The translations under genes and the position numbers were made by a program. A DNA stretch of 64,000 nt from Microbacteriaceae bacterium VKM Ac-2854 (GTDB lineage Bacteria > Actinomycetota > Actinomycetes > Actinomycetales > Microbacteriaceae): the NCBI GenBank assembly GCA_013205085.1, contig JABMLH010000001.1:496001-560000 (forward strand), read 5' to 3'. The number at the start of each line of letters is the position of its first letter. Position 1 is the stretch's first letter. Positions 1-64,000 of this stretch are shown here, in pieces. Below the pieces are notes generated by a model that worked only from the letters and a program-made list of their open reading frames with translations, was not told where the DNA came from and did not search any database.

Positions 1-1442
1 CGCTGCAGCACAATGGCGAAACCTGGGTCGTCTATTCGGCCAGCGGATGCTGGACCCCCGACTACGAGCTCGGCACGCTGAAGTACACCGGCGGCGACCC
101 CGTGCTCGCCGCCTCCTGGACCAAGAGCACCGGCCCCGTCTTCACCAAGGCGAACGGCGTGTTCGGCCCCGGCCACAACGACTTCTTCACCTCGCCCGAC
201 GGCACCGAGACCTGGAACCTCTATCACGCCAATGCGCGCGAAGACGGCGGATGCGGGCGCGAGCGCTCCGCCCGGGCCCAGAAGGTCACCTGGAAGGCGA
301 GCGGCGAACCCGACTTCGGCGTCCCCACCGTCGGCACCGCCGTCACCGTGCCCAGCGGCGAGAACGGCCCCACCACGGCCCGCGTCGAGGGCGCGAGCTG
401 GAATCTCGTGAACCGCACGACCGGCCAGTGCGCCGTGATCGACGGATCCGCCAGCGGCGACGGCGCGGGCGTCACGCAGGGATCCTGCAGCTCGGCCCGG
501 GCGAACTGGGCGCTGGATGCGACCGGCGACGGTTACCTGCGGCTGATGAATGCGGCGACCGGCAAGGCGGCGGGGGCCTTCGGCTCCACGGTGCAGCAAT
601 CCGCCTGGGTCGCCTCGGCCTCCCAGCAGTGGACCGTCGCGGTGACCACCGATGGCTGGTCCAGCATCACCAACCGGGCGACGAACGCGCGTCTGCTCGG
701 ATCGGAGTGGTCGCTGCGTCCCGCGGGCACCGTGACCGTCTCCTCCGTCGCCTCCGGAAAGGTCTTCGACCTGCCGAACTGCTCCACCGCCGACGGCGCG
801 GTGCTGCAGCAGCGCGAGTGGCTCGGCTCGCCGTGCCAGACGGCGACCTTCACCGGCACGAGCGACGGACGCGTCGAGATCCACCCGAGCAGCGCGGCGA
901 CGAAGTGCCTCGGCGTGACAGGCGGATCCACGGCCGACGGCGCGAGCGTGACGCAGCAGGCCTGCGGCACGACCGCCGCCCGCTGGGCCGCGGTGGTGAA
1001 CAACGACGGCACCGTGGAGTTCCGCGCCGCCGCCAGCGGCAAGGCGCTCGATCTCTCCTACTGCGCCGCCGCGAACGGCACCACGATCGGCCAGTGGTCG
1101 GTGCTGAACAACGACTGCCAGCGCTTCCGGATCGCGAACGCGACCCCGGCGGCGACGCAGTTGTCGCTCGCGCCGACCGTCTCGACCAAGTGCGTCGCCG
1201 GAAAGGCGTACGTGACGACGACGGTCAAGAACACCGACACCGCGCCGGCCGACATCACCGTGACGACCGCGTACGGCAGCAAGACCGTTACGGACGTCGC
1301 CGCCGGCGCCACCGTCTCGGCCGCCTTCAACAGCCGCCTGGCCGGCATCCCCGCCGGCAGCACCTCCGTCGCCGGCAGCAGCGCCGACGACGACGGCCGC
1401 GCCTTCGCTTCGACTCCGGCGACGCCCGCCGCCACGTGCTAA
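1..1442 (+). CDS. Secreted GH43-type glycosidase with ricin-like lectin repeats, 5'-truncated
   Basis: The reading frame enters from the left edge (first full codon at base 3), so the signal peptide and most of the catalytic propeller are missing. The visible N-terminal part (bases 3-330) has the late GH43 five-bladed propeller signature: GPGHNDFF followed by SPDGTETWNLYHA. Bases about 400-1130 encode two ricin-B-like beta-trefoil lectin segments with repeated Q/S-x-W and G-x-x-L-D patterns (for example SQQWTVAV and ASGKALDLSYC), typical of carbohydrate binding. The last 90 residues (about 1165-1442) form a module with TKCVAGK near its start and a terminal Cys, repeated at the ends of the next two enzymes. 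Family knowledge makes it an extracellular arabinan/xylan-type enzyme; the exact substrate cannot be read. It is followed by a repeat cluster, then another GH43 gene. Confidence 0.85.
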   Translation, partial: LQHNGETWVVYSASGCWTPDYELGTLKYTGGDPVLAASWTKSTGPVFTKANGVFGPGHNDFFTSPDGTETWNLYHANAREDGGCGRERSARAQKVTWKASGEPDFGVPTVGTAVTVPSGENGPTTARVEGASWNLVNRTTGQCAVIDGSASGDGAGVTQGSCSSARANWALDATGDGYLRLMNAATGKAAGAFGSTVQQSAWVASASQQWTVAVTTDGWSSITNRATNARLLGSEWSLRPAGTVTVSSVASGKVFDLPNCSTADGAVLQQREWLGSPCQTATFTGTSDGRVEIHPSSAATKCLGVTGGSTADGASVTQQACGTTAARWAAVVNNDGTVEFRAAASGKALDLSYCAAANGTTIGQWSVLNNDCQRFRIANATPAATQLSLAPTVSTKCVAGKAYVTTTVKNTDTAPADITVTTAYGSKTVTDVAAGATVSAAFNSRLAGIPAGSTSVAGSSADDDGRAFASTPATPAATC

Positions 1443-1453
1443 CCGAAGGGCTT

Positions 1454-1571
1454 GGTTTCGGCAGGCTCAACCAGCAGGCATCGCTGATTGAGCCTGCCGA
1501 GCCCCGCTGATTGAGCCTGCCGAAATCATCCCGAACCAGCGAGTCATCGCTGATTGAGCCTGCCGAAATCA
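1454..1571. repeat. Cluster of GGTTTCGGCAGGCTCAACCA-type repeats
   Basis: Four copies of one intergenic repeat fill the gap after the first gene: GGTTTCGGCAGGCTCAACCA at 1454-1473, and three copies in the opposite orientation beginning TGATTGAGCCTGCCGA at 1485, 1508 and 1551. Opposed copies can pair, so the transcript would fold into a hairpin and could act as a transcription stop. The same repeat recurs at 5026-5072, 19824-19980 and, degenerate and tandem, at 22924-23039. Confidence 0.9.
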
Positions 1572-1613
1572 TCCCGAACACCCCACCATCCCTCACCCAC
1601 CGGAGTGTGAACC

Positions 1614-4600
1614 ATGCCCCTCATCAAACGACGGCCACCCACCGAGAGACGCCGAGGCCTCGGCCGCGGCGCGATCGCGACCGTGATCGCCGCGGCGCTC
1701 GCCGTGACCGCGGCCGGCCCGGTCTCGGCCGCGACCGACCCCGACCTGCTGCTCTCCTACGACTTCGACGCGATCTCCGGCACCACGGTTCCGGATGCGT
1801 CGGGCAACGGCCGCGCGGCGACGCTCGTCGGCTCCGGCGCCACCGTGAGCGGCGACGAGCTCACCCTGCCCGGCGGCGCCGCCGGCAGCTCCGCCGCGTA
1901 CCTGCGCCTGCCCACCGGCGTCTTCGACGGCCGCAACACGCTGACCACGTCGATCTGGCTGAAGAACGAGACCGGCGCGGGCAACTACGCGGCGATGTTC
2001 TTCGGATCCGCCGCGTCGACGCCCTCGCAGTACTGGCTGCTGAACCCGAAGAACCCCGCGGGCCTGTTCAAGTCGGTCATCACCAACACCCTGAACGCGA
2101 GCGCCCCGTGGGGCACGGAGGCGGGCATCTCGCCGACCACCGCGGCCAACGGCATCGCCGGGCCCACCACGTCGTCCGACTGGTCGCTGTACACGACCGT
2201 GATCACGCCGACCTCGATCACCGGCTACCTCAACGGCAGCAAGATCGGCACGGTCGCGACCACGCGCACCGTGACCCAGTTCGGCACCGGACTGGTCGGC
2301 TATATCGGCCGCTCCTCCTACAACGACATCTTCTACAAGGGCGGCGTGAAGGATGTCCGGGTCTGGACCTCGGCCCGCACCGACGCGCAGATCCGCGACG
2401 AGTTCTACGACGGCGCGAGCCCCGCGGCCCTGGATGCCGCGCTCGCCGCGGATGCCGGCGCGATCGGCTTCGGCGACGGCTTCGTCACCGCGAACCTGAC
2501 CCTGCCGAGCACGGGCGCGAACGGATCCGCGATCGCGTGGTCCTCTAGCAACCCGGCCGCCATCGCCGCGAACGGCACCGTCACCCGCAGCGCCGCCGAC
2601 CAGGCCGTGACGCTCACCGCGACGCTGTCGCTGCGCGGCCGCACCCTGGTGCGCACGTATCCGCTGACGGTCGTCGCCGCGGGGGAGCAGCGCGAGCTGC
2701 AGCTCACCGCCGATCGCTACGACCTCGGCATCACGCACGTCAGCGCCAACATCACGTTGCCGACCACGGTCGAGGGCGCCTCGGTGGCCTGGACGAGCTC
2801 GGCTCCCGGCGTCATCGCGACCAACGGATCCGTGACCCGGCCTGCCGCCGAGACCGCCGTCACGCTGACCGCGACCTTCACGAAGGCCGGTGCCACCGCG
2901 ACCCGGACCATCCCGGTCACCGTGCTCGCGCAGGACACCGGCTTCGTCGGCGCCGGCATCGGCACGGGCGACATCACCCGCACCGACGTGCTGTTCCTCT
3001 CGGCCTCGACGAACGGCACCAGCTACACCGGGCTGAACAACAACCGCGGCCTGCTCTTCCCGACCCTCGGCACCGCCAAGCTCGGCAACCCGGAGCTGTT
3101 CCGCAAGCCCACCGGCGGCTTCGGCCTCGTCGCTCCGGTGAACAGCTCGAGCACGCAGCTGTACGTCTACGACTCCGCCGACCTCGCCACCTACACGAAC
3201 GAGCGCCTGGTCACCTTCTCGACCATCGCCGCGACCCGCGTGCAGGTGGACTACGACAACGGCATCCGCGCGTACCGGATCCGCTTCGCCGCCGCCGGAA
3301 CCGGCGCGGGCTACGAGGTCACCACGAAAGACTTCGCGGCCTTCACCGCCCCGGTCGCGGGCACGGCTCCGGCCGCCGCCCCCACCGCGACCTACCCGAG
3401 CGGTGTCCTGGAGGCGACGCCGCAGCCGGTGACCGCCGCCGAGTACGCCTTCGTCACCGAGCGACTCAGCCGCGTCGTCTCGACCGCCGTGCAGCCGTTC
3501 GAAGCCGTCACGATCGACCAGGGCGACGCCCTGGAGCTGCCCGACACCGCCACGGTGGAGTACAGCAGCGGATCGACCACCGAGATGGGCGTGACCTGGG
3601 ATGCGGACGACCTCGCGGCCGCCGCGCAGCCCGGCACGCACACCGTCGAGGGCACGGTGCAGCGCACCGAGTACCCGAACCCGCTGGTCGAGCGCCGCGC
3701 CGACCCCGACGTGACGCTGGGCGACGACGGCTGGTACTACTTCACCGGCTCCTACCCGACCACCTCCAACTCCGATCCCGAGGGCTACGACCGCATCGTG
3801 CTGCGCCGCGCGCAGACCATCGCGGGCCTGAAGACCGCGCCGGAGTCGGTGCTCTGGGACGAGGCGAACGATCCGGTGCTGAACCGCTACATCTGGGCGC
3901 CCGAGCTGACCAAGATCGGGGATGACTGGTACATCCTGTTCACCGCCGGTCGCGGCAGCGTCTTCGACATCCGCCCCGCGATGCTGAAGTTCACGGGAGC
4001 CGAGTTCTCCGGAGCGGCGACGCTCGACCCGGCGAACTGGACCAGCCTGGGCCAGATGAAGGCCAAGGCCGGCGACGTCGCGTTCACCGCGTTCTCGCTC
4101 GACATGACCTACCTCGAGAACCAGGGCCGGCACTACGTGGCCTGGGCGCAGTCGGGCGTGGACGGATCGATGCTCTGGTTCGCCGAGATCGACCCGAACG
4201 AGCCCAACCAGCTGATCTCGAACGCGATGGTGCTCAGCTCGCCCAAGTTCGCGTGGGAGAAGAACACCGCGACCAACCAGTCGATCGACGAGGGCGCCGC
4301 GTTCATCAAGAACGACGGCAAGATCATCGCCTCCTTCTCGGCCTCCACGGTGGATGACAAGTACGCGGTGGGTCTGCTCTACGCGGATGAGGACGCGAAC
4401 CTGCTCGACCCGGCTTCGTGGCAGAAGGTGCAGTACCCCGTGCTCACCTCCGCGGACGTGCCCGGTCAGGTCGGCCCCGGCCACAACTCGTTCACGGTGG
4501 ACGAGTTCGGCAACCCGGTGATCGTCTACCACTCCCGCACGATCAACGACACCTCGCTCCCGGGCGAAGCGACGGATGCGGGGCTGAACGACCCGCGTCG

Positions 4601-5009
4601 GCACGCCCGTGCCGCGACCGTGCACTGGGACAGCGCCGGCCTGCCGGTGTTCAACCTGACCGCGGATGAGGAGCTCGCGCCGTCGCTCAAGCGCGTGCAG
4701 GTGCAGGTGACCGTGAACGCGGTCGCTCCGGCGCTGCAGATCACGGCGACCGCCTCCGCGCGCTGCGTGGCCGGCAAGGCCGTGCTCACCGTGACGGCCG
4801 TGAACAACAACGCGGTTCCGGTTGCGATGACGCTCACCAGTGCCTACGGCACGAAGTCGTTCGCCGCCGTGGCGCCGGGCAAGAACGCCTCGGCGGCGTT
4901 CACCACCCGCCTCGCCTCGCTGCCGGCCGGCTCCGCCTCCGTCACCGCGACCGCGGGCGGCGACACCGTCACCGTCCCGGCGGCGTACCCCGCCCTCACC
5001 TGCAACTAG
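1614..5009 (+). CDS. Secreted multidomain GH43 glycosidase (LamG - Ig-like - GH43 - C-terminal module)
   Basis: The ATG at 1614 follows a CGGAG ribosome site. A long twin-arginine-free signal peptide runs to about residue 41 (basic start, AIATVIAAALAVTAAGPVSA). Residues about 45-240 are a LamG/concanavalin-type jelly roll. Two bacterial Ig-like repeats follow, each with a W-S/T-S-S-x-P-x-x-I-A-x-N-G pattern (about 290-360 and 375-440). The GH43 propeller occupies about 685-1020: RRADPDV carries the catalytic base Asp (about 696), WAPEL is near 762, FSLDMTY holds the pKa-tuning Asp, and DEGAAF (about 893) carries the general acid Glu. The final 90 residues are the shared two-cysteine module. 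It likely cleaves arabinofuranosyl or related side chains outside the cell; the module order and neighbours support plant cell-wall glycan use. Confidence 0.88.
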   Translation: MPLIKRRPPTERRRGLGRGAIATVIAAALAVTAAGPVSAATDPDLLLSYDFDAISGTTVPDASGNGRAATLVGSGATVSGDELTLPGGAAGSSAAYLRLPTGVFDGRNTLTTSIWLKNETGAGNYAAMFFGSAASTPSQYWLLNPKNPAGLFKSVITNTLNASAPWGTEAGISPTTAANGIAGPTTSSDWSLYTTVITPTSITGYLNGSKIGTVATTRTVTQFGTGLVGYIGRSSYNDIFYKGGVKDVRVWTSARTDAQIRDEFYDGASPAALDAALAADAGAIGFGDGFVTANLTLPSTGANGSAIAWSSSNPAAIAANGTVTRSAADQAVTLTATLSLRGRTLVRTYPLTVVAAGEQRELQLTADRYDLGITHVSANITLPTTVEGASVAWTSSAPGVIATNGSVTRPAAETAVTLTATFTKAGATATRTIPVTVLAQDTGFVGAGIGTGDITRTDVLFLSASTNGTSYTGLNNNRGLLFPTLGTAKLGNPELFRKPTGGFGLVAPVNSSSTQLYVYDSADLATYTNERLVTFSTIAATRVQVDYDNGIRAYRIRFAAAGTGAGYEVTTKDFAAFTAPVAGTAPAAAPTATYPSGVLEATPQPVTAAEYAFVTERLSRVVSTAVQPFEAVTIDQGDALELPDTATVEYSSGSTTEMGVTWDADDLAAAAQPGTHTVEGTVQRTEYPNPLVERRADPDVTLGDDGWYYFTGSYPTTSNSDPEGYDRIVLRRAQTIAGLKTAPESVLWDEANDPVLNRYIWAPELTKIGDDWYILFTAGRGSVFDIRPAMLKFTGAEFSGAATLDPANWTSLGQMKAKAGDVAFTAFSLDMTYLENQGRHYVAWAQSGVDGSMLWFAEIDPNEPNQLISNAMVLSSPKFAWEKNTATNQSIDEGAAFIKNDGKIIASFSASTVDDKYAVGLLYADEDANLLDPASWQKVQYPVLTSADVPGQVGPGHNSFTVDEFGNPVIVYHSRTINDTSLPGEATDAGLNDPRRHARAATVHWDSAGLPVFNLTADEELAPSLKRVQVQVTVNAVAPALQITATASARCVAGKAVLTVTAVNNNAVPVAMTLTSAYGTKSFAAVAPGKNASAAFTTRLASLPAGSASVTATAGGDTVTVPAAYPALTCN

Positions 5010-5025
5010 TTCGCACCCCCTCCGC

Positions 5026-5072
5026 TGATTGAGCTTGCCGAAATCACCTCCTGGTTTCGGCAGGCTCAACCA
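5026..5072. repeat. Opposed pair of GGTTTCGGCAGGCTCAACC-type repeats (possible terminator hairpin)
   Basis: TGATTGAGCTTGCCGAAATC (from 5026) and GGTTTCGGCAGGCTCAACCA (5053-5072) are inverted copies separated by a few bases. They start 17 bases after the stop codon of the GH43 gene and would form a strong stem-loop, so they may end that transcript. Confidence 0.75.
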
Positions 5073-5087
5073 TCGGGTCTCTCGCCA

Positions 5088-5135
5088 GGGGGTTGTCACT
5101 TCGTCCCACGACCGCGGGACGGAGTGACAACCCCC
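5088..5135. repeat. 48-bp palindromic element, left copy, upstream of the GH127 gene
   Basis: GGGGGTTGTCACTTCGTCCC (5088-5107), an 8-base loop, then GGGACGGAGTGACAACCCCC (5116-5135). The single non-identical position is a G-U pair in RNA, giving a 20-bp stem. A nearly identical element in reverse-complement orientation (loop included) lies at 9292-9339, so the GH127 gene is bracketed by the pair. It sits about 20 bases before the start codon, within the 5' leader. Confidence 0.9.
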
Positions 5136-5157
5136 TTCTCGAAAGGACACCTGGACC

Positions 5158-8100
5158 ATGACCCTGAAACAACGCGCGATCGCGGTGGGAACCGTGTTCG
5201 CGCTCGCGGCGGGACTCGTCTCGCTGACCGCGCCACCCGCATCCGCCGCCGGCACCCTCTCGATCGAGTCGGCCAAGGTGCTCGACCTGCAGTTCGAAGG
5301 CAACCTCACCGACGTCGCAGCCGCCCCCAACACCGTCACGGTGCAGAAGGGCAGCGCCGCCTACGGCACCGGCATCACCGGCCAGGCCTTCAACTTCACC
5401 GGAGCAACGGCGCTCCGGCTCGGCACCGCCGCAGCCCTGCAGCCGCAGAATCTGACCGCCTCGTTCTGGTACAAGCCCAACGCCACGATGACGGGCGAGC
5501 AGGTCTTCAGCTGGAACAAGACCGTCTACAACTCCGACGGCTGGTACCTCACCTCCGAGAACGACACCACGCCGCTCGCCCTGAGCATCGGCCCCTCCAG
5601 CGGTCAGCCGTACAAGGTCGCCGTCGACGCCACCCGCTCGACCTTCTTCCCGGCCGGCCAGTGGACCCACGTCGCCGTGACGTACGACAAGACCACCAAG
5701 CAGGTGCAGTTCTACCGCAACGGCGTCCGCCAGATCTCGACGGTGAAGTACGCCGCGACCGGTGCCGCCACCGGCGTGCTCGGCTCCGAATCCAGCTCCG
5801 TCAAGACCATCGGCTACAACGGGCCCACCTACAACGGCGCGCACCTCAACGGCCTGCTCGACGACTACACGCTCTACAACGGCGTCGCCAGCATCGCGGA
5901 TGTGGTCGCGCTGACCCAGCGCGGCACCCCCGCATTCGATCCGACCACCGTCGCGCAGGGCGACCTCGACGGCCTCTCCGTGCCGGCGAGCGCCGCCTCC
6001 GACTTCGGCCTGCCGCTCGAGGGCGCGCACGGCACCAGTGTCGCGTGGGCCTCGTCGAACCCCGCGGTGATCGCCGTCTCGGGCGGCGACGCCACCGTCA
6101 CCAAGCCCACCGGTAACCCGGTCGACGTGACGCTCACCGCGACCGCCAGCTACGGTGGCAGCACCCCCGTCACCCGCAGCTTCACCGTCGCCGTCGCCCC
6201 GGAAGGAACCGAGACCTCCGTGTACCTGCTCGGCTCCGATCTCGAGGACGTCACCGTCACGGATCCGTACTTCGCCAACGGCTCCGAGCAGACCGTCGAG
6301 TACCTGCTCAGCCTCGACCCGGAGAAGTTCCTCTACTCCTGGTACGTGCAGGCGGGTCTGAACCCGACCACGGCCTCCGGCTACGGCGGCTGGGAGCGCA
6401 GCACCGGCACCCGGTTCCAGGGCCACTTCTTCGGCCACTACCTCTCCGCGCTCTCGCAGGCCTACGCCACCGAGACGGATGCGACCACCAAGGCCGCACT
6501 GCTCGCCAAGCTCACCGCGGGTGTCGACGGCCTGAAGCGGGTGCAGGACGCGTACGCCCTCGCACATCCGAGCGATGCCGGCTACGTCGCTCCGTTCTCC
6601 ACCAGCCTGCTACCCAGCGGCGGCGACGGCCTGCTCGTGCCGTTCTACAACCTGCACAAGGTGCTCGCCGGCCTGCTGGATGCGCACGAGTACGCGCCCG
6701 GCGCGGTCTCGGCCAAGGCGCTCAGCGTCGCCGACGGCTTCGGCACCTGGCTGAACGGCTGGGCGGGCCGGCAGTCGAACCCGAGCGCCATCCTGAACAC
6801 CGAATACGGCGGGATGAACGAGGCGCTCTACGAGCTCTACTCGATCACGGAGAAGCCGGCGCACAAGCGTGCCGCGGAGTACTTCGACGAGACCGTGCTG
6901 TTCCAGAAGCTCGCCGCCGGCCAGGACGTGCTGAACGGCCTGCACGCCAACACGACCATCCCGAAGCTGATCGGCGCACTCAAGCGCTACACGGTCTTCA
7001 CCGACAACCCCGAGCTGTACGCGACCCTCACGGCGAGCGAGAAGAGCAACCTCGGCATGTACCGCACCGCCGCCGAGAACTTCTGGCAGATCGTGGTGAA
7101 CGACCACACCTACGCCAACGGCGCGAACAGTCAGTCCGAGCACTTCCACGGCGCGGACGAGCTCTACGAGTGGGCGACGAACGGCGTCACCTCGGGCTAC
7201 GGCGAGAACTCCACGGCCGAGGGCTGCAACGAGTACAACATGCTCAAGCTGACCCGGGCGCTGTTCCAGGTGACCAAGGACGCGAAGTACCCGGACTACT
7301 ACGAGACGACGCTCTTGAACACCATCGTCGCCTCGCAGAACCCCGAGACCGGCATGGTCACCTACTTCCAGCCGCAGACCGCCGGCTACGCCAAGGTCTT
7401 CGGTCGCGAGCAGGACGAGTTCTGGTGCGACCACGGCACCGGCATCGAGAGCTTCACCAAGCTCGGCGACTCGATCTACTTCCGCGACACGGACTCGATC
7501 TACGTGAACCAGTTCCGCTCCTCGGAGCTGCGCTCGAGCGAGTTCGACCTGACGCTGACCCAGACGGCGGATGTGCCCAACACCGACACCGTGCACTTCA
7601 CGGTGGGCGGCGAGGGCGAGACCACGCTCCGGCTGCGCATCCCGTCGTGGGTGGACGGCTCGCCGTCGCTCACGGTGAACGGCGTCGCCGTCGACGTTGC
7701 AGCTGCGACTTCCGCGGGTTACGTGGTCGTCGACGTCACCGCCGGTGACGAGCTCGACTACACCCTGCCCGCCACGGTGACGGCCGTCGCCGACACCGAG
7801 AACCCGAACTGGGTCGCCTTGCAGTACGGCCCGGTGCTGCTCGCGACCGAGCTCAGCCGCAGCAACGTCGACGCCACCTACGTGGCCGGCGTGCTGGTGC
7901 GGATGGGCGTGGCCGACAAGTCGCTCAGCAACAACGTGGTCGTCGCCGACGCCTCCGACTGGAAGGCCGGCATCGAGCAGAACCTGGTGCGCGTCGCGAA
8001 CGGAGCCAACGGCAACGGCGACACAACGATGCGGTTCAAACTGCACAACGTCGACGCCGCGGCCGCGGGCTTGACCTTCGAGCCGTACTACTCGCTGTAC

Positions 8101-9276
8101 GGGGCGCGGTACGCGACCTACATGACGCTGATCGAGCCCGACTCCCCGGAGGCGCAGGCGCAGATCAAGACGCAGAAGGAGCAGCAGCGCACGGCCGAGA
8201 TGAGCATCGACGCGCTCACCTCGTTCGACAACAACAACAGCGAGGCCGACAAGAACTACAAGTACAACAAGTCGGGCGTCGGCGTGTTCAACGGGCAGGG
8301 CTTCCGCGACGGCCAGATCGCCGCGGATGCGTACTTCCAGTACGACATGATCGTCGACCCGAGCCTGCCGAAGAACTACCTCGCGGCGCGTTACTACGGC
8401 GGCGACAGTGGGCGCACCTTCGGGGTCTACCTCAACGACGTACTGCTGAAGAACGAGCGGGTCACCAACGCGGCCGGTTCGACCAGCTTCTACGTCCAGT
8501 ACGACGAGATCCCGCGGGCGGTGCTCGACGGTATCGCCGCGAAGGACAGCTACAAGCGCGACCAGAGCGGCGCGTACGTTCTGGATGCGCAGGGCAAGAA
8601 GATCCCGGTGGTGACCGTGCGCTTCCAGGGCAACGGCACCAGCTACGTCGGCGGCCTGTTCGGCCTGTCGACGACGCGGACCAACGCGTTCGGCACCAAC
8701 GCCGAGCTGTCGAAGCTCGCGTTCCAGGGCGGCGCTCTGAGCCCGACGCTGGCCGCCGGCGTGCGGGACTACACCCTCACCGTTCCGACGGCCGCGACCA
8801 GCGTGGTGCTGGACGCCGATCCGGCCGTGGGCAGCGGGCTGGTGTACCTCGGCGGGGTGCTGATCGACGACACCCTGCCGCGCACGATCCCGCTCGCCGC
8901 GGGCGCGAGCACGATCACGGTGAAGTCGTACGCGCAGGATCACACCAGCAACGTCACGTACCGGATCCAGGTCGTCCGCGACCGGGTACTGGACGTGGCG
9001 GCGACCGCCTCCTCGCGCTGCGTCGCGGGCAAGGTCGTGCTCACCGTGGTGACCACGAACCGCGACTCCGTGCCGGTGAACCTCGCGGTCACCTCCGCGT
9101 GGGGGAGCAGTTCGTTCCCTGCCGTCGCGCCGGGCAAGAGCGTCTCGGCGGCGCACACGACGCGCGCCGCGTCGATCGGGGCGGGCAGCGCCTCCGTCGT
9201 GGCGACCGCCACCGTGGACGGGCGCGCGGTGAGCACCACCGTCACCGCGCCGTACGCGGCGCGGAGCTGCTCGTAG
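5158..9276 (+). CDS. Secreted GH127-type beta-L-arabinofuranosidase, multidomain
   Basis: ATG at 5158 follows GAAAGGACACC. The signal peptide ends near residue 30 (PPASAA). Residues about 45-220 form a LamG domain and about 255-345 an Ig-like domain. The GH127/DUF1680 alpha/alpha-barrel starts near 355 (YLLGSDLEDVTV) and runs to about 890, with family blocks GHFFGHYLSA and LQYGPVLLA. The metal/nucleophile motif E-G-C is at 688-690 and the nucleophile Cys at 757 in FWCDHGTG; the adjacent second Cys of the usual C-C pair is Asp758 here. Residues about 1020-1150 are a beta-rich accessory domain, about 1190-1280 a cadherin-like beta-sandwich, and 1283-1372 the shared two-cysteine C-terminal module. 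It is expected to release L-arabinofuranose from beta-linked arabino-oligosaccharides outside the cell; substrate is inferred from family only. Confidence 0.88.
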   Translation: MTLKQRAIAVGTVFALAAGLVSLTAPPASAAGTLSIESAKVLDLQFEGNLTDVAAAPNTVTVQKGSAAYGTGITGQAFNFTGATALRLGTAAALQPQNLTASFWYKPNATMTGEQVFSWNKTVYNSDGWYLTSENDTTPLALSIGPSSGQPYKVAVDATRSTFFPAGQWTHVAVTYDKTTKQVQFYRNGVRQISTVKYAATGAATGVLGSESSSVKTIGYNGPTYNGAHLNGLLDDYTLYNGVASIADVVALTQRGTPAFDPTTVAQGDLDGLSVPASAASDFGLPLEGAHGTSVAWASSNPAVIAVSGGDATVTKPTGNPVDVTLTATASYGGSTPVTRSFTVAVAPEGTETSVYLLGSDLEDVTVTDPYFANGSEQTVEYLLSLDPEKFLYSWYVQAGLNPTTASGYGGWERSTGTRFQGHFFGHYLSALSQAYATETDATTKAALLAKLTAGVDGLKRVQDAYALAHPSDAGYVAPFSTSLLPSGGDGLLVPFYNLHKVLAGLLDAHEYAPGAVSAKALSVADGFGTWLNGWAGRQSNPSAILNTEYGGMNEALYELYSITEKPAHKRAAEYFDETVLFQKLAAGQDVLNGLHANTTIPKLIGALKRYTVFTDNPELYATLTASEKSNLGMYRTAAENFWQIVVNDHTYANGANSQSEHFHGADELYEWATNGVTSGYGENSTAEGCNEYNMLKLTRALFQVTKDAKYPDYYETTLLNTIVASQNPETGMVTYFQPQTAGYAKVFGREQDEFWCDHGTGIESFTKLGDSIYFRDTDSIYVNQFRSSELRSSEFDLTLTQTADVPNTDTVHFTVGGEGETTLRLRIPSWVDGSPSLTVNGVAVDVAAATSAGYVVVDVTAGDELDYTLPATVTAVADTENPNWVALQYGPVLLATELSRSNVDATYVAGVLVRMGVADKSLSNNVVVADASDWKAGIEQNLVRVANGANGNGDTTMRFKLHNVDAAAAGLTFEPYYSLYGARYATYMTLIEPDSPEAQAQIKTQKEQQRTAEMSIDALTSFDNNNSEADKNYKYNKSGVGVFNGQGFRDGQIAADAYFQYDMIVDPSLPKNYLAARYYGGDSGRTFGVYLNDVLLKNERVTNAAGSTSFYVQYDEIPRAVLDGIAAKDSYKRDQSGAYVLDAQGKKIPVVTVRFQGNGTSYVGGLFGLSTTRTNAFGTNAELSKLAFQGGALSPTLAAGVRDYTLTVPTAATSVVLDADPAVGSGLVYLGGVLIDDTLPRTIPLAAGASTITVKSYAQDHTSNVTYRIQVVRDRVLDVAATASSRCVAGKVVLTVVTTNRDSVPVNLAVTSAWGSSSFPAVAPGKSVSAAHTTRAASIGAGSASVVATATVDGRAVSTTVTAPYAARSCS

Positions 9277-9291
9277 GGGCCCGTGCATTCA

Positions 9292-9339
9292 GGGGGTCGT
9301 CACTCCGTCCCGCGGTCGTGGGACGGAGTGACAACCCCC
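9292..9339. repeat. 48-bp palindromic element, right copy, downstream of the GH127 gene
   Basis: GGGGGTCGTCACTCCGTCCC (9292-9311), loop GCGGTCGT, GGGACGGAGTGACAACCCCC (9320-9339). It is the reverse complement of the element at 5088-5135 with two differences. It starts 15 bases after the GH127 stop codon and could act as a terminator, though no T-run follows. Confidence 0.9.
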
Positions 9340-9384
9340 TGCTGAGGGCGTGCTGACGATGGGCGGGAGCGAAGGGGTGAACCC

Positions 9385-9412
9385 GCAACACGACGGCTTC
9401 GCCGCGTGTTGC
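9385..9412. terminator. Hairpin GCAACACG...CGTGTTGC followed by a T-rich tract
   Basis: Stem GCAACACG (9385-9392) with CGTGTTGC (9405-9412) and an inner CGGC-TTC-GCCG stem, then TTGTTTTC. The form is that of an intrinsic terminator. An almost identical hairpin lies at 55270-55297, with the same preceding word GCTGAGGGCGTGCTG, so it is also a repeat. Confidence 0.6.
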
Positions 9413-9419
9413 TTGTTTT

Positions 9420-9483
9420 CTGGCGCGGGGTTGTCACCTTCTCCGCTCGCAAGCTCGCGAAGTAGCTGACAACCCCGCGCCAG
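9420..9483. repeat. Long-armed inverted repeat with GGGGTTGTCA core
   Basis: CTGGCGCGGGGTTGTCA (9420-9436) pairs perfectly over 17 bp with TGACAACCCCGCGCCAG (9467-9483). The GGGGTTGTCA core is shared with the 48-bp elements at 5088 and 9292. The whole gap 9277-9663 therefore holds three hairpins, then a promoter and operator for the next gene. Confidence 0.85.
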
Positions 9484-9544
9484 TGCTCGCGCGAGGGTGA
9501 CGCCCGTCGGAACGCGCGCGGGGTGAACGTGATCGGAGGGTTGC

Positions 9545-9573
9545 TTGACACTGGGGCGCTGGTGTCCATAGAG
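9545..9573 (+). promoter_or_regulatory. Sigma-A type promoter for the WxL-like operon
   Basis: A consensus -35 TTGACA at 9545-9550 is followed after 16 bases by CATAGA (9567-9572) as the best -10. The operator at 9589-9603 lies just downstream, where a bound repressor would block initiation or early elongation. Confidence 0.55.
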
Positions 9574-9588
9574 TGACGACACCCGATG

Positions 9589-9603
9589 ATGTTCCCGGTA
9601 ACA
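9589..9603. promoter_or_regulatory. Putative LacI-family operator (ATGTTCCCGGTAACA)
   Basis: ATGTTCCCGGTAACA is an inverted repeat (TGTT/AACA) around a central CG, the usual shape of LacI-family operators. The identical 15-mer occurs at 14829-14843 before the sugar-binding-protein gene, and 12/14 matches to its 14-bp core TGTTCCCGGTAACA occur at 11614 and 14760. The LacI regulator at 11726 is the obvious candidate binder. Confidence 0.7.
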
Positions 9604-9663
9604 CAGCCGGTCTTCCGCCCCTCCGTCTCTCGGAGGGGAACTGTCTCGATGAGGAGAACAACA

Positions 9664-10293
9664 ATGCACTCGAAGAAGAAGTCGCTGCTGCTGCGCGCAT
9701 CCGTCGCCACTCTCGGCGGCCTGATGCTGGCCGGCGTCGCGACCACCGCCTACGCCGACGACGAGTACGGCAACAGCGACGTGGACGTGAACGTGTCGAT
9801 CACCCCGCTGACCGAGCCGGGCGTGCTCGCGATGAGCGTCGCCGGCACCAGCACGACCCTGACGGAGAACGGCTCCACGCCGACCATCCGCCAGTTCACG
9901 GGCCTGATGCCCACGGTCACCGTCACCGACACCCGCGACGCCGCCGACATCCCCGCCGGAGTCGGCTGGTACGTCGTCGGCTCGTCGAGCGACTTCGTCG
10001 GCACGGCCGGGCAGGACCCGATCGGCGCCGAGTACTTCGGCTGGACCCCGCACCTGATCGACGGCGGCGAGTCCGGACTGGTCGCCGAGGGCGAGCAGGT
10101 CGACACCGCGCTGGACGCCGGGCCCGACAACGTCGGCCTGGTCGACCAGGAGCTGCTGGCGCTCGCGATCGACTCCGGCGAGGCGCAGACCGATGGATCC
10201 TGGACCGCCAACGCCGACCTGTTCCTGAAGACCCCTGCGGACGTCGAGGCCGGCAGCTACGCTTCGGTGCTGACCCTCTCGCTCTTCGAGTAG
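9664..10293 (+). CDS. Secreted WxL-like surface protein
   Basis: I chose ATG 9664, preceded by GAGGAGAACAACA; upstream in-frame starts lack a site and would place the operator inside the gene. The 209-aa product has a signal peptide (LMLAGVATTAYA) and then one beta-rich domain. It carries TVTDTRD, GWYVVGSSSDF and EYFGWTP, matching in order the WxL-type pattern (D-T-R, W-x-L/V, S-D-F, G-W-T-P, then a C-terminal strand AGSYASVLTLSL). The C-terminal 145 residues of the HtaA fusion protein at 48713-50167 have the same blocks. WxL domains attach non-covalently to peptidoglycan and pair with DUF916 partners, and the next gene encodes such a partner. Secreted, probably wall-bound; ligand unknown. 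Confidence 0.72.
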   Translation: MHSKKKSLLLRASVATLGGLMLAGVATTAYADDEYGNSDVDVNVSITPLTEPGVLAMSVAGTSTTLTENGSTPTIRQFTGLMPTVTVTDTRDAADIPAGVGWYVVGSSSDFVGTAGQDPIGAEYFGWTPHLIDGGESGLVAEGEQVDTALDAGPDNVGLVDQELLALAIDSGEAQTDGSWTANADLFLKTPADVEAGSYASVLTLSLFE

Positions 10294-10303
10294 AGCTCCG
10301 CCA

Positions 10304-10331
10304 CCCGGGGTCGGCCGCCGCCGGCCCCGGG
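10304..10331 (+). promoter_or_regulatory. GC-rich intercistronic hairpin between WxL-like and DUF916 genes
   Basis: CCCGGGGTCGGC (10304-10315) pairs with GCCGGCCCCGGG (10320-10331), 12 bp with one G-U and a 4-base loop. No T-run follows, so it is more likely a processing or partial-attenuation element that lowers expression of the second gene. The paralogous locus has a hairpin in the same place (48668-48696). Confidence 0.6.
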
Positions 10332-10353
10332 CACCCCTGACAAGGACGTCACC

Positions 10354-11388
10354 GTGCCCCGCCTCACCCTCCTGCGCTGCCTCACCGCAGCCCTCGTCGC
10401 GCTCATCGCCGCCCCGGTGCTCGCCACCGCGGCCCAGGCGGAGGAGGCGGCGCCGACGCTGACCTGGTCGGTGCGGCCCGCGAGCGAATCCGCTCAGGAC
10501 AAGCGCTCCTGGGTCGAACTCGAGCTCGATCCCGGCGCCTCCGCCGTCGATCACCTGGCGGTGCGCAACCTCAGCGCGGAGGCCGTGACCTTCACCCTCA
10601 CGGCGGCGGACGGCTACTTCACCCCCACCGGACGCTTCAACATGAACGCCGCCGACGTCGAGTCCACCGACGCCGGCACCTGGATCGACGTGCAGGACAC
10701 CGTCACCGTCGATGCGAACGGCACGGCGATCGTGCCCTTCACCGTCACTGTCCCGGAGGTCGTCGAGCCGGGCGACCACGCGGCCGGTATCGCTGCCTCC
10801 GTCCGCTCCGAGCAGGCGAGCGCCGACGGCACCAAGGTCGGCGTCGAGAGCCGCGTCGGCTTCCGGGTGATGACCCGCGTCACCGGCGAGCTGGCTCCCG
10901 CCGCCTCGATCGCGAACGTCGACGCCTCCTACGACCTCTCCTGGAACCCGTTCACGCCCGGCTCGATGACCGTCTCCTTCGACGTGCTGAACGACGGCAA
11001 CGCCCGCTTCACCGCCGCCGGCGACGTCTCCGCTGCGGGTGCGAAGGTGAGCTACCCGAGCGCGGACGAGACCACCCAGGAACTCCTACCCGGCGACTTC
11101 CGCCGGATCACGGTGCAGCTCGACGACGTCTGGCCGCTCTTCGCGCTGTCGACCGATGTGCTGATGACGCCGACCGTGATCACGGAGGACGACTCGCTCC
11201 TGATCGCCGAATCCGCGACCGCCAACACCGTGGTGTGGGCGATGCCGTGGCCGCAGCTGCTGGTGCTGCTCGGCGTCGCGCTGATCGTGCTCGCCCTGCT
11301 CGGTGGGCGGATCCGCTCCAAGCGCCGCCTCGACGCGCTGCTCGCCGAGGCGCGCGCCGAGGGCGCCCGCGCGGTGGAGCGCGTCTAG
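10354..11388 (+). CDS. DUF916-type (WxL-interacting) membrane protein
   Basis: GTG start at 10354 after CAAGGACGTCACC. The 344-aa product has a signal peptide (LVALIAAPVLATAAQA), an ectodomain typical of DUF916-type proteins (WSVRPAS near 33; an immunoglobulin-like fold with DPGASAVDHLAVRN and later PGDHAAGIAASVRS), a second beta-domain (about 195-285), one C-terminal membrane helix (LLVLLGVALIVLALLGG) and a basic cytosolic tail. In Firmicutes the homologous protein binds WxL proteins and peptidoglycan and belongs to cell-surface complexes. It is co-transcribed with the WxL-like gene and closely followed by an LPATG mini-ORF. A paralogue is at 47638-48615. Confidence 0.8.
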   Translation: MPRLTLLRCLTAALVALIAAPVLATAAQAEEAAPTLTWSVRPASESAQDKRSWVELELDPGASAVDHLAVRNLSAEAVTFTLTAADGYFTPTGRFNMNAADVESTDAGTWIDVQDTVTVDANGTAIVPFTVTVPEVVEPGDHAAGIAASVRSEQASADGTKVGVESRVGFRVMTRVTGELAPAASIANVDASYDLSWNPFTPGSMTVSFDVLNDGNARFTAAGDVSAAGAKVSYPSADETTQELLPGDFRRITVQLDDVWPLFALSTDVLMTPTVITEDDSLLIAESATANTVVWAMPWPQLLVLLGVALIVLALLGGRIRSKRRLDALLAEARAEGARAVERV

Positions 11389-11390
11389 GC

Positions 11391-11567
11391 GTGGATGAGA
11401 TCACCGTCCTGGTGCACATCCGAGCCATATCGGCGCTCCCGGCGACCGGCTTCGACGTAGCGACACCGCTGCTCGTGGCCCTCGCTCTGTGCGCCGTCGG
11501 CACCCTGCTCGTAACGACGGCCCGCGTCGCCCCTTCCGCTGGCTGCACCCCTTCGCTGATCGAGTAG
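11391..11567 (+). CDS. Possible mini-protein with LPATG sorting motif and membrane segment
   Basis: A GTG at 11391, two bases after the DUF916 stop, opens a 58-aa frame ending in TAG at 11567; a GGAG lies about 12 bases before it. Residues 16-20 are LPATG, followed by FDVATPLLVALALCAVGTLL and an Arg, the layout of a sortase sorting signal. There is no visible signal peptide: only 15 residues precede LPATG. Firmicute csc clusters contain a small LPxTG protein beside DUF916 and WxL proteins, so position supports a real gene. It could instead be a degenerate remnant. Much of the short tail (PSAGCTPSLIE) looks random. Confidence 0.45.
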   Translation: MDEITVLVHIRAISALPATGFDVATPLLVALALCAVGTLLVTTARVAPSAGCTPSLIE

Positions 11568-11613
11568 GGAGGCCGCAAGCGGCCTTGGGCTACTCGACCA
11601 GCGAACAGGGCGC

Positions 11614-11627
11614 CGTTCGCGGTAACA
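11614..11627. promoter_or_regulatory. Putative LacI operator upstream of the lacI gene
   Basis: CGTTCGCGGTAACA matches the operator TGTTCCCGGTAACA at 12 of 14 positions and lies about 100 bases before the regulator start, consistent with autoregulation. Confidence 0.5.
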
Positions 11628-11725
11628 CCCGCACCACAGCGCGCGCCCGCTAAGCTGGCCGCGTCCGACGCGGACGACAGCAGGGGCGGACGCAGCAGCG
11701 TCGCGACGAAGGATGCGGAGGGTTC

Positions 11726-12742
11726 GTGAGTTCTAACGTCGGGCCCGGGGAGCCGACCATCCGTCAGGTCGCCACCGTCGCCGGCGTCTCGCACATGACC
11801 GTCTCGCGGGTGCTGAACGATCACCCGAACATCAAGCCCGAGACCAAGCGGCGCGTGCTCGAGGCGATCGAGGAGTTGAACTACCGGCCCAACATCGCCG
11901 CCCGCACCCTCGCCACCCGCAGCAGCCGCCGGATCGGCGTGCTGGTCGAGAGCGCCGTCGAGTTCGGCCCCACCAGCACCCTGCGCTCCGTCGAGGTCGC
12001 GGCGCGCGAGTCCGGCTACACCGTCACCTCGGTCGCCCTGCGCGACGACGACGGCATGAGTCCGCAGGACGCCGTCGACCACCTCACCGGCCAGGGCGTG
12101 GACGCGCTCTGCGTGATCGCGCCGCGCTCCTCCTCCGTCGCGGCCCTGCGCCGGATCACGATCGGCATCCCCGTGCTCGTGGTCAAGGCCGACAGCGACC
12201 CCAACTTCCTCACCGTCGCCGTCGACCAGCAGATGGGCGCGACCCTCGCCGTCGACCACCTGGTCTCGCTCGGGCACCGCGACATCCTGCACGTCGCCGG
12301 CCCCTTGGACTGGCTGGAGGCACGCGCCCGCGAGCGCGCGTTCCACGCCCGCGCGAAGTCGTGGGCCGTGCGCGAGCGCCCGATCGTGGTGGGGGACTGG
12401 ACGGCCGACTTCGGCTACGACTTCGCCCGCAGCATGCGCTCCAAGCCCGAGTACACCGCGATCTTCGTCGCCAACGACGAGATGGCGCTGGGCCTCATCC
12501 ACGGCTTCCACGAGAAGGGCATCTCGGTGCCCGACGACATCAGCATCGTCGGCTTCGACGACCTGCCCACCTCCCGGCACTTCCTGCCGCCGCTGACCAC
12601 CATCCGCCAGGACTTCGACGGCCTGGGCGCCACCGTGGTCGAGGTGCTCCGCGCCGCCCTCGAGGGTCGCGAGATCCCGCAGCGCACCAAGATCCCGGTC
12701 GAACTCGTGGTTCGCGAGTCGACGGCGGCCCCGCGCGGCTGA
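11726..12742 (+). CDS. LacI-family transcriptional regulator of the sugar island
   Basis: GTG at 11726 follows GCGGAGGGTTC. The 338-aa product begins with the LacI helix-turn-helix (TIRQVATVAGVSHMTVSRVL, residues about 12-31) and hinge (NYRPNIAARTLATR), followed by a periplasmic-binding-protein-like effector domain (RRIGVLVES to about 275, with FVANDEMALG and DISIVGFDDLP). It probably binds a furanose or oligosaccharide and represses the WxL-like operon and the transporter through TGTTCCCGGTAACA-type sites. The sites at 9589, 11614, 14760 and 14829 flank it on both sides. Confidence 0.9.
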   Translation: MSSNVGPGEPTIRQVATVAGVSHMTVSRVLNDHPNIKPETKRRVLEAIEELNYRPNIAARTLATRSSRRIGVLVESAVEFGPTSTLRSVEVAARESGYTVTSVALRDDDGMSPQDAVDHLTGQGVDALCVIAPRSSSVAALRRITIGIPVLVVKADSDPNFLTVAVDQQMGATLAVDHLVSLGHRDILHVAGPLDWLEARARERAFHARAKSWAVRERPIVVGDWTADFGYDFARSMRSKPEYTAIFVANDEMALGLIHGFHEKGISVPDDISIVGFDDLPTSRHFLPPLTTIRQDFDGLGATVVEVLRAALEGREIPQRTKIPVELVVRESTAAPRG

Positions 12743-12801
12743 GGGCGCGATCCATCGCCCCGGTGTCGTGCGTCGCCCTGTGACGCCGACTCGATCCGTC
12801 G

Positions 12802-12930
12802 GCATGTACACGATGTCGGGTCACACGCCGGGCCACCCTTGGGTCGACTCTCGAGATCCGCGTGATTCCGGGGACCCGGATCGCTCGCGAGGAGGTGGGT
12901 CCTCGTCTCACCCGACATCGTGTACATGCG
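12802..12930. repeat. 129-bp element with perfect 20-bp inverted ends (TGTACACGATG family)
   Basis: GCATGTACACGATGTCGGGT (12802-12821) is repeated perfectly in inverse at 12911-12930. The middle is not coding. A related element with ends beginning GTACAGGAT is at 57947-58066. The remaining gap before the transporter gene (12743-13176) shows nothing else I can name. Confidence 0.85.
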
Positions 12931-13176
12931 GGCCGGGACCTGCCGGGATGCGGAACCCGAGGCCGGTCGATGCGGCCCACTGAGGGCCGCCGTTGCGTTG
13001 CGCAGGTTCCTGGTTCTGGGCTGCCGCCTTTCGCGACGCTGGCGCGTCGCGCGTAACGGTTCACGCACGACCCCCGAAGACGCCCACCAGTGGGCTGAGA
13101 GGTCGCGTAGGATCACGGCTGAACACCGTGGTCTCCCCGCCGCGGGCCCCGCCACCCGAACCCAGTGGATGCAGCA

Positions 13177-14736
13177 ATGACGCTCATGGATCTGCCGCCG
13201 ACGACTCTCGTTGACGAACCCGTGCTGGAGATGACCGGCATCACGGTCTCCTTCCTCGGCGTCACGGTGATCGACGACGTCGACCTGCGGCTGTTCCCCG
13301 GTGAGGTGCACGCCCTGATGGGCGAGAACGGCGCCGGCAAGTCGACGCTGATCAAGGCGCTGACCGGCGCGAATCCGGCCGACAGCGGCACGATCACGAT
13401 GGACGGCATCCCGCTGCGGATCGCCGGCGCGGCCGACGGCGCGACGGCCGGCATCGCGGCGGTCTACCAGGAGACCCAGCTCTGCGCGAACCTCACGGTG
13501 GCCGAGAACGTGATGCTCGGCAAGGAGATCCGCGGCCACTTCGGCATCGACTGGCGCGCCACCCGCAAGGTCGCCGCGGAGACGCTGACCCAGCTCGGCC
13601 TCGAGGATCTCGACCCCAAGTCCCGCGTCGCCCTGCTGCCGCCCGCGATCCAGCAACTCGTCGCCATCGCCCGCGCCATGGTGGGCGACCCGCGGGTCGT
13701 GGTGCTCGACGAGCCCACCTCGAGCCTCGAGCGCGACGAGGTCGCCAAGCTCTTCGCCGTCATCCGTCGGCTGCGCGACCGCGGCGTGGCCATCCTCTTC
13801 GTCTCGCACTTCCTCGAGCAGGTGTACACGATCAGCGACCGGATGACCGTGCTGCGCAACGGCCGCAAGGAGGGCGAGTACCTCACCCGGCAGCTCGACC
13901 GCGCCGACCTGATCTCGAAGATGATCGGCAAGGACATCGCCGGCCTGCGCGCGCTCGGCTCGCACCGCCAGGCGCATCGGCACGAGCCCAGCGGATCCGC
14001 GGTGTACCAGGCCACGGCGCTCGCGCGGCGCGGTGAGATCGAGCCGACCGACATCCTGCTCTACCCCGGCGAGGTGGTCGGCATCGCCGGCCTGCGCGGC
14101 TCCGGGCGCACCGAGCTGGCCTCGCTGATGAGCGGCGCCGAGAAGTGGGACGGCGGCTCGCTCGCCGTCAACGGCAAGCCGACGGTGCTCTCCAGCCCGA
14201 GCGCCGGGCTGAAGAACCGGATCGCGATGTCGGGGGAGAACCGCCGCGACGGGGGTGTGATCGCCGAGCTGAGCATCCGCGAGAACATCGTGCTCGCGCT
14301 GCAGGGCCTGCGCGGCTGGTCGCGCCCGCTGTCGAAGGCGGAGCGCGACGAGCTGGTGGAGTCGTACATCGACGCCCTCGACATCCGCCCGGCGTCGCCG
14401 GACACCCCGGTGAAGTACCTCTCCGGCGGCAACCAGCAGAAGGTGCTGCTCGCGCGCTGGCTGGCGACCCGGCCGCGCGTACTCATCCTCGACGAGCCGA
14501 CCAGCGGCATCGACGTCGCGGCGAAGCTCGACATTCAGACCAAGATCGCCAAGCTCGCCGCCGACGGCGTGGCCGTGGTCTTCATCTCCTCCGAACTCGA
14601 GGAGCTCGTGCGCCTGAGCGACCGGATCGTGGTGCTGAAGGACCGCGAGAAGATCGGCGAGGTCAGCAACGGCCCCGGCATCACGGTCGACACCATCGTC
14701 GAGATGATCGCCGCGGACGTCGACGATCTGTATTGA
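13177..14736 (+). CDS. Sugar ABC transporter ATPase, two NBDs (YtfR/RbsA type), first copy
   Basis: Start chosen at ATG 13177 (GTGGATG about 9 bases upstream); ATG 13165 is an in-frame alternative. About 519 aa with two nucleotide-binding halves. The first has Walker A GENGAGKST (about 49-57) and Walker B VVVLDEPTSSLE, but its signature is degenerate (PPAIQQLVAIARAM). The second has a degenerate P-loop (GLRGSGRTEL), signature LSGGNQQKVLLARW (about 415) and Walker B LILDEPTSGID. This asymmetric form is normal for RbsA/XylG/YtfR ATPases. A second, clearly different paralogue lies at 16064 after the binding-protein gene. The gene may share the lacI transcript or have its own promoter. Confidence 0.92.
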   Translation: MTLMDLPPTTLVDEPVLEMTGITVSFLGVTVIDDVDLRLFPGEVHALMGENGAGKSTLIKALTGANPADSGTITMDGIPLRIAGAADGATAGIAAVYQETQLCANLTVAENVMLGKEIRGHFGIDWRATRKVAAETLTQLGLEDLDPKSRVALLPPAIQQLVAIARAMVGDPRVVVLDEPTSSLERDEVAKLFAVIRRLRDRGVAILFVSHFLEQVYTISDRMTVLRNGRKEGEYLTRQLDRADLISKMIGKDIAGLRALGSHRQAHRHEPSGSAVYQATALARRGEIEPTDILLYPGEVVGIAGLRGSGRTELASLMSGAEKWDGGSLAVNGKPTVLSSPSAGLKNRIAMSGENRRDGGVIAELSIRENIVLALQGLRGWSRPLSKAERDELVESYIDALDIRPASPDTPVKYLSGGNQQKVLLARWLATRPRVLILDEPTSGIDVAAKLDIQTKIAKLAADGVAVVFISSELEELVRLSDRIVVLKDREKIGEVSNGPGITVDTIVEMIAADVDDLY

Positions 14737-14759
14737 GCGTTCCCGCGCCACAGCGCGGA

Positions 14760-14773
14760 TGTGCTCGGTAACA
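14760..14773. promoter_or_regulatory. Second LacI-type operator upstream of the binding-protein gene
   Basis: TGTGCTCGGTAACA matches TGTTCCCGGTAACA at 12 of 14 positions. It lies 69 bases upstream of the perfect site at 14829, so cooperative binding is possible. Confidence 0.45.
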
Positions 14774-14828
14774 TAACGAATCGGACGTCAGTTCGCCGCG
14801 CTTCCAGAATGTTCTTGCATCGCGGTTA

Positions 14829-14844
14829 ATGTTCCCGGTAACAT
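14829..14844. promoter_or_regulatory. LacI-type operator overlapping the binding-protein promoter
   Basis: ATGTTCCCGGTAACAT is a 16-bp inverted repeat, identical over 15 bases to the site before the WxL-like gene. TTGCAT (14815-14820) is a possible -35; with a 17-base spacer the -10 (GTAACA) falls inside the operator. Confidence 0.7.
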
Positions 14845-14965
14845 CGCCAGCACAACGCACCGAGTGTCCGCACTGAACCCGGTGGCGTCGAACCGTACAC
14901 AGCGGCCGATGACGGCCAACACCTGTCCCGGGCTTCCCGAGCCCGTGATCTCGAGGAGGAGATCC

Positions 14966-15967
14966 ATGTCTGTACACCGTGGTTTCAGCAAGTTCTTGAC
15001 GCTCGCAGCGGTCGGAGCGATGGCGTTCACGCTCGCTTCGTGCTCCGCCAGCGCGAGCGACGACTCGGGCTCCGGCTCGGACGGCGACCTCACCACCGTC
15101 GGCTTCGTCGCGGTCGGCCCCGAGGGCGCCTGGCGTGAGGCCAACGAGGCCAACATCCAGGACACCTTCACGGAGGAGGCCGGCTTCGACCTGAAGTACG
15201 CGCCCGCCACCAACAACGACCAGAAGTCGCAGATCGACTCCTTCACCTCCTTCGTGGACGAGGGCGTCGACGTGATCCTGCTCTCCGCCACGGAGGGTTC
15301 GGGCTGGGAGGACTCGCTCGCCCGTGCGCAGGAGGCCGAGATCCCCGTCGTCCTGATCGACCGCGGCATCGAGCCCAACGACACCGATCTCTACGTCACC
15401 CGCATCGCGCCCGACAACATCGAGGTCTCCACCAGCGTCGCCGACTGGGCCCTCTCGGCCTTCCCCGACGGCGCCAACTACTTCACCCTTGAGGGCCCCG
15501 CCGGCGTCTCGGTCGTGAACGAGCGCAACGAGGGCTGGGACGAGGTCATCGGTGCCGACTCCAGCTTCAAGAAGCTCGGCGCGCAGACCGCGAACTGGTC
15601 CACCGAAGAGGCCAAGAGTGTCTTCGAGACCGTGCTGAAGTCGAACAACAACGACGTGCAGATGGTCTTCGCCCAGAACGACGAGATGGGTCTCGGCGCC
15701 ATCCAGGCCGTCGAAGAGGCGGGCCTGACCCCGGGCGTGGACGTCAAGATCGCCACGATCGACGGCACCAAGAACGCGCTGACCGCACTGTCGGAGGGCA
15801 AGCTCAGCTTCGTCGCCGAGTACAACCCGCTGTTCGGTGAGACCGCGCTCGAGGCCGTGAACACGATCCTCGACGGCGGCTCGGTCGACCCGTACATCAT
15901 CGTGCCGAGCGAGACCTTCGACTCGCCCGAGGCGGCCACCACCGCCCTGCCCGACCGCAAGTTCTAA
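14966..15967 (+). CDS. Sugar-binding lipoprotein of a YtfQ-type furanose ABC transporter
   Basis: ATG at 14966 is set by GAGGAGGAGATCC; upstream in-frame starts would cover the operator. 333 aa, with a lipoprotein signal ending in the lipobox LASC (Cys about 25), then a type-I periplasmic binding fold. The sequence follows E. coli YtfQ closely in several blocks: GFVAVGPEGAWREANE, FVDEGVDVILLSATEGSGWE, EIPVVLIDRGI, DLYVTRIAPDNIE, FAQNDEMGLGAIQAVEEAGL. YtfQ binds galactofuranose and arabinofuranose. With GH43 and GH127 enzymes nearby, L-arabinofuranose is the best guess for the ligand. Confidence 0.9.
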   Translation: MSVHRGFSKFLTLAAVGAMAFTLASCSASASDDSGSGSDGDLTTVGFVAVGPEGAWREANEANIQDTFTEEAGFDLKYAPATNNDQKSQIDSFTSFVDEGVDVILLSATEGSGWEDSLARAQEAEIPVVLIDRGIEPNDTDLYVTRIAPDNIEVSTSVADWALSAFPDGANYFTLEGPAGVSVVNERNEGWDEVIGADSSFKKLGAQTANWSTEEAKSVFETVLKSNNNDVQMVFAQNDEMGLGAIQAVEEAGLTPGVDVKIATIDGTKNALTALSEGKLSFVAEYNPLFGETALEAVNTILDGGSVDPYIIVPSETFDSPEAATTALPDRKF

Positions 15968-16063
15968 TCCTCAGGCCGGGCCCCGATCACCGGGGCCCGG
16001 CCCTCCATTCCTCCGGCGACGACGCCCACTGCGCTCGCCGACACCAGAACGGAAGTCAGCGAT

Positions 16064-17653
16064 ATGACAGGGTCGCCTCCCCCCATCGAGCTGCCGATCG
16101 TCGAAATGACGGGCATCTCGATCTCCTTCCCCGGCGTGAAGGCGCTCGACGGCGTCGACTTCCGCCTCTTCCCCGGTGAGGTGCACACCCTGATGGGTGA
16201 GAACGGCGCCGGCAAGTCGACGCTGATCAAGACGCTCACGGGCGTCTACGGCATCGACGAGGGCCGGATCCTGATCCTCGGCGAGGAGCGCAAGCTCAGC
16301 GGCACCGCGGATGCGCAGGCCGCCGGCATCTCGACGGTCTACCAAGAGGTGAACCTCTGCGACAACCTCACCATCGGTGAGAACGTGATGCTCGGCCACG
16401 AGATCCGCGGGCGCTTCGGCATCAACTGGAACGCCACGCATCGCGCGGCGACCGAGGCGCTGGAGAAGCTCGGCCTCGGCCATTTGAACCCGCGCGCCCC
16501 GCTGGCGACGCTCTCGCTCGCGGTGCAGCAGCTGGTCGCGATCAGCCGCTCGATGGTCGCCAAGTCGAAGGTGCTCATCCTCGACGAGCCGACCTCGAGC
16601 CTCGACGCGAACGAGGTCGAGGGCCTCTTCGCGGTGATGCGGCGACTGCGCGACCAGGGCGTCGCCATCCTGTTCGTCTCGCACTTCCTCGACCAGGTCT
16701 ACGCGATCAGCGACCGGCTCACGGTGCTGCGCAACGGCACCTTCATCGGCGAGTACCTCACCCGCGACCTCGACCGCTCCGCGCTGATCTCGAAGATGAT
16801 CGGCAAGGACATCGCGGCCCTGAAGTCGCTCGACTCCGAGCGGGTCGCGAAGGACCACGACCACACCGAGGCTCCGATCCTGAAGGCCGTGGGCCTGGGC
16901 CGCAAGGGCTCCATCGACGAGACCGACCTCGAACTGCACGCCGGCGAGGTGGTCGGATTCGCGGGACTGCTGGGCAGTGGACGCACCGAGCTCGCCCGGC
17001 TGCTCTACGGCGCCGACAAGCCCGAGACCGGCACCGTCTGGCTGCGCGGCAAGGAGGTCGACATCTCGACCCCGACCAAGGGCCTCGGCGCCAAGATCGC
17101 GTTCTCCAGCGAGAACCGGCGGGACGAGGGCATCATCCGCGACCTCAGCGTGCGCGAGAACCTCATCCTGGCGGTGCAGGCCAAGCGCGGCTGGGCGCGC
17201 CCGCTCTCCAAGAAGGAGAAGGCGGTGATCGTGGACAAGTACCTGGTCGAACTCAACGTGCGCCCGGCCGATCCCGACCGCCCGATCAAGAACCTCTCCG
17301 GCGGCAACCAGCAGAAGGTGCTGCTGGGCCGCTGGCTCGCGACCAAGCCCGACCTGCTGATCCTGGACGAGCCCACCCGCGGCATCGACGTGGGAGCCAA
17401 GGCCGAGATCCAGGAGCAGGTCGCCGCCCTCGCCGCGAGCGGCGTCGCCGTGGTCTACATCTCGTCCGAGCTCGACGAGGTGGTGCGGCTGAGCGATCGG
17501 ATCATCGTGCTCAAGGATCACCGCAAGATCGCGGAGATCGTCAACGGTCCGGGCGTGACAACGGAGCTGATTGTGAACACTATTGCTGAGGAGGGATCGA
17601 GCGGCGACCTCGTCGCCGCCGTGCCCTCCGCCGACAGGGAGGTCAGCGCATGA
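16064..17653 (+). CDS. Sugar ABC transporter ATPase, two NBDs (YtfR type), second copy
   Basis: ATG at 16064 follows CGGAAGTCAGCGAT. 529 aa: first half with Walker A GENGAGKST (about 45-53) and LILDEPTSSLD, second half with LLGSGRTELARL, signature LSGGNQQKVLLGRW and LILDEPTRGIDVG. It is more canonical than the 13177 copy (TRGIDVGAKAEI) and overlaps the first permease gene by four bases (ATGA), so it is most likely the ATPase dedicated to these permeases. Acts at the inner face of the membrane. Confidence 0.93.
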   Translation: MTGSPPPIELPIVEMTGISISFPGVKALDGVDFRLFPGEVHTLMGENGAGKSTLIKTLTGVYGIDEGRILILGEERKLSGTADAQAAGISTVYQEVNLCDNLTIGENVMLGHEIRGRFGINWNATHRAATEALEKLGLGHLNPRAPLATLSLAVQQLVAISRSMVAKSKVLILDEPTSSLDANEVEGLFAVMRRLRDQGVAILFVSHFLDQVYAISDRLTVLRNGTFIGEYLTRDLDRSALISKMIGKDIAALKSLDSERVAKDHDHTEAPILKAVGLGRKGSIDETDLELHAGEVVGFAGLLGSGRTELARLLYGADKPETGTVWLRGKEVDISTPTKGLGAKIAFSSENRRDEGIIRDLSVRENLILAVQAKRGWARPLSKKEKAVIVDKYLVELNVRPADPDRPIKNLSGGNQQKVLLGRWLATKPDLLILDEPTRGIDVGAKAEIQEQVAALAASGVAVVYISSELDEVVRLSDRIIVLKDHRKIAEIVNGPGVTTELIVNTIAEEGSSGDLVAAVPSADREVSA

Positions 17654-18756
17654 CACGGACTGGCGTGACACAGGGCACCTCGCCCGGCGCGCGATTCGCC
17701 GAGCTGGTGCGCAAGCCGTACTTCTGGGGTGTGGTGGCGATCGTGCTGCTGCTGGCGATCAACGTCGCCAACGACCCGGGTTACCTGGCCATCAGCGTGA
17801 ACCCGGCCAACGGCAACCTCGTCGGCAACCTGATCGACATCTCGCGCGCCGCCGCCCCCATCCTGCTGATCGCGGTGGGCATGTGCCTGGTGGTCGCGAC
17901 CGGCGGCATCGACCTCTCGGTCGGATCGATCATGGTCGTGGCCGGCGCGGTGTCGATGGAGTTCCTCAAGAGCGCAGGCGCCGCGGATTCGGTGGGCGCG
18001 GCGATCGCGGCGTTCGGTCTCGCGGTGCTGATCGGGGCGGTGCTGGGTGCCGTCAACGGCATCCTCGTCTCCGTGGTCGGCCTGCAGCCCTTCATCTCGA
18101 CCCTGGTGCTGATGCTCGCCGGGCGAGGACTCGCCAAGGTGATCACCGGCGGCCAGAACACGGCCGCCACCAACGACCCGTTCCGGTGGCTGGCCAACGG
18201 CTACGTCGTCGGACTGCCCGTGGTGTTCCTGCTCGCGATCCTGATCGTCGTCGCGGTCGCGGTGCTGGTGCGCCGCAGCGCGCTCGGCCTGATGATCGAG
18301 GCGATCGGTATGGACCCGAAGGCGGCCCGGCTCGCCGGCATCAAGCGTCGCGGCCTGCTGATGACCGTCTACATCGCCTCCGGCGTGCTCGCCGCGATCG
18401 CCGGCGTCTTCGCCACGGCGAGCGTGATGACGGTCGACGTCTCGCGCACCGGCTACCAGCTCGAACTCGACGCGATCCTCGCGGTCGTCGTCGGCGGCAC
18501 CTCGCTGATGGGCGGCAAATTCAACCTCGGCGGCGCCGTGGTCGGCGCCCTGCTGATCGCGACGCTCGACAAGACCGTGGTCTACCTCGGTATCTCCTCC
18601 TCGGCGACGCCGGCCTTCAAAGCCATCGTGATCGTCATCCTCTGCCTGCTGCAGTCGGAGCGGGTGCGCCAGCTGGTCACCCAGCGGCGTCGCGGCAAGA
18701 CGCCGCTCGCCCCCACGACTCCGACGACTCCGAAGAAGGAGGCTGTGTCCGCATGA
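17650..18756 (+). CDS. Sugar ABC transporter permease (YtfT type)
   Basis: 368 aa, a BPD_transp_2 family inner-membrane permease with 8-10 hydrophobic segments starting at about residue 27 (FWGVVAIVLLLAINVAN). Family marks include ATGGIDLSVGSIM, ISTLVLMLAGRGLA and the late GTSLMGGKFNLGGAVVGALL. ATGA overlaps join it to the ATPase before and the second permease after, giving a tightly coupled operon. Forms a heterodimeric channel with the next product. Confidence 0.92.
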   Translation: MTRTGVTQGTSPGARFAELVRKPYFWGVVAIVLLLAINVANDPGYLAISVNPANGNLVGNLIDISRAAAPILLIAVGMCLVVATGGIDLSVGSIMVVAGAVSMEFLKSAGAADSVGAAIAAFGLAVLIGAVLGAVNGILVSVVGLQPFISTLVLMLAGRGLAKVITGGQNTAATNDPFRWLANGYVVGLPVVFLLAILIVVAVAVLVRRSALGLMIEAIGMDPKAARLAGIKRRGLLMTVYIASGVLAAIAGVFATASVMTVDVSRTGYQLELDAILAVVVGGTSLMGGKFNLGGAVVGALLIATLDKTVVYLGISSSATPAFKAIVIVILCLLQSERVRQLVTQRRRGKTPLAPTTPTTPKKEAVSA

Positions 18757-19790
18757 CGCTGACAACCGAACGTCCGTCCGTGGCGGCGGCGAAGCCCGCA
18801 TCCGGCCCGGCGCACTGGCTGCGCACCCACCTCGAGCTGCTGCCGACCATCGCCTCCGTGGTGATCTTCGTCGGGATGATCGTCTACGGCGAGATCGCCT
18901 ACGGTCGGATCGTGCAGGCGAACACCCTGTCGAACCTGCTGATCAACAACGCGCACCTGATCATCCTCGCGGTCGGGCTCACGTTCGTGATCCTCACCGG
19001 CGGCATCGACCTCTCGGTCGGCGCGATCATCGCGTTCTCCAGCGTCACCGGCGTGATGATGATGAACGCCGGCTGGCCGCCCGCTGTGGCGTTGGCGGTG
19101 ATGATCCTCTCCGGATCGCTGTTCGGGCTGATCTCGGGGCTGCTGATCCAGTACTGCAACGTGCAACCGTTCATCGCGACGCTGGCGATGATGTTCCTCG
19201 GTCGGGGCCTGGCCTCGATGCTGAGCACCACGCCCGAGCGGCTGCCCGATGACTCGCCCCTGCGACTGCTGGCCGACCCGATCAAGCTGATCGACGGCCC
19301 GAAGGTGAACGACTTCGTGATCTCGGGCGGGGTGATCCTCGCGCTGCTGATCGTGGCCGGGGCCGTGTTCCTGCTGCACCGCACCCGCTTCGGCCGCACG
19401 GTGTACGCGATCGGCGGCTCGGAGCAGTCGTCGACGCTGATGGGTCTGCCCGTCGTGCGGACGAAGCTCTGGATCTACGTGATCAGCGGCACCCTCGCCG
19501 GCGTCGCCTCCGTGGTCTACACCTCGCGGCTGGGCTCGGCGCAGAACATCACCGGTATCGGCTGGGAGCTGGACGCGATCGCGGCCACCGTGATCGGCGG
19601 CACGCTGCTCACCGGCGGCGCGGGCTTCGTGCTCGGCTCGGTGGTCGGCGCCCTGGTGATCGGCCTGATGAACGTGCTGATCACCCGTGACGGCAGCATC
19701 CCGCCGGAGGCGACCACCATCATCACCGGCGGCATCCTCTTGGTGTTCGTGCTGCTGCAGCGCGCGGTGATGTCGCGGCAGCGGAAATGA
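18753..19790 (+). CDS. Sugar ABC transporter permease (YjfF type)
   Basis: ATG at 18753 overlaps the previous stop (ATGA) and has AAGGAGGCTGTGTCC upstream. 345 aa, BPD_transp_2 permease with LTGGIDLSVGAII, FIATLAMMFLGRGLA and GGTLLTGGAGFVLGSVVGALV. Like E. coli YjfF it follows a YtfT-type partner. Last gene of the transporter operon; the repeats at 19824-19980 follow it. Confidence 0.92.
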   Translation: MTLTTERPSVAAAKPASGPAHWLRTHLELLPTIASVVIFVGMIVYGEIAYGRIVQANTLSNLLINNAHLIILAVGLTFVILTGGIDLSVGAIIAFSSVTGVMMMNAGWPPAVALAVMILSGSLFGLISGLLIQYCNVQPFIATLAMMFLGRGLASMLSTTPERLPDDSPLRLLADPIKLIDGPKVNDFVISGGVILALLIVAGAVFLLHRTRFGRTVYAIGGSEQSSTLMGLPVVRTKLWIYVISGTLAGVASVVYTSRLGSAQNITGIGWELDAIAATVIGGTLLTGGAGFVLGSVVGALVIGLMNVLITRDGSIPPEATTIITGGILLVFVLLQRAVMSRQRK

Positions 19791-19823
19791 CCCCTTCGCC
19801 CGCTGGTTGAGTCGACCGCCCGC

Positions 19824-19980
19824 TGGTTGAGCTTGCCGAAACCACTTCTTTGATGGAGGGCAGGTTTCGGCAGGCTCAACCGGCGGGTTTTCGTGGCTTG
19901 TGCGGTGGTTGCGGGTTTCCGCTGGTTGAGCTTGCCGAAACCACTCCCTCGATGGAGAGCAGGTTTCGGCAGGCTCAACC
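19824..19980. repeat. Two opposed pairs of GGTTTCGGCAGGCTCAACC-type repeats
   Basis: TGGTTGAGCTTGCCGAAACC at 19824-19843 and 19923-19942 face GGTTTCGGCAGGCTCAACC at 19863-19881 and 19962-19980. The two pairs repeat each other, including the intervening GATGGAG, so a roughly 100-bp unit has been duplicated. The rest of the gap to 20207 shows no gene. Confidence 0.9.
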
Positions 19981-20207
19981 GGCGGGTTCTTGCGTGACGG
20001 TGAGGTCCCCGATCCCGCCCTCGACGCATCCGGTCAGCACGTGGTGATGAGGTGTCCTGGCTGCGCGGTCACCGGTCTTCGGTGCTGGGCTGGTGAGTGA
20101 GGGCGTGAGCCCCGACGCTGCCCACCGCGTCAACAGGAGGGCCGGATGAACCGCCGGCCCAGCGGTGTGTGCTCGCTCCGAGTGCGTCTACCGACTCACC
20201 ATCTCGT

Positions 20208-20672
20208 CTACTCGACCAGCTCCGCCTCCCAGTTCGTGCGCTGGATCGCGACGTCGAGTTCGCGCAGCCGCTGCGCGACCTCGTCCGCCCGCGCGCGCAG
20301 CTGCGCCACCGGAAGGGCCGAGACGTAGCGCAGTTCGCTGCGCAACTGGCGCTGCATCCGGGCGCCGCCGGCCGCCGCATCCGCCGCGTGCACCAGGATG
20401 CTGTGCTCCGAGCGCAGCGTCTCGCGCGCGGCGAGAGCCGCCGTCAGGCTGCGGCCGTCGGGCGTGGTCGCGAGGGTGTTGCTGCGGTTGATCGCGGTGA
20501 CCAGGGTCTCCAGTGCGGCGAGGCTGCGGATGCATTCCTCGAGCAACTCGGCGGCGTTCTCCGCGGGCTCCTCGCCCTCCTGGTAGGAGGCGTTCGCCAC
20601 GATGCGGGAGCGGAGGGCCTCGATCCGTTTCTGCAGATCGGCCCGTTCGAGAAGCGCTTCGGCGAGTTTCAT
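20208..20672 (-). CDS. DIP1984-family protein
   Basis: 154 aa, soluble and almost entirely helical with heptad-like spacing from start to end (MKLAEALLERADLQKRIEAL; LEECIRSLAALETLVTAINR; LRARADEVAQRLRELDVAIQ). This pattern and length are those of the DIP1984 family (septicolysin-related name), widespread and of unknown function. Divergent from helR. Confidence 0.8.
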   Translation of the reverse strand: MKLAEALLERADLQKRIEALRSRIVANASYQEGEEPAENAAELLEECIRSLAALETLVTAINRSNTLATTPDGRSLTAALAARETLRSEHSILVHAADAAAGGARMQRQLRSELRYVSALPVAQLRARADEVAQRLRELDVAIQRTNWEAELVE

Positions 20673-20754
20673 CGCCCCAGCTTCGCACAGCGCGTCGAAG
20701 AAACGACAACCCGCTGGAGGGGGCGACCCTCCACTCTCAAGTTATAGCGGGAGG

Positions 20755-20777
20755 GGGGTCTTGCGGCAAGAGGGGGC
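20755..20777 (+). promoter_or_regulatory. Rifamycin-associated element (RAE) upstream of helR
   Basis: GGGGTCTTGCGGCAAGAGGGGG carries the palindromic centre CTTGCGGCAAG that characterises the RAE found before rifamycin-inactivating genes and helR in actinobacteria. A TTATAG hexamer at 20742-20747 is a plausible -10 just upstream. The match is from memory of the consensus, not from a scan. Confidence 0.75.
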
Positions 20778-20822
20778 CCGTGGCGGAGAATCGCAGGCCG
20801 ACGCACACGAGGGGACACCGCA

Positions 20823-22921
20823 TGACCGCATTCGCACTACCCGAGAGCCTGGCGGCGAAGGCCGATCCGGCGCTGATCGCGGCCGACGAGGAGCAGTTCG
20901 CCCGCATCCGCCGCACGCTGGAGCACACCACTGCGACGCTGGCCGCGCGACTCGACGCCGAGCGCGCGGTACCGGGCGGCAGCGGCCAGGCCGCGCTCGA
21001 TCGTGACCTGGAGGTGCACCGGCTGAGCCGACGGCTGCGCGCGCTGCGCCGCTTCGGGCTCGACCGCTGCCTCGGGCGGATGGTCGACGACGACGGCCGC
21101 GCCCACTACATCGGCCGGCTCGGGCTGACCGACGACGCGGGGGAGCGGCTTCTGCTGGACTGGCGTTCACCGGCCGCCGAGCCGTTCTTCGCCGCGACCC
21201 ACGCGCATCCGCTGGGCCTGATCAGCCGGCGCCGCTACCGCTGGAGCGCTGGGCGGGTCAGCGACTACTGGGACGAGGCGTTCACGGCGGACGCCCTCAC
21301 GAACACGGCCGCGCTGGAGGACCAGTCGGCGTTCATCGCCAGCCTCGGTGGCGCGCGCTCGGAGCGGATGCGCGACGTGCTCGGCACCATCCAGGCGGAT
21401 CAGGACGCGATCATCCGCGCCGGCTCGCGCGGCGCGCTGGTGGTCGACGGCGGGCCGGGCACGGGCAAGACCGTGGTCGCGCTGCACCGGGCGGCGTACC
21501 TGCTCTACTCCGATCCGCGGCTGGCGCGCGATCGCGGCGGCGTGCTCTTCGTCGGGCCGAACCCGGCGTACCTCGACTACGTGGCCGATGTGCTGCCGAA
21601 CCTCGGCGAGGACGGCGTGCAGTTGTGCACCCTGCGCGACCTGCTGCCGGAGGGCGAGGCCGCGGGGGAGGAGCCCGAGGCGACGGCGCGGCTGAAGGCG
21701 GATGCCCGGATGGAACAGGTGATCGCGGCGGCGGTGCGGCACTATGAGCGGCCGCCGACGCAGGCGTTCGCGGTGGAGTCGGACCTGCTCGACCTCGTGC
21801 TCGCACCGGAGGACTGGGTGGAGGCGTTCGAGGCGGCCGAGACCGGCACCCCGCACAACGAGGCGCGCGAGCAGGTATGGCAGGAGCTGCTGACGATCCT
21901 CGCCGACCAGAGCGACGACGAGGAGCTCGCCCGGCTCGAACTCGAGCGCCACGCCGGGCTGCGCGCCGCGTTCAACCGGGCGTGGCCGGTGCTGGATCCG
22001 GCCGGGGTGCTCGCCGACCTGTGGTCGGTGCCCGCCTACCTGCGCGCCTGCGGGCCGTGGCTGGCCTCCGCCGAGGTGGCCGCGCTGCAGCGGGCGGACG
22101 CGCGTGCCTGGACCGACGCGGATCTGCCCCTGCTCGACGCCGCTCGGTTCCGCATCGGCGACCCCGCCGCGCAGCGCCGTGGGCGCGAGCGCGCGGTGGC
22201 AGCCGCGTTCGAGCAGGGTCGGATGCAGCAGGTGGTCGACGAGCTGATCGCGGCCGACGACGACGGCGAGGGCCTGGTGACCATGCTGAAGGTGGAGGAT
22301 GCGCAGCGCTCACTGCAGGACGACTCCGCTCTGCCGCCGCGGGAATCCGACGACCTGGCGGGCCCGTTCACGCACATTCTTGTGGACGAGGCGCAGGAAC
22401 TCACCGACGCGCAGTGGCAGATGCTGCTGCGCCGCTGCCCTTCGCGCAGCTTCACCGTGGTCGGCGATCGGGCGCAGGCGCGGCACGGCTTCGCGCCGAG
22501 CTGGCAGGAGCGGCTGGAGGGAGTCGGACTGCACCGGGTCGAGGTCGCCTCGCTGAGCATCAACTACCGCACGCCGGCCGAGGTGATGGCCGCGGCCGAG
22601 CCGGGGATCCGTGCGGTGCTTCCCGACGCGAACGTGCCGACTTCGGTGCGTGAGAGCGGGGTGCCGGTGCGCTACGGATCCGTCGCCGAGTTGGAGGCAG
22701 TGCTCGCCGAGCACACCGAGGGGACGGCGTGCGTGATCGGAGAGCCGTCGTTCGTGCCGCGGCCGGGCATTCGTTCGCTGACCCCGGAGCTGGCGAAGGG
22801 CCTGGAGTTCGACCTGGTGGTGCTGGTGCGGCCGGACGCGTTCGGCGACGGCATCGAGGGCGCGGTGGACCGCTACGTCGCGATGACCCGCGCGACGCAG
22901 CGTCTGGTCGTGCTGCGCTGA
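20823..22921 (+). CDS. helR: HelR: HelD-type RNA polymerase recycling ATPase / rifamycin protection
   Basis: ATG at 20823 follows GAGGGGACACCGC; longer in-frame extensions would cross the RAE. 699 aa UvrD-like superfamily 1 ATPase: N-terminal coiled coil (about 15-75) that inserts into RNA polymerase, Walker A GGPGTGKT (about 210), Walker B region ILVDEAQELTDAQWQM, motif VVGDRAQARHG, and the C-terminal NYRTPAEVM and VAMTRATQRLVVL motifs. HelD-type proteins free stalled RNA polymerase; the HelR branch displaces rifamycins. The RAE upstream supports HelR over ordinary HelD. Confidence 0.88.
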
Positions 22922-22923
22922 GG

Positions 22924-23039
22924 CCACGGTCTGCCGGGTGAGCGTGCCGAAACCACGGTCTGCTGGTTGAGCGTGCCGAAACCACGGTCTGCTGGTTGAG
23001 CGTGCCGAAACCACGGTCTGCTGGTTGAGCGTGCCGAAA
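22924..23039. repeat. Four tandem 29-bp units (CTGGTTGAGCGTGCCGAAA type)
   Basis: Units at 22924-22952, 22953-22981, 22982-23010 and 23011-23039. The last three are identical and the first differs at two positions. Each contains TGGTTGAGCGTGCCGAAACC, a variant of the opposed repeats found elsewhere in this window, here all in one orientation. The array starts three bases after the helR stop and lies between convergent helR and nhaA. Confidence 0.95.
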
Positions 23040-23093
23040 CCACCATCCCTATACGAAACCATCATCCCTGTAGACCGGCGGCCCCGCCCGAAT

Positions 23094-24353
23094 TCACCGC
23101 AGCCGGGCGTACTGACGGTTACGCGCGGCGAGGATCGCGGCTCCGATCAGGGCCGCGATCAGCGAGCCGGCCAGCACCCCCACCTTCACGTGGTCGTCCG
23201 AGGCGCTCCCCGCCCCGTACGACAGCTCGCCCACCAGCAGCGACACGGTGAAGCCGATCCCCGCCACGAACGACATCCCGATCATGTCGATCCACGTCAG
23301 TGACGGGTCGATGCGGATGCCCGGCAGCCGGGTCAACAGGAAGGTGGTGCCCGTGATGCCGATCGCCTTGCCCAGCACGAGACCCGCCATGATGCCGAGT
23401 GCGATGGTGTCCTGGAAGGAGGAGATCAGTCCGCTGAGGCCGCCGACCGTGACGCCGGCGGAGAAGAACGCGAAGACGGGCACCGCGATGCCGGTGGAGA
23501 CGACGCTCCAGCGGTCGGCGAAGTGGGCGGCGAGGCCCTCGTAGACCGGCCGTCCGGCGGCATCCGTGCCCGCGAGCACGCGCGCCCGTTTCGTCGCGAG
23601 CACCGGCACCGTGAAGCCCAGTAGCACCCCCGCGACCGTCGCGTGGATGCCGGAGGCGTGCACCAGCGCCCAGGTGATCACACCCAACGGGATCAGCAGC
23701 CACCAGGCGCGCACGCCGCGCTGCACGGCCACGGCGAAGAGCCCGAGCGGAAGCAGCGCGAGCAGCAGCGGCAGCACCGCGATGCCGGAGGTGTAGAAGA
23801 CGGCGATGATCGTGATCGCCAGCAGGTCATCGACCACCGCGAGGGTGAGTAGGAACGTGCGCAGGGCGGGAGGCAGGTTGCGTCCGACGACGGCGATCAC
23901 CGCGACGGCGAAGGCGATGTCAGTGGCGGCGGGGATGGCCCAACCGCGCAGGGCGTCGCCGCCCGAGCTCAGGTTCACCAGGGTGTAGAGCACGGCCGGC
24001 ACGGCCACACCGCCGACCGCTGCGGCGATCGGCACGATCGCGGTGCGCGGGTCGTGCAACTTGCCGGCGACGAACTCCTCCTTGAGTTCGAGGCCGACCA
24101 CGAAGAAGAAGATCGCCAGCAGCCCGTCGGCAGCCCAGGCCCCGACGCTGAGGTTCAGGTGCAGCGCCTCGATGCCGAAGCGGAAGTCGCGGACGGAGGA
24201 GTAGAACTCGGCGGCAGGGGTGTTCGCGAGGATCAGCGCGAGCACGGTCGCGCCCAGGAGCAGGGCACCGCCGACGGTGTCCTCGCGCAGGCTCTGGTGG
24301 ATGCCGCGCCAGATCGCGTGCGGTCGCTGGTCGGAGGGAAGGGGATGCGTCAT
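23094..24353 (-). CDS. nhaA: Na+/H+ antiporter NhaA
   Basis: 419 aa inner-membrane antiporter with about 12 hydrophobic segments. NhaA marks: GLELKEEF (about 93), [14 protein letters not shown], and the paired aspartates of the ion site in [10 protein letters not shown], plus the C-terminal [15 protein letters not shown]. Exchanges Na+ or Li+ for protons in sodium and pH homeostasis. A GAGAG-type ribosome site precedes the ATG. Monocistronic. Confidence 0.95.
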
Positions 24354-24423
24354 GGGGCTCTCTCGGTGAGGCGAAGCGTGCGGGCACGCAGCCGCGGGTC
24401 TCCGAGGAGAGGGCGGATGCGGA

Positions 24424-24588
24424 TTACCCGCGCGGCGGCGGGCATCCGGCGATCTCGCCGTGCGCGTTGGAACCCCAGAGACTCATCCACCCGTTGGTGC
24501 CGACGGTGCGCTTGGTCAGCAGCATCCGGTTCGGGTACGCCGCCGCGTCGCGCGAGAGGGCGCGGAGAGAAGCGGCGAAGGCGGGCAC
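24424..24588 (-). CDS. Possible short ORF, unknown
   Basis: In the 344-bp gap upstream of nhaA, a frame from GTG 24588 to TAA 24424 would encode 54 aa with a natural composition ([20 protein letters not shown], then [18 protein letters not shown]). I do not recognise it and see no good ribosome site, so it may be the tail of a decayed gene. Confidence 0.25.
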
Positions 24589-24617
24589 CAGCCCAGGGTA
24601 GCGCCGATGGCTGACAG

Positions 24618-24679
24618 AACTTCGGCTGCGAGCGTCCGTCAGCCGCGATCAGCGATGACGAAGGCTCCCAGCCGAAGTT
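24618..24679. repeat. Inverted repeat AACTTCGGCTG...CAGCCGAAGTT
   Basis: Perfect 11-bp arms at 24618-24628 and 24669-24679, immediately downstream of the gene ending at 24698. A related element with ends AACTTCGGAT is at 47520-47619. It may serve as a transcription stop. Confidence 0.75.
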
Positions 24680-24697
24680 GTGTCCGCGTCCGCGGCG

Positions 24698-25492
24698 TCA
24701 GCGACCGAGGATGTCGCCCAGTCCGGGGATCTCGAGGTTCGAGATCTGCTCGCCGAAGCCCGAGACCTGCTCGCCGAGCCCGGAGGTGATGCCCTCGACG
24801 CCCTCGAAACCCTCGAAGCCGATTCCCTCGAGGTCGAGTCCGCCGGCCAGCGCATCGAAGTCGACGTTCGCGCTCGCCAGGAGCGGCCCGGCGACGGAGG
24901 AGAGGATCGCGCCGCCGGCGACCGCCGCGAGCGCGCCACCCGCGAGGGCGCCGACGCCGACTCCGGCCGCGCCCATCGCGACGCCGCGTCCGCCGCCCAC
25001 GCGGGCCAGCAGACCCTTCAGCATGCCGGGCTTGCCCATCTCGGCGCGGGTGGCCGCCCGGGCCAGGTCCGGCGCATCCGCCGAGCGGGGCTGCTCGTGC
25101 GGCGGCAACTCCTCGCGCATCCGCGCCTCGATCTGCGCGCGCTGCTGCGGGGTGAGTCGGGCGAACGCCTCCTGGTGCACCTGCTCGATCTGCTGCGGCT
25201 CGGCCGTCTGCAGCAGGTAGTCGTAGCGGGCGATCGCTTGGCGGTCGGCCTCACTCGCGGAGGCGCCAGGCCGGGCATCCTGCGGGCGCTCGGTCGAGCG
25301 CGGGGCGGGCTGCGTCGGGCGCGAGCGCTGCCAGGCCGGCTCGGGCTGTTGCTGCGGGCGCGCGTCGCCGGTCAGGGTGCTCGCCGCGCTGCGCACGATG
25401 CCGCGCCAGTCCGTGGAACCGGACGAGCTCGACGAGCCGTTCTTGTCGAGGGCCTTCTGGGCCATGCCGATCAGGCGATTGAGCTTGCTCAT
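24698..25492 (-). CDS. Hypothetical protein with Gly/Ala-rich hydrophobic centre
   Basis: 264 aa. ATG at 25492 follows GAGAGGACCACACCC. The first 70 residues are polar and Ser/Gln/Pro-rich; about 85-155 is charged and helical (RYDYLLQTAEPQQIEQVHQE); about 165-215 is a glycine/alanine hydrophobic stretch (MGAAGVGVGALAGGALAAVA) that could enter a membrane; the tail has repeated G-E-Q and G-F-E-G-x-E motifs. I cannot assign a function. Lies directly after terC in the same orientation (61-bp gap), so possibly co-transcribed. Confidence 0.75.
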   Translation of the reverse strand: MSKLNRLIGMAQKALDKNGSSSSSGSTDWRGIVRSAASTLTGDARPQQQPEPAWQRSRPTQPAPRSTERPQDARPGASASEADRQAIARYDYLLQTAEPQQIEQVHQEAFARLTPQQRAQIEARMREELPPHEQPRSADAPDLARAATRAEMGKPGMLKGLLARVGGGRGVAMGAAGVGVGALAGGALAAVAGGAILSSVAGPLLASANVDFDALAGGLDLEGIGFEGFEGVEGITSGLGEQVSGFGEQISNLEIPGLGDILGR

Positions 25493-25552
25493 GGGTGTGG
25501 TCCTCTCGTGAAGGGGGTCTGGTCAGTGCTGGTCTGGTCAGTGCTGGTCGAG

Positions 25553-26554
25553 TCAGTGCTGGTCGACCGAGTCGAGCGCCGGCTTGTCGGCCTTCGCGTC
25601 GCCGCGGGTCTTCAGCAGGCTGGCGACGGTGGCCACCGCGATGGTCGCGCCGATGAACAGCAGCGAGAACCAGATCGGGATCTCGGGGGCCCACTCGACG
25701 TGCTCGCCGCCGTTGATGAACGGCACCTCGTTCACGTGCAGCGCGTGCAGCACGAGCTTGACGCCGATGAAGCCGAGGATGACGGCGAGGCCCTGGCCGA
25801 GGTAGACGAGGCGCTCCAGCAGACCGCCGATCAGGAAGAACAGCTGGCGCAGACCCATCAGGGCGAAGGCGTTCGCGGTGAAGACGATGTACGCCTCGCT
25901 GGTCAGGCCGTAGATCGCGGGGATGGAGTCGAGGGCGAAGACGAGGTCGATGAAGCCGATCGCGACCACGGTGAGCAGCATCGGGGTGACGAAGCGCTTG
26001 CCGTTCTTCTTCACGGTGAACTTGTCTTCGTGGTACTCGTCCGAGACGGGGAGGATGCGCTTCACGAAGCGCATGAAGGCGTTGTTCGAGGGGTCGCCGT
26101 GGTCGCCCTTGATCTGCTGGTAGGCCAGCACGAACAGCAGCGCACCGAACAGGTAGAACACCCAGGAGAAGTTCTCGATCAGGGTGGCGCCGAGGGCGAT
26201 GAAGATACCGCGCATGATCAAGGCGATCACGATGCCGATCATCAGCACCTTCTGCTGATACGCCTTCGGCACGGCGAACCCGGTCATCACGATCAGGAAG
26301 ATGAACAGGTTGTCGAGCGACAGCGCCTTCTCGGTGAGGTAGCCGGCGAAGTACTCGCCGCCGTAGGTCCAGCCGGAGACCATGCCGATGCCCACGCCGA
26401 AGATCAGGGCCAGGCCGATGTAGAACGCCGACCAGCGGGCGGATTCGCCGATGGTCGGTTCGTGCGGCTTTCGCACGTGCACGAAGAACTCATAGACGAA
26501 GAAGGCGATCGTGACGGCGATCGTGATCAGCCAGATGAGCGGGGTGACCTGCAT
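25553..26554 (-). CDS. TerC-family integral membrane protein (probable Mn2+ exporter)
   Basis: ATG at 26554 follows TTTTTGGAGCACCCGCC; longer frames would run through the riboswitch. 333 aa with about nine membrane helices and the TerC motifs SLDNLFIFLIVMTGF (about 75) and FIDLVFALDSIPAIYG (about 200), whose acidic residues are thought to handle metal. TerC proteins of the Alx/YceF type export manganese and help metalate exoenzymes. The manganese riboswitch in the leader supports that role here. Confidence 0.92.
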   Translation of the reverse strand: MQVTPLIWLITIAVTIAFFVYEFFVHVRKPHEPTIGESARWSAFYIGLALIFGVGIGMVSGWTYGGEYFAGYLTEKALSLDNLFIFLIVMTGFAVPKAYQQKVLMIGIVIALIMRGIFIALGATLIENFSWVFYLFGALLFVLAYQQIKGDHGDPSNNAFMRFVKRILPVSDEYHEDKFTVKKNGKRFVTPMLLTVVAIGFIDLVFALDSIPAIYGLTSEAYIVFTANAFALMGLRQLFFLIGGLLERLVYLGQGLAVILGFIGVKLVLHALHVNEVPFINGGEHVEWAPEIPIWFSLLFIGATIAVATVASLLKTRGDAKADKPALDSVDQH

Positions 26555-26584
26555 GGCGGGTGCTCCAAAAAGGGGTCGGCGGGG

Positions 26585-26712
26585 CCCGAGCCTGATCCGG
26601 CTCGGCGCCAAGGTCTCCTCCGCACCGCCTCGAGAAGCGGAACCGGTGGCCCGGAATGCACCAGTGCATCCGTATTGACGGGCCGACCGCAGGCGGGAGT
26701 ACTCCCCTTGAT
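26585..26712 (-). ncRNA. Putative yybP-ykoY (Mn2+) riboswitch in the terC leader
   Basis: Reading the minus strand, AAGGGGAGTACTCCCGC (plus 26693-26709) is followed by CGTCAATACGG, CCGGGCC and a closing GGAGACCTTGG (plus near 26609-26620), in the order of the yybP-ykoY aptamer. A stem CCGAGCC/GGCTCGG (plus 26586-26606) and a TTTTT tract beside the ribosome site form a likely expression platform. Family knowledge: Mn2+ binding turns on Mn efflux genes. Assigned by eye. Confidence 0.7.
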
Positions 26713-26780
26713 GCGTCCACCCTAGAGCAGCGGCGGCGGCTGAAGCTGAGAAAGTCCACAGTGCCTGGCAGGATGAGGCC

Positions 26781-27194
26781 ATGAGAAGACGCGCGGCGGC
26801 CGCCCTCGGAGCGCCACTGGTGATCGCGTTGTCGGCCTGCGCGCCGCTCGATCCCCTGTGCACCGAGATCGGCTACAGGAACTCGCTCTCGGTCACCGTG
26901 ACGGACGTCCGTGTCGCCGACATCGCGCTCTGCGCCGCCGACATCTGCGCCGCCGATCCGGACGCCGCCCCGCAGGGCAGGTCGTACTGGGTCATCCACA
27001 ACGTGCCCGGCCTGTGGCTGTTCGACTTCGGTTCCGACCTGCCCGAATCGGCGCAGTTCACCCTCACCGCGAGCGACGGCACCGTGCTCGATGACCGCGA
27101 GCGGGCGATCGACTGGACGCTGCTGGATGAGCCCAACGGCGCCGGATGCGGCTGGCGCGCCGGCCCGGCGGAGCTCGCGATCGAACTGGAGTGA
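26781..27194 (+). CDS. Small lipoprotein, unknown function
   Basis: 137 aa. ATG at 26781 follows CAGGATGAGGCC. A lipoprotein signal ends in LSAC (Cys about 20). The mature part has additional Cys residues (LCTE, IALCAADICAAD, GCGW) that may form disulfides. No family recognised. Divergent from terC and convergent with the inositol dehydrogenase gene. Confidence 0.75.
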   Translation: MRRRAAAALGAPLVIALSACAPLDPLCTEIGYRNSLSVTVTDVRVADIALCAADICAADPDAAPQGRSYWVIHNVPGLWLFDFGSDLPESAQFTLTASDGTVLDDRERAIDWTLLDEPNGAGCGWRAGPAELAIELE

Positions 27195-27212
27195 CGGGCG
27201 GCTCCGATCGGC

Positions 27213-28199
27213 TCAGTACACGATCAGCTCGGAGCGCCCCGTCTGCAGCGACAGTGTCGCGGCCTCGGCGATCGCCTGCGCCTTCAGTCCGTCCGCGAGC
27301 GAGGGGGTGATCGGGGCGCCGGATTCGAGGGCACGGACGAAGTGGGCCAGCGCGGCCGCGTAGGTGGGCTGAACCCGCTCGAACCAGCCGGCGTGCAGGC
27401 CGTCCTCGATCACGTGCGCGCCGGAGTAGCGCGAGACGTTGCCGCTGCGGTTGCGGCGAGCCTCGACCATGCCGGTCGAGCCGAGCACCTCGATCCGCTC
27501 GTCGTAGCCGTACCCGATCCGTCGGGTGGAGTCGATCTGCACCAGGGCGCCGCCGGGCAGGCGCAGGGTGACCAGCGACGTGTCCACGTCGCCGTACTCG
27601 GCTAGGCGCGGCTCGGCCAGGGTGGATCCGGCGGCGAAGACCTCGACGGGATCCAGCCCCGAGATCCAGCGGGCGAGGTCGAAGAAGTGCACGGTCTGAT
27701 CGCGCATCTGGCCGCCCGAGACCGCGATGTACTCCAGCGGCGGCAGGCTCGGACCGCGGGTGGAGAGCTGGATCAGTTCGATCTCGCCGACCTCGCCCGC
27801 GTCGACGATGCGCTTGAGTTCGGCGTAGTCGCGGTCGAAGCGACGGTTGAAGTCGACCATCGCGCGCGCATCGCCGGCGCTCGCCACGGCGGCACGGGCC
27901 TGGGCGAGGTCGAGGTCGATCGGCTTCTCGCAGAGCACCGCGAGCCCGGCCTGCGCCGCGCGGACCAGGTGTTCCGCGTGCGTGTCGGTGGAGGAGGCGA
28001 TGAACACGGCGTCGACCTCGGCCGGATCGAACACGCGGGCGAGTTCGGCGACGCGGGCTCCGTGTCGGGCGGCCAGCGATTCGGCGCGCGCCACGTCCAC
28101 GTCGTAGACGAAGCGGAAGTCGACATCGGGATTCGCGGCGAGCGAGGCGGCGTGCACGGTTCCGATGAAGCCGGCACCGATCAGGGCGAAGCGTTGCAT
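27213..28199 (-). CDS. iolG: Inositol 2-dehydrogenase-like Gfo/Idh/MocA oxidoreductase
   Basis: 328 aa. N-terminal Rossmann fold with GAGFIGTVHA (7-16), the family motif CEKPID (about 89-94), and a C-terminal substrate domain with MRDQTVHFFDLARW supplying the Asp/His pair of inositol dehydrogenases. Expected to oxidise myo-inositol (or a related polyol/sugar) with NAD+ in the cytosol. A site TGTCAGGACA, matching the IolR motif described in Corynebacterium, lies 43 bases upstream. No other iol genes are visible here. Confidence 0.82.
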   Translation of the reverse strand: MQRFALIGAGFIGTVHAASLAANPDVDFRFVYDVDVARAESLAARHGARVAELARVFDPAEVDAVFIASSTDTHAEHLVRAAQAGLAVLCEKPIDLDLAQARAAVASAGDARAMVDFNRRFDRDYAELKRIVDAGEVGEIELIQLSTRGPSLPPLEYIAVSGGQMRDQTVHFFDLARWISGLDPVEVFAAGSTLAEPRLAEYGDVDTSLVTLRLPGGALVQIDSTRRIGYGYDERIEVLGSTGMVEARRNRSGNVSRYSGAHVIEDGLHAGWFERVQPTYAAALAHFVRALESGAPITPSLADGLKAQAIAEAATLSLQTGRSELIVY

Positions 28200-28241
28200 A
28201 GGGGTCCTTCGACGGTGACGACGCTGACGCGGCTGGATTAA

Positions 28242-28251
28242 TGTCAGGACA
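28242..28251. promoter_or_regulatory. IolR-like (GntR-type) operator
   Basis: On the minus strand the site reads TGTCCTGACA, matching the degenerate motif KGWCHTRACA reported for IolR of Corynebacterium glutamicum at every position. It lies 43 bases before the inositol dehydrogenase start codon. Confidence 0.5.
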
Positions 28252-28254
28252 AAG

Positions 28255-29106
28255 CTACCGCGTCGCCTCGGCCCAGGGCGAGTCGTAGTACCGGGTGAGG
28301 CTGGCCGGATCGGCCGCGGCGACCACGGCGCGCAGCCACGGTTGCAGGGCGCGGCCGATCCGGCTGTTCACCTCGGCCTGCGCGGTCGCGAAGCGGGCGG
28401 CGGGCCAGTCGCGGGGGAGCAGCTGCGGCGGCAGGCCGGGATCCTGCAGCTGCGCGGCGAGGAAGACGTCGTACAGCTCGCGCCAGTGCCGCAGTGCCGA
28501 CCAATCGGGCTGCACCACCGCGTCGACGCGGGCGCAGCTGTCGAGCGCGCGCCGGTAGGCGCGATCAAGCTCCGAGAGGTTCCACGCGGTGTGCGCGAGG
28601 GTGAGCGCCTCGGCACGGGACGACGGGGTCAGGTCGACGCGATGGATCCACGCCTCTCCCTCGAATTCGTTCGGCTCGATCCGGAGCCGGTTCCAGCGAT
28701 CGCTCGTCGCGATCAGCACGCCGGCGCGGAGCTGGCCGTAGCCGGCGCTGCGGGCCTGATGCTGCAGGCGATCGCGCAGCGTGCGCTGCGACTCCGGCAC
28801 CGCGTAGATCAGCGCCGCGAAGGATCCGGTCCACGGTTCCGGGCCTCCGGTGCCTTCGATCTCGCGATACCGCGGCATCGATGCGGGGGCCAGCCGGAAG
28901 ACCGTTGTGCGCCCGCGCCGCTCGCTCTCGAGGGCGCCGAGTTCGCGCATCCGCGTGAGCAGATTGCGGGCGGCGGACTCCTGTCGGCCGAGCCCGCCCA
29001 GCAGCGCGACCAGGGCCGGCCCCGGGGCCTCGGCGGCGCCGATCGCGCCGAGGAGGAAGGGCACGTCGACCGCGGCGGGGGTCCAGCGGTAGCGAGCCGT
29101 CTCCAT
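28255..29106 (-). CDS. PaaX-like transcriptional regulator
   Basis: ATG at 29106 follows GAAAGGTGGTGCTTCGG. 283 aa: an N-terminal winged helix (ESAARNLLTRMRELGALESE, about 42-61), a central ferredoxin-like domain with WTGSFAALIYAVPESQRTLR, and a C-terminal helical domain (WRELYDVFLAAQLQ), the three-part order of PaaX-type regulators. These usually repress aromatic-acid catabolism; no such genes are beside it, so the target is unknown. Same strand as the inositol dehydrogenase gene, 55 bp upstream of it. Confidence 0.75.
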   Translation of the reverse strand: METARYRWTPAAVDVPFLLGAIGAAEAPGPALVALLGGLGRQESAARNLLTRMRELGALESERRGRTTVFRLAPASMPRYREIEGTGGPEPWTGSFAALIYAVPESQRTLRDRLQHQARSAGYGQLRAGVLIATSDRWNRLRIEPNEFEGEAWIHRVDLTPSSRAEALTLAHTAWNLSELDRAYRRALDSCARVDAVVQPDWSALRHWRELYDVFLAAQLQDPGLPPQLLPRDWPAARFATAQAEVNSRIGRALQPWLRAVVAAADPASLTRYYDSPWAEATR

Positions 29107-29225
29107 CCGAAGCACCACCTTTCGGGAACGTTTCGGGACGTTCTCGCCCGCGAAGGTGAGCACAGCCTAGCTTCGGCTCAGCGGCGGTGATCGGCACCGG
29201 CGCACTACGACCGGGAGGCCGTCTG

Positions 29226-29465
29226 ATGTCCACCTCACGCACCACGATGCACCGCGACGCCGCTGCGTCCGCCACTCTCGCCGCCGCCATCTGCATGGCG
29301 ATCACCCAGATCGTCGGGCTGGTGCTCGCGCCCGTCGACGTGGCGGCGATCCTGCTCTACGGCCTGTCGCTGAGCTTCATCGCCTTCGGCGGCACCTACG
29401 CCGGGGCGTTCTTCGTGAGCCTCGCGCGTTCGCAGCGCCGCTCCGCCGAGCATCCCGCCGTGTGA
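29226..29465 (+). CDS. Small membrane protein, two helices
   Basis: 79 aa from ATG 29226 (GGGAGGCCGTCTG before it). Two hydrophobic helices (SATLAAAICMAITQIVGLVL and ILLYGLSLSFIAFGGTYAGA) with a short basic tail. No family recognised. Confidence 0.65.
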   Translation: MSTSRTTMHRDAAASATLAAAICMAITQIVGLVLAPVDVAAILLYGLSLSFIAFGGTYAGAFFVSLARSQRRSAEHPAV

Positions 29466-29511
29466 GGCGCACCGCGGCCGCCATCGTGCGCTCCCTCCTC
29501 GCGGAGGGGCG

Positions 29512-29760
29512 CTACCAGATGGTGCCGGCGCCGAAGCCGAAGAGCACGAAGCAGAGCACACCGAGGCCGCCGCCGATGACGGCGCGGGCCACGCCGGCGC
29601 CGTTCCGGGCGAGGCCCTTGAGCAGGCCGATCACGCCGAAGACGACGGCGAGGGTGGCCAGGATGCCACCGAGGATCAGGCCGATGAAGAGCGGGATGGG
29701 CGTGAGCACGAGCCCGATCACGCCGAACACGAGGGCGGCGGTGGCGGCGGAGTTCTTCAT
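29512..29760 (-). CDS. Small DUF4190-like membrane protein
   Basis: 82 aa with two glycine-rich hydrophobic segments (AALVFGVIGLVLTPIPLFIG and GGGLGVLCFVLFGFGAG) separated by VVFGVIGLLKGLARNG, resembling the DUF4190 repeat. Its ATG overlaps the stop of the FUSC gene (ATGA), so it is translated with it. Confidence 0.8.
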   Translation of the reverse strand: MKNSAATAALVFGVIGLVLTPIPLFIGLILGGILATLAVVFGVIGLLKGLARNGAGVARAVIGGGLGVLCFVLFGFGAGTIW

Positions 29761-30803
29761 ACCTCGATCCTGCCAGTTCCGAGGGTGTCCTGGCGCGCCC
29801 GCCGGTGCGCGATCAGCACGAAGACCACGCCGACCGCGACGCCGAGGGCCGTCTCGACCAGGCGGTCGCGCAGCAGCACGCCCTCCTCGACGTGGTGCGC
29901 GAGCTCGACCATCAGGATCGCCAGTGGCGTGACGAAGGCGAGCGTCAGCCCGTAATTGCGTCCGACGAACAGCTCGGCGAGCACCTGCAGGCCGACGACC
30001 ACCAGGATCGTGGCGAGGGTCGGCAGCCCGAGGGCGAGGATCGCGGCGGCGACCCCGATGCCCACGACGGTGCCGAGGATGCGGTGCCCGGCGCGCACGA
30101 GCCGCGCGGTCGTATCCGCGCCCGAGACGGCGGCGACTCCTGCGACCATCGCCCAGTACGGGTGGCCGAGCCCGGTCAGGGTAGGGATGAGGCCCGTCAC
30201 CAGCACCACGGCGCCGTAGCGCAGCGCGGTCGACACCGAGGCGTTCGCGACGCTGACCCGCCACGGGGTGTGCACGAGTCGGCGGGCGCGCGGATGGGCG
30301 TAGCCGACGAGTCCGATCAGCATCGAGAGCACGGCAGAACCCGCGGCGAGCCCGAAGGCGACAGGGATCTGCGCTGGCGCGGTGGGCACCGAGGCGCACG
30401 CTGCGAGCGCGAACACGGTGAAGAGGGGGCCGGGCGGATGCCAGTGCAGCGCATCGGAGACCAGGCTCGCGAGCGCAGCGCAGACGGCCACGACGGGGAT
30501 GACCAGCCATTCGCGCGCGGGCGAGACGGCGACCGCGGTGCCGATGGTGACCATCGCGACCAAGTAGATCGCCGCGGACGCCTGCATCCGCAGTCTCGGC
30601 AGGTGCGTGTGCTGGCGGCCGTAGAGCGCGGTGAAGGAGCCGAAGGTCGCGTAGAGCGACAGGTCGACCCGGCCGATCGACCACAGGATCAGCAGGGGAA
30701 CGGCCACGGACAGTCCGGCCCTGACGGCGACGCGGTGCGCGCCGTTGTGCGGCCCGAAACGGACGAGATCGCTCGGGCGGAGGAGGGGATCGGTTGTCGT
30801 CAC
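29757..30803 (-). CDS. FUSC-family aromatic-acid/efflux membrane protein
   Basis: 348 aa; two blocks of membrane helices (about 25-175 and 190-330) in the pattern of the fusaric-acid-resistance-like FUSC family (VAVPLLILWSIGRVDLSLYA; LIGLVGYAHPRARR). GTG at 30803 is preceded at six bases by TAAACT on its strand, suggesting a leaderless transcript. Divergent from a MarR gene across an 18-bp palindrome that covers both -10 regions, so MarR control is likely. Probable efflux of small acids. Confidence 0.82.
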   Translation of the reverse strand: MTTTDPLLRPSDLVRFGPHNGAHRVAVRAGLSVAVPLLILWSIGRVDLSLYATFGSFTALYGRQHTHLPRLRMQASAAIYLVAMVTIGTAVAVSPAREWLVIPVVAVCAALASLVSDALHWHPPGPLFTVFALAACASVPTAPAQIPVAFGLAAGSAVLSMLIGLVGYAHPRARRLVHTPWRVSVANASVSTALRYGAVVLVTGLIPTLTGLGHPYWAMVAGVAAVSGADTTARLVRAGHRILGTVVGIGVAAAILALGLPTLATILVVVGLQVLAELFVGRNYGLTLAFVTPLAILMVELAHHVEEGVLLRDRLVETALGVAVGVVFVLIAHRRARQDTLGTGRIEV

Positions 30804-30808
30804 GGATA

Positions 30809-30826
30809 TAGTTTACTTGTGAACTA
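30809..30826. promoter_or_regulatory. MarR operator between divergent marR and FUSC genes
   Basis: TAGTTTACTTGTGAACTA is an imperfect 18-bp palindrome (TAGTT/AACTA arms). TATAGT (30807-30812, plus) and TAAACT (minus) are -10 elements for the two divergent genes and both fall in or against it. Confidence 0.7.
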
Positions 30827-31337
30827 TCCAGAAAGCGATGCCGAGCCCGATGCCGTCGAACGGATCCACTCCCGCTGGGCGCAGTTGCGACCGGAGCTCG
30901 ACCTCGCGCCGATCCCGCTGATCGGCCGCATCCTGCGCGCCGCAGCGCTGGTCGTGCGCACCAGCGACGATGTGCTGGCCCAGCACCAGCTCACTCGCGG
31001 CGAGTTCGACATCCTCACCGCCCTGCGCCGAGCGGATGCGCCGCAATCGCCCGGAACACTGCGCACCATCGGCCTGGCGAGCGGACCGGCCACCACAAAA
31101 CGGCTGCGCTCGCTGGAACTGCGCGGCGTCGTGGCGCGCTCGGCGAACCCCGCCGACGGCCGCGGCGCGCTGATCGCCCTCACCGCCGCCGGCGTCGCGT
31201 TGATCGACGAGGTGTTCCCTCTCGTGCTCGGCGTGGAGGCCGAGATGCTCGCGGGAGTGCCCGACGCGGAGCTCGCGCCGACGGCGGCGGCCTTGCGCAC
31301 TCTGCTCGCCAGCGTGGAGGCGCGCGCGCTCGCGTAG
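30819..31337 (+). CDS. MarR-family regulator (leaderless)
   Basis: GTG at 30819 begins VNYPESDAEPDAVERIHSRW; no ribosome site is present and TATAGT ends six bases before the GTG, so transcription probably starts at the start codon. 172 aa winged-helix protein with HQLTRGEFDILTALRRADA and TTKRLRSLELRGVV as recognition region and NPADGRGALIALT as wing. Its operator overlaps its own promoter and that of the divergent FUSC exporter. Confidence 0.88.
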   Translation: MNYPESDAEPDAVERIHSRWAQLRPELDLAPIPLIGRILRAAALVVRTSDDVLAQHQLTRGEFDILTALRRADAPQSPGTLRTIGLASGPATTKRLRSLELRGVVARSANPADGRGALIALTAAGVALIDEVFPLVLGVEAEMLAGVPDAELAPTAAALRTLLASVEARALA

Positions 31338-31347
31338 CGTGGGGCGC

Positions 31348-32385
31348 ATGTCCGTCACCGCGAGCTTCCTGGTGCCGAAGCGGCCGCCCGCTCTTCAGCT
31401 GTTGAAGACGGCGCTGGCCACCGTGCTCGCCTGGCTGGTGGCCGGCCTGATCTTCCCGGAGACCCTGCCGGTGTTCGGCGCGATCGCGGCGCTGCTGGTG
31501 GTCGCACCGAGTGTGAACCAGTCGCTCGGCAAGGCGCTCGAGCGCAGCATCGGTGTGATCGCGGGTGTGATCGTCGGCTCGGTGATCGGCGGGCTCTTCG
31601 GTGACCGCAGCTTCATCGTGATCGTCGCGATCGTGGCCGCGATCGCGGTGGGCTGGCTGGTGAAGCTGACGCCCGCCTCGGCCGTGCAGATCCCGATCAG
31701 CGCCATGCTGGTGCTCGCGGTCGGCTCGGTCACCCCGGGATACGCCGTCGACCGGATCGTGGAGACCCTGATCGGCGCGGCGATCGGCGTCATCGTGAAC
31801 GTCGCGATCGTGCCGCCCGTGGTGCTCGAGCCCGCCGAACGGGCCGTCGGGGCGCTCGCCGATCAGCTGGCCGATTCGCTGGACACGCTGGCCGAGGTAC
31901 TCACCGAGCCGACGTCGCGCGTGCGGCTCGACGAGATGCTGATCTCGGCGCGCCTGCTGCAGCCGATGCTGGTGAACGCCGAGGCCACCGTGAAGGCGGG
32001 GGAGGAGTCGCTGCGACTGAATCCGCGCCGCTCCCGTCACCGCGACCGGCTGGGCACCCTGCATGAACTGCTGCCGCGACTGACCCGACTCACCACGCGG
32101 GTACGCGGCATGTCGCGCACGGTCTACGACCTGTACGACGACGGGCTGCGCGCGGAGGCGACGATCGGCGAGATCGCGGTGCAGCTGCGCCGTGCCGCGC
32201 ACGATCTGCGCCTGCTCGTGCGCACCGAGGTCGAGCTGCCGGAGCCCGAGCCGCTTACCGATGAGTTCCCGGCGCTGACCGCACCGCTGGTGATCACGAC
32301 CCCGCATCCGGAGCACTGGATCCTGATCGGCGCGCTGATGGAGGACCTGCGACGCGTCCGCGCGGACATCCTCGACGAGGACTGA
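31348..32385 (+). CDS. FUSC-like (ArAE) membrane protein
   Basis: 345 aa from ATG 31348; TAGCGT seven bases upstream suggests a leaderless start, and a GTG nine bases earlier is an alternative. Residues about 20-160 carry six hydrophobic segments (LLKTALATVLAWLVAGLIFP; GVIAGVIVGSVIGGLFG), then a long soluble helical tail with heptad spacing, as in aromatic-acid exporter proteins. Follows marR closely, so two FUSC-type proteins flank this regulator. Confidence 0.8.
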   Translation: MSVTASFLVPKRPPALQLLKTALATVLAWLVAGLIFPETLPVFGAIAALLVVAPSVNQSLGKALERSIGVIAGVIVGSVIGGLFGDRSFIVIVAIVAAIAVGWLVKLTPASAVQIPISAMLVLAVGSVTPGYAVDRIVETLIGAAIGVIVNVAIVPPVVLEPAERAVGALADQLADSLDTLAEVLTEPTSRVRLDEMLISARLLQPMLVNAEATVKAGEESLRLNPRRSRHRDRLGTLHELLPRLTRLTTRVRGMSRTVYDLYDDGLRAEATIGEIAVQLRRAAHDLRLLVRTEVELPEPEPLTDEFPALTAPLVITTPHPEHWILIGALMEDLRRVRADILDED

Positions 32386-32405
32386 CCGCGTCCGCCCCTC
32401 GCTCT

Positions 32406-32477
32406 CCCCGCGAGATGCCACTTGTGTACGCCCCGCCCCGCCCGGCGTGTCGCGTGCGCAAGTGGCATCTCGCGGGG
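32406..32477. repeat. 72-bp hairpin element with 18-bp perfect arms (AGATGCCACTT family), copy 1
   Basis: CCCCGCGAGATGCCACTT (32406-32423) pairs with AAGTGGCATCTCGCGGGG (32460-32477). The loop contains CGGCGTGTCGCGTGC (32443-32457), which is also in the loop of the related element at 58841-58917. Lies just before a gene with its own promoter. Confidence 0.9.
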
Positions 32478-32507
32478 GTCCTACAGCGGGGGTCCTACAG
32501 TGGGGCC

Positions 32508-33026
32508 GTGGAGACCTTCATCGCGTTGGCCGGATTCGTCGGGGCCTGGCTCCTCGTCGCCGGGCCGGTGTATCAAGCCGCCCTCGAACTCGCGGAGGAG
32601 GCGACGGAGAAGCCGAACAGCATCAGCCGCGAGGAACTGGTGGCGCGGGTGCCCGCGCCGCCGCCCGTCTCGCCGTGGTGGTGGCTGCTGCCACCCGTCG
32701 GCTACGTGCTGAATCGGCGCCGCTCGAGGGCGTGGCGCGAGCAGATGATGGAACTGATGCAGCCCGAGGACATGAAGCACATGATCGAGTTCAGCCGGAA
32801 GGCGACGGGATGGCTGCTCGTGGCGACCGGCGGATTCGCGATCGCCCTGAAGGAGACGTGGGAGCTGGGCGAGCACTTCGAGTGGCCGACGGCGATCTTC
32901 TGGACGCTCGTGGTTGTGATGGCGCTGGTCTGCTTCGGCTACACGGTCAGCAACCTGCGCCGCAGCGAGCGGATGCTGCGCGATCCGGGACACACCGGGC
33001 AGCGTCAGCCGAGGAGCCGCCGGTAG
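32508..33026 (+). CDS. Hypothetical membrane protein (leaderless)
   Basis: 172 aa from GTG 32508; TACAGT ends six bases before it, so probably leaderless. Four hydrophobic segments (FIALAGFVGAWLLVAGPVYQ; WWWLLPPVGYVLN; WLLVATGGFAIAL; FWTLVVVMALVCFGYTV) and a charged loop with WREQMMELMQPEDMKHMIEF. No family recognised. Its 3' end overlaps the convergent glycosyltransferase gene by 22 bases. Confidence 0.7.
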   Translation: METFIALAGFVGAWLLVAGPVYQAALELAEEATEKPNSISREELVARVPAPPPVSPWWWLLPPVGYVLNRRRSRAWREQMMELMQPEDMKHMIEFSRKATGWLLVATGGFAIALKETWELGEHFEWPTAIFWTLVVVMALVCFGYTVSNLRRSERMLRDPGHTGQRQPRSRR

Positions 33027-34111
33027 AGCGCATCGAGGGACGCGGCCGCCGCCGTCCAGGTGTGCTCGGCCGCCCAGGCGATGCCGCCCGCGCCGAGTCG
33101 GGCGCGCAGTTCCGCGTCGGCGAGCAGTGCGTCGAGGGCCGCGGCCCACTCCGCCGGCTCCGCGGAATCGACGAGCAGGCCCGAGCGGCCTTCGGCCACC
33201 GCATCCGTCAGCCCGTCCGTCCGGCGGGCGAGGACCGGTGTGCCGGAGGCGGCGGCCTCCAGAGCGACGAGCCCGAACGTCTCGACGGCGCTGGGCATCA
33301 GCGCGACGGCGGCGCCGCGCAGCAGCCGCGCCGTCTCGTCGCGATCGATCGGACCGGTGAATCGCACCGGCAGCCCGCGCGCCGCCGCACGCACCTCGCC
33401 GAGATAGCTCTCCCGGCCCGGCGCGGCGCCGCCCACGATCGTCAGCGCCGGCGGCCCCGCGAGCAGGCCGAGCGCGCGCACCGCCAGCAACTGGCCCTTG
33501 AGCGGTTGCACCCGGCCGACGAGCACCACACCGGAGCGCGGTCCGGTGCCGGGCACGAACCGCGGATCCACGCCCGGCGGCACCACCACGATCCGATCGG
33601 CCGGCACGGCGTAGCCCGTCTCGATCGTCGAGCGTTCGGAGGCGCCCGCGACGACGACCGCATCCGCCGAGGCCAGCACCCACCGCTCCGCCTCGATCCG
33701 CTCCGGCGGCTCTGCCGCGTCGCCGGGGGCGAGGCGGGCGTTCTTCGCCAGCGAGATCGAGTGCATCGAGTGAACGTGCGGCACCCCGAGGAGGGCGCCG
33801 GCGAGCCCCGAGACGAAGTAGTGCGAGTGCACCAGGTCGCAGCCGCGGGCGGCCTCCGCGAAGGCGCCGGCTGCTCGCGCCAGGGCGTACTTGTCGCCGG
33901 CCTCCACCGGCACGCCGACCACCTCGACTCCCGGCGCGAGCATCCGGCTGCCCTCGCCGCGGGTGTACACCGTGACCTGCCAGCCGAGCGCGGCGATCTC
34001 GGGGAGCACGCTCGCCAGGTACACGTTCATCCCGCCGGCGTCGCCCGTGCTCGGCCGCTCCAGCGGTGAGGTGTGAGCCGAGATCACGGCGAGGCGGGGC
34101 ACGCGATCCAT
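33005..34111 (-). CDS. GT4 glycosyltransferase, MshA-like
   Basis: ATG at 34111 chosen because the conserved N-terminus begins there (LAVISAHTSPLERPSTGDAG). 368 aa GT-B fold: acceptor-binding GGMNVYL, HSHYFVSGLAGALLGVP, and the C-terminal donor site VGRVQPLKGQ and SAVETFGLVALEAAASGTPV with the EX7E pair. Closest to MshA (D-inositol 3-phosphate N-acetylglucosaminyltransferase of mycothiol synthesis), but 50-60 residues shorter than typical MshA, so another sugar or acceptor is possible. Confidence 0.8.
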   Translation of the reverse strand: MDRVPRLAVISAHTSPLERPSTGDAGGMNVYLASVLPEIAALGWQVTVYTRGEGSRMLAPGVEVVGVPVEAGDKYALARAAGAFAEAARGCDLVHSHYFVSGLAGALLGVPHVHSMHSISLAKNARLAPGDAAEPPERIEAERWVLASADAVVVAGASERSTIETGYAVPADRIVVVPPGVDPRFVPGTGPRSGVVLVGRVQPLKGQLLAVRALGLLAGPPALTIVGGAAPGRESYLGEVRAAARGLPVRFTGPIDRDETARLLRGAAVALMPSAVETFGLVALEAAASGTPVLARRTDGLTDAVAEGRSGLLVDSAEPAEWAAALDALLADAELRARLGAGGIAWAAEHTWTAAAASLDALYRRLLG

Positions 34112-34305
34112 CGTACGGAGTCCCGAGATGCACCTCGGCGGACCAGATGCGCCGCCGCGCCTCTCCGTCAGCCTGGCTGGGCACGTCGACCGCAGCAGCG
34201 AACCTCGCGAAATTTCGCGAGGTTTCGCGAGTGGGGGACTGGCGCCACCGGGCACCGACCTGCGGTTGAATAGAAGGATGCGTTTCCGTCGGGAGCGCGC
34301 AGATT

Positions 34306-37300
34306 GTGAGGCCGATGCCCGGGCACACCATGTACACCGAGCAGGACGTGCGCGCCCTCGTCGGGCCGGGCGCGTTCGAGCGCGGCTCGAGCTACGCCGC
34401 TGAAGACCGGGTCAGCGAGCTGCAGTGGTTCGGCGGGCGCACCCGGCTGTTCGGCCAGGTCCGCGGATCCGGGCGCTCACCGTACGCGGTCAGCGTGCAG
34501 TTGCGCGACGACGGCGACAAGCTGACGATCCTCGGCGGATCCTGCAGCTGCCCGGTGAAGAAGGAGTGCAAGCACGTCGCGGCGGTGCTGATCACCGCCC
34601 TCGAGGCGGAGCAGCAGGGCGGGCTGGGCAAGCCCGGCGTCGATGCGGCGGATGCGGTGCCTGAATGGCGTCGCGCGCTCGAGCCCATCCTCGAAGGTGC
34701 CAGCCACGGCGCCATCGGCATCCCGCTCGGGCTGCAGTTCGAACTGCTCCCCGGCGAACCCGTGCGCCGCGAAGCCGGCCGCTACAACAGCTACCGCCCC
34801 GCGCCCGAGCCTCGCCCCCGCCTCGGCGTGCGCCCGGTGCGGATGGGAGACCGCGGCCGCTGGGTGCGCACCGGCACCAGCTGGCGCGACCTGGGTTACC
34901 TGCACTACTCGCACGACTACGACGAGCGCCAGATCGAGGTGGTGCGCGAGGTGCAGGGGCTGCTCGCCGGCCACGGCGCGTCGAGCTACTACTCGCCCGA
35001 CACCTGGCTCTACCTCGACCAGTGCCGCAGCGAGGCGATCTGGGCGGCGCTGCACGCGGGCGTCCGCGCCGGCATCGGGCTCGTGATGGGCGATCGCGAC
35101 CAGGCGCCGCTGCGCATCCTGGACACCACCGCCACCGCTTCGATCGACGTCACCCGCACGAGCGATGGCCTCGAACTGCGCTCGCTGGTGATGGTCGGCC
35201 CCGAGCAGATCACCGAGGACTTCGGCTTCATCGGCGACCCCTCCGTCGGTCTGTACCTCTGGTCCGGCGCCGGCGAACTGCGCGCCCGGCCGGTGACCCT
35301 GGTGCCGTTCGCGGCGCCGCTGGCCTCCTCCGCGCGCAGCTTCCTGCACGCCCGCGAGGCCATCCGCATCCCGGCCGCCGAGGAGTCCGCGTTCCTCACC
35401 GAGCACTACCAGCGGCTGCACCAGCTCTTCGAGATCGTCTCGCTCGACGGCACCTTCCAGACGCCCGAGCTGCCCGAGCCGAAGCTCGGCCTCACCATCG
35501 AGCACACCGCCGGCGCCGGCGTGACCGGCCGCTGGTGGTGGCGCTACACCGTGGCGGAGGCGCGTGGTGCGGCCGCGGATCGCCTGCCGCTGCATCCGGA
35601 CGGCGCCGTGACCTACCGCGACGAGGCCGCGGAGCAGCGGATCCTCGACGAACTCACCGAATCGGGGATCGACGCTGCAGAGACGCCGCGTCTCGTGGTT
35701 CCGGCCACCCGCCGCCTGCGCGCCACGTTCGAGTTGCGCGGTATGGAGACCGTCGCCTTTATGCGCGACGTGCTCGATCGCCTGCGCGCCAGCGTCGAGG
35801 TGGAGGAGATCGGCGAGCCGGTCGAGTACCGGCCGGCTGAGGAGGCGCCCGTCGTCGCCGTGCAGACCGTGGCCCAGCCGGGCAGCCGCGACTGGTTCAA
35901 CCTCGAGATCAGCGTCACCGTGAACGACGAGGCCGTGCCGTTGGCCGAGATCTTCCTCGCCCTCGCGCGCGGCGACGAGTTCATGGTGCTGCCCAGCGGC
36001 ATCTACTTCGCCCTCGACGACGAGCGCTTCGGCAAGCTTCGCGAGTTGATCGCCGAGGCGCGCGAACTCTCCGACGATCCCAGCGGCGGCTTGCGGATCA
36101 GCCGGTTCCAGTCGTCGCTCTGGGATGAACTCGTCGAACTCGGCATCGTGGAGAAGCAGGCCGCGGCGTGGCGGCGGGCCGTGGAAGGGCTCTCGGGCTT
36201 CACCGCCTCCGGCGCGTTGGAGACCCAGCCCATCCCCGAGGGCTTCACCGTGACCCTGCGGCACTATCAGCAGATCGGCTTCGACTGGCTGTCGTTCCTC
36301 TACGACAACCAGCTCGGCGGCATCCTCGCCGACGACATGGGCCTGGGCAAGACCGTGCAGTCGCTCGCGCTGATCGCCCGGGCGATGAAGCAGCAGGCCG
36401 CCGATCCCGACGGCAAGAACATCCGACCGTTCCTCGTGATCGCGCCCACCAGCGTTGTGCCGAACTGGGTGGGCGAGGCCAAGCGCTTCGCCCCCGCACT
36501 GCCGACGGTCGGCATCGACGAGACGTCGAAGAAGCGCGGGCGCGCCCTCTCCGCGGTGGTCGGCGACGCCCAGCTCGTCGTCACCTCGTACGCCCTGTTC
36601 CGGCTCGACTACGAGTCCTACGCCGGCATCGAGTGGGCCGGGCTCATGCTCGATGAGGCGCAGTTCGTCAAGAACCGGCAGGCCGCCACGCATCAGCTCG
36701 CCCGCAAACTCGACGTGCCCTTCAAGCTCGCCATCACCGGCACTCCCATGGAGAACAACGTGATGGAGCTGTGGTCTCTGCTCTCTATCGTCTCGCCCGG
36801 GCTGTTCCCCTCGCCGAGCGGATTCGCCGAGTTCTATCAGAAGCCGATCGAGCGCGAAGCCGATCAGGAGAAGCTCGTGCAGCTGCGTCGGCGCATCCGG
36901 CCGCTGATGCTGCGCCGCACCAAGGAGCTCGTCGCCACCGAGCTGCCGCCCAAGCAGGAGCAGACCATCGAAGTCGAGCTCGGGCCGCGCCAGCGCAAGG
37001 TCTACGACACCTACCTGGCGCGCGAGCGTCAGCGGGTGCTCGGGCTGATCGGCGACTTCGACAAGAACCGCTTCGCGATCTTCCGCGCGCTGACCACCCT
37101 GCGGCAGGTGGCGCTGGACGCCGCCCTCGTCGACGAAGCGCACTCCACCGTGCCCTCGACCAAGCTGGAACTGCTCGACGAACTGCTGGCCGACGCGCTC
37201 GCCGAGGGCCACCGTGTGCTGGTGTTCAGCCAGTTCACCCGGTTCCTCGGGCGGGTGCGTTCGCGACTGGACGCCTCCGGGATCGAGTACGCCTACCTCG

Positions 37301-37662
37301 ATGGAGCGACCAAGAAGCGCGACGAGGTGATCGACCGGTTCCGCTCCGGCGCCGCCGGTGTCTTCCTGATCTCGCTCAAGGCCGGCGGATTCGGCCTGAA
37401 CCTGACCGAGGCCGACTACTGCATCCTCCTGGATCCGTGGTGGAATCCCGCGACCGAGGCCCAGGCCGTCGACCGCGCGCACCGGATCGGGCAGACCCGC
37501 TCGGTGCTCGTGTACCGCCTCGTCGCCAAGGACACCATCGAGGAGAAGGTCATGGCGCTCAAGTCGGCCAAGGCCGAACTCTTCGCCGCCGTGATGAGCG
37601 ACGACGCCACCGTCGCCTCGGGCGGCATCACCGCCGAGGACGTGCGCGAACTCCTGGGCTAG
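34306..37662 (+). CDS. SNF2-family DEAD/DEAH helicase with SWIM zinc finger
   Basis: 1118 aa from GTG 34306 (GGGAGCGCGCAGATT upstream); ATG 34315 and 34330 are alternatives. A SWIM zinc finger CSCPVKKECKHVAAVL lies at about 80-95, followed by a long beta-rich region, then the SNF2 ATPase: Q-like RHYQQIGFDWL, Walker A DDMGLGKT (about 675), DEAQ box (about 782), TGTPMENNVMELWSLLS, then helicase-C motifs VFSQFTRFL, LISLKAGGFGLNLTEAD and DRAHRIGQ. Family members remodel protein-nucleic-acid complexes, possibly RNA polymerase (RapA-like). Monocistronic. Confidence 0.92.
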   Translation: MRPMPGHTMYTEQDVRALVGPGAFERGSSYAAEDRVSELQWFGGRTRLFGQVRGSGRSPYAVSVQLRDDGDKLTILGGSCSCPVKKECKHVAAVLITALEAEQQGGLGKPGVDAADAVPEWRRALEPILEGASHGAIGIPLGLQFELLPGEPVRREAGRYNSYRPAPEPRPRLGVRPVRMGDRGRWVRTGTSWRDLGYLHYSHDYDERQIEVVREVQGLLAGHGASSYYSPDTWLYLDQCRSEAIWAALHAGVRAGIGLVMGDRDQAPLRILDTTATASIDVTRTSDGLELRSLVMVGPEQITEDFGFIGDPSVGLYLWSGAGELRARPVTLVPFAAPLASSARSFLHAREAIRIPAAEESAFLTEHYQRLHQLFEIVSLDGTFQTPELPEPKLGLTIEHTAGAGVTGRWWWRYTVAEARGAAADRLPLHPDGAVTYRDEAAEQRILDELTESGIDAAETPRLVVPATRRLRATFELRGMETVAFMRDVLDRLRASVEVEEIGEPVEYRPAEEAPVVAVQTVAQPGSRDWFNLEISVTVNDEAVPLAEIFLALARGDEFMVLPSGIYFALDDERFGKLRELIAEARELSDDPSGGLRISRFQSSLWDELVELGIVEKQAAAWRRAVEGLSGFTASGALETQPIPEGFTVTLRHYQQIGFDWLSFLYDNQLGGILADDMGLGKTVQSLALIARAMKQQAADPDGKNIRPFLVIAPTSVVPNWVGEAKRFAPALPTVGIDETSKKRGRALSAVVGDAQLVVTSYALFRLDYESYAGIEWAGLMLDEAQFVKNRQAATHQLARKLDVPFKLAITGTPMENNVMELWSLLSIVSPGLFPSPSGFAEFYQKPIEREADQEKLVQLRRRIRPLMLRRTKELVATELPPKQEQTIEVELGPRQRKVYDTYLARERQRVLGLIGDFDKNRFAIFRALTTLRQVALDAALVDEAHSTVPSTKLELLDELLADALAEGHRVLVFSQFTRFLGRVRSRLDASGIEYAYLDGATKKRDEVIDRFRSGAAGVFLISLKAGGFGLNLTEADYCILLDPWWNPATEAQAVDRAHRIGQTRSVLVYRLVAKDTIEEKVMALKSAKAELFAAVMSDDATVASGGITAEDVRELLG

Positions 37663-37688
37663 ACGCTCGGCCCTTTCTGCTCGCGAGT

Positions 37689-38237
37689 TCAGCAGCCGGG
37701 GTTGAGGCCGGCCTTGATGAAGCCGGCGGTCTGGTAGCCGTACTCGTAGATGTACTCCGGCCATTCGTGCGGCTCACCCGAGCTGACCATCAGCAGCCGG
37801 CCACCCCAGCACCGTTCCAGGAGCATCCGCGCTCGCGTGATGTGCGGGGTCTGCGTGATCACCACGACCCGTTTCCAGCCGTACTTCTCGGCGTAGGAGG
37901 CCAGTGCTCGGGCCTCGCCCTGCGTCGTCGCCGGGTCCGCCGTGAAGCAGAACACCCGCAGCTCCGGCTCATTGCACGCCTCGACATCGCGTTCGTCGGG
38001 GTGCGCCGCCGCGTCGCTCGCCCACACCGAGATCAGCAGCGTGTCCGAGACCCCCTGCGCCGCGAGGTCGCGCGCCAGATCCGTGCGTGAGCGGGTGGCC
38101 GGACCGAGCACCACGATCGCGTCCGCCCGTTCGGGTACCGGATCCGTGTGTGGCAAGACGTAGATCGGCAGCCCCGCGAGCGCGCCGAGGAGCACCACGG
38201 CGAGGGCGATGGCGAGCAGACGGCGGATGCTCTTCAC
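37689..38237 (-). CDS. YdcF/ElyC-family (DUF218) membrane-anchored protein
   Basis: 182 aa. GTG at 38237 has TAGCCT six bases upstream (leaderless type). One N-terminal membrane helix (LLAIALAVVLLGALAGLPIY), then the DUF218 domain with ADAIVVLGPATRSRTDLARD and WKRVVVITQTPHITRARML. Some relatives affect envelope assembly; function here is open. Confidence 0.85.
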   Translation of the reverse strand: MKSIRRLLAIALAVVLLGALAGLPIYVLPHTDPVPERADAIVVLGPATRSRTDLARDLAAQGVSDTLLISVWASDAAAHPDERDVEACNEPELRVFCFTADPATTQGEARALASYAEKYGWKRVVVITQTPHITRARMLLERCWGGRLLMVSSGEPHEWPEYIYEYGYQTAGFIKAGLNPGC

Positions 38238-38287
38238 GCGGGCAGGCTAGCGGATGCGTGTTTCGGGTTTGCACCGATGCATACCGG

Positions 38288-39346
38288 TCAGGTGGCTGGC
38301 GGGACGGCTCCGACGACCAGGTCGGCGGTCAGGTCGGCCACCGTGCGTACGCCCATCCGCTCCATCGAGTGCAGCAGCTCGCGGGTCAGCCGTTCGACGA
38401 CCGCGTGCGCGCCCTCGGCCCCGCCCGTCGCCAGGCCCCACATCACCGGGCGCCCGACGAAGACCGCTCGCGCACCCAGCGCGAGCGCCGCCGCGATGTG
38501 ATCGCCGTCGCGGACTCCGCTGTCGATGAAGACCTCGGCCCGGTTGCCGACAGCGGCGACCACCTCCGGCAGCGCCGCGATCGAGGAGATCGAGCGACCC
38601 AGTCTCCGGCCGCCGTGCGTCGACACCACGATTCCGGACGCACCCGCCTCTACCGCTCGGTGCGCCTCATCGCCGCGCAGGATGCCCTTGACCAGAACAT
38701 CCAGGCCGCTGACATCGCGTAGGTGCTGCACCTCGCTGTCGCTGAACTCCCGCGTGACCTGCATCGCGTCGTCCGGGAGACCGTCGAGATCCTCGTGCAG
38801 GATGTTCGCCAGTCGCGCCTTGCGCGGCGACTCCGGCCAGTCCCGCGGCTCGATCACCGCGCGGTCGCCTTCGAACGAGACCCGATCAACGGTGAGGATG
38901 ATCGCTCGAGCGCCCGCCTGCGCCGCGCGACGCACCAGCGCGTCCGTGAGCCCCGCATCACGCATCGGGTAGAGCTGGAACCACCACGGCGCCCCGGTCG
39001 CGGCGATCTCGTCGAACGGCACCGCTGTGTTGGTGGAGACCCCGAGCACCGTCCCGGCCCGAGCAGCGGCGTGTCCGGTCGCTCGCTCGGCCTGTGGATC
39101 CGCCGCATTCTGGTTCGCCATCGGTGCCATCAGCACCGGTGTGCGCACCGGCATCCCCAGCACCGTTGTGCTCGTGGAGGCGTGGGCTCCCAACACGAAT
39201 GCTCGGGGACGGAACCGGATGGCGTCCCAATCCCGTTGCGCGTCCGCGACAGTCTCGCCGTTGCCGGCGCGCGCCGAGAAGTAGCCGTACACGTAGTCGG
39301 GCAAGGCGGCCCGCGCCTCGCCTTCGAGAGCATCGATCCAGGTCAT
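38288..39346 (-). CDS. FMN-dependent alpha-hydroxy acid oxidase/dehydrogenase (lactate oxidase family)
   Basis: 352 aa TIM barrel from ATG 39346. FMN- and substrate-site marks are in place: MAPMANQNAADPQAERAT, PWWFQLYP, LTVDR, VLVKGI, the active-site HGGRRLGR with catalytic His and Arg, and FIDSGVRDGDHIAAALALGARAVFVGRP. Oxidises an L-2-hydroxy acid such as lactate, passing electrons to O2 or a carrier; the acceptor cannot be told from sequence. A GAGG lies close to the ATG; longer N-termini are possible. Confidence 0.85.
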   Translation of the reverse strand: MTWIDALEGEARAALPDYVYGYFSARAGNGETVADAQRDWDAIRFRPRAFVLGAHASTSTTVLGMPVRTPVLMAPMANQNAADPQAERATGHAAARAGTVLGVSTNTAVPFDEIAATGAPWWFQLYPMRDAGLTDALVRRAAQAGARAIILTVDRVSFEGDRAVIEPRDWPESPRKARLANILHEDLDGLPDDAMQVTREFSDSEVQHLRDVSGLDVLVKGILRGDEAHRAVEAGASGIVVSTHGGRRLGRSISSIAALPEVVAAVGNRAEVFIDSGVRDGDHIAAALALGARAVFVGRPVMWGLATGGAEGAHAVVERLTRELLHSMERMGVRTVADLTADLVVGAVPPAT

Positions 39347-39411
39347 GGCCTCATTCAAGCCCAGTCCGACGACGTCGGACAGGCCGAGTTCGGGCTCGCT
39401 CCTCCGAAGCG

Positions 39412-40266
39412 TCAGCGACGCGACGGACCCGCCCGCCGCGTCGCCCACACGAACTCCGCCGCGGTCGCGCCGACACGCCGCGCCGCCCGTTCCGCGAAAC
39501 TCCGAGCGGGCACGGCGAGCCGCGTCGCCGCCGAGATGGGCACTCCGAGGCGCCGGCTCAGCGCCAGGTCGATCAGCGCGAGCCCGGCGAGATCGCGACC
39601 GAACACGAGACTGCGCCCCTCCGCCGCGAGACGCGACGGCAACTCGCCCTCACCGGACGGCAACCGTTCGAGATGGATCAACACCCTGGCGAGCGACCGG
39701 GCACGCAACGACGAGGACAAGCGCCCCGCGGCCTCGCCGACGAAGAAGTCGGCGTGTCGCTCCAGGATGGGCACGATCGCGGCGGCCAGCCGTTCCATCT
39801 CGGGATGCAGCGACAGGTGGGCCAGATGCTGATAGCCCCGCATCATCACGTGCGCATCGATGGCGCTGAGCGCGGCCTGGACGGACGCGAGGTCGGCCCC
39901 GAGCAGGATCGAACCTGCGACGCCGAGCATCGACCGAAGGCGCCGAGGACGACGGGCGTCGTCCGCGATGCGGATGTGCGGCGAGGCATCGAGCACCTCG
40001 TCGAGCGCATCGGCGATCCAGTTCTTCTCCAGAGCCCACGGCACGAGGAACTCCCCGATCCGGCTCGTCTCCGGTGCGGGGTGCCGCCGCGCTCGATCGA
40101 CGGCGCCGCGCTCGAGCGCTCGCAGATAGGCGGTCGCGATGATCGCCTCTCGATCGAGCGGGAAGCTCTCGAACTCCGAGCGATCGAACTCGGCGCGAAG
40201 GCTGCCGTGCGCGGTGCGCGCGAAGTCGCGCACATCGAATCGCGCAGCCATTCCCATGTGGTCCAT
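39412..40266 (-). CDS. Hypothetical helical protein
   Basis: 284 aa. Central region rich in Glu/His within helices (HLAHLSLHPEMERLAAAIVP, then ILERHADFFVGEAAGRL), reminiscent of ferritin-like helical bundles but without a clear paired ExxH set, so I do not assign it. The C-terminal 50 residues are Arg/Ala-rich and basic. Same strand as the hydroxy-acid oxidase gene, 65 bp upstream of it. Confidence 0.7.
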   Translation of the reverse strand: MDHMGMAARFDVRDFARTAHGSLRAEFDRSEFESFPLDREAIIATAYLRALERGAVDRARRHPAPETSRIGEFLVPWALEKNWIADALDEVLDASPHIRIADDARRPRRLRSMLGVAGSILLGADLASVQAALSAIDAHVMMRGYQHLAHLSLHPEMERLAAAIVPILERHADFFVGEAAGRLSSSLRARSLARVLIHLERLPSGEGELPSRLAAEGRSLVFGRDLAGLALIDLALSRRLGVPISAATRLAVPARSFAERAARRVGATAAEFVWATRRAGPSRR

Positions 40267-40386
40267 CCTGGCCCTCGCGCGGCGGCGGCGGAAGAGCGAT
40301 CGTCGGCGCAGCGCCGAGCGGTGGGTAACGCTGTGGAGTTGTCAATGTGCAGGCTCGGATGAGCGGGGTGGCGGAGGTGCGGCTCG

Positions 40387-41883
40387 TCAGCCGGTGGGTC
40401 TGTCGCGTTGTGGGATGGATTCGTGGAGTGGATTCTTGCCGGGGAGTTCGGTGAGCCTCCTTTCTGGGTCTGTTTCTCTGGGCCGGTACAGGTAGTACCG
40501 GGAGCCGGTGCGGGTGATCCGCCAGTGCTGGTTGTGCAGCAGCAGGTGGTGGGCTCGGCAGAGCAGGATCCCGTCGGGCACGTCCGTCTGGCCGCCGTCG
40601 CGCTGCCACTCGTTGAGGTGATGCGCGTCGCACCACGACGCCGGTCGGTCGCAGCCGAGCCAACGACAGCCGCCGTCCCGGGTGACGAGTGCGATGCGCT
40701 GCTTCTTCGAGAACAGCCGCTGCGTGCGACCCAGGTTCAACACCACGCCGTCATCGGTCATCGTGATCGGTGCGATCCCGTCCGCGCAGGCGGTGGTGCG
40801 CACGAGCGCGGCGGACACGACGTCGCGGGAGGTGCCGAGCACCCCGAGTCCGTCGTCGGCGGCGTCCGCCGCGGTGTCATCGAGAGCGTCGAAGCCCTCC
40901 TCGTCGAGGGTCACTCCTGCTTCGTCGGCGGGGTGGATTTCGGTGGCGCGGATGATCACCGCGACCGGGGCACCCTGACGCGGCAGAGCATCCTTGTCCG
41001 TGGTGACCGCGACACGGAGCGCAGCGCCGAGCGCGTCATGCCACAACTGCGGCACCGTCGGCGCATCCTCCGCCTCGGACTGATCCGTGAACCGGGGCTG
41101 GCGCAGTGCCGCGGCGACGACGCCGTCGCAGAGGGTGCGCAGGTTCTCCGCCACGTCCGCGGTCAGGAATCCGGATACGCGGTGCATCCCGTCCTCCGCG
41201 GGACCGATCGTGAGGGCGCGGCGGGACAAAGCGAGCCGCTCACGCGAGAGCACGAGCGTGCGGTCCAATCCATCGCGGCGGTACTTCGCCTCCTTGACCA
41301 GCACCTCCGGCGTCATCGCCCCGCGGTCGCGAACCTGAACCAGCAGATCGCGGATCGCCCCGGCCAGCGCGTGCCCGGTGACATCCCGGGTCGGCGCCCC
41401 GATCCCGCGGATGATCGCCGCCGCGCCGGCCGCCGAGAGCAGCCCGGCTTCCACGAATCGGGAGATCGCGGCGTTCCATCCCGACGCGCACGCGCAGAAC
41501 GCGCCCCCGCGGCAGGCCTCGCCCAGCGGATCCGCAAGAGCCGGCTCACCAGAGGACATCGCCAGCAGCGTCCCGACCTCGATCGCTCCCGCCGTCTCCT
41601 TCTTGGACGCCCCGGTCATCCCCGCGATCAGCTCGACCGCATCCTTCGCCCCGGCCCGCTTCGCCAACGACTCCGCCCCCAACTCCGGCATCGACCGCCG
41701 CGCGATCTCCGCACACACCGCCGCGGACGCGACCCCGTGCGTCTTCCCGATCCGACCGAGCACCTCCACGAGCTTCAGCGCGTCTTCATCGCCCAGCCCG
41801 GGAAGCGATGCCGCGCCTGCCGGGAGCGGGGTGTTGAGCTGGGTGCTCGCGATCCGCCAGATCGTGTCGATGAGAGGTTCCAT
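40387..41883 (-). CDS. DUF222 / HNH endonuclease-domain protein (13E12 type)
   Basis: 498 aa from ATG 41883; a TTG 36 bases upstream would extend it. Residues about 30-320 are the DUF222 helical domain, including an acidic linker (DDTAADAADDG). The C-terminal HNH nuclease core begins at RDGGCRWLGCDRPASWCDAH and carries zinc-type cysteines and paired histidines (CDAHHLNEW, LCRAHHLLLH). Such genes are multi-copy in actinobacteria and include the 13E12 repeat of mycobacteria; role in DNA cleavage or mobility is unproven. A 10-bp inverted repeat (ATCTTCGAGT/ACTCGAAGAT) lies around its start. Confidence 0.92.
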   Translation of the reverse strand: MEPLIDTIWRIASTQLNTPLPAGAASLPGLGDEDALKLVEVLGRIGKTHGVASAAVCAEIARRSMPELGAESLAKRAGAKDAVELIAGMTGASKKETAGAIEVGTLLAMSSGEPALADPLGEACRGGAFCACASGWNAAISRFVEAGLLSAAGAAAIIRGIGAPTRDVTGHALAGAIRDLLVQVRDRGAMTPEVLVKEAKYRRDGLDRTLVLSRERLALSRRALTIGPAEDGMHRVSGFLTADVAENLRTLCDGVVAAALRQPRFTDQSEAEDAPTVPQLWHDALGAALRVAVTTDKDALPRQGAPVAVIIRATEIHPADEAGVTLDEEGFDALDDTAADAADDGLGVLGTSRDVVSAALVRTTACADGIAPITMTDDGVVLNLGRTQRLFSKKQRIALVTRDGGCRWLGCDRPASWCDAHHLNEWQRDGGQTDVPDGILLCRAHHLLLHNQHWRITRTGSRYYLYRPRETDPERRLTELPGKNPLHESIPQRDRPTG

Positions 41884-41986
41884 ACGAACAATGCTCGCAT
41901 CTATCTTCGAGTCGAGCAAGGCTCAAAGCGAGCGAAACGCGCCAGAACTCGAAGATGTGATCGTCGCGAAAACGTCGATGAAACGC

Positions 41987-42550
41987 CTATCCCGCTGCCC
42001 CAGCCCGCGCCAGCAGGCCGCTGACGGTGCTGGTCTCGGAGTCGTAATACTCCAGACCCCAGTCGGCGACCATCGCGGCGTACCGCACGGCCGGGTTGTC
42101 GCCCAACAGGTCGCGGACGCCTTGCAGTTCGGCCCGCCGAATCTCGAGGGCGGCCAGATACTCCTCGAGGAGCGACTTCATCTTCTCGGGCGTGGAAAGG
42201 TGCCCCATCAGCAACCGCAACGCCACCGGATGCTTCAACACCGGGAACTCCGGGGTCCGCTCATCCAGCCAGTGCCGGAGGGCGTCATCGCCCGCATCCG
42301 TGATCCGGTAGGTGGTCGCCCCACGTCGCTCGCCAGGATCGGCCTCGACGAGACCGGCCTTCACCAGTCGACTCAGCTCGGAGTAGACCTGGCTCATCGC
42401 GGGGGCGACCCAGTAATAGCGCAGCGTCCGGTCGGCGCGCTGCTTCAGCTCGTAGCCGGTGACCCCCGTCTCGGTGCGCCCGTAGAACATCAGCAATCCG
42501 AGCAAGGCGAACGAGGTGACGGGCAGCTCGGGGGTCGTCTCCGTGGTCAT
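41987..42550 (-). CDS. PadR-family transcriptional regulator
   Basis: 187 aa. GGAGAACG precedes the ATG. N-terminal winged helix with FALLGLLMFYGRTETGVTGY and SQVYSELSRLVKAGLVEAD, and a C-terminal helical dimerisation domain (EKMKSLLEEYLAALEIRRAE). PadR proteins repress detoxification or transport genes; the target here is unknown. Confidence 0.9.
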   Translation of the reverse strand: MTTETTPELPVTSFALLGLLMFYGRTETGVTGYELKQRADRTLRYYWVAPAMSQVYSELSRLVKAGLVEADPGERRGATTYRITDAGDDALRHWLDERTPEFPVLKHPVALRLLMGHLSTPEKMKSLLEEYLAALEIRRAELQGVRDLLGDNPAVRYAAMVADWGLEYYDSETSTVSGLLARAGAAG

Positions 42551-42617
42551 CGTTCTCCTTGCTGGCGGGGCCCCACCAGCCTATTCCCGCGACGAATCGG
42601 GCCGGCGGGGTTGCGAC

Positions 42618-43292
42618 TCAGGCGAGCCCGGCGGTGTCCGATCGTCCCGCCGCCGCCTGACCGCGCGCGTTGTAGACGAGCGACGCGCCCGCGTCGGCCC
42701 GGTCGCGGTACCAGCGGTACAGTTCCAGGCTTTCGTCGCGCATCACGTCGCGCTGCACCGCGATACCGCGGCGTTCTAGTTCCTGCTGCCAATCGGGGGT
42801 GACCGGGCCCTCGTCGAAGCCGGTGATCTCCTCGATCTCGTGCCCCTCGACCGACGTCGCGATCGCGCGCAATCCGCTCCACACCACGGATCCGTAGCAC
42901 ATCGCGCACGGCCGCCCGTTGACCACCATCTGCAGTGCCCCGCCATCGGCACCGAGGTCCCACGCCCCCAGCGCGGTCTGGGCGAGAGAGATCGCGACCA
43001 CCTCCGCGTGCATGCTGGACAGCCCGGTCGCGAGCACCAGGTTCACCCCGACCGAGACGACCGTCCCCGTCGACTCCTCGCAGATCACTGCGGCGAACGG
43101 GCCGCCCGTTCCTTCGATCACGTTCCGCTGCGCCATCCGATGCACCAGACGCATCCGATCGTCCAGATCCGGGATCACCCGCGGAACCTTCGCCAGCTCC
43201 TCGTGCACCCAGTCGGGCACGGTCACGGCGAAGCCGCTGGGCACGCGGATCGGGTCGGTCTCAGGAGCAGTACGGGCGCGGTGCGAGGGCAT
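42618..43292 (-). CDS. Nucleoside/cytosine deaminase-family zinc enzyme
   Basis: 224 aa. The zinc site of the CMP/guanine deaminase fold is complete: MHAEVVAI (His and catalytic Glu) and PCAMCYG (two Cys). The fold is preceded by a 60-residue N-terminal extension. Probably deaminates a nucleobase such as guanine or cytosine; substrate not decided. SD-like GGAAGGCC before the ATG. Confidence 0.85.
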   Translation of the reverse strand: MPSHRARTAPETDPIRVPSGFAVTVPDWVHEELAKVPRVIPDLDDRMRLVHRMAQRNVIEGTGGPFAAVICEESTGTVVSVGVNLVLATGLSSMHAEVVAISLAQTALGAWDLGADGGALQMVVNGRPCAMCYGSVVWSGLRAIATSVEGHEIEEITGFDEGPVTPDWQQELERRGIAVQRDVMRDESLELYRWYRDRADAGASLVYNARGQAAAGRSDTAGLA

Positions 43293-43451
43293 GATGGGCC
43301 TTCCGGGCTTCGGGTCCAGGGTCGAGTACCCCGGGATGCGGGTTTCCAGGATGCTGCCCGCCCATCATCGCACCGCCACCACGGAACGAACTGAGGGAGC
43401 GGGGGCCCGCGGAGCATCGAGTAGCGTGACTCGCGGGGGGAAGGGGTACGG

Positions 43452-44387
43452 ATGGACGAGGAGCTCCCGAGGGACACCTACGGCGACCTGTTCCGGCTCG
43501 CCGCCTGCCTCGGCGCGCTGTGCGGCAACCTGGTCTGGATCGTTCCGGGGTTGATCACGGGTGGGTGGGAGGCGATCTGGCTGCTTCCGTTCGCCACGAT
43601 CATCGGGGCGATCGTGGGTCTGCTGCTCGCCGGCGTCGCCTGGACGGCGATCGCGGTGACGGGGGAGCGGCTGCCGAAGGCGGTCGTCGCCGGCGTCGCG
43701 GTGGCGCTGATCGCGGCCGCGGCGCTGCTCGTCAGTAGCGGCGGTGTGCTCGATCCGCTCTCCGGCCTGCTGGTCGTGGTGCTGCCGGGGGTCATCGCCG
43801 GGACGGGGGTCGCTCTGCGCAAGAGCCTGCGCCGCGCCCCCGCGATCCTGCTCGCGATGACGCTCGTACTGGCCGTCTCGGTGATCGTCGTCGCGAGCGT
43901 CCACCCCGGGATGCAGCAGGCCGTGGCGCGCTCCGACATGGAACCCGGCGGCTCGGTCGTCGAGCCCACTCCCGTGCCCACCCCGAGCAGCGCCGAAGCC
44001 GAGGCGGATGCGCGCCGAAGAGCCGCCGACACCCGCGCCGCCGCAGGAGATGTGCTGTGGTTCGCCGAACCCGTCATCGTCGGTTACCCCTGCGCGGGCA
44101 GCGACGGTCAGCTCGGCAGCGCGGTCAGTTACTCCTTCTCCGGTTCGTTCCGGACCGATCCTGCGGCCCTGGCCACGGATCCGCCCTCGGCGACCGACGT
44201 CGCCGCAGTGGGACGGATCAGCGCCGCCTTGACCGGCACCGGATTCGTCGGTCGGCCCTTCGCCTCGGGCACCGCGTCGACCGAGTTCGTCGGTGGCGAA
44301 CCGCAGGCTGTCGAGCAACTCCTGGTCGCGCACGGCGGAGCCGTCACCTCGGTGACCTACGTCGGCGCCTGCGTGGACGGCGACTAG
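43452..44387 (+). CDS. Hypothetical polytopic membrane protein with extracellular C-domain
   Basis: 311 aa after GGGGGGAAGGGGTACGG. Four membrane segments in the first 150 residues (LACLGALCGNLVWIVPGL; TIIGAIVGLLLAGVAWTAIA; VVAGVAVALIAAAALLV; ILLAMTLVLAVSVIVVASV), a Pro/Ser/Ala linker (VEPTPVPTPSSAEAEAD), then a soluble beta-rich domain with two cysteines (YPCAGSDG and VGACVDGD). Three bases separate it from the next gene, whose product has a comparable outer domain. Confidence 0.75.
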   Translation: MDEELPRDTYGDLFRLAACLGALCGNLVWIVPGLITGGWEAIWLLPFATIIGAIVGLLLAGVAWTAIAVTGERLPKAVVAGVAVALIAAAALLVSSGGVLDPLSGLLVVVLPGVIAGTGVALRKSLRRAPAILLAMTLVLAVSVIVVASVHPGMQQAVARSDMEPGGSVVEPTPVPTPSSAEAEADARRRAADTRAAAGDVLWFAEPVIVGYPCAGSDGQLGSAVSYSFSGSFRTDPAALATDPPSATDVAAVGRISAALTGTGFVGRPFASGTASTEFVGGEPQAVEQLLVAHGGAVTSVTYVGACVDGD

Positions 44388-44390
44388 CCG

Positions 44391-45020
44391 GTGGCGGAGC
44401 AGCGCCCACCGGAGCAGCGCGCACCGGAGCAGCGCCCATCGGCGAAGCCTCCGATGCCGCCCACCCGGCCGGTGCCGCCCGAGCCGCCGACCACGGCGGC
44501 GCCCGTTTCGATCCAGCGGCCTCGCCGCGCGCATCCCCTCCAACTCCTGGTCGTGTTGATCGCACTGGTGCTCACGATCCTCGTCGGCGGACTCGCCGTC
44601 GTCGTCCGCGTGACGGGAAACGTGGTCGCCGACCGGCTGCACGGCGACGCGACCGCGTCGGTGCCGGTCGCCGAACCGCCCGCGCCGCCGGCGCCGATGC
44701 GCTCCGACATCGACCGGGATGCCGCGCTCGCGCAGCTGCGCGGTGTCGCGGATCAGGCGATCGCGGCGGCCGGCGAGGGGGACTGGGGCGATGATCCCGC
44801 CATCGCTGTCCAGACGCTGGAATGCGGCGCGGGCGGAACGCAGTTCCTCGCGGTCGACACCTTCACCGGGGACCCCCTCGCGGCGGCCCGGATCGAGCAG
44901 GCGTGGGCTCAGGCCGGCGTCGGCGCGGCCGGCTCCGTCATCGTCGGCGCGACGGCGACACCCGATGCGAGCGGGGTCCGGGTACTGATCGCGAGCGACT
45001 GCGTCGCGCCGCCGCCGTGA
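44391..45020 (+). CDS. Hypothetical single-pass protein with Pro-rich N-terminus
   Basis: 209 aa from GTG 44391. The N-terminus repeats EQRPPEQRAPEQRPSAKPP, is Pro-rich and basic, and is followed by one membrane helix (LQLLVVLIALVLTILVGGLA) and an outer domain of about 110 residues with two cysteines (TLECGAGG, ASDCVAPPP). The outer domain resembles that of the preceding product in size and cysteine placement. Likely co-transcribed with it; function unknown. Confidence 0.75.
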   Translation: MAEQRPPEQRAPEQRPSAKPPMPPTRPVPPEPPTTAAPVSIQRPRRAHPLQLLVVLIALVLTILVGGLAVVVRVTGNVVADRLHGDATASVPVAEPPAPPAPMRSDIDRDAALAQLRGVADQAIAAAGEGDWGDDPAIAVQTLECGAGGTQFLAVDTFTGDPLAAARIEQAWAQAGVGAAGSVIVGATATPDASGVRVLIASDCVAPPP

Positions 45021-45096
45021 TCGGCTCAGGCGAACGGCGTAACCGGAACGACGCAGAGGAACGACGCAGAGGTACGGGCCAGCTAGCGTTGTCGGC

Positions 45097-46008
45097 GTGA
45101 ATCCCGCCGTGCTCGTCGTCCTGGCCGCCGTCTGCTTCGCGACGACCGGAACGGCGCAGGCGCTGGGCGCTCCCGACGTCGATGCGGTCACCCTCGGCGC
45201 CGCGCGGATCGTGCTCGGCGGAGCCCTCCTGGCCGGTCTGCTCGGCGTCGAGCGGATGCGTCGGCGCGCGCCCGGCCTCCCGCGCGACGGTTCCCGACTC
45301 GGCGCAACGCTTCTGGTGCTCGCCGGCGCCGTGGGTGTCGCGGCCTACCAACCCACCTTCTTCACGGGCACGAGCGAGAACGGTGTCGCCGTCGGCACCA
45401 TCGTCGCGCTCGGATCCGCCCCGATCTTCACCGGACTCATGGAGTGGCTCGTGCTCCGCCGCGCGCCCGGTCGGCGTTGGGCGGTGTCGACGGCGCTCGC
45501 CGCGGCGGGCGTTGCGCTGCTCTCCGGCATCTTCGGTCTGAGCGGCGGAGTCGGGGTGCAGGTCACCCCGCTCGGACTGCTCGCCTCCGCCGGCGCCGGC
45601 GCCTCCTACGCGGTGTACGCCGTCTGCGGCAAGTTGCTGCTCGAGCGTGGTTGGACGCCCGCCGCGACCATGGGGGCGCACTTCGGCGTCGGTGCCGCCC
45701 TGATGCTGCCGGTGCTGCTCGGTGCGGACCCCGGGGCCCTCGCATCCGGATCCGCGGCGCTCGTCGTTCTCTGGCTCGGTGTGGTCACGGTCGCGGTGGC
45801 GTACACATTGTTCGCGCGCGGGCTGCGGCTGCTGCCCGCCGCGCAGGTCTCGACGCTGACCCTGGTCGAGCCGGCCACCGCGACGGTGCTCGGCGTCGTG
45901 GTGCTGCATGAAGTGCTCACGGCGGACGCGGTGCTCGGGCTGATCGTGCTGCTCGCCGCCGTGCTCGTGCTCACCGTGCGGCGGCGCGGGGTGGTGCTGG
46001 CGGAGTAG
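45097..46008 (+). CDS. EamA/DMT-family transporter
   Basis: 303 aa from GTG 45097; TAGCGT ends seven bases upstream and there is no ribosome site, so probably leaderless. Ten membrane segments in two EamA halves (VLVVLAAVCFATTGTAQALG ... and GLLASAGAGASYAVYAVCGK ... TLVEPATATVLGVVVLHEVL). Drug/metabolite export across the inner membrane; substrate unknown. Confidence 0.9.
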   Translation: MNPAVLVVLAAVCFATTGTAQALGAPDVDAVTLGAARIVLGGALLAGLLGVERMRRRAPGLPRDGSRLGATLLVLAGAVGVAAYQPTFFTGTSENGVAVGTIVALGSAPIFTGLMEWLVLRRAPGRRWAVSTALAAAGVALLSGIFGLSGGVGVQVTPLGLLASAGAGASYAVYAVCGKLLLERGWTPAATMGAHFGVGAALMLPVLLGADPGALASGSAALVVLWLGVVTVAVAYTLFARGLRLLPAAQVSTLTLVEPATATVLGVVVLHEVLTADAVLGLIVLLAAVLVLTVRRRGVVLAE

Positions 46009-46049
46009 CGGCGCGCGTCGTTCGCGGCCGATACCTCCTCTTTCTCTGT

Positions 46050-46130
46050 CGGAAATGCAGGATGCGCGCCCGAGTTGACGTGCGCATGCGCGTGTTCCGC
46101 CCTCATTTCCGTCCTGGTCCTGCATTTCCG
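46050..46130. repeat. Long-armed inverted repeat (GGAAATGCAGG family), copy 1
   Basis: CGGAAATGCAGGA (46050-46062) pairs with TCCTGCATTTCCG (46118-46130). The interior contains TGTTCCGCCCTCATTTCCGT, also present inside the related element at 53111-53212, so the two are copies of one element. Confidence 0.88.
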
Positions 46131-46244
46131 AAGCGGGCGGCTCGGGAGCCGACCCGGCGCCGCAGCCCTGGCGCGTCCCCAGGCACGCGAGGTACGGTGG
46201 CCGCGGCGTTCACGCCACCCGATCAACGACGATGGGTTCCGCTC

Positions 46245-47483
46245 GTGACCAATCCTTGGCTGGCTCTCCCCGCACCCGCCCGCCGCCCGCGCGCGCTCGT
46301 CGCCGCGTCCTGGGAACGCGCTCGCCGGGCGAAGCTCGATCCCGAGCGCGCGCAGGCGCCGCTCGCCTTCGACGGCACCGACCTGCGCGACTACCGTCTG
46401 GCGCATCCGCTCGCGTCCGTGCTGCCCGTCATCCGCCGGCTGCTGGTCCGGGATGCGGACGAGGACTCCGGCGTCCTGGTCGCGGTGGGCGACGCGATGG
46501 GCCGGCTGCTCTGGGTCGACGGCGACCAGCGGATGAAGCGGCTCGCCGAGGGCATGCTCTTCGTCGAAGGAGCCGGCTGGGCCGAGCAGGAGGTGGGTAC
46601 CTCGGCCCCCGGCACGGCGCTGGTGCTCGATCACGGGATACAGATCCGCGGTGCGGAGCACTTCTCGACGCTGGTGCATCCGTGGAGTTGCACCGCGGTG
46701 CCGGTGCACGATCCCGAGACGGGCGCCATCCTCGGAGTGATCGACATCACCGGAGGAGCGGATGTGGTCGCGCCGCAGACCCTGCCGCTGATGGAGGCGA
46801 CCGCCGCTGCCGCCGAGAGCGAGCTGATGGTGCAGCGGCTGCGCGCGGCCAAGCCGCGTCGGCGGGCGCCCGCTCGGGTGGAGCCGGCGCGACCGCCGAG
46901 CCTGCGGGTTCTGGGGCGCGAGACCGGGGTCATCACGATCGGGGCCGAGAGTATGGAGCTGAGCGCGCGGCACGCCGAGATCATGGCGTTGCTGGCCTGG
47001 CACCGAGGGGGTCTCTCGGCGGAGCGGCTGAGTGAGCTGGTCTACGGGCGCGAGGATGCCGTGGTCACGCTGCGCGCCGAAATGGTGCGTCTGCGCAAGA
47101 CGCTGGAACGCTCGGCCGCACTGCTGGTGCCGCTGTCACGTCCGTACCGGCTGCCGCTGCCGATCGAACTCGATGCCCGCCAGGTGCTCTCGCTCCTGGA
47201 TCGCGGTGCGCATCGTGTGGCGCTCGACGCGAACGTGGGGCCGGTGCTGCCGGGCTCTGATGCGCCTGGGATCGCCGAGATCCGCACCGAACTCGCGGGT
47301 CGGTTGCGCGAATCCCTGCTGGAGGCCGCTTCGGTCGACGTGCTCTTCGCGTACGCGCAGACCGCGGAGGGCGAGGGCGACGAAGAGGTGTGGCGCGCGC
47401 TTCTGCAGCTGCTGCCGGCGCGCTCGCCCCGGCGCCCAGGTGTGGTCGCGCACCTGGAGGAGCTCGAGCGCACCCTGAGCTGA
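46245..47483 (+). CDS. GAF-domain transcriptional regulator
   Basis: Start chosen at GTG 46245, because upstream codons run through the repeat. 412 aa: N-terminal SWERARRAKLDPERAQAPL motif seen in AcoR-type regulators, a GAF domain (about 65-205; VLVAVGDAMGRLLWVDGDQR, WSCTAVPVHDPETGAILGVI), then a C-terminal helix-turn-helix region (AEIMALLAWHRGGLSAERLS). Such proteins often govern acetoin or aldehyde metabolism, but no such genes adjoin. No sigma-54 AAA+ domain is present. Confidence 0.8.
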   Translation: MTNPWLALPAPARRPRALVAASWERARRAKLDPERAQAPLAFDGTDLRDYRLAHPLASVLPVIRRLLVRDADEDSGVLVAVGDAMGRLLWVDGDQRMKRLAEGMLFVEGAGWAEQEVGTSAPGTALVLDHGIQIRGAEHFSTLVHPWSCTAVPVHDPETGAILGVIDITGGADVVAPQTLPLMEATAAAAESELMVQRLRAAKPRRRAPARVEPARPPSLRVLGRETGVITIGAESMELSARHAEIMALLAWHRGGLSAERLSELVYGREDAVVTLRAEMVRLRKTLERSAALLVPLSRPYRLPLPIELDARQVLSLLDRGAHRVALDANVGPVLPGSDAPGIAEIRTELAGRLRESLLEAASVDVLFAYAQTAEGEGDEEVWRALLQLLPARSPRRPGVVAHLEELERTLS

Positions 47484-47519
47484 GGCGAACGGGCGCGTTC
47501 TACTGGCCACCGCGTTCAC

Positions 47520-47619
47520 AACTTCGGATCGCTCGCGGAGCACCGAACGTGGTTGTTCGCGATCGCTGCAACGGCGCGCATCGTCACCGCAGGAACGGGG
47601 CTGCGGCCCATCCGAAGTT
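47520..47619. repeat. Inverted repeat AACTTCGGAT...ATCCGAAGTT
   Basis: Perfect 10-bp arms at 47520-47529 and 47610-47619 between two convergent genes. Same family as 24618-24679. Confidence 0.7.
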
Positions 47620-47637
47620 ATGACCGGTCGGTCGCGA

Positions 47638-48615
47638 TCACTGCCGCGGATCGACCGGAGAAGTCGAGGCGGCCCGCCGCCGCGCCAGCAGCAGCACGAC
47701 CACCGCGACGCCCGCGACCGCCAGCAGGATCAGCAGCGCCGCGAACGGCACCGCCGGCACCGTGAACTCCGCGCGGACCGGGTCGAGCGTCGCCGCGCCG
47801 AAGCCCACGCTGCTGGGCTGCACCTGCACGGCCCCCGTCAGCCAGAGCAGGGCACCGATGCCGTCGAGGCGCTCGCTGACGTCGATGGTCGAGCCCGGCA
47901 GCACCTCCGGCAGCTGCACCGGAGCGGAGTTCACCGGCACGATGCCGAACGGCCCCGCGACCACGGCGTCCGCGATCGCGGTGACCCGGGTGTTGCCCGT
48001 GTTCTGCAGCGTGTAGCCGACGCTGACGAAGCCGACCGCCAACGGATTCCAGCTGCCGGAGAAGCTGACCTGCGGATCCGACACCTCGACAGCCGGCACC
48101 AGCTCGCCCGAGACGCGGATCTGCATCCGGCTGCCGAGCCGCCGATCCACCTGCACCTGCGCGGCCGCGTCGTCGGTGACCAGCGAGGTGACGATGCCGG
48201 CCGGATGATCGCCCGGGCGCGCATCCGCCGGCACCGTCACCGTGAACGGCACCGACTGCGCCTCACCGGGGTCGAGTGTCAGCGTGCTCGTGCCCAACGC
48301 GATCCAGGTGCCGGCGTCCGCGGAGGCAGTGCCCGAGGTGAGCACGTCGATGTTGCCCTCGCGGGTGGTGAAGGCGTCCGCCGGGTAGATTCTCAGCGCG
48401 AGCGCCGTCGCGCCGTCGTTGCGCACGGTGATCGCGTCGGTGACGGAGGTGCCGGGATCGACCGCGTAGTCGAAGTTGGCACGGGTGCCGCCGTCGGCTG
48501 CGGCGGTGGGGCCGATGCTCCAGCCGGCGCTGTCGGCTGCGGCGGAGGCGACGGGCGCGAGGGCCCCGGCGGAGACGACGAGGGCGAGGATCAGAGCGGC
48601 GGAGGCGCGATGCAT
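47638..48615 (-). CDS. DUF916-type (WxL-interacting) membrane protein, second copy
   Basis: 325 aa from ATG 48615 (signal peptide LILALVVSAGALAPVASA). Ectodomain follows the paralogue at 10354: WSIGPTAA near the start, VDPGTSVTDAITVRN, then PGDHPAGIVTSLV. One C-terminal membrane helix (ALLILLAVAGVAVVVLLLA) and a basic tail. It follows the HtaA/WxL-like gene, separated by a hairpin, and is presumably its surface partner. No LPxTG mini-ORF follows this copy. Confidence 0.8.
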   Translation of the reverse strand: MHRASAALILALVVSAGALAPVASAAADSAGWSIGPTAAADGGTRANFDYAVDPGTSVTDAITVRNDGATALALRIYPADAFTTREGNIDVLTSGTASADAGTWIALGTSTLTLDPGEAQSVPFTVTVPADARPGDHPAGIVTSLVTDDAAAQVQVDRRLGSRMQIRVSGELVPAVEVSDPQVSFSGSWNPLAVGFVSVGYTLQNTGNTRVTAIADAVVAGPFGIVPVNSAPVQLPEVLPGSTIDVSERLDGIGALLWLTGAVQVQPSSVGFGAATLDPVRAEFTVPAVPFAALLILLAVAGVAVVVLLLARRRAASTSPVDPRQ

Positions 48616-48667
48616 AAGGGGTCCGGATTCGTGGGGTGGACGCAGGGAGTGGGGTGGACGCAGGGAA

Positions 48668-48696
48668 GGGGACGGCACCGGAACGGCGCCGTCCCC
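48668..48696 (-). promoter_or_regulatory. Intercistronic hairpin between HtaA/WxL-like and DUF916 genes
   Basis: GGGGACGGC (48668-48676) pairs with GCCGTCCCC (48688-48696), with no T-run. It has the same position and kind as the hairpin at 10304-10331 in the first locus. Confidence 0.6.
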
Positions 48697-48712
48697 GAGG
48701 ACTCGCGAGTGA

Positions 48713-50167
48713 CTAGCCGAGGGCCGTGATCGTCAGCGTCGCGGAGTAGTTGCCCGCCGGAGTGGTGGTGGGCAGCACCAGCGAGAGCGCGGCGTCGACG
48801 TCGGCGCTCGCCGCGGCGGTGCTGGATGCGAGCGTCGCGGACTCGGCCAGGCCGGCTCCGCTCTGCAGCGTCGAGGCGACGGCGCTGCCGGCGGTGACGC
48901 CGGTGCCGGCGTTGCTCACCGACGGCGTCCAGCCGAGGTAACCGGCGCTGAAGCCGCCGGAGGCGGAGGCGAAGTCGCTGACCGAGCCCGAGACGCTCCA
49001 GGTGTACGGCGAGGTTCCGCCGGCACGTGTGTCGGTCACGGTGATCGTGTTCAGCGCGCCCGCAGCGGTGAAAGTGGAGCCGGCCTGCACGGCCGTGCCC
49101 AACGAGACCGCCGAGGTGCTGGCGAACGCCCAGCCGAAGCTGCCGGTCGGGGGTGCCGCGACGTCCGGAACCGTCACGGTGATGTCCTGCTCACCGTCGC
49201 CGGGGGTCTCCGGCTCGGTCGGCTCCTCCGGGTCGGTCGGGTCGACCGGCGTGACCGCGAGGCTGTACGCGACGGAGAGGGGAGCGGCGGGCTTGGCCGC
49301 GTCGCGCGATCCGCCCGAGCTGTACCAGTAGCTGCTCTGACCGGTCAGGTTCTGGAAGTCGACGAAGCCTTGCGGGAACGAACCCCAGCTGCTGCCGGTG
49401 GTCGACTGCGCGGTGCCGGTGGTGGTCACGGCGACGCCGAGGTAGTCGGGCGTGACGGTGAAGCCGTCGTCGTCGGCGTTCGCGCCGGTGATGTCGGCGA
49501 GCACGATCTCCTGGGCGGGGATGGTGACCCACTGGGTCTGGTCCTCCATGGAGGTTCCGTAGCCGCTGGCGGTGGCGGTCAGCTGTCCGTTGCCGTTCGC
49601 ATCCAGCTCGAGCGTCGGGTTGGTGGCGCTCCAGTAGGTGAGGCCGCCGTAGAACGCGACCGTGAAGGAGCCGGTCCAGTTGATCTCGGTGGAGCCGTCG
49701 GCGGCGGTGGCGCCGGTGCCGTTCGAGAACACCACGGCGTTCTTGGTGAGCGAGGTCGTCGACGCCGCGGAGACCGGGGTGCCGGCCGGCGTCTGGCACT
49801 TGGTGGCCCAGGTGGTGGGCACCATCGCGCCGGACGCGTTGGGCTTGACGATCGCGACGTTGCCCGCCGAGTTGGAGTAGAAGCCGTCGGCCTCCGACCA
49901 GACCCGGGAGGAGCCGGTGTTGCCGGCCGTGCCCGCGCTGAGGAAGTTGCAGCCGCCGAAGAACGCGCCGCCTCCCGCCTCATCGCTCATTCCCCAGGTG
50001 AAGGAGGCGTCGGTGATGCTACCGGCGGAGGGCGCGGCGGAGGCGGCGGGAGCGGCGATCAGCGCGCCGCCGATCAGGGCTGCCGTGCCGGCGAGAACCG
50101 CGGCGCTGCGCAGCGCTCGGGTGCGCCGGCGCGGTCGTGATGAATCCAAAAGAAAGGTTCCTCTCAT
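48713..50167 (-). CDS. Secreted HtaA (heme-binding) protein with C-terminal WxL-like domain
   Basis: 484 aa. A signal peptide ends near residue 45 (LIGGALIAAPAASA). Residues about 48-300 form an HtaA-type domain: FTVAFYGGLTYWSATNPTLE, ASGYGTSMED and FVDFQ...SYWYSSGG, with a final KPAAPLSVAYSL strand. A Pro/Glu linker (DPEEPTEPETPGDGE) leads to a WxL-like domain (about 340-484) with TVTDTRAGG, YTWSVSGSVSDF, YLGWTPSV and AGNYSATLTITALG, matching the 9664 protein block by block. HtaA domains take up heme in corynebacteria; the WxL part should bind it to the wall. The ATG at 50167 lacks a ribosome site; AGAGGA downstream would fit a TTG start near 50149. Confidence 0.78.
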   Translation of the reverse strand: MRGTFLLDSSRPRRRTRALRSAAVLAGTAALIGGALIAAPAASAAPSAGSITDASFTWGMSDEAGGGAFFGGCNFLSAGTAGNTGSSRVWSEADGFYSNSAGNVAIVKPNASGAMVPTTWATKCQTPAGTPVSAASTTSLTKNAVVFSNGTGATAADGSTEINWTGSFTVAFYGGLTYWSATNPTLELDANGNGQLTATASGYGTSMEDQTQWVTIPAQEIVLADITGANADDDGFTVTPDYLGVAVTTTGTAQSTTGSSWGSFPQGFVDFQNLTGQSSYWYSSGGSRDAAKPAAPLSVAYSLAVTPVDPTDPEEPTEPETPGDGEQDITVTVPDVAAPPTGSFGWAFASTSAVSLGTAVQAGSTFTAAGALNTITVTDTRAGGTSPYTWSVSGSVSDFASASGGFSAGYLGWTPSVSNAGTGVTAGSAVASTLQSGAGLAESATLASSTAAASADVDAALSLVLPTTTPAGNYSATLTITALG

Positions 50168-50174
50168 GGCGGGT

Positions 50175-50193
50175 TAAGGGTCGCCTTACCTTA
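50175..50193. promoter_or_regulatory. DtxR/IdeR-like iron box
   Basis: On the minus strand the site reads TAAGGTAAGGCGACCCTTA, matching the DtxR consensus TTAGGTTAGGCTAACCTAA at 14 of 19 positions by hand count. It lies 8 bases upstream of the HtaA/WxL-like start codon and between two divergent genes. Confidence 0.6.
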
Positions 50194-50204
50194 CTGAGGG
50201 TGTA

Positions 50205-50223
50205 CTTACTAAGGCAAACCTTA
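50205..50223. promoter_or_regulatory. Second, weaker DtxR/IdeR-like box
   Basis: CTTACTAAGGCAAACCTTA matches the DtxR consensus at 12 of 19 positions, with a good right half (AGGC-AACCT-A) and an internal TAAGG/CCTTA palindrome. It is about 84 bases from the flavoprotein start and may serve that gene. Confidence 0.45.
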
Positions 50224-50306
50224 TGTCTACGTTTTTGAGGAGGGAGGATGCTTGCCGCAGGCCCGACCCTGGGCCCGAATCGCACGTCTCGAAGGGGAGC
50301 TTCGCC

Positions 50307-52061
50307 ATGCCTGAACGCCGTCTGTCCACCTCGGTCCTCGTGATCGGAACGGGAGGATCCGGCCTGCGCGCCGCCATCGAACTGGCTGAGCGCGGCGTCG
50401 ACGTGATCGCCCTGGGCAAGCGGCCCAAGGCGGACGCGCACACCTCGCTCGCGGCCGGCGGGATCAACGCGGCGCTCGCCACGATGGACGAGGAGGACTC
50501 GTGGCAGCAGCACGCTGCCGACACGATCCTGGAGAGCTACCACCTCGCCGACCCGCGCACCGTGCAGATCGTGACCGAAGGCGCCGCCCGTGGGATCGAG
50601 GACCTCGAGCGCTACGGGATGCCGTTCGCTCGTGAGGACGACGGGCGGATCAGTCAGCGCTTCTTCGGGGCGCACACCTTCCGTCGCACCGCCTTCGCGG
50701 GCGACTACACGGGGCTCGAGATCCAGCGCACGCTGGTGAACCGGGCCGCCCAACTGGAGATCCCGATTCTGGACCGGGTCTACGTCACGCGCATCCTGAC
50801 CGATGCGGACGGCGCGGTCTTCGGCGCCTACGGTTTCGACCTGGAGACGGGCGAGCGCTACCTGATCCACGCGGATGCGGTCATCCTCGCGGCCGGCGGC
50901 CACAACCGGATCTGGCGGCGCACCTCCTCCCGGCGCGACGAGAACACGGGCGACTCGTTCCGCTTGGCCGTGATGGCGGGCGGCAGGCTGCGCGATCCGG
51001 AGCTGGTGCAGTTCCATCCCTCGGGCATCCTCGAGCCCGAATCCGCGGCGGGCACGCTGATCTCGGAGGCGGCGCGCGGCGAAGGCGGCATCCTGCGCAA
51101 CGGCCTGGGCGAGCGCTTTATGCACCGCTACGACCCGGAACGGCAGGAGCTCTCGACCCGCGACCGGGTCGCGCTGGCCTGCTACACCGAGATCGCGGAG
51201 GGCCGCGGCACCCCCAACGGCGGCGTCTGGCTCGACGTCTCGCACCTGCCGCGGGAGACCATCATGAAGCGGCTGCCGCGGGTGTACCAGACCATGCTCG
51301 AGCTGCAGATGCTCGACATCACCACCGATCCGATCGAGATCGCGCCGACCGCGCACTACTCGATGGGCGGCGTCTGGGTGCGACCGGAGGATCACGGCAC
51401 CGGCGTCGACGGGCTCTGGGCGATCGGCGAGGCGTCCTCCGGCCTGCACGGCGCGAACCGGCTCGGCGGCAACTCGCTGATCGAGCTGCTGGTGTTCGGG
51501 CGGATCGTGGGTGAGGCGGCGGCGGCGTACTCCGCCGCGCTGCCGGCGCAGCGGCGTTCGGCCGCCGCGATCGCCGAGGCGCGCGGCGAGGTGGACGGGC
51601 TGCTCGCCTCCGATGGGCCCGAGAACGTGCGGGCCTTGCAGCGCGCGATCCGCGACACGATGACGCGGCATGCGGGGGTGGTCCGTTCGGAGGACGGCCT
51701 GCGCCAGGGGCTCGCGGAGCTGGACGCGATCGAGCTGCGGATGCGCGACATCGGCGTGCATCCCGACATCGCCGGGTACCAGGACCTCGCGCACGCCTTC
51801 GACCTGAAGAGCGCGGTGCTCGCCGCCCGGGCCACGCTCGACGCCGCGTTGGAGCGCCGCGAGACCCGCGGCTGCCACAACCGCTCCGACTTCCCGGAGA
51901 CGGATCCGGCGCTGCAGCTGAACCTGGTCTGGTCGCTCGAGAGCATCGGCGACGGGCCGACCCGGGGCAGCATCAGTCGCGAGAGCATCCCCGAGGTGCC
52001 CGCCGAGATCGCGGCGCTGATGCGCGAGGAGGTGTCGACGGCGGGCAAGCTCGTGGAGTAG
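50307..52061 (+). CDS. Orphan SdhA/FrdA/NadB-type FAD-binding oxidoreductase
   Basis: ATG at 50307 is set by GAAGGGGAGCTTCGCC; an upstream ATG at 50223 would put the iron box in the coding part. 584 aa: FAD-binding VLVIGTGGSGLRAAIELAER at the start, SLAAGGINAA, HTFRRTAFAGDYTG, QFHPSGI, the substrate-site RGEGGILRN, TAHYSMGGVWV, and GLHGANRLGGNSL. This is the succinate dehydrogenase/fumarate reductase/L-aspartate oxidase family. No nadA, nadC, sdhB or membrane subunits adjoin. It is divergent from the HtaA gene across DtxR-like boxes, so a role in iron or heme metabolism, perhaps as a reductase, is possible but only inferred. Confidence 0.85.
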   Translation: MPERRLSTSVLVIGTGGSGLRAAIELAERGVDVIALGKRPKADAHTSLAAGGINAALATMDEEDSWQQHAADTILESYHLADPRTVQIVTEGAARGIEDLERYGMPFAREDDGRISQRFFGAHTFRRTAFAGDYTGLEIQRTLVNRAAQLEIPILDRVYVTRILTDADGAVFGAYGFDLETGERYLIHADAVILAAGGHNRIWRRTSSRRDENTGDSFRLAVMAGGRLRDPELVQFHPSGILEPESAAGTLISEAARGEGGILRNGLGERFMHRYDPERQELSTRDRVALACYTEIAEGRGTPNGGVWLDVSHLPRETIMKRLPRVYQTMLELQMLDITTDPIEIAPTAHYSMGGVWVRPEDHGTGVDGLWAIGEASSGLHGANRLGGNSLIELLVFGRIVGEAAAAYSAALPAQRRSAAAIAEARGEVDGLLASDGPENVRALQRAIRDTMTRHAGVVRSEDGLRQGLAELDAIELRMRDIGVHPDIAGYQDLAHAFDLKSAVLAARATLDAALERRETRGCHNRSDFPETDPALQLNLVWSLESIGDGPTRGSISRESIPEVPAEIAALMREEVSTAGKLVE

Positions 52062-52101
52062 TCGCACGGCTTCGTCGGCTCGATTGCAGCATGATTGCAG
52101 G

Positions 52102-53127
52102 ATGGGAGCGGATGGCGAGCGCGGGGCGGCTCGCCGCCCAACCATCCAGGACGTCGCCGCCGCGGCGGGGGTGTCGCGAGCGCTGGTCTCGATCGTGTTC
52201 CGCGACGTGCCCGGCGCGAGCGAGGCCACGCGGGAGCGGGTGCGGGCGGTCGCGGCGGAGCTCGGTTACCGGCCGGACCGGCGCGCGCAGCTGCTGCGTC
52301 AAGCGCGCAGCGGCGTGATCGGGGTGTCCTTCGCGGTGCACGACGCCTTCCACGCAGAAGTGGTCGAAGCGCTCTACCGCGTGGCGGCCGAGCGCGGATT
52401 CGCGCTGACGCTCTCGGCTGCGACGGCGGATCGTTCCGAGTCGGTCGCGGCGGAGTCGCTGCTGGCGGAGCGCCCGGAGGCGGTCATCCTGCTCGGTACC
52501 GAGATGTCCGCCGCGGGTGCGGAGTCGGTCGCCGCGGCGGTACCGACGGTCATCGTGACCCGCGCGGCCGACCGGATCGACTCCGTGCACACGGATGACC
52601 GCGCGGGTGGCCGCCTCGCCGCGGCGTACGTGATCGGGCTGGGTCATCGCTCGATCTGCTACCTCGATGCGCCGGCGGCCGCCGGCGCGGATGAGCGCCT
52701 CTTCGGCGTCCGAGATGCGGGAGCCGACGTCGAGGTTCTCGCGGCGGGCAACGATGAGGAGGCGGGCGTCCAGGCGGCGACCGCGCTGCTGCAGCGAGCG
52801 GAGTTGCCGACCGCGGTCTTCGCCTTCAATGACCGCTGCGCGATCGGCGTGCTCGACACCTTCCTCCGGGCGGGGGTTCGGGTTCCCGAGGACGTCTCCG
52901 TGATCGGCTACGACGACAGCCGGATCGCGGGGCTCTCCGTGGTTGCGCTGACGACGATCGCGCAGGATGCGGGCGGGCTGGCCGGCCGGGCCCTCGACCT
53001 CGCCGTCGAGCGCATCGCGGCGCCGGATGCGCCCGCGCGCGAGGCCGTGCTGGCACCGAGCCTCGTGGCGCGCGGTACGACGGGGCCGCCGCGGGACGGG
53101 GCTGGCGTCCGCGGAAATGCAGGGTGA
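52102..53127 (+). CDS. LacI-family transcriptional regulator
   Basis: ATG at 52102. 341 aa with LacI helix-turn-helix (TIQDVAAAAGVSRALVSIVF, about 14-33), hinge YRPDRRAQLLRQA, and effector domain (GVIGVSFAVHDAFHAEVVEA; AFNDRCAIGVLDTF; DVSVIGYDDSRIAGLS). Converges on the isomerase/dehydrogenase operon, whose promoter contains an 18-bp palindrome with the CG centre typical of LacI operators, so it probably controls that operon. Confidence 0.9.
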   Translation: MGADGERGAARRPTIQDVAAAAGVSRALVSIVFRDVPGASEATRERVRAVAAELGYRPDRRAQLLRQARSGVIGVSFAVHDAFHAEVVEALYRVAAERGFALTLSAATADRSESVAAESLLAERPEAVILLGTEMSAAGAESVAAAVPTVIVTRAADRIDSVHTDDRAGGRLAAAYVIGLGHRSICYLDAPAAAGADERLFGVRDAGADVEVLAAGNDEEAGVQAATALLQRAELPTAVFAFNDRCAIGVLDTFLRAGVRVPEDVSVIGYDDSRIAGLSVVALTTIAQDAGGLAGRALDLAVERIAAPDAPAREAVLAPSLVARGTTGPPRDGAGVRGNAG

Positions 53128-53212
53128 GCGCGAGAAAGAGCGCTCTCATCCGCATGTTCCGCCCTCACTTCCGTCCTGGCCCTGTATTCGCGTTCTGGCC
53201 CTGCATTTCCGC
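53111..53212. repeat. Long-armed inverted repeat (GGAAATGCAGG family), copy 2
   Basis: GCGGAAATGCAGGG (53111-53124) pairs with CCCTGCATTTCCGC (53199-53212), overlapping the last codons of the LacI gene. The interior repeats TGTTCCGCCCTCACTTCCGT of the 46050 copy; further CTGTATTTCCGC-like partial arms continue to about 53250. Confidence 0.88.
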
Positions 53213-53258
53213 AGCCTGCATTCTCGTCCCGGCCCTGTATTTCCGCGGGCGGATCGGG

Positions 53259-54044
53259 TCAGCTGAAGGCGGCGCTGAAGGCGGCGCGGAAGGCGGCGAG
53301 GGCCGCCTCGGGGTCGGCGGAGGCCCAGCCCTCCAGGCCGATGACGCCCGCGTAGCCGAGGTCGGTCAGCGCGCGGGCGATGGCGGGATAGGCGATCTCG
53401 CCGGTGCCCGGCTCGCGGCGGCCGGGCACATCCGCGACCTGGATCTCGCCGATGTGCGGCAGGGCCGTGGTGACCAGCTCGATCAGGTTCCCCTCGCCGA
53501 TCTGGGCGTGGTACAGGTCGAGGTTCAGGCGCAGGTGCGGGCTGTCGACCGCGCTGACGAGCGCCAGGGTGTCGGCCGCCGTCGCGAACGGGGTGCCCGG
53601 GTGATCCACCGCCGTGTTCAGATTCTCGAGGGTGAAGACGCGGTCGTACCTCTCGCCGAGGGCGGCGATCCGCTCGAGCGTGTGCGCGGCGTGGATCCAG
53701 TCCGTGCCGGTCACGGAGCTGCGCGGCACGACGGGCAGGCCGTTCGGGTCCAGGCCCGTGCCGTGCAGGTTCAGCCGCGGTGAGTCGATGATCGCCGCCG
53801 CCTCCAGCGACTGTTCGGCGCTCGCGAGCAGCGCCTCCGCTCCGTCATCGCTGGTCAGGTCGCCCCGCAGATAGCCGGTCATCGACGAGAACGTCGCGCC
53901 GGTGGCGGCGAGCGCGGGCAGGTCCTTCGTCGACCAGTCCCAGATCTCGACCTGGAAGCCGAGCGCGTGGATCCGCTGCACCCGCTCGGCGAAAGGCAGC
54001 TCGGTGAAGAGCATCTCCGCGCTGGCGGCGAGGATGAAGCTCAT
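53259..54044 (-). CDS. Sugar phosphate isomerase/epimerase (hydroxypyruvate isomerase-like TIM barrel)
   Basis: 261 aa AP-endonuclease-2-type TIM barrel: FQVEIWDWSTKDL, RLNLHGTGLD, FTLENLNTAVDHPG (metal Glu), RLNLDLYHAQIGEG and a C-terminal IGLEGWAS. This matches hydroxypyruvate isomerase-like proteins. Its start overlaps the stop of the dehydrogenase gene (ATGA). Likely handles an intermediate of the sugar or polyol oxidised by that enzyme. Confidence 0.85.
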   Translation of the reverse strand: MSFILAASAEMLFTELPFAERVQRIHALGFQVEIWDWSTKDLPALAATGATFSSMTGYLRGDLTSDDGAEALLASAEQSLEAAAIIDSPRLNLHGTGLDPNGLPVVPRSSVTGTDWIHAAHTLERIAALGERYDRVFTLENLNTAVDHPGTPFATAADTLALVSAVDSPHLRLNLDLYHAQIGEGNLIELVTTALPHIGEIQVADVPGRREPGTGEIAYPAIARALTDLGYAGVIGLEGWASADPEAALAAFRAAFSAAFS

Positions 54045-55066
54045 CGGGCGACCGGCGCGGTCACGGTGACGGCGGATCCGCTCTCGCACGACTCGATGCA
54101 GGCGAGCGCGATCGCCAGGGCGGCGCGGGCATCCTCGCCGCGGGGTCCGGTGACGACGCCGGTGCGGATCGCGTCGGCGAACGCGGCGAGTTCGTCGGTG
54201 TAGGCCTGCGCGAAGAGGTCGATGTTCAGGCGGGTGGTGTCGGCCTGGACGCCGGCTGCGTTGTAGTGCCGCATGCTGCTGGCGGCGACGTCGCCCGCGG
54301 TGACCAAACCGGCCGAGCCGAAGACCTCGCCGCGCACGTCGTAGCCGTAGGCCGCCGAGAAATTCGCCTCGGCGATCGCGATGGCGCCGTTGTCGTAGCT
54401 GATGGTGACAACGGCGGTGTCGAGCAGGCCGGCGTCCTTGAATTCCGGGGCGACGAGGGCATCCGCCGCGGCGTAGACCTTCACCGGATTCGCGCCGGCG
54501 TTGTACCAGTTCAGGGTGTCGAAGTCGTGGATCAGGGTCTCGTAGAAGATCGTCCACGGCTTCACGCGCTCGGGATGCGCGAGGCCGGGGTCGCGCGTGA
54601 GTGAGCGCAGCAGCTGCACGGATCCGATGCCTCCGCTCGTGACGACGCGGTGCGCGGCGGCGAAGTCGGTGCCGAAGCGACGGTTGAAGCCGACCTGGAG
54701 CGGCACCCCGGCGGCGGCTGCGGCGGCGATCGCGCGGTCGGCGTCCTCGAGGGTGAGCGCCATCGGCTTCTCGACGAAGACCGCCTTGCCCGCCTCGGCG
54801 GCGGCGACCACGAGGTTCGTGTGGGTGAACGCGGGGGAGGAGATGACCACGCCGTCGATGGAGTCGTCGGCGAACAGCTCGTCGGCGTCGGTGTAGGTGG
54901 TCTCGACGCCGAGCGGAGTCGCGACGCGCTCGGCCGCGCCGGGAGCCGGATCCGCGACGGCCGCGAGTTCGACGCCGTGGAGGCGGCGGGCGATGGTCTC
55001 GGCGTGGAAGGCGCCGATCCAACCGGAACCGATCAGACCGAGACGGACGGGGGCGAGGATGGGCAT
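54041..55066 (-). CDS. Gfo/Idh/MocA oxidoreductase (inositol/sugar dehydrogenase-like)
   Basis: 341 aa: Rossmann fold GLIGSGWIGAFHAETIAR, VEKPMAL (catalytic Lys region, about 99), VGFNRRFG, and FYETLIHDFDTLNWY with the Asp-His pair. First gene of the operon; operator palindrome and promoter just upstream. NAD(P)-dependent oxidation of a polyol or sugar in the cytosol; specific substrate not determined. Paralogous to the 27213 enzyme. Confidence 0.88.
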   Translation of the reverse strand: MPILAPVRLGLIGSGWIGAFHAETIARRLHGVELAAVADPAPGAAERVATPLGVETTYTDADELFADDSIDGVVISSPAFTHTNLVVAAAEAGKAVFVEKPMALTLEDADRAIAAAAAAGVPLQVGFNRRFGTDFAAAHRVVTSGGIGSVQLLRSLTRDPGLAHPERVKPWTIFYETLIHDFDTLNWYNAGANPVKVYAAADALVAPEFKDAGLLDTAVVTISYDNGAIAIAEANFSAAYGYDVRGEVFGSAGLVTAGDVAASSMRHYNAAGVQADTTRLNIDLFAQAYTDELAAFADAIRTGVVTGPRGEDARAALAIALACIESCESGSAVTVTAPVAR

Positions 55067-55103
55067 GGTCTCTCCTGAGGACGACGATGTCGAGGATCGT
55101 CCG

Positions 55104-55152
55104 GACTAGATCGATCTAGTCGAGTGTCTATGGTGGAGAGGGGGTTTGTCAA
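55104..55152 (-). promoter_or_regulatory. Promoter and 18-bp LacI-type palindrome of the dehydrogenase/isomerase operon
   Basis: On the minus strand TTGACA (plus 55147-55152), a 16-base spacer and TAGACA (plus 55125-55130) form a promoter, followed by the perfect palindrome GACTAGATCGATCTAGTC (55104-55121) over the expected start site. A repressor there would block initiation. Confidence 0.75.
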
Positions 55153-55213
55153 GACATGGGATGGGGAGGGTGGAGGGGCGGGGGCGGAGCGGGTTTGCAC
55201 GTCTGGTGGGTGG

Positions 55214-55297
55214 GCCTCGGCAGGGGGTTGTCGTTTCTTGACGGGATTGTTGGCTGAGGGCGTGCTGTTGCAACACGACGGCTGCGCCGCGTGTTGC
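55214..55297. repeat. Second copy of the GGGGTTGTC / GCAACACG hairpin unit
   Basis: GGGGGTTGTC near 55222, then GCTGAGGGCGTGCTG, then the hairpin GCAACACG (55270-55277) / CGTGTTGC (55290-55297) with inner GGC-TGC-GCC. The order repeats that of 9291-9412, with the long GTTGTCACT palindrome degraded here. Confidence 0.75.
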
Positions 55298-55350
55298 GAG
55301 ACTCGCGCACGGGTGGGCGCTCGTCGGAGGTGGGGCGAGAGGGTCCGCCT

Positions 55351-55519
55351 CGGGTGCGTGAGCGCAGCGGTTCCTGTCTCGGGTGCGTGAGCACAGGGGT
55401 TCCTGTCTCGGGTGCGTGAGCACAGGGGTTCCTGTCTCGGGTGCGCGCGCGGGGTTCGTGTCTCGGGTGGGTGCGCGCGGGGATCCTGTCTCGGGTGCGC
55501 GAGCGCAGGGATCCTGTCT
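55351..55519. repeat. Six tandem 26-29-bp units (TGTCTCGGGTGCG type)
   Basis: Units begin at 55351, 55380, 55409, 55438, 55464 and 55492, each starting CGGGTG and ending TGTCT. Units 2 and 3 are identical; others vary by substitution and small deletions. No spacers of equal length, so not CRISPR. The array fills the gap between two transcription units. Confidence 0.92.
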
Positions 55520-55554
55520 CGGAGAGGTGACCACCTCCGCGCGAGCGTAACCGG

Positions 55555-55577
55555 AAAAGCGCGTTGCAGCGCTTTTT
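55555..55577. terminator. Bidirectional intrinsic terminator
   Basis: AAAAGCGC (55555-55562), loop GTTGCA, GCGCTTTTT (55569-55577): a GC stem flanked by A and T runs, usable on both strands. On the minus strand it lies about 100 bases after the OmpR-type regulator gene. Confidence 0.8.
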
Positions 55578-55674
55578 CGTACGCGATCGCAACCGGCTCT
55601 ACGAACCCGTCACCGCACTCAACCCGACTGCCGGGTTTCTGACGAGCGAAGCGAGGAAGAAACCCAAAACCAAC

Positions 55675-56412
55675 TCAGAAGCGGTCGGGCGAGTGGGTCG
55701 CGCCCGACTGGATCGAGACGTCGGCGTGGCGGTCGAAGCGGTAGCCGACGCCGCGGACGGTGCGGACGATGTCCTCGTAGCGGCCGAGCTTGGCGCGCAG
55801 CCGGCGAACGTGCACGTCGATGGTGCGCTCGTTGGGTACCTCGTCGTCAGCGGCGCCCCAGAGCGAGGAGATCAACTCGGCGCGCTCGATGGTGCGACCC
55901 TCGCGGAGCACGAGGTACTGCAGCAGCTCGAACTCCTTGTAGGTGAGCGAGGCGGTGACGTCGTCGAGGATGACACGCTTGCGAGAGATGTCGATGACGA
56001 CGCCGCCCGGGGCGGTGTCGAGGTCGGGCTCGGCCTCGCCGCGGCGCTTGGCCACGGCGGCCGGGTCCTGCAGCGCGAGACGGACGACGTCGACGTCGCG
56101 TCCGCCGGCTCCCTGCGGGGCGAGGGCGACGGAGGCGTAGGTCTCGGCGAAGGGGGCGAGCTGGTTGGTGAGTCGCTTGAGCTCTTCGACGATGTGTCCG
56201 AGGTCGATTCCGGCCGCGCGGGCCTTGGCCTCGTCGAGTCCGACGTACAGCGCGAAGCCGCGGGCCTCGGTGCCCTGGGGCACGGCACGCAGACGGGGCT
56301 GGGCGGCGGGCGCCTCCGGGGCGGCGGCGAGACGGGCGGCGGCGGAGGTCTGAGCGTCGGTGTTGTGAGCGGAAGAAGCGTGAGCGGAAGAGGTGTGGGC
56401 GAGCAGAGTCAT
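55675..56412 (-). CDS. OmpR/PhoB-type winged-helix DNA-binding protein without a receiver domain
   Basis: ATG at 56412 follows CAAGGACGCCATC. 245 aa. The C-terminal 100 residues are a complete OmpR-type domain (LTYKEFELLQYLVLREGRTI; NERTIDVHVRRLRAKLG; VRTVRGVGYRFDR). The N-terminal 140 residues have no phospho-acceptor fold; they start with an Ala/Ser/His-rich stretch and contain a helical segment (IDLGHIVEELKRLTNQLAPF). No sensor kinase is nearby. It must be controlled other than by phosphotransfer to a classic receiver. Confidence 0.88.
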   Translation of the reverse strand: MTLLAHTSSAHASSAHNTDAQTSAAARLAAAPEAPAAQPRLRAVPQGTEARGFALYVGLDEAKARAAGIDLGHIVEELKRLTNQLAPFAETYASVALAPQGAGGRDVDVVRLALQDPAAVAKRRGEAEPDLDTAPGGVVIDISRKRVILDDVTASLTYKEFELLQYLVLREGRTIERAELISSLWGAADDEVPNERTIDVHVRRLRAKLGRYEDIVRTVRGVGYRFDRHADVSIQSGATHSPDRF

Positions 56413-56773
56413 GATGGCGTCCTTGACTGGAGTGTGGATCCGCCGACGAGCGTCGTGATGAAGCGGATCCGAATGTGTTCGGTGAGCCGGTGCGGCTCGG
56501 ATTCCGGATGGGTGCATCCGGGGAGCCTCGCGCCTACGACGCTCCGCGACCGGATTCGGTCAGCGGGCGGAGGCGTTATGCGAGGGACTCGGCGAAGAGT
56601 TCTGCCTTAGGCACACATTCGACAACACATGACGACGGCGCCGGCCATCATGCCGGCATTCCCAGAAGCCTCAAGGGAGGTCAGGGCGTGCGCGTTGTCA
56701 TTCATACGCGCAAGTAAACCCGACTGTTACGGCGGGTGTCAATCGATCAGCCCCGATGTGGGGCATTCGACGG
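56413..56773. other. Gene-free 361 bp between the OmpR-type gene and upp
   Basis: Holds an inverted repeat GGATCCGC (56436-56443) / GCGGATCC (56463-56470) in the presumed leader of the OmpR-type gene and a hairpin GCCGGC (56640-56645) / GCCGGC (56652-56657) that may end upp transcription. I see no gene in it. Confidence 0.5.
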
Positions 56774-57409
56774 TTATTCGGCGAGGCCGTAGAGCCGGTC
56801 GCCGGCGTCGCCGAGTCCGGGCACGATGTAGCCGAGCTCATTGAGCTTCTCGTCGAGCGCGCCGAGCACGATCGTGACGTCCTTGCCGAGGAACGCCTTC
56901 TCGACGGCCTTGAGACCCTCGGGCGCGGCGAGCAGGCAGACGGCGGTGACGTCCTTCGCACCGCGATCGAAAAGGAACTGGATGGCCGCGACGAGCGAGC
57001 CGCCGGTGGCGAGCATCGGGTCGAGCACGAAGCACTGCCGATTCGAGAGGTCCTCCGGCAGGCGCTCGGCGTACGTGGTCGGCTCGAGCGTGGTCTCGTT
57101 GCGCGCCATGCCGAGGAAGCCGACCTCGGCGGTGGGGATGAGCTTGACCATGCCCTCGAGCATCCCGAGACCCGCGCGCAGGATCGGCACCACCAGCGGC
57201 TGGGGGCTGCTCAGGGTGAGGCCCACCGTCTCCGTGACCGGGGTCTGGATGGTGACCTCTTCGGTGCGGACGTTGCGCGTGGCCTCGTAGGCCAAGAGCG
57301 TCATCAGTTCTTCGGCCAGCTGGCGGAAGGTGGGCGACGGCGTGCGCTTGTCGCGCAGCACCGTGAGCTTGTGGGTGACGAGCGGGTGGTCGGCGATGTG
57401 GACGCGCAT
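56774..57409 (-). CDS. upp: Uracil phosphoribosyltransferase
   Basis: 211 aa, usual family length. PRPP-binding loop [13 protein letters not shown] (about 131-143), [10 protein letters not shown] and the C-terminal uracil site [13 protein letters not shown]. Makes UMP from uracil and PRPP in pyrimidine salvage. TAGATT ends six bases before the ATG, suggesting a leaderless transcript. Divergent from tadA. Confidence 0.97.
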
Positions 57410-57465
57410 AAGCTCAATCTAGCGGGTGACGTGAGTGCGCCTCGCCCTGAAGAGAGGTGTCCGGC

Positions 57466-57942
57466 GTGCCCGAGAGCGACCTCCCCGTACCCGCGGAGTT
57501 CGAGGGCTGGATGCGCGTGGCGCTCGCGGAGGCGGAGCGGGCCCGGGGGTGGGGTGACGTACCCGTGGGCGCGGTGATCGTGGACGCATCCGGAGCCGTG
57601 ATCGCGAGCGGGCGCAACGAGAAGGAACTGCACACCGATCCGACCGCGCACGCCGAGGTCGTCGCTCTGCGCGCGGCCGCCGCTGCACGGGGGGATTGGC
57701 AACTGCAGGATGCGACCCTCGTGGTGACGCTGGAACCGTGTGTGATGTGCGCGGGCGCGATCCTCGCCGCGCGCATCCCGCGGCTGGTCTTCGGCGCCTG
57801 GGACGAGAAGGCCGGCGCGGCGGGGTCGATGTACGACGTGCTGCGTGATCGGCGTCTGAACCACCGGGTCGAGGTGTTTCCGGGGGTGCTCGCGAGCGAG
57901 ACCGGGGCGCTGTTGCTCGATTTCTTCGCCGGCCGGCGCTGA
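57466..57942 (+). CDS. tadA: tRNA-specific adenosine deaminase TadA
   Basis: 158 aa from GTG 57466, spaced 8-9 bases from GAGAGG; GTG 57457 is an in-frame alternative. Zinc deaminase motifs HAEVVAL (His and catalytic Glu) and PCVMCAG, preceded by the TadA-type WMRVALAEAERARGWGDVPV. Converts A34 to inosine in tRNA-Arg(ACG). Divergent from upp, an arrangement common in Microbacteriaceae. Confidence 0.94.
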   Translation: MPESDLPVPAEFEGWMRVALAEAERARGWGDVPVGAVIVDASGAVIASGRNEKELHTDPTAHAEVVALRAAAAARGDWQLQDATLVVTLEPCVMCAGAILAARIPRLVFGAWDEKAGAAGSMYDVLRDRRLNHRVEVFPGVLASETGALLLDFFAGRR

Positions 57943-57946
57943 ACGC

Positions 57947-58066
57947 GTACAGGATCGCGGGCGAGCGGAGGGGCCACCTCTCGGTCGGACGGCAAAATCC
58001 GCGGAAACTCGCGGGCTGACTCAGCGGCGAACGGGGTGGCCGCTCGCCTCACCCGCCATCCTGTAC
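57947..58066. repeat. 120-bp element with inverted ends (GTACAGGAT family)
   Basis: GTACAGGATCGCGGGCGAGC at 57947-57966 faces CGCTCGCCTCACCCGCCATC then CTGTAC ending at 58066. The ends resemble those at 12802-12930 (TGTACACGATGTCGGGTGAG-like). Lies between convergent tadA and the amidotransferase gene. Confidence 0.8.
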
Positions 58067-58074
58067 AGGATCGG

Positions 58075-58773
58075 CTAGCCCCGGAGCCACTCCGCGAGCC
58101 ACTCCTCCGTCGCGCAGCGCATCCGCTCGAATCGTCCCGCGAGGCGGTCCTCGGCCAGTGTCGCCGCGGTATATCCCGCCTCGGCGGCGTACTCGCCGTC
58201 TCCCTCCAGCCAGTCCGCCGCCATCTCCGGGGTGAGTTCGGGGTGGAACTGCACGCCGAGCAGCCAGTCGCCGATGGCGTAGGCCTCGACCTCGTACTCG
58301 GGCGAGGAGGCGAGCAGCGTCGCGCCGGAGGGCAGATCGAAGGTGTCGCCGTGCCATTGCATCATCGGCGCGCCTTCGAGGTGCCGCAGCGCGGATCCGC
58401 GACCGGCATCGGTGAGCTGCACGTCGCGGAAGCCGACCTCGCGGCTCGGCCCCGGATACACCGACTCGCCGAGCGCGGCGGCGATCAACTGGGCGCCGAA
58501 GCAGATGCCGATGGTCGGCAGACCGTGGTGCAGCCGATCCTGCAGCAGCGCGATCTCGGGGGTGATGAACGGATGCCGCACGGTCTCGTAGACTCCGGCG
58601 GAGGCGCCGAGCGCGATCACCAGATCCGGTTCCTCGATGTCGACGGCGTCCAACTGGGTGCCCGAGACCGACTGCACGGCGTATCCGCGCGCGATCAGCA
58701 TCGGCTCCAGCGCCCCTAGTCCGGCCCCGCGCTCGTTCACGATCGCCAGGGCTCGCCGCTCTGTTGTGCTCAT
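58075..58773 (-). CDS. Class I glutamine amidotransferase-like protein
   Basis: 232 aa after GGGGAGGCCGGGG. Catalytic Cys in GICFGAQLIAAALG (nucleophile elbow) and His/Glu in GVQFHPEL, so the triad is complete. Stand-alone members of this type (GuaA glutaminase-like) act on gamma-glutamyl compounds or provide ammonia; substrate unknown. Confidence 0.85.
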   Translation of the reverse strand: MSTTERRALAIVNERGAGLGALEPMLIARGYAVQSVSGTQLDAVDIEEPDLVIALGASAGVYETVRHPFITPEIALLQDRLHHGLPTIGICFGAQLIAAALGESVYPGPSREVGFRDVQLTDAGRGSALRHLEGAPMMQWHGDTFDLPSGATLLASSPEYEVEAYAIGDWLLGVQFHPELTPEMAADWLEGDGEYAAEAGYTAATLAEDRLAGRFERMRCATEEWLAEWLRG

Positions 58774-58840
58774 CCCCGGCCTCCCCGTCCTTCGTTCGAG
58801 TCAGCCTAACTTCGAGATGTTTCAGGCGATCGCCTCCGCG

Positions 58841-58917
58841 CCGATCCCCGCCAGATGCCACTTCCGTGCAGTCAGCGCGGCGTGTCGCGTGCAGGAGTGG
58901 CATGCCGCGGGGATCGG
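58841..58917. repeat. 77-bp hairpin element (AGATGCCACTT family), copy 2
   Basis: Arms 58841-58862 and 58896-58917 pair at 19 of 22 positions (CCGATCCCCGC ... ATGCCACT). The loop shares CGGCGTGTCGCGTGC (58878-58892) with the element at 32406-32477. Lies in the divergent promoter region of proC. Confidence 0.88.
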
Positions 58918-58937
58918 GCGGACGGGAGAATGGGGGG

Positions 58938-59810
58938 ATGAGCGCCCAGACCACGACCACCCAAACCACCCAGACCACGACCACCCTGCCCACCATCGCG
59001 ATCCTCGGGCTCGGCTCGATGGGGCGCGCGATCCTCTCGGGCCTGTTGGCGCCGACGGTCCGCGTCGAGGGCGGCATCCGCGTCACCAATCGGGACGCGG
59101 CGAAGGCGGCGGAGTGGAGCGGGCACGAGGTCGTCACGGCGTACGCGACGGCGGCGGATGCTGAGGCCAACCTGGCCGCCGTGCGGGGCGCCGCCGTGGT
59201 GCTCGTCGCGGTGAAGCCGTACATGGTGCCGGACCTGCTCGACGAGATCGCCGACGCGTTGCAGCCGGGCGCCGTCGTCGTCAGCGTCGCCGCCGGCGTC
59301 ACCGTGGCGACGTTCGAGGCGCACCTGCCCGCCTCCGTCTCGGTGGTGCGCTCGATGCCCAATACGCCGGCCGTGGTCGGCAAAGCCGTGACCGGGATCA
59401 GCGCGGGTACGCGCTCATCCGCTGCCGACCTCGCCCTCGTCCGCTCGCTGTTCGAGACCGTCGGTGACGTGCTGGAGGTGCCGGAGTCGCAGCTGGATGC
59501 CCTCTCGACGATTTCGGGATCGGGCCCCGCCTACGTGTTCTTCCTGATCGAGCAGCTCACCGCCGCTGCGGTGGCGAAGGGCTTCACCCCGGACGAGGCC
59601 GCCGTGATGGTGAACGGCACGTTCCTCGGTGCCGCCGAACTGCTGGTGACCTCCGGCGAGGACCCTGCCGAGCTGCGTCGCCGCGTCACCAGCCCGGGCG
59701 GCACCACCGAGCGCGCGATCGCCGTGCTGTCCGCCGCCGGCCTCGACGCGCTCTTCGTGTCAGCGACGGACGCCGCCCTCGCCCGCGCCCGCGAACTCGC
59801 CGCCGGGTGA
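58938..59810 (+). CDS. proC: Pyrroline-5-carboxylate reductase
   Basis: ATG 58938 after GGGGGG. 290 aa: a Thr/Gln-rich start, NADPH fold IAILGLGSMGRAILSGLL, VAVKPYMVPDLLDEI, RSMPNTPA, and the C-terminal signature SGSGPAYVFFLIEQLTAAAV with TSPGGTTERAI. Last step of proline synthesis. Followed by a strong hairpin. Confidence 0.96.
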   Translation: MSAQTTTTQTTQTTTTLPTIAILGLGSMGRAILSGLLAPTVRVEGGIRVTNRDAAKAAEWSGHEVVTAYATAADAEANLAAVRGAAVVLVAVKPYMVPDLLDEIADALQPGAVVVSVAAGVTVATFEAHLPASVSVVRSMPNTPAVVGKAVTGISAGTRSSAADLALVRSLFETVGDVLEVPESQLDALSTISGSGPAYVFFLIEQLTAAAVAKGFTPDEAAVMVNGTFLGAAELLVTSGEDPAELRRRVTSPGGTTERAIAVLSAAGLDALFVSATDAALARARELAAG

Positions 59811-59820
59811 CCCCCCTCCC

Positions 59821-59871
59821 TCCGCGAAGAGTTGCAGCCCTCGGCGGGTCAGGGCTGCAACTTCTCGCGGA
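59821..59871. repeat. Long hairpin with 21-bp arms after proC
   Basis: TCCGCGAAGAGTTGCAGCCCT (59821-59841) pairs with 59851-59871 at 19 of 21 positions around a 9-base loop. It lies 10 bases after the proC stop; no T-run follows. The gap to 60004 shows nothing else. Confidence 0.8.
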
Positions 59872-60004
59872 GAAGGCATCAGGTGGAGGGCGCGATCGAA
59901 GAACGCGGCAGCATTTTTCGACAGCCCGACGCGACCGGCTCTGCGGTACGCGACCGCCTCGCCGGGCCGACTGCCGGACGGCGACGAGGAACGAGGAGCC
60001 GGAC

Positions 60005-60676
60005 CTAGGAACCGAGCGCGGCGAAGCGTTCGATGTCGCTCGGGGTGCCGCTGACGACGATGAGGTCGTGGTTGGAGACGACCGTCTGCTCGGTGGCGTA
60101 GGTGAAGGGTTTGCCCGGGCTCTTGACGCCGACGACGGTGACGCGGTGCTTGCGGCGCACGCCCGATTCCGTCAGGGTCAGGCCGCGGATCGGCTTGGGT
60201 GGGTACATCTTCGCCAGCACGAAGTCGTCGTCGAACTCGATGAAGTCGAGCATCCGACCCGAGACCAGGTGCGCGACGCGCTCGCCGGCCTCCGCCTCCG
60301 GGTAGATCACGTGGTTCGCGCCGATCCGCTCCAAGATCTTGCCGTGCGAGCGCGAGATCGCCTTCGCCCAGATCTGCGGGATCTTGAGGTCGACGAGGTT
60401 CGCCGTGATCAGCACCGATGCTTCGATCGAGGAGCCGACGGCGACGACGGCGACCTGGAAGTCCTGCGCGCCGATCTGCAGCAGCGCCTCGTAGGAGCGC
60501 GCGTCCGCCTGCACCGCGTGCGTGACCCGCTCCGACCACTTCTGCACCAGGTTCGCGTCCTCGTCCACGGCCAGCACCTCGCGGTCCAGCCGGTCGAGCT
60601 GGCCGGCGGTCGCGGCACCGAAGCGGCCGAGTCCGATCACGAGGACCGGGGCGTCGTAGCGGATGCGATCAACCAA
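60005..60676 (-). CDS. TrkA-type potassium channel regulatory subunit
   Basis: TTG start at 60676 chosen: AAGAGAGGCCCATCG precedes it and it overlaps the end of the trkH-type gene by 8 bases. 223 aa: RCK-N Rossmann domain (VLVIGLGRFGAATAGQLDRL; nucleotide site with Asp in VLAVDED) and RCK-C domain (about 140-220). Gates the membrane subunit in response to nucleotides. Pairs with the upstream gene. Confidence 0.92.
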   Translation of the reverse strand: MVDRIRYDAPVLVIGLGRFGAATAGQLDRLDREVLAVDEDANLVQKWSERVTHAVQADARSYEALLQIGAQDFQVAVVAVGSSIEASVLITANLVDLKIPQIWAKAISRSHGKILERIGANHVIYPEAEAGERVAHLVSGRMLDFIEFDDDFVLAKMYPPKPIRGLTLTESGVRRKHRVTVVGVKSPGKPFTYATEQTVVSNHDLIVVSGTPSDIERFAALGS

Positions 60677-62123
60677 CGATGGGCCTCTCTTCGGGTCGCC
60701 GGAACAGCTGGCGGCGTTGGCTCGCGGCGAGCGCGGCCGCGAGAGTAACGGTACCAACGCGGCCCATGAACATGGTCAGCGCCATGATGTAGACCCCCTC
60801 CGGCGGCAGCGACGCGGTCAGCCCCGTCGAGAGGCCGGAGGTCGCGAACGCCGAGATCACGTCGAACAGCACGTGATCGAGCGACGCTTTGGTGATGTGC
60901 AGGATCAGGATGCTCGCGACCGCCACCGTGGTCGCGCCCCAGAGCACCACCGAGACGGCCAGCCGCAGGACATCCCCCGGGATCCGGCGACCGAACGCCT
61001 CCATGTCGGTGTTGCCCTTCGCCTCGGCGAACGCGGCGAGGAACAGGATCGCCAGGGTGGTCACCTTGATACCGCCCGCGGTGGAGGCGGAGCCGCCGCC
61101 GATGAACATCAGCATGTCGGTGACCAGCAGGCTGGAGTTGTTGAGTTCGTTGATCTCGACGGTCGAGAATCCGCCCGAGCGCGTCATCGTGGAGAGGAAG
61201 AACGACTGGAAGACGGTGTCCGCGGCGTCCAGGTCGCCGAAGGTCTTCGGGTTGTCGAACTCGAGCACGATGTAGAGCGCGGCCCCCGCGACGAGCAGGA
61301 TCAGCGAGGTGACCAGCGTCATCTTCACGTGCATCGACCACTTGCGCGGGCGGCGCCAGCCGCGCGAGATCGCGTAGATCACCGGGAAGCCGATGGCGCC
61401 GAGGAACACGCCGAGCATCAGCGTGCCGAGGAAGTAGTAGTCGTTCTCGAACGCGGCCAAGCCCTCCGCGTTCGGCACGAATCCGGTGTTCGTGAACGCC
61501 ATCGCCGAGTAGTAGAAGCTGTGCCAGACCGCCTCGCCGACGGGGACGCCGTCGATCAGCATCCGGGGGAACAGCAGGGCGGCGACGATGATCTCGATCG
61601 CCGCGGCACTGATCGCGACCGTGGCGAGCAGCCCGCCGATCTCACCGAGCCGCACCGCTTGGCCCTCGGCGACCGGTCCGGAGTGGATCCGCAGCGGGTT
61701 CGAGTCGCTGGCCGCCATGAGCTTGGCCCGCAGGCCGAGCCGACGCGAGATCGCCAGACCCAGGATGGACGCGAGGGTCAGCACGCCCAGCGCACCGATG
61801 TTCACGCCGACGAAGACGATGGTGTGGCCGAAGGTCGACCAGTGCGTGGCCATGTCGACGGTCGCGAGGCCCGTCACGCAGATGACCGACATCGCGGTGA
61901 AGAACGCGTCGTGCAGCGGAGTGACGGAGTTCTCGACACTGGCCGCCGGAAGCGAGAACAGCAGAGTGAAGACCAGCACCAGGCCGGAGAAGATCAGGAT
62001 CGCGAAGCGCGACGGCGAGCGTCCGGCGAAGTCATCGACGACGTCGCGGATGCGCCCGAGCCCGGCGAACGGCGAGATCGGGGACGCCCCGGCCGGCCGG
62101 CGCGGCGGCTGCCGGATCACCAC
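60669..62123 (-). CDS. TrkH/KtrB-family potassium uptake channel subunit
   Basis: 484 aa with four M1-P-M2 repeats; selectivity-filter segments include SVICVTGLATVD, AMAFTNTGFV, TMTRSGGFSTV and AFATSGLSTGL, each with the conserved Gly. An intramembrane loop GGGSASTAGGIKVTT matches KtrB. GTG start at 62123. Forms a K+ uptake system with the overlapping TrkA-type gene. Confidence 0.94.
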   Translation of the reverse strand: MVIRQPPRRPAGASPISPFAGLGRIRDVVDDFAGRSPSRFAILIFSGLVLVFTLLFSLPAASVENSVTPLHDAFFTAMSVICVTGLATVDMATHWSTFGHTIVFVGVNIGALGVLTLASILGLAISRRLGLRAKLMAASDSNPLRIHSGPVAEGQAVRLGEIGGLLATVAISAAAIEIIVAALLFPRMLIDGVPVGEAVWHSFYYSAMAFTNTGFVPNAEGLAAFENDYYFLGTLMLGVFLGAIGFPVIYAISRGWRRPRKWSMHVKMTLVTSLILLVAGAALYIVLEFDNPKTFGDLDAADTVFQSFFLSTMTRSGGFSTVEINELNNSSLLVTDMLMFIGGGSASTAGGIKVTTLAILFLAAFAEAKGNTDMEAFGRRIPGDVLRLAVSVVLWGATTVAVASILILHITKASLDHVLFDVISAFATSGLSTGLTASLPPEGVYIMALTMFMGRVGTVTLAAALAASQRRQLFRRPEERPIVG

Positions 62124-62272
62124 GAACGCATCTGCTCTCGCACGGCAGCCATGCTACCCGCGGCGTCATCCGGCGCCGCGCCGCGTTCGCGCCTCCGGCC
62201 CGCATGCCGTCCGGCGCATATGCACAGGCGATGCGGTGGCCACGGCTCGGCGTCGCTGACTACCCTGGGGGC

Positions 62273-62704
62273 ATGGCAGACATCTTCGCGGTGATCGCGG
62301 ACGGCACCCGTCGCGACATCCTCTCGATCCTGCTCGATCGGCGGGTCGGTCGAGAGGGGCGCGGTCCGGAGATCAGCGTGTCCGAGATCGTCGCCCACCT
62401 CGAACTCAGTCAGCCCACGGTGTCCAAACACCTCAAGGTGCTGCGGGAGGCCGAGCTGGTCACCGTGCGCGAGGAGGGTCAGCACCGCTACTACTCGCTC
62501 GACTACACGCCGTTGGAATCCGTGGAGGACTGGCTGCTTCCCTTCCTCACCGCGGAGGAGGAGGCCGAGGCGGCGATCGACGAGTCGACGGCGGCCCGGG
62601 CGGAGTCGCTGGGCCGGGCGATCGCGGAGACCACTCACCAGGTGAGCACGGTTGTGCACGAGCTGCAGAGCAAGGTGGCCGAAGCGCTGCGGATCAAGAA
62701 GTAA
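62273..62704 (+). CDS. ArsR-family helix-turn-helix regulator
   Basis: 143 aa from ATG 62273; TACCCT ends six bases before it, so probably leaderless. Winged helix with FAVIADGTRRDILSILLD, VSEIVAHLELSQPTVSKHLK and REEGQHRYYSL, then a helical tail. It lacks the metal-binding ELCVGD site of ArsR sensors. Target unknown; it precedes the bS22 and glutaredoxin-like genes. Confidence 0.88.
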   Translation: MADIFAVIADGTRRDILSILLDRRVGREGRGPEISVSEIVAHLELSQPTVSKHLKVLREAELVTVREEGQHRYYSLDYTPLESVEDWLLPFLTAEEEAEAAIDESTAARAESLGRAIAETTHQVSTVVHELQSKVAEALRIKK

Positions 62705-62831
62705 CGTGTCGCGCCACCCGGTGGAGGCCCGATCTGGTATCGAAGTCCGGCGGGAACTCGTGTAACATCGCGGAAGGCAAATTTTGCATGGCCGTCTGCC
62801 CGGCGGTCGCCCTGAACGTTGTGAGGTCTTC

Positions 62832-62930
62832 GTGGGTTCTGTTATCAAGAAGCGTCGCAAGCGTATGGCGAAGAAGAAGCACCGCAAGCTGCTTCGTAAG
62901 ACTCGCCACCAGCGTCGCAACAAGAAGTAG
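62832..62930 (+). CDS. Small ribosomal protein bS22-like (AURKAIP1/COX24 domain), 32 aa
   Basis: GTG at 62832 follows GTGAGGTCTTC. The 32-residue product MGSVIKKRRKRMAKKKHRKL continuing LRKTRHQRRNKK is almost entirely basic and matches the short actinobacterial AURKAIP1/COX24-domain protein, known as bS22 in mycobacterial 30S subunits. Codon use is typical of a highly expressed gene (AAG, CGT, CGC). Confidence 0.92.
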   Translation: MGSVIKKRRKRMAKKKHRKLLRKTRHQRRNKK

Positions 62931-62951
62931 GCCCCGGCCTCTTCGAAGCTC

Positions 62952-62985
62952 GAGCGCTCGATCCCATCCGTGGGGCCGAGCGCTC
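62952..62985 (+). terminator. Stem-loop after the bS22 gene
   Basis: GAGCGCTCG (62952-62960) pairs with CGAGCGCTC (62977-62985), with an inner CCCA/TGGG pairing, followed by a short AATGCTTTAAAA tract. Probable intrinsic terminator. Confidence 0.65.
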
Positions 62986-63073
62986 AATGCTTTAAAACGA
63001 CCTCAGGCCGCGCGGGGTGAAGGCGTGCGCCGCCGATTCTGGACCGGCGTTCGGCTTCCGGTAACCTTCCGAG

Positions 63074-63343
63074 GTGGCGAAAACCGAGCTGACCCTTGTT
63101 GGAAAGCCGGGCTGTCACCTGTGTGACGACGCGCGCGAGGTGATCGAGACGGTTCTGGCCGAACTCGAGGGCCTCGAGGGGGCACCCGCCGTCTCGCTGT
63201 CCGAGGTCTCGATCCTGGATGATGCTGCGTTGCACGAGAAGTACGTCGAGGAGATCCCCGTCCTGCTCATCGACGGCAAGGTCCACAACTATTGGCGCAT
63301 TGATCCGACGCGCCTTCGCAGAGCCCTCCTGGAGAAGTCATGA
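63074..63343 (+). CDS. Glutaredoxin-like (DUF836) thiol protein
   Basis: 89 aa from GTG 63074; TAACCT ends six bases before it (leaderless type). Thioredoxin-like fold with GKPGCHLCDDAREVI (CxxC redox site at about 14-17) and the cis-Pro loop EEIPVLLIDGK. ATGA overlap with the next gene. Likely a cytosolic thiol-disulfide protein. Confidence 0.9.
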   Translation: MAKTELTLVGKPGCHLCDDAREVIETVLAELEGLEGAPAVSLSEVSILDDAALHEKYVEEIPVLLIDGKVHNYWRIDPTRLRRALLEKS

Positions 63344-63642
63344 CCATTCGTCACGTGGTGGCGTGGAAGCTGAACGCCATCGACCCGGCTCAGCGCGCCG
63401 AACACTTCGAGCAGATCGCCGCGTCGCTGAAGAGCCTGCTGCCGCTGATCCCGGAGATCCAGTCGATGACGGTCGGTCGGAACAGCCTGTTCCCGAAGGA
63501 CAACTTCGACATGGTTCTGATCGCGGACTACGCCGACGCGGATGCTCTGAACGCCTACATCGAGCACCCGGATCACCGCCGAGTGGCGGGTTCGATCCGC
63601 CCCCTGGTGCGCGAGCGCGCCTGCGTCGACTTCGAGGTGTAG
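63340..63642 (+). CDS. Dabb-family (stress-responsive A/B barrel) protein
   Basis: 100 aa. Dimeric alpha/beta-barrel pattern IRHVVAWKLN at the start and DNFDMVLIADYADADALNAY later, followed by HPDHRRVAG. Small ligand-binding or isomerase-like role; function not established. Translationally coupled to the glutaredoxin-like gene. Confidence 0.9.
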   Translation: MTIRHVVAWKLNAIDPAQRAEHFEQIAASLKSLLPLIPEIQSMTVGRNSLFPKDNFDMVLIADYADADALNAYIEHPDHRRVAGSIRPLVRERACVDFEV

Positions 63643-63862
63643 CTCCTCGAGCCGGTTCGCGGTTCCTCAGCCGGACCGGGCAACGACGACCCGCTGACGA
63701 GGTGCGAGACCCCGTGGCCGGCAGCGATATCAAAACGTTGTCGAGAACGGTCGTCGACGGTCACGGGGATGCCTCATCATTTGCTCAGGGGGCGGTTCGC
63801 TCCCGTTCAGGTGCACCGGGAACCACGCGATGGCGTGCGCCCGGTGCTGGGGAAGGATCCAC

Positions 63863-64000
63863 GTGTTCCGATCACGCCGATGCCGGGGGGCATCATTCAT
63901 CGCACTCGCCGCGGTCGTCGGAGCGCTCGCGCTCCCGAGTGCGGCGTCTGCAGAGGAACCGGCGTCGCCGGTCCTGACCGTGGCAGCCGAGTCGACCGCG
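63863..64000 (+). CDS. Secreted protein, 3'-truncated
   Basis: GTG at 63863 follows GGGGAAGGATCCAC. The 46 visible codons encode a signal peptide (basic start FRSRRCRG, core FIALAAVVGALALPSAASA) and a few mature residues (EEPASPVLTVAAESTA) before the window ends. Family cannot be told. The preceding 220 bases hold no gene; ATATCAAAACG at 63727 is an AT-rich spot that may belong to its promoter. Confidence 0.7.
   Translation, partial: MFRSRRCRGASFIALAAVVGALALPSAASAEEPASPVLTVAAESTA

Follow-up and report, generated by a model that had tools for sequence, protein, structure and literature searches.

What does a gene pair for a WxL-like protein and a DUF916 protein do when it faces a flavoprotein gene across two iron-box-like sequences? 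The locus lies in a window of 64 kb, which is the whole stretch of DNA that was analysed, and its three open reading frames, 47638-48678 (-), 48713-50167 (-) and 50223-52061 (+), exist as the initial annotation had them. The window has another WxL-like/DUF916 pair, at about 9586-11388. Rfam and tRNA scans of the 64 kb gave no match.

The central gene (48713..50167, minus strand; 484 codons), here called HtaA-WxL, encodes a predicted secreted protein with an N-terminal HtaA-fold domain, a Pro/Glu-rich linker and a C-terminal WxL-like domain; its orthologs are 51-74% identical. TTG 50149, which gives 478 aa, is favoured over ATG 50167 as the start because of the N-termini of the orthologs and an AGAGGA stretch. 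By hydropathy the only hydrophobic segment is the N-terminal one, and a sequence scan found neither a C-terminal helix nor an LPxTG-like motif. Direct Pfam and NCBIfam searches with the 484-codon protein matched neither HtaA nor WxL; recognising both domains took family profiles and, for HtaA, fold comparison as well.

The N-terminal domain (residues 43-312; 49232..50041, minus strand) is, judged from its profile and predicted fold, a divergent HtaA domain. PF04213 has no match at E<=1 to the whole protein or to this domain and does not reach the gathering score, which could suggest that the HtaA domain of the initial annotation was a misreading. This suspicion was overturned by several results. 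Alignment with Pfam-verified HtaA domains by hhalign gave 96.5% (E 8.3e-10, 85 columns), and 96.4% with a larger alignment; a search of 45 relatives with PF04213 gave matches at E<=1 for 12, with 8.7e-8 as the best value. Ranks 1-8 of a Foldseek comparison of the AlphaFold model (pLDDT 96.9) with the PDB are all solved HtaA chains, the best of them matching the predicted model at E 1.3e-3, probability 1.00 and a TM by target of 0.69, and the first non-HtaA fold follows at E 0.19 and probability 0.02. PDB 9bch (5.7e-4) is also among the support for this fold. On contig C11 a Pfam HtaA match of 11.5 bits falls, by eye, inside a polysaccharide-type tyrosine kinase-like ORF and was dropped. PF04213 was over its cut-off in three of the five Microbacteriaceae listed by name in a class-wide draw.

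Does this domain bind heme? The available text of PMC12494546 describes an axial tyrosine in helix alpha1 of known HtaA domains, within S-x3-Y. Our alignment (A5) contains the window's own domain and 127 of the 151 N-domain stretches found. Four stretches with stops were skipped, and a very long row, L132_13157, was left out of the sequence tree. When aligned by eye on the W-G motif, residues 56-81 contain no conserved counterpart of the axial Tyr, and around residues 58-81 no Tyr exceeds 53 of 128. Because this tyrosine is not conserved, heme binding is a proposal. The domain might have lost heme binding and taken another job in the pathway, for example hemoprotein docking or bridging HtaA proteins, or it might bind another tetrapyrrole or an iron complex. 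In addition to the missing tyrosine, such a change would fit Glu63, which in 123 of the 128 domains stands at the propionate-binding Ser position of known domains (placed by eye), and the conserved pair Cys73 and Cys124 (117/128 each), which is new relative to known HtaA. However, Tyr173 is invariant (128/128), and hhalign places it at the helper-residue loop of HtaA; Tyr280 and Trp281 are kept in 126 and 127 of the 128; and the loci encode an HmuT with conserved heme ligands. We consider this alternative unlikely, even if it survives better than any other.

Gene neighbourhoods were compared in 72 named loci, chosen through their HtaA-like domain with N-domain patterns. The C-domain is present in 56 of the 72 and is fused to the HtaA-like domain in 52 of these 56, a count that is biased upward because the loci were found with N-domain patterns. 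DUF916 is encoded downstream in 51 of the 56 C-domain loci, and hmuTUV lies in the locus in 47 of the 56 and in 60 of all 72. The divergent HtaA form is present in hmuTUV loci of many genera. In this genome, the HtaA-WxL/DUF916 pair is unlinked to hmuTUV, which is on contig C8, and this counts against a heme module. With 283.1 bits, the C8 ATPase is above the cut-off of 261 that NCBIfam sets for a heme ABC ATPase, and the best PDB matches of the C8 HmuT are chains 5az3/5b4z-5b51. The His, Tyr and Arg that the available part of PMC4926363 names as heme ligands and hydrogen bond partner of HmuT are conserved in 58, 60 and 60, respectively, of 60 HmuT proteins. These neighbours support the heme-uptake context proposed earlier. 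The proposal that wall display is used instead of membrane anchoring fails, since the hmuTUV operon on C8 also encodes another HtaA-like protein, for which a membrane helix is predicted at the C-terminus.

The C-terminal domain (residues 322-484; 48716..49204, minus strand) is a predicted beta-sandwich (model pLDDT 94.9) that we tentatively call WxL-like, on sequence grounds. The window's own domain has no match to PF13731, but among 33 relatives there are 14 with one at E<=1, the best at 0.0021, and the first W-x-[VIL] is kept in 33/33 (alignment A4); the WxL-like tail of the initial annotation is borne out to this extent. The second WxL Trp occurs in 0/33 there and in 0/57 in alignment A6, and the dual Trp-x-Leu motif is thus absent from both. 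With hhalign the domain reached 56.5% in one alignment and 12.5% in the other, against the only three usable sequences from plasmids, all from Bacillota and two of them almost the same. A PDB sequence search with the alignment gave a best E of 0.19.

The partner gene (47638..48678, minus strand) encodes DUF916, the WxLIP peptidoglycan-binding domain, as had been claimed. PF06030 scores 33.9 bits against a cut-off of 27.3, hhalign with Bacillota DUF916 proteins gives 95.7%, and the hydrophobic segment 301-337 (hydropathy) is a predicted C-terminal transmembrane helix; DUF3324 has no match in this protein at E<=1. The DUF916 alignment (A9) contains 39 of 49 stretches and the window's own. According to the available text of PMC10599100, DUF916 binds WxL.

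One could also suppose that the main role of HtaA-WxL in the wall is adhesive or structural and that its iron regulation is incidental, with shared regulation as its only link to heme. For example, the closest PDB folds of the C-domain model are pilin-type and other surface-fibre beta-sandwiches, at E 0.012 at best, and WxL-like paralogs without HtaA adjoin DUF916 in 17 of 23 small loci. However, the HtaA fold is in the same protein, hmuTUV accompanies most C-domain loci, and the iron boxes track the HtaA-WxL promoter, all of which makes a mainly adhesive protein quite improbable.

The two box-like sequences are real. They were scored against a DtxR/IdeR consensus of 19 positions: box 1 (50175..50193), in the HtaA-WxL promoter, has 14/19 and is the top-scoring site of the window, and box 2 (50205..50223), the second of the tandem pair, has 12/19. 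When the window was shuffled 50 times (first order), one shuffle reached a score of 14. A degenerate box pattern has eight positions in the genome, box 1 among them, and the reversed-pattern control has one. Five of the seven other sites adjoin iron genes, which are hmuT, a Peripla_BP_2 gene with SIP, a Peripla_BP_2 gene with an ABC ATPase, SIP, and a lysine/ornithine monooxygenase with a decarboxylase. Site C11:777371 counts against the pattern, as it adjoins a Peripla_BP_4 gene and no iron gene; the family search covered all sites but C1:625010. The genome encodes two DtxR-family regulators (PF02742). Box 1 is conserved in the congener G342. The promoter there has a pair of boxes, and so have the other four orthologous promoters of the comparison (L084-L087). 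When the HtaA-WxL gene comes first in its unit, DtxR-type boxes lie upstream in 26 of 28 cases; when it lies further inside an operon, they do so in 3 of 23. The three internal genes that still have boxes count against our explanation. A box of 13/19 or better precedes hmuT in 48 of 60. The shuffles, the genome count with its reversed control and the 26/28 versus 3/23 distribution rule out boxes that arose by chance.

The boxes were thought to belong to both divergent genes, but both stay in the HtaA-WxL promoter of G342, where the flavoprotein gene is not next to it. In blastn, window positions 48715-50222 align with the HtaA-WxL cassette and promoter of the congener (L223 13133-11618) at 78% identity, and the alignment stops at 50222. 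The end of this homology marks a breakpoint at 50222..50223, just before the flavoprotein leader. The flavoprotein ORF (50223..52061, plus strand) probably starts at ATG 50307, because homologs align from residue 3. Its placement in the SdhA/NadB superfamily was correct: Pfam finds FAD_binding_2 (4.3e-84) and Succ_DH_flav_C (3.9e-18), and the best solved chain is succinate dehydrogenase subunit A, 7d6v. In NCBIfam the protein is below the cut-offs of every equivalog among the best 25 of 98 matches.

This gene looks like a chance neighbour and not a conserved part of a heme module. It was found in 0 of the 72 HtaA-like loci and had no match in 20 earlier, overlapping regions, and in G342, which has both genes, it is 345 kb away from HtaA-WxL; co-occurrence thus speaks against the heme-capture partner of the initial annotation. 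A flavoprotein that acts on the captured heme or iron, by reduction or other processing, and is co-regulated with HtaA-WxL through shared boxes would fit the divergent arrangement, and the absence of its usual LysR partner from this genome (E<=1e-40) makes iron control possible. Such a role is nevertheless very improbable. Of 199 genomes of the family, 50 have the gene (E<=1e-120), and in 11 of 15 loci compared a LysR gene lies directly divergent to it; a box of 13/19 or better lies upstream in only 2 of 29 relatives, and hydropathy shows no signal peptide-like hydrophobic segment in the protein.

We think it likely that the locus is an iron-repressed, wall-displayed heme-capture module, with heme as the proposed ligand and with proposed wall docking and DtxR binding; under iron shortage, HtaA-WxL probably captures heme at the wall. 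Of the surface system first suggested, the HtaA domain, the WxL-like tail, DUF916, the boxes and the heme context remain, and the flavoprotein and the sharing of the boxes do not. In the proposed mechanism, HtaA-WxL would be secreted. The DUF916 protein, co-transcribed with it and anchored in the membrane, would hold its WxL-like domain, and this domain would present the HtaA-fold domain at the cell wall. Captured heme would be passed on to the HtaA paralog in the membrane and to HmuT, for import by HmuUV; all of these are encoded on C8. When iron is plentiful, Fe(II)-bound DtxR/IdeR on the tandem boxes would turn the HtaA-WxL gene off. A rearrangement would have placed the flavoprotein gene at this promoter and cost it its LysR control; iron may regulate the gene now, but it would have no part in heme capture. 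A more speculative picture, which we put forward as a possibility, is that many actinomycete genera have another class of HtaA-fold heme receptors, which has gone unrecognised. In this class the axial ligand would have moved from alpha1 to the Tyr173 loop, the wall latch would be a donor-strand-like pairing of an incomplete WxL-like sandwich with the membrane-anchored DUF916 protein, and heme would be relayed from wall to membrane to HmuT.

HtaA-type heme capture has been described mainly from Corynebacterium. The available text of PMC6868719 describes one Microbacteriaceae genome as having hmuTUV without htaABC. With an HtaA form that is invisible to Pfam, how such bacteria collect heme becomes directly testable. 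The locus would also carry the display principle of WxL and DUF916, known from Bacillota, over to heme uptake in Actinomycetota. Its HtaA domain is a natural example that lacks the axial tyrosine of the known domains.

Known SdhA-type flavoproteins (succinate dehydrogenase, fumarate reductase and L-aspartate oxidase) have FAD_binding_2 and Succ_DH_flav_C in common with the neighbour gene, which differs in lying below the listed equivalog cut-offs, in having no SdhB-like neighbour that we saw and in being usually LysR-paired. The hmuTUV genes have the order known from Corynebacterium (substrate-binding protein, permease, ATPase) and keep the HmuT heme-ligand residues, but here divergent HtaA-like proteins accompany them, as does a conserved gene that has no family assignment (C8orf4). 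In the WxL (PF13731) and WxLIP/DUF916 systems, mostly of Bacillota, a DUF916 gene likewise comes after the C-terminal domain, in the available text of PMC10599100 and PMC9772566. Unlike their DUF916-DUF3324-TM arrangement, the partner here has no DUF3324 that was found, the second WxL Trp is absent, and an HtaA-fold domain, encoded in a heme locus, serves as the cargo. Also related are the conserved-region (CR) domains (PF04213) of Corynebacterium HtaA/ChtA, which share the HtaA fold, adjoining hmuTUV and upstream DtxR-type boxes. HtaA-WxL differs from them in being beyond the reach of Pfam, in the non-conserved alpha1 axial Tyr and the conserved Cys pair, and in ending in a WxL-like domain, whereas theirs end in a membrane helix.

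All three genes of the trio named in the initial annotation are present in the window as open reading frames: a DUF916 gene (47638-48678, reverse strand), the gene for a 484-codon protein, HtaA-WxL (48713-50167, reverse strand), and a divergent gene for an SdhA-type flavoprotein (50223-52061, forward strand). In Pfam searches of these products from the source genome (4.75 Mb, 18 contigs; the window is C1:496001-560000), the DUF916 gene exceeds the cut-off for PF06030, and the flavoprotein has FAD_binding_2 and Succ_DH_flav_C domains. Direct Pfam and NCBIfam searches matched neither HtaA nor WxL in the 484-codon protein itself. Its translation likely starts at TTG 50149 because of the N-termini of its orthologs and an AGAGGA stretch. 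Direct copies of 77 nt, 78% identical and 7 kb apart (46050-46126 and 53112-53188), flank regulator, DUF916, HtaA-WxL, flavoprotein and LacI genes and could bear on rearrangement. The window also has tandem arrays of a 29-nt unit at 55349-55522 (6.2 copies) and 22924-23043 (4.1 copies).

The claimed HtaA domain (residues 43-312, the N-domain) is upheld by profile comparison and predicted fold and not by its own sequence, which has no Pfam or NCBIfam match (PF04213 unmatched at E<=1). In hhalign, a profile of 45 N-domains aligned over 85 columns, with a probability of 96.5%, with a profile built from 26 Pfam-verified HtaA domains. Of the 45 relatives, 12 are hit by PF04213 at E<=1, the strongest at 8.7e-8. 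The AlphaFold model (pLDDT 96.9, pTM 0.93) has HtaA chains of two Corynebacterium species as its first eight Foldseek rows in the PDB; the best has E 1.3e-3 and TM by target 0.69, so that none reaches E 0.001, and the leading unrelated fold has only E 0.19 and probability 0.02.

As described in passages of PMC12494546, known HtaA domains have an axial Tyr in helix alpha1 with a Ser four residues ahead of it, a helper His or Tyr from the beta6-beta7 loop and a propionate-binding Tyr from the alpha2-beta11 loop. The divergent N-domains differ from these, in that no conserved Tyr was found in the alpha1 region in the alignment of 128 relatives. Yet Tyr173 is invariant (128/128), in an FYGG loop that hhalign aligns with the HtaA helper loop, and Tyr280 (126/128) and Trp281 (127/128) are kept C-terminal to the predicted helix 224-233. 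Heme binding is thus plausible from residue conservation, but would need a ligand arrangement unlike that of known HtaA. Cys73 and Cys124 are each present in 117 of the 128.

The claim of a WxL-like domain with a DUF916 partner is borne out for DUF916, a family assignment that hhalign makes firm (95.7%), and for one W-x-[VIL] motif, but not for a second Trp or for a PF13731 match of its own. The single motif occurs in 33/33 C-domains of one set, and in the other its first position is W in 49/57 and F in 8/57; unlike in WxL domains, the second Trp is absent from every C-domain in both sets. PF13731 is matched at E<=1 by 14 of 33 relatives (best 0.0021), and comparison with three Bacillota WxL sequences gave 56.5% with one alignment and 12.5% with another (hhalign). 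Firmicutes hold over 91% of 938 WxL sequences, according to PMC9772566. Parts of PMC10599100 describe WxL as bound by DUF916-DUF3324 proteins, with a DUF916 hairpin predicted to insert into WxL; in contrast to those proteins, the partner here has no DUF3324 match in the Pfam search. The predicted C-domain structure (pLDDT 94.9) resembles pilin and fibre beta-sandwiches in the PDB, where no match is better than E 0.012 and the first 14 rows span 0.27-0.45 in TM by query, and such a modelled fold would fit strand pairing by DUF916.

In a scan of named genome contigs, two N-domain patterns selected 140 stretches with 123 relatives, the best 80 of which gave 72 loci. These include Labedella, Herbiconiux, Subtercola, Microbacterium, Gulosibacter, Streptomyces, Cellulomonas, Pseudoclavibacter, Arthrobacter, Tessaracoccus, Brachybacterium and Bifidobacteriaceae. 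The heme ABC transporter genes hmuTUV are present in 60 of the 72 and the C-domain in 56, in the same ORF as the N-domain in 52/56, a rate biased because the loci were selected by N-domain. Among the 56, DUF916 lies within 1.5 kb downstream in 51 (at least three of the five exceptions are near a contig edge) and hmuTUV occurs in 47 (several of the nine without hmuT likewise). In the N-domain tree (130 rows), 10 changes explain the 40 fused rows (no fewer than eight when judged by well-supported branches), and 36 of these rows fall inside one 49-row set. Another 23 loci have the C-domain and no HtaA-like domain, and 17 of them have DUF916 downstream, which suggests that the C-domain is a general display module. 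Another WxL-like gene of the window (9586-11388, forward strand) lacks an HtaA domain and is accompanied by a separate DUF916 gene, 35% identical to the HtaA-WxL partner.

A tblastn-type search of the source genome found one N-domain paralog, 50% identical, on contig C8. Its operon encodes a substrate-binding protein (nearest PDB chains 5az3 and 5b4z-5b51), a FecCD-type permease, an ATPase above the NCBIfam cut-off for heme ABC ATPases, a family-less gene product and the HtaA-like protein, with a hydrophobic helix at its C-terminus. The HmuT homologs keep the His (58/60), Tyr (60/60) and Arg (60/60) aligned with positions of C. glutamicum HmuT described in the abstract of PMC4926363. In the C8 locus, a gene (L004:3161-4390, forward strand) unmatched in Pfam at E<=0.001 and in NCBIfam at E<=1e-5 separates hmuV from the gene for the membrane-anchored HtaA-like protein. 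It is of a type that occurs in most hmuTUV loci, and its product is a candidate further heme-uptake component.

The DtxR/IdeR-type boxes claimed upstream of HtaA-WxL (50175-50193 and 50205-50223; scored against a 19-position consensus) recur: a box of at least 13/19 precedes 26 of 28 HtaA-WxL genes that head their unit, the two exceptions having truncated upstream DNA, and 3 of 23 with hmu genes preceding on the same strand. Because these rows are related, a Fisher value for the contrast does not give a real probability. Such a box also precedes hmuT in 48/60, and boxes are in tandem in 6/6 promoters compared. A degenerate pattern finds eight positions (15 strand matches; reversed-pattern control, 1) in the source genome; neighbours were classed for seven, and the positions include the window, hmuT on C8 and four beside iron genes (Pfam). 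A good match on contig C11 (777371-777389; L225:7372-7390) counts against the iron-box reading, as it adjoins a sugar-type Peripla_BP_4 gene, with no iron gene identified nearby by Pfam.

The flavoprotein was rejected as a conserved part of the heme locus. It lies near HtaA-like genes in none of the 72 loci and in none of 20 overlapping regions (0/72 and 0/20), and it is unlinked in G342, a congener with both genes, where it lies 345 kb from HtaA-WxL and adjoins a LysR gene, and HtaA-WxL is next to a hmu locus. Of 199 family genomes, 50 (the source and 49 others; 70-87% identical) carry the flavoprotein; within the genus it is present in 12/15 genomes, and full HtaA-WxL in 2/15. A LysR gene is directly divergent to it in 11 of 15 fetched relatives and about 4 kb away in one; this LysR gene has no match in the source genome at E<=1e-40. 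The cassette homology between the window and G342 covers both boxes and ends at 50222, immediately before the flavoprotein leader. The absence from the 72 loci, the separation in G342, this end point and the LysR loss together indicate, from comparative evidence, that the two genes became neighbours recently. In the source genome the flavoprotein may be under iron control, which would then be captured, not ancestral. A TGCATTGGAGTAAT-like element, to which the divergent LysR regulator probably binds, recurs before the flavoprotein genes of many relatives (for example, L157, L158, L160 and L161) and is missing upstream of that in the window.

No report of HtaA joined to WxL, and none of an HtaA-WxL/DUF916 architecture in heme uptake, was found in the open-access PMC papers searched, and the architecture with its conserved context is new relative to that literature. 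The nearest statements name DUF916 and heme together for Carnobacterium, describe HtaA proteins as Tat-exported and tail-anchored (PMC10924467), and say of a Leucobacter with hmuTUV that htaABC 'appeared to be missing' (PMC6868719). We propose a mechanism that would modify the HtaA heme uptake of corynebacteria by combining it with WxL/DUF916-type display.
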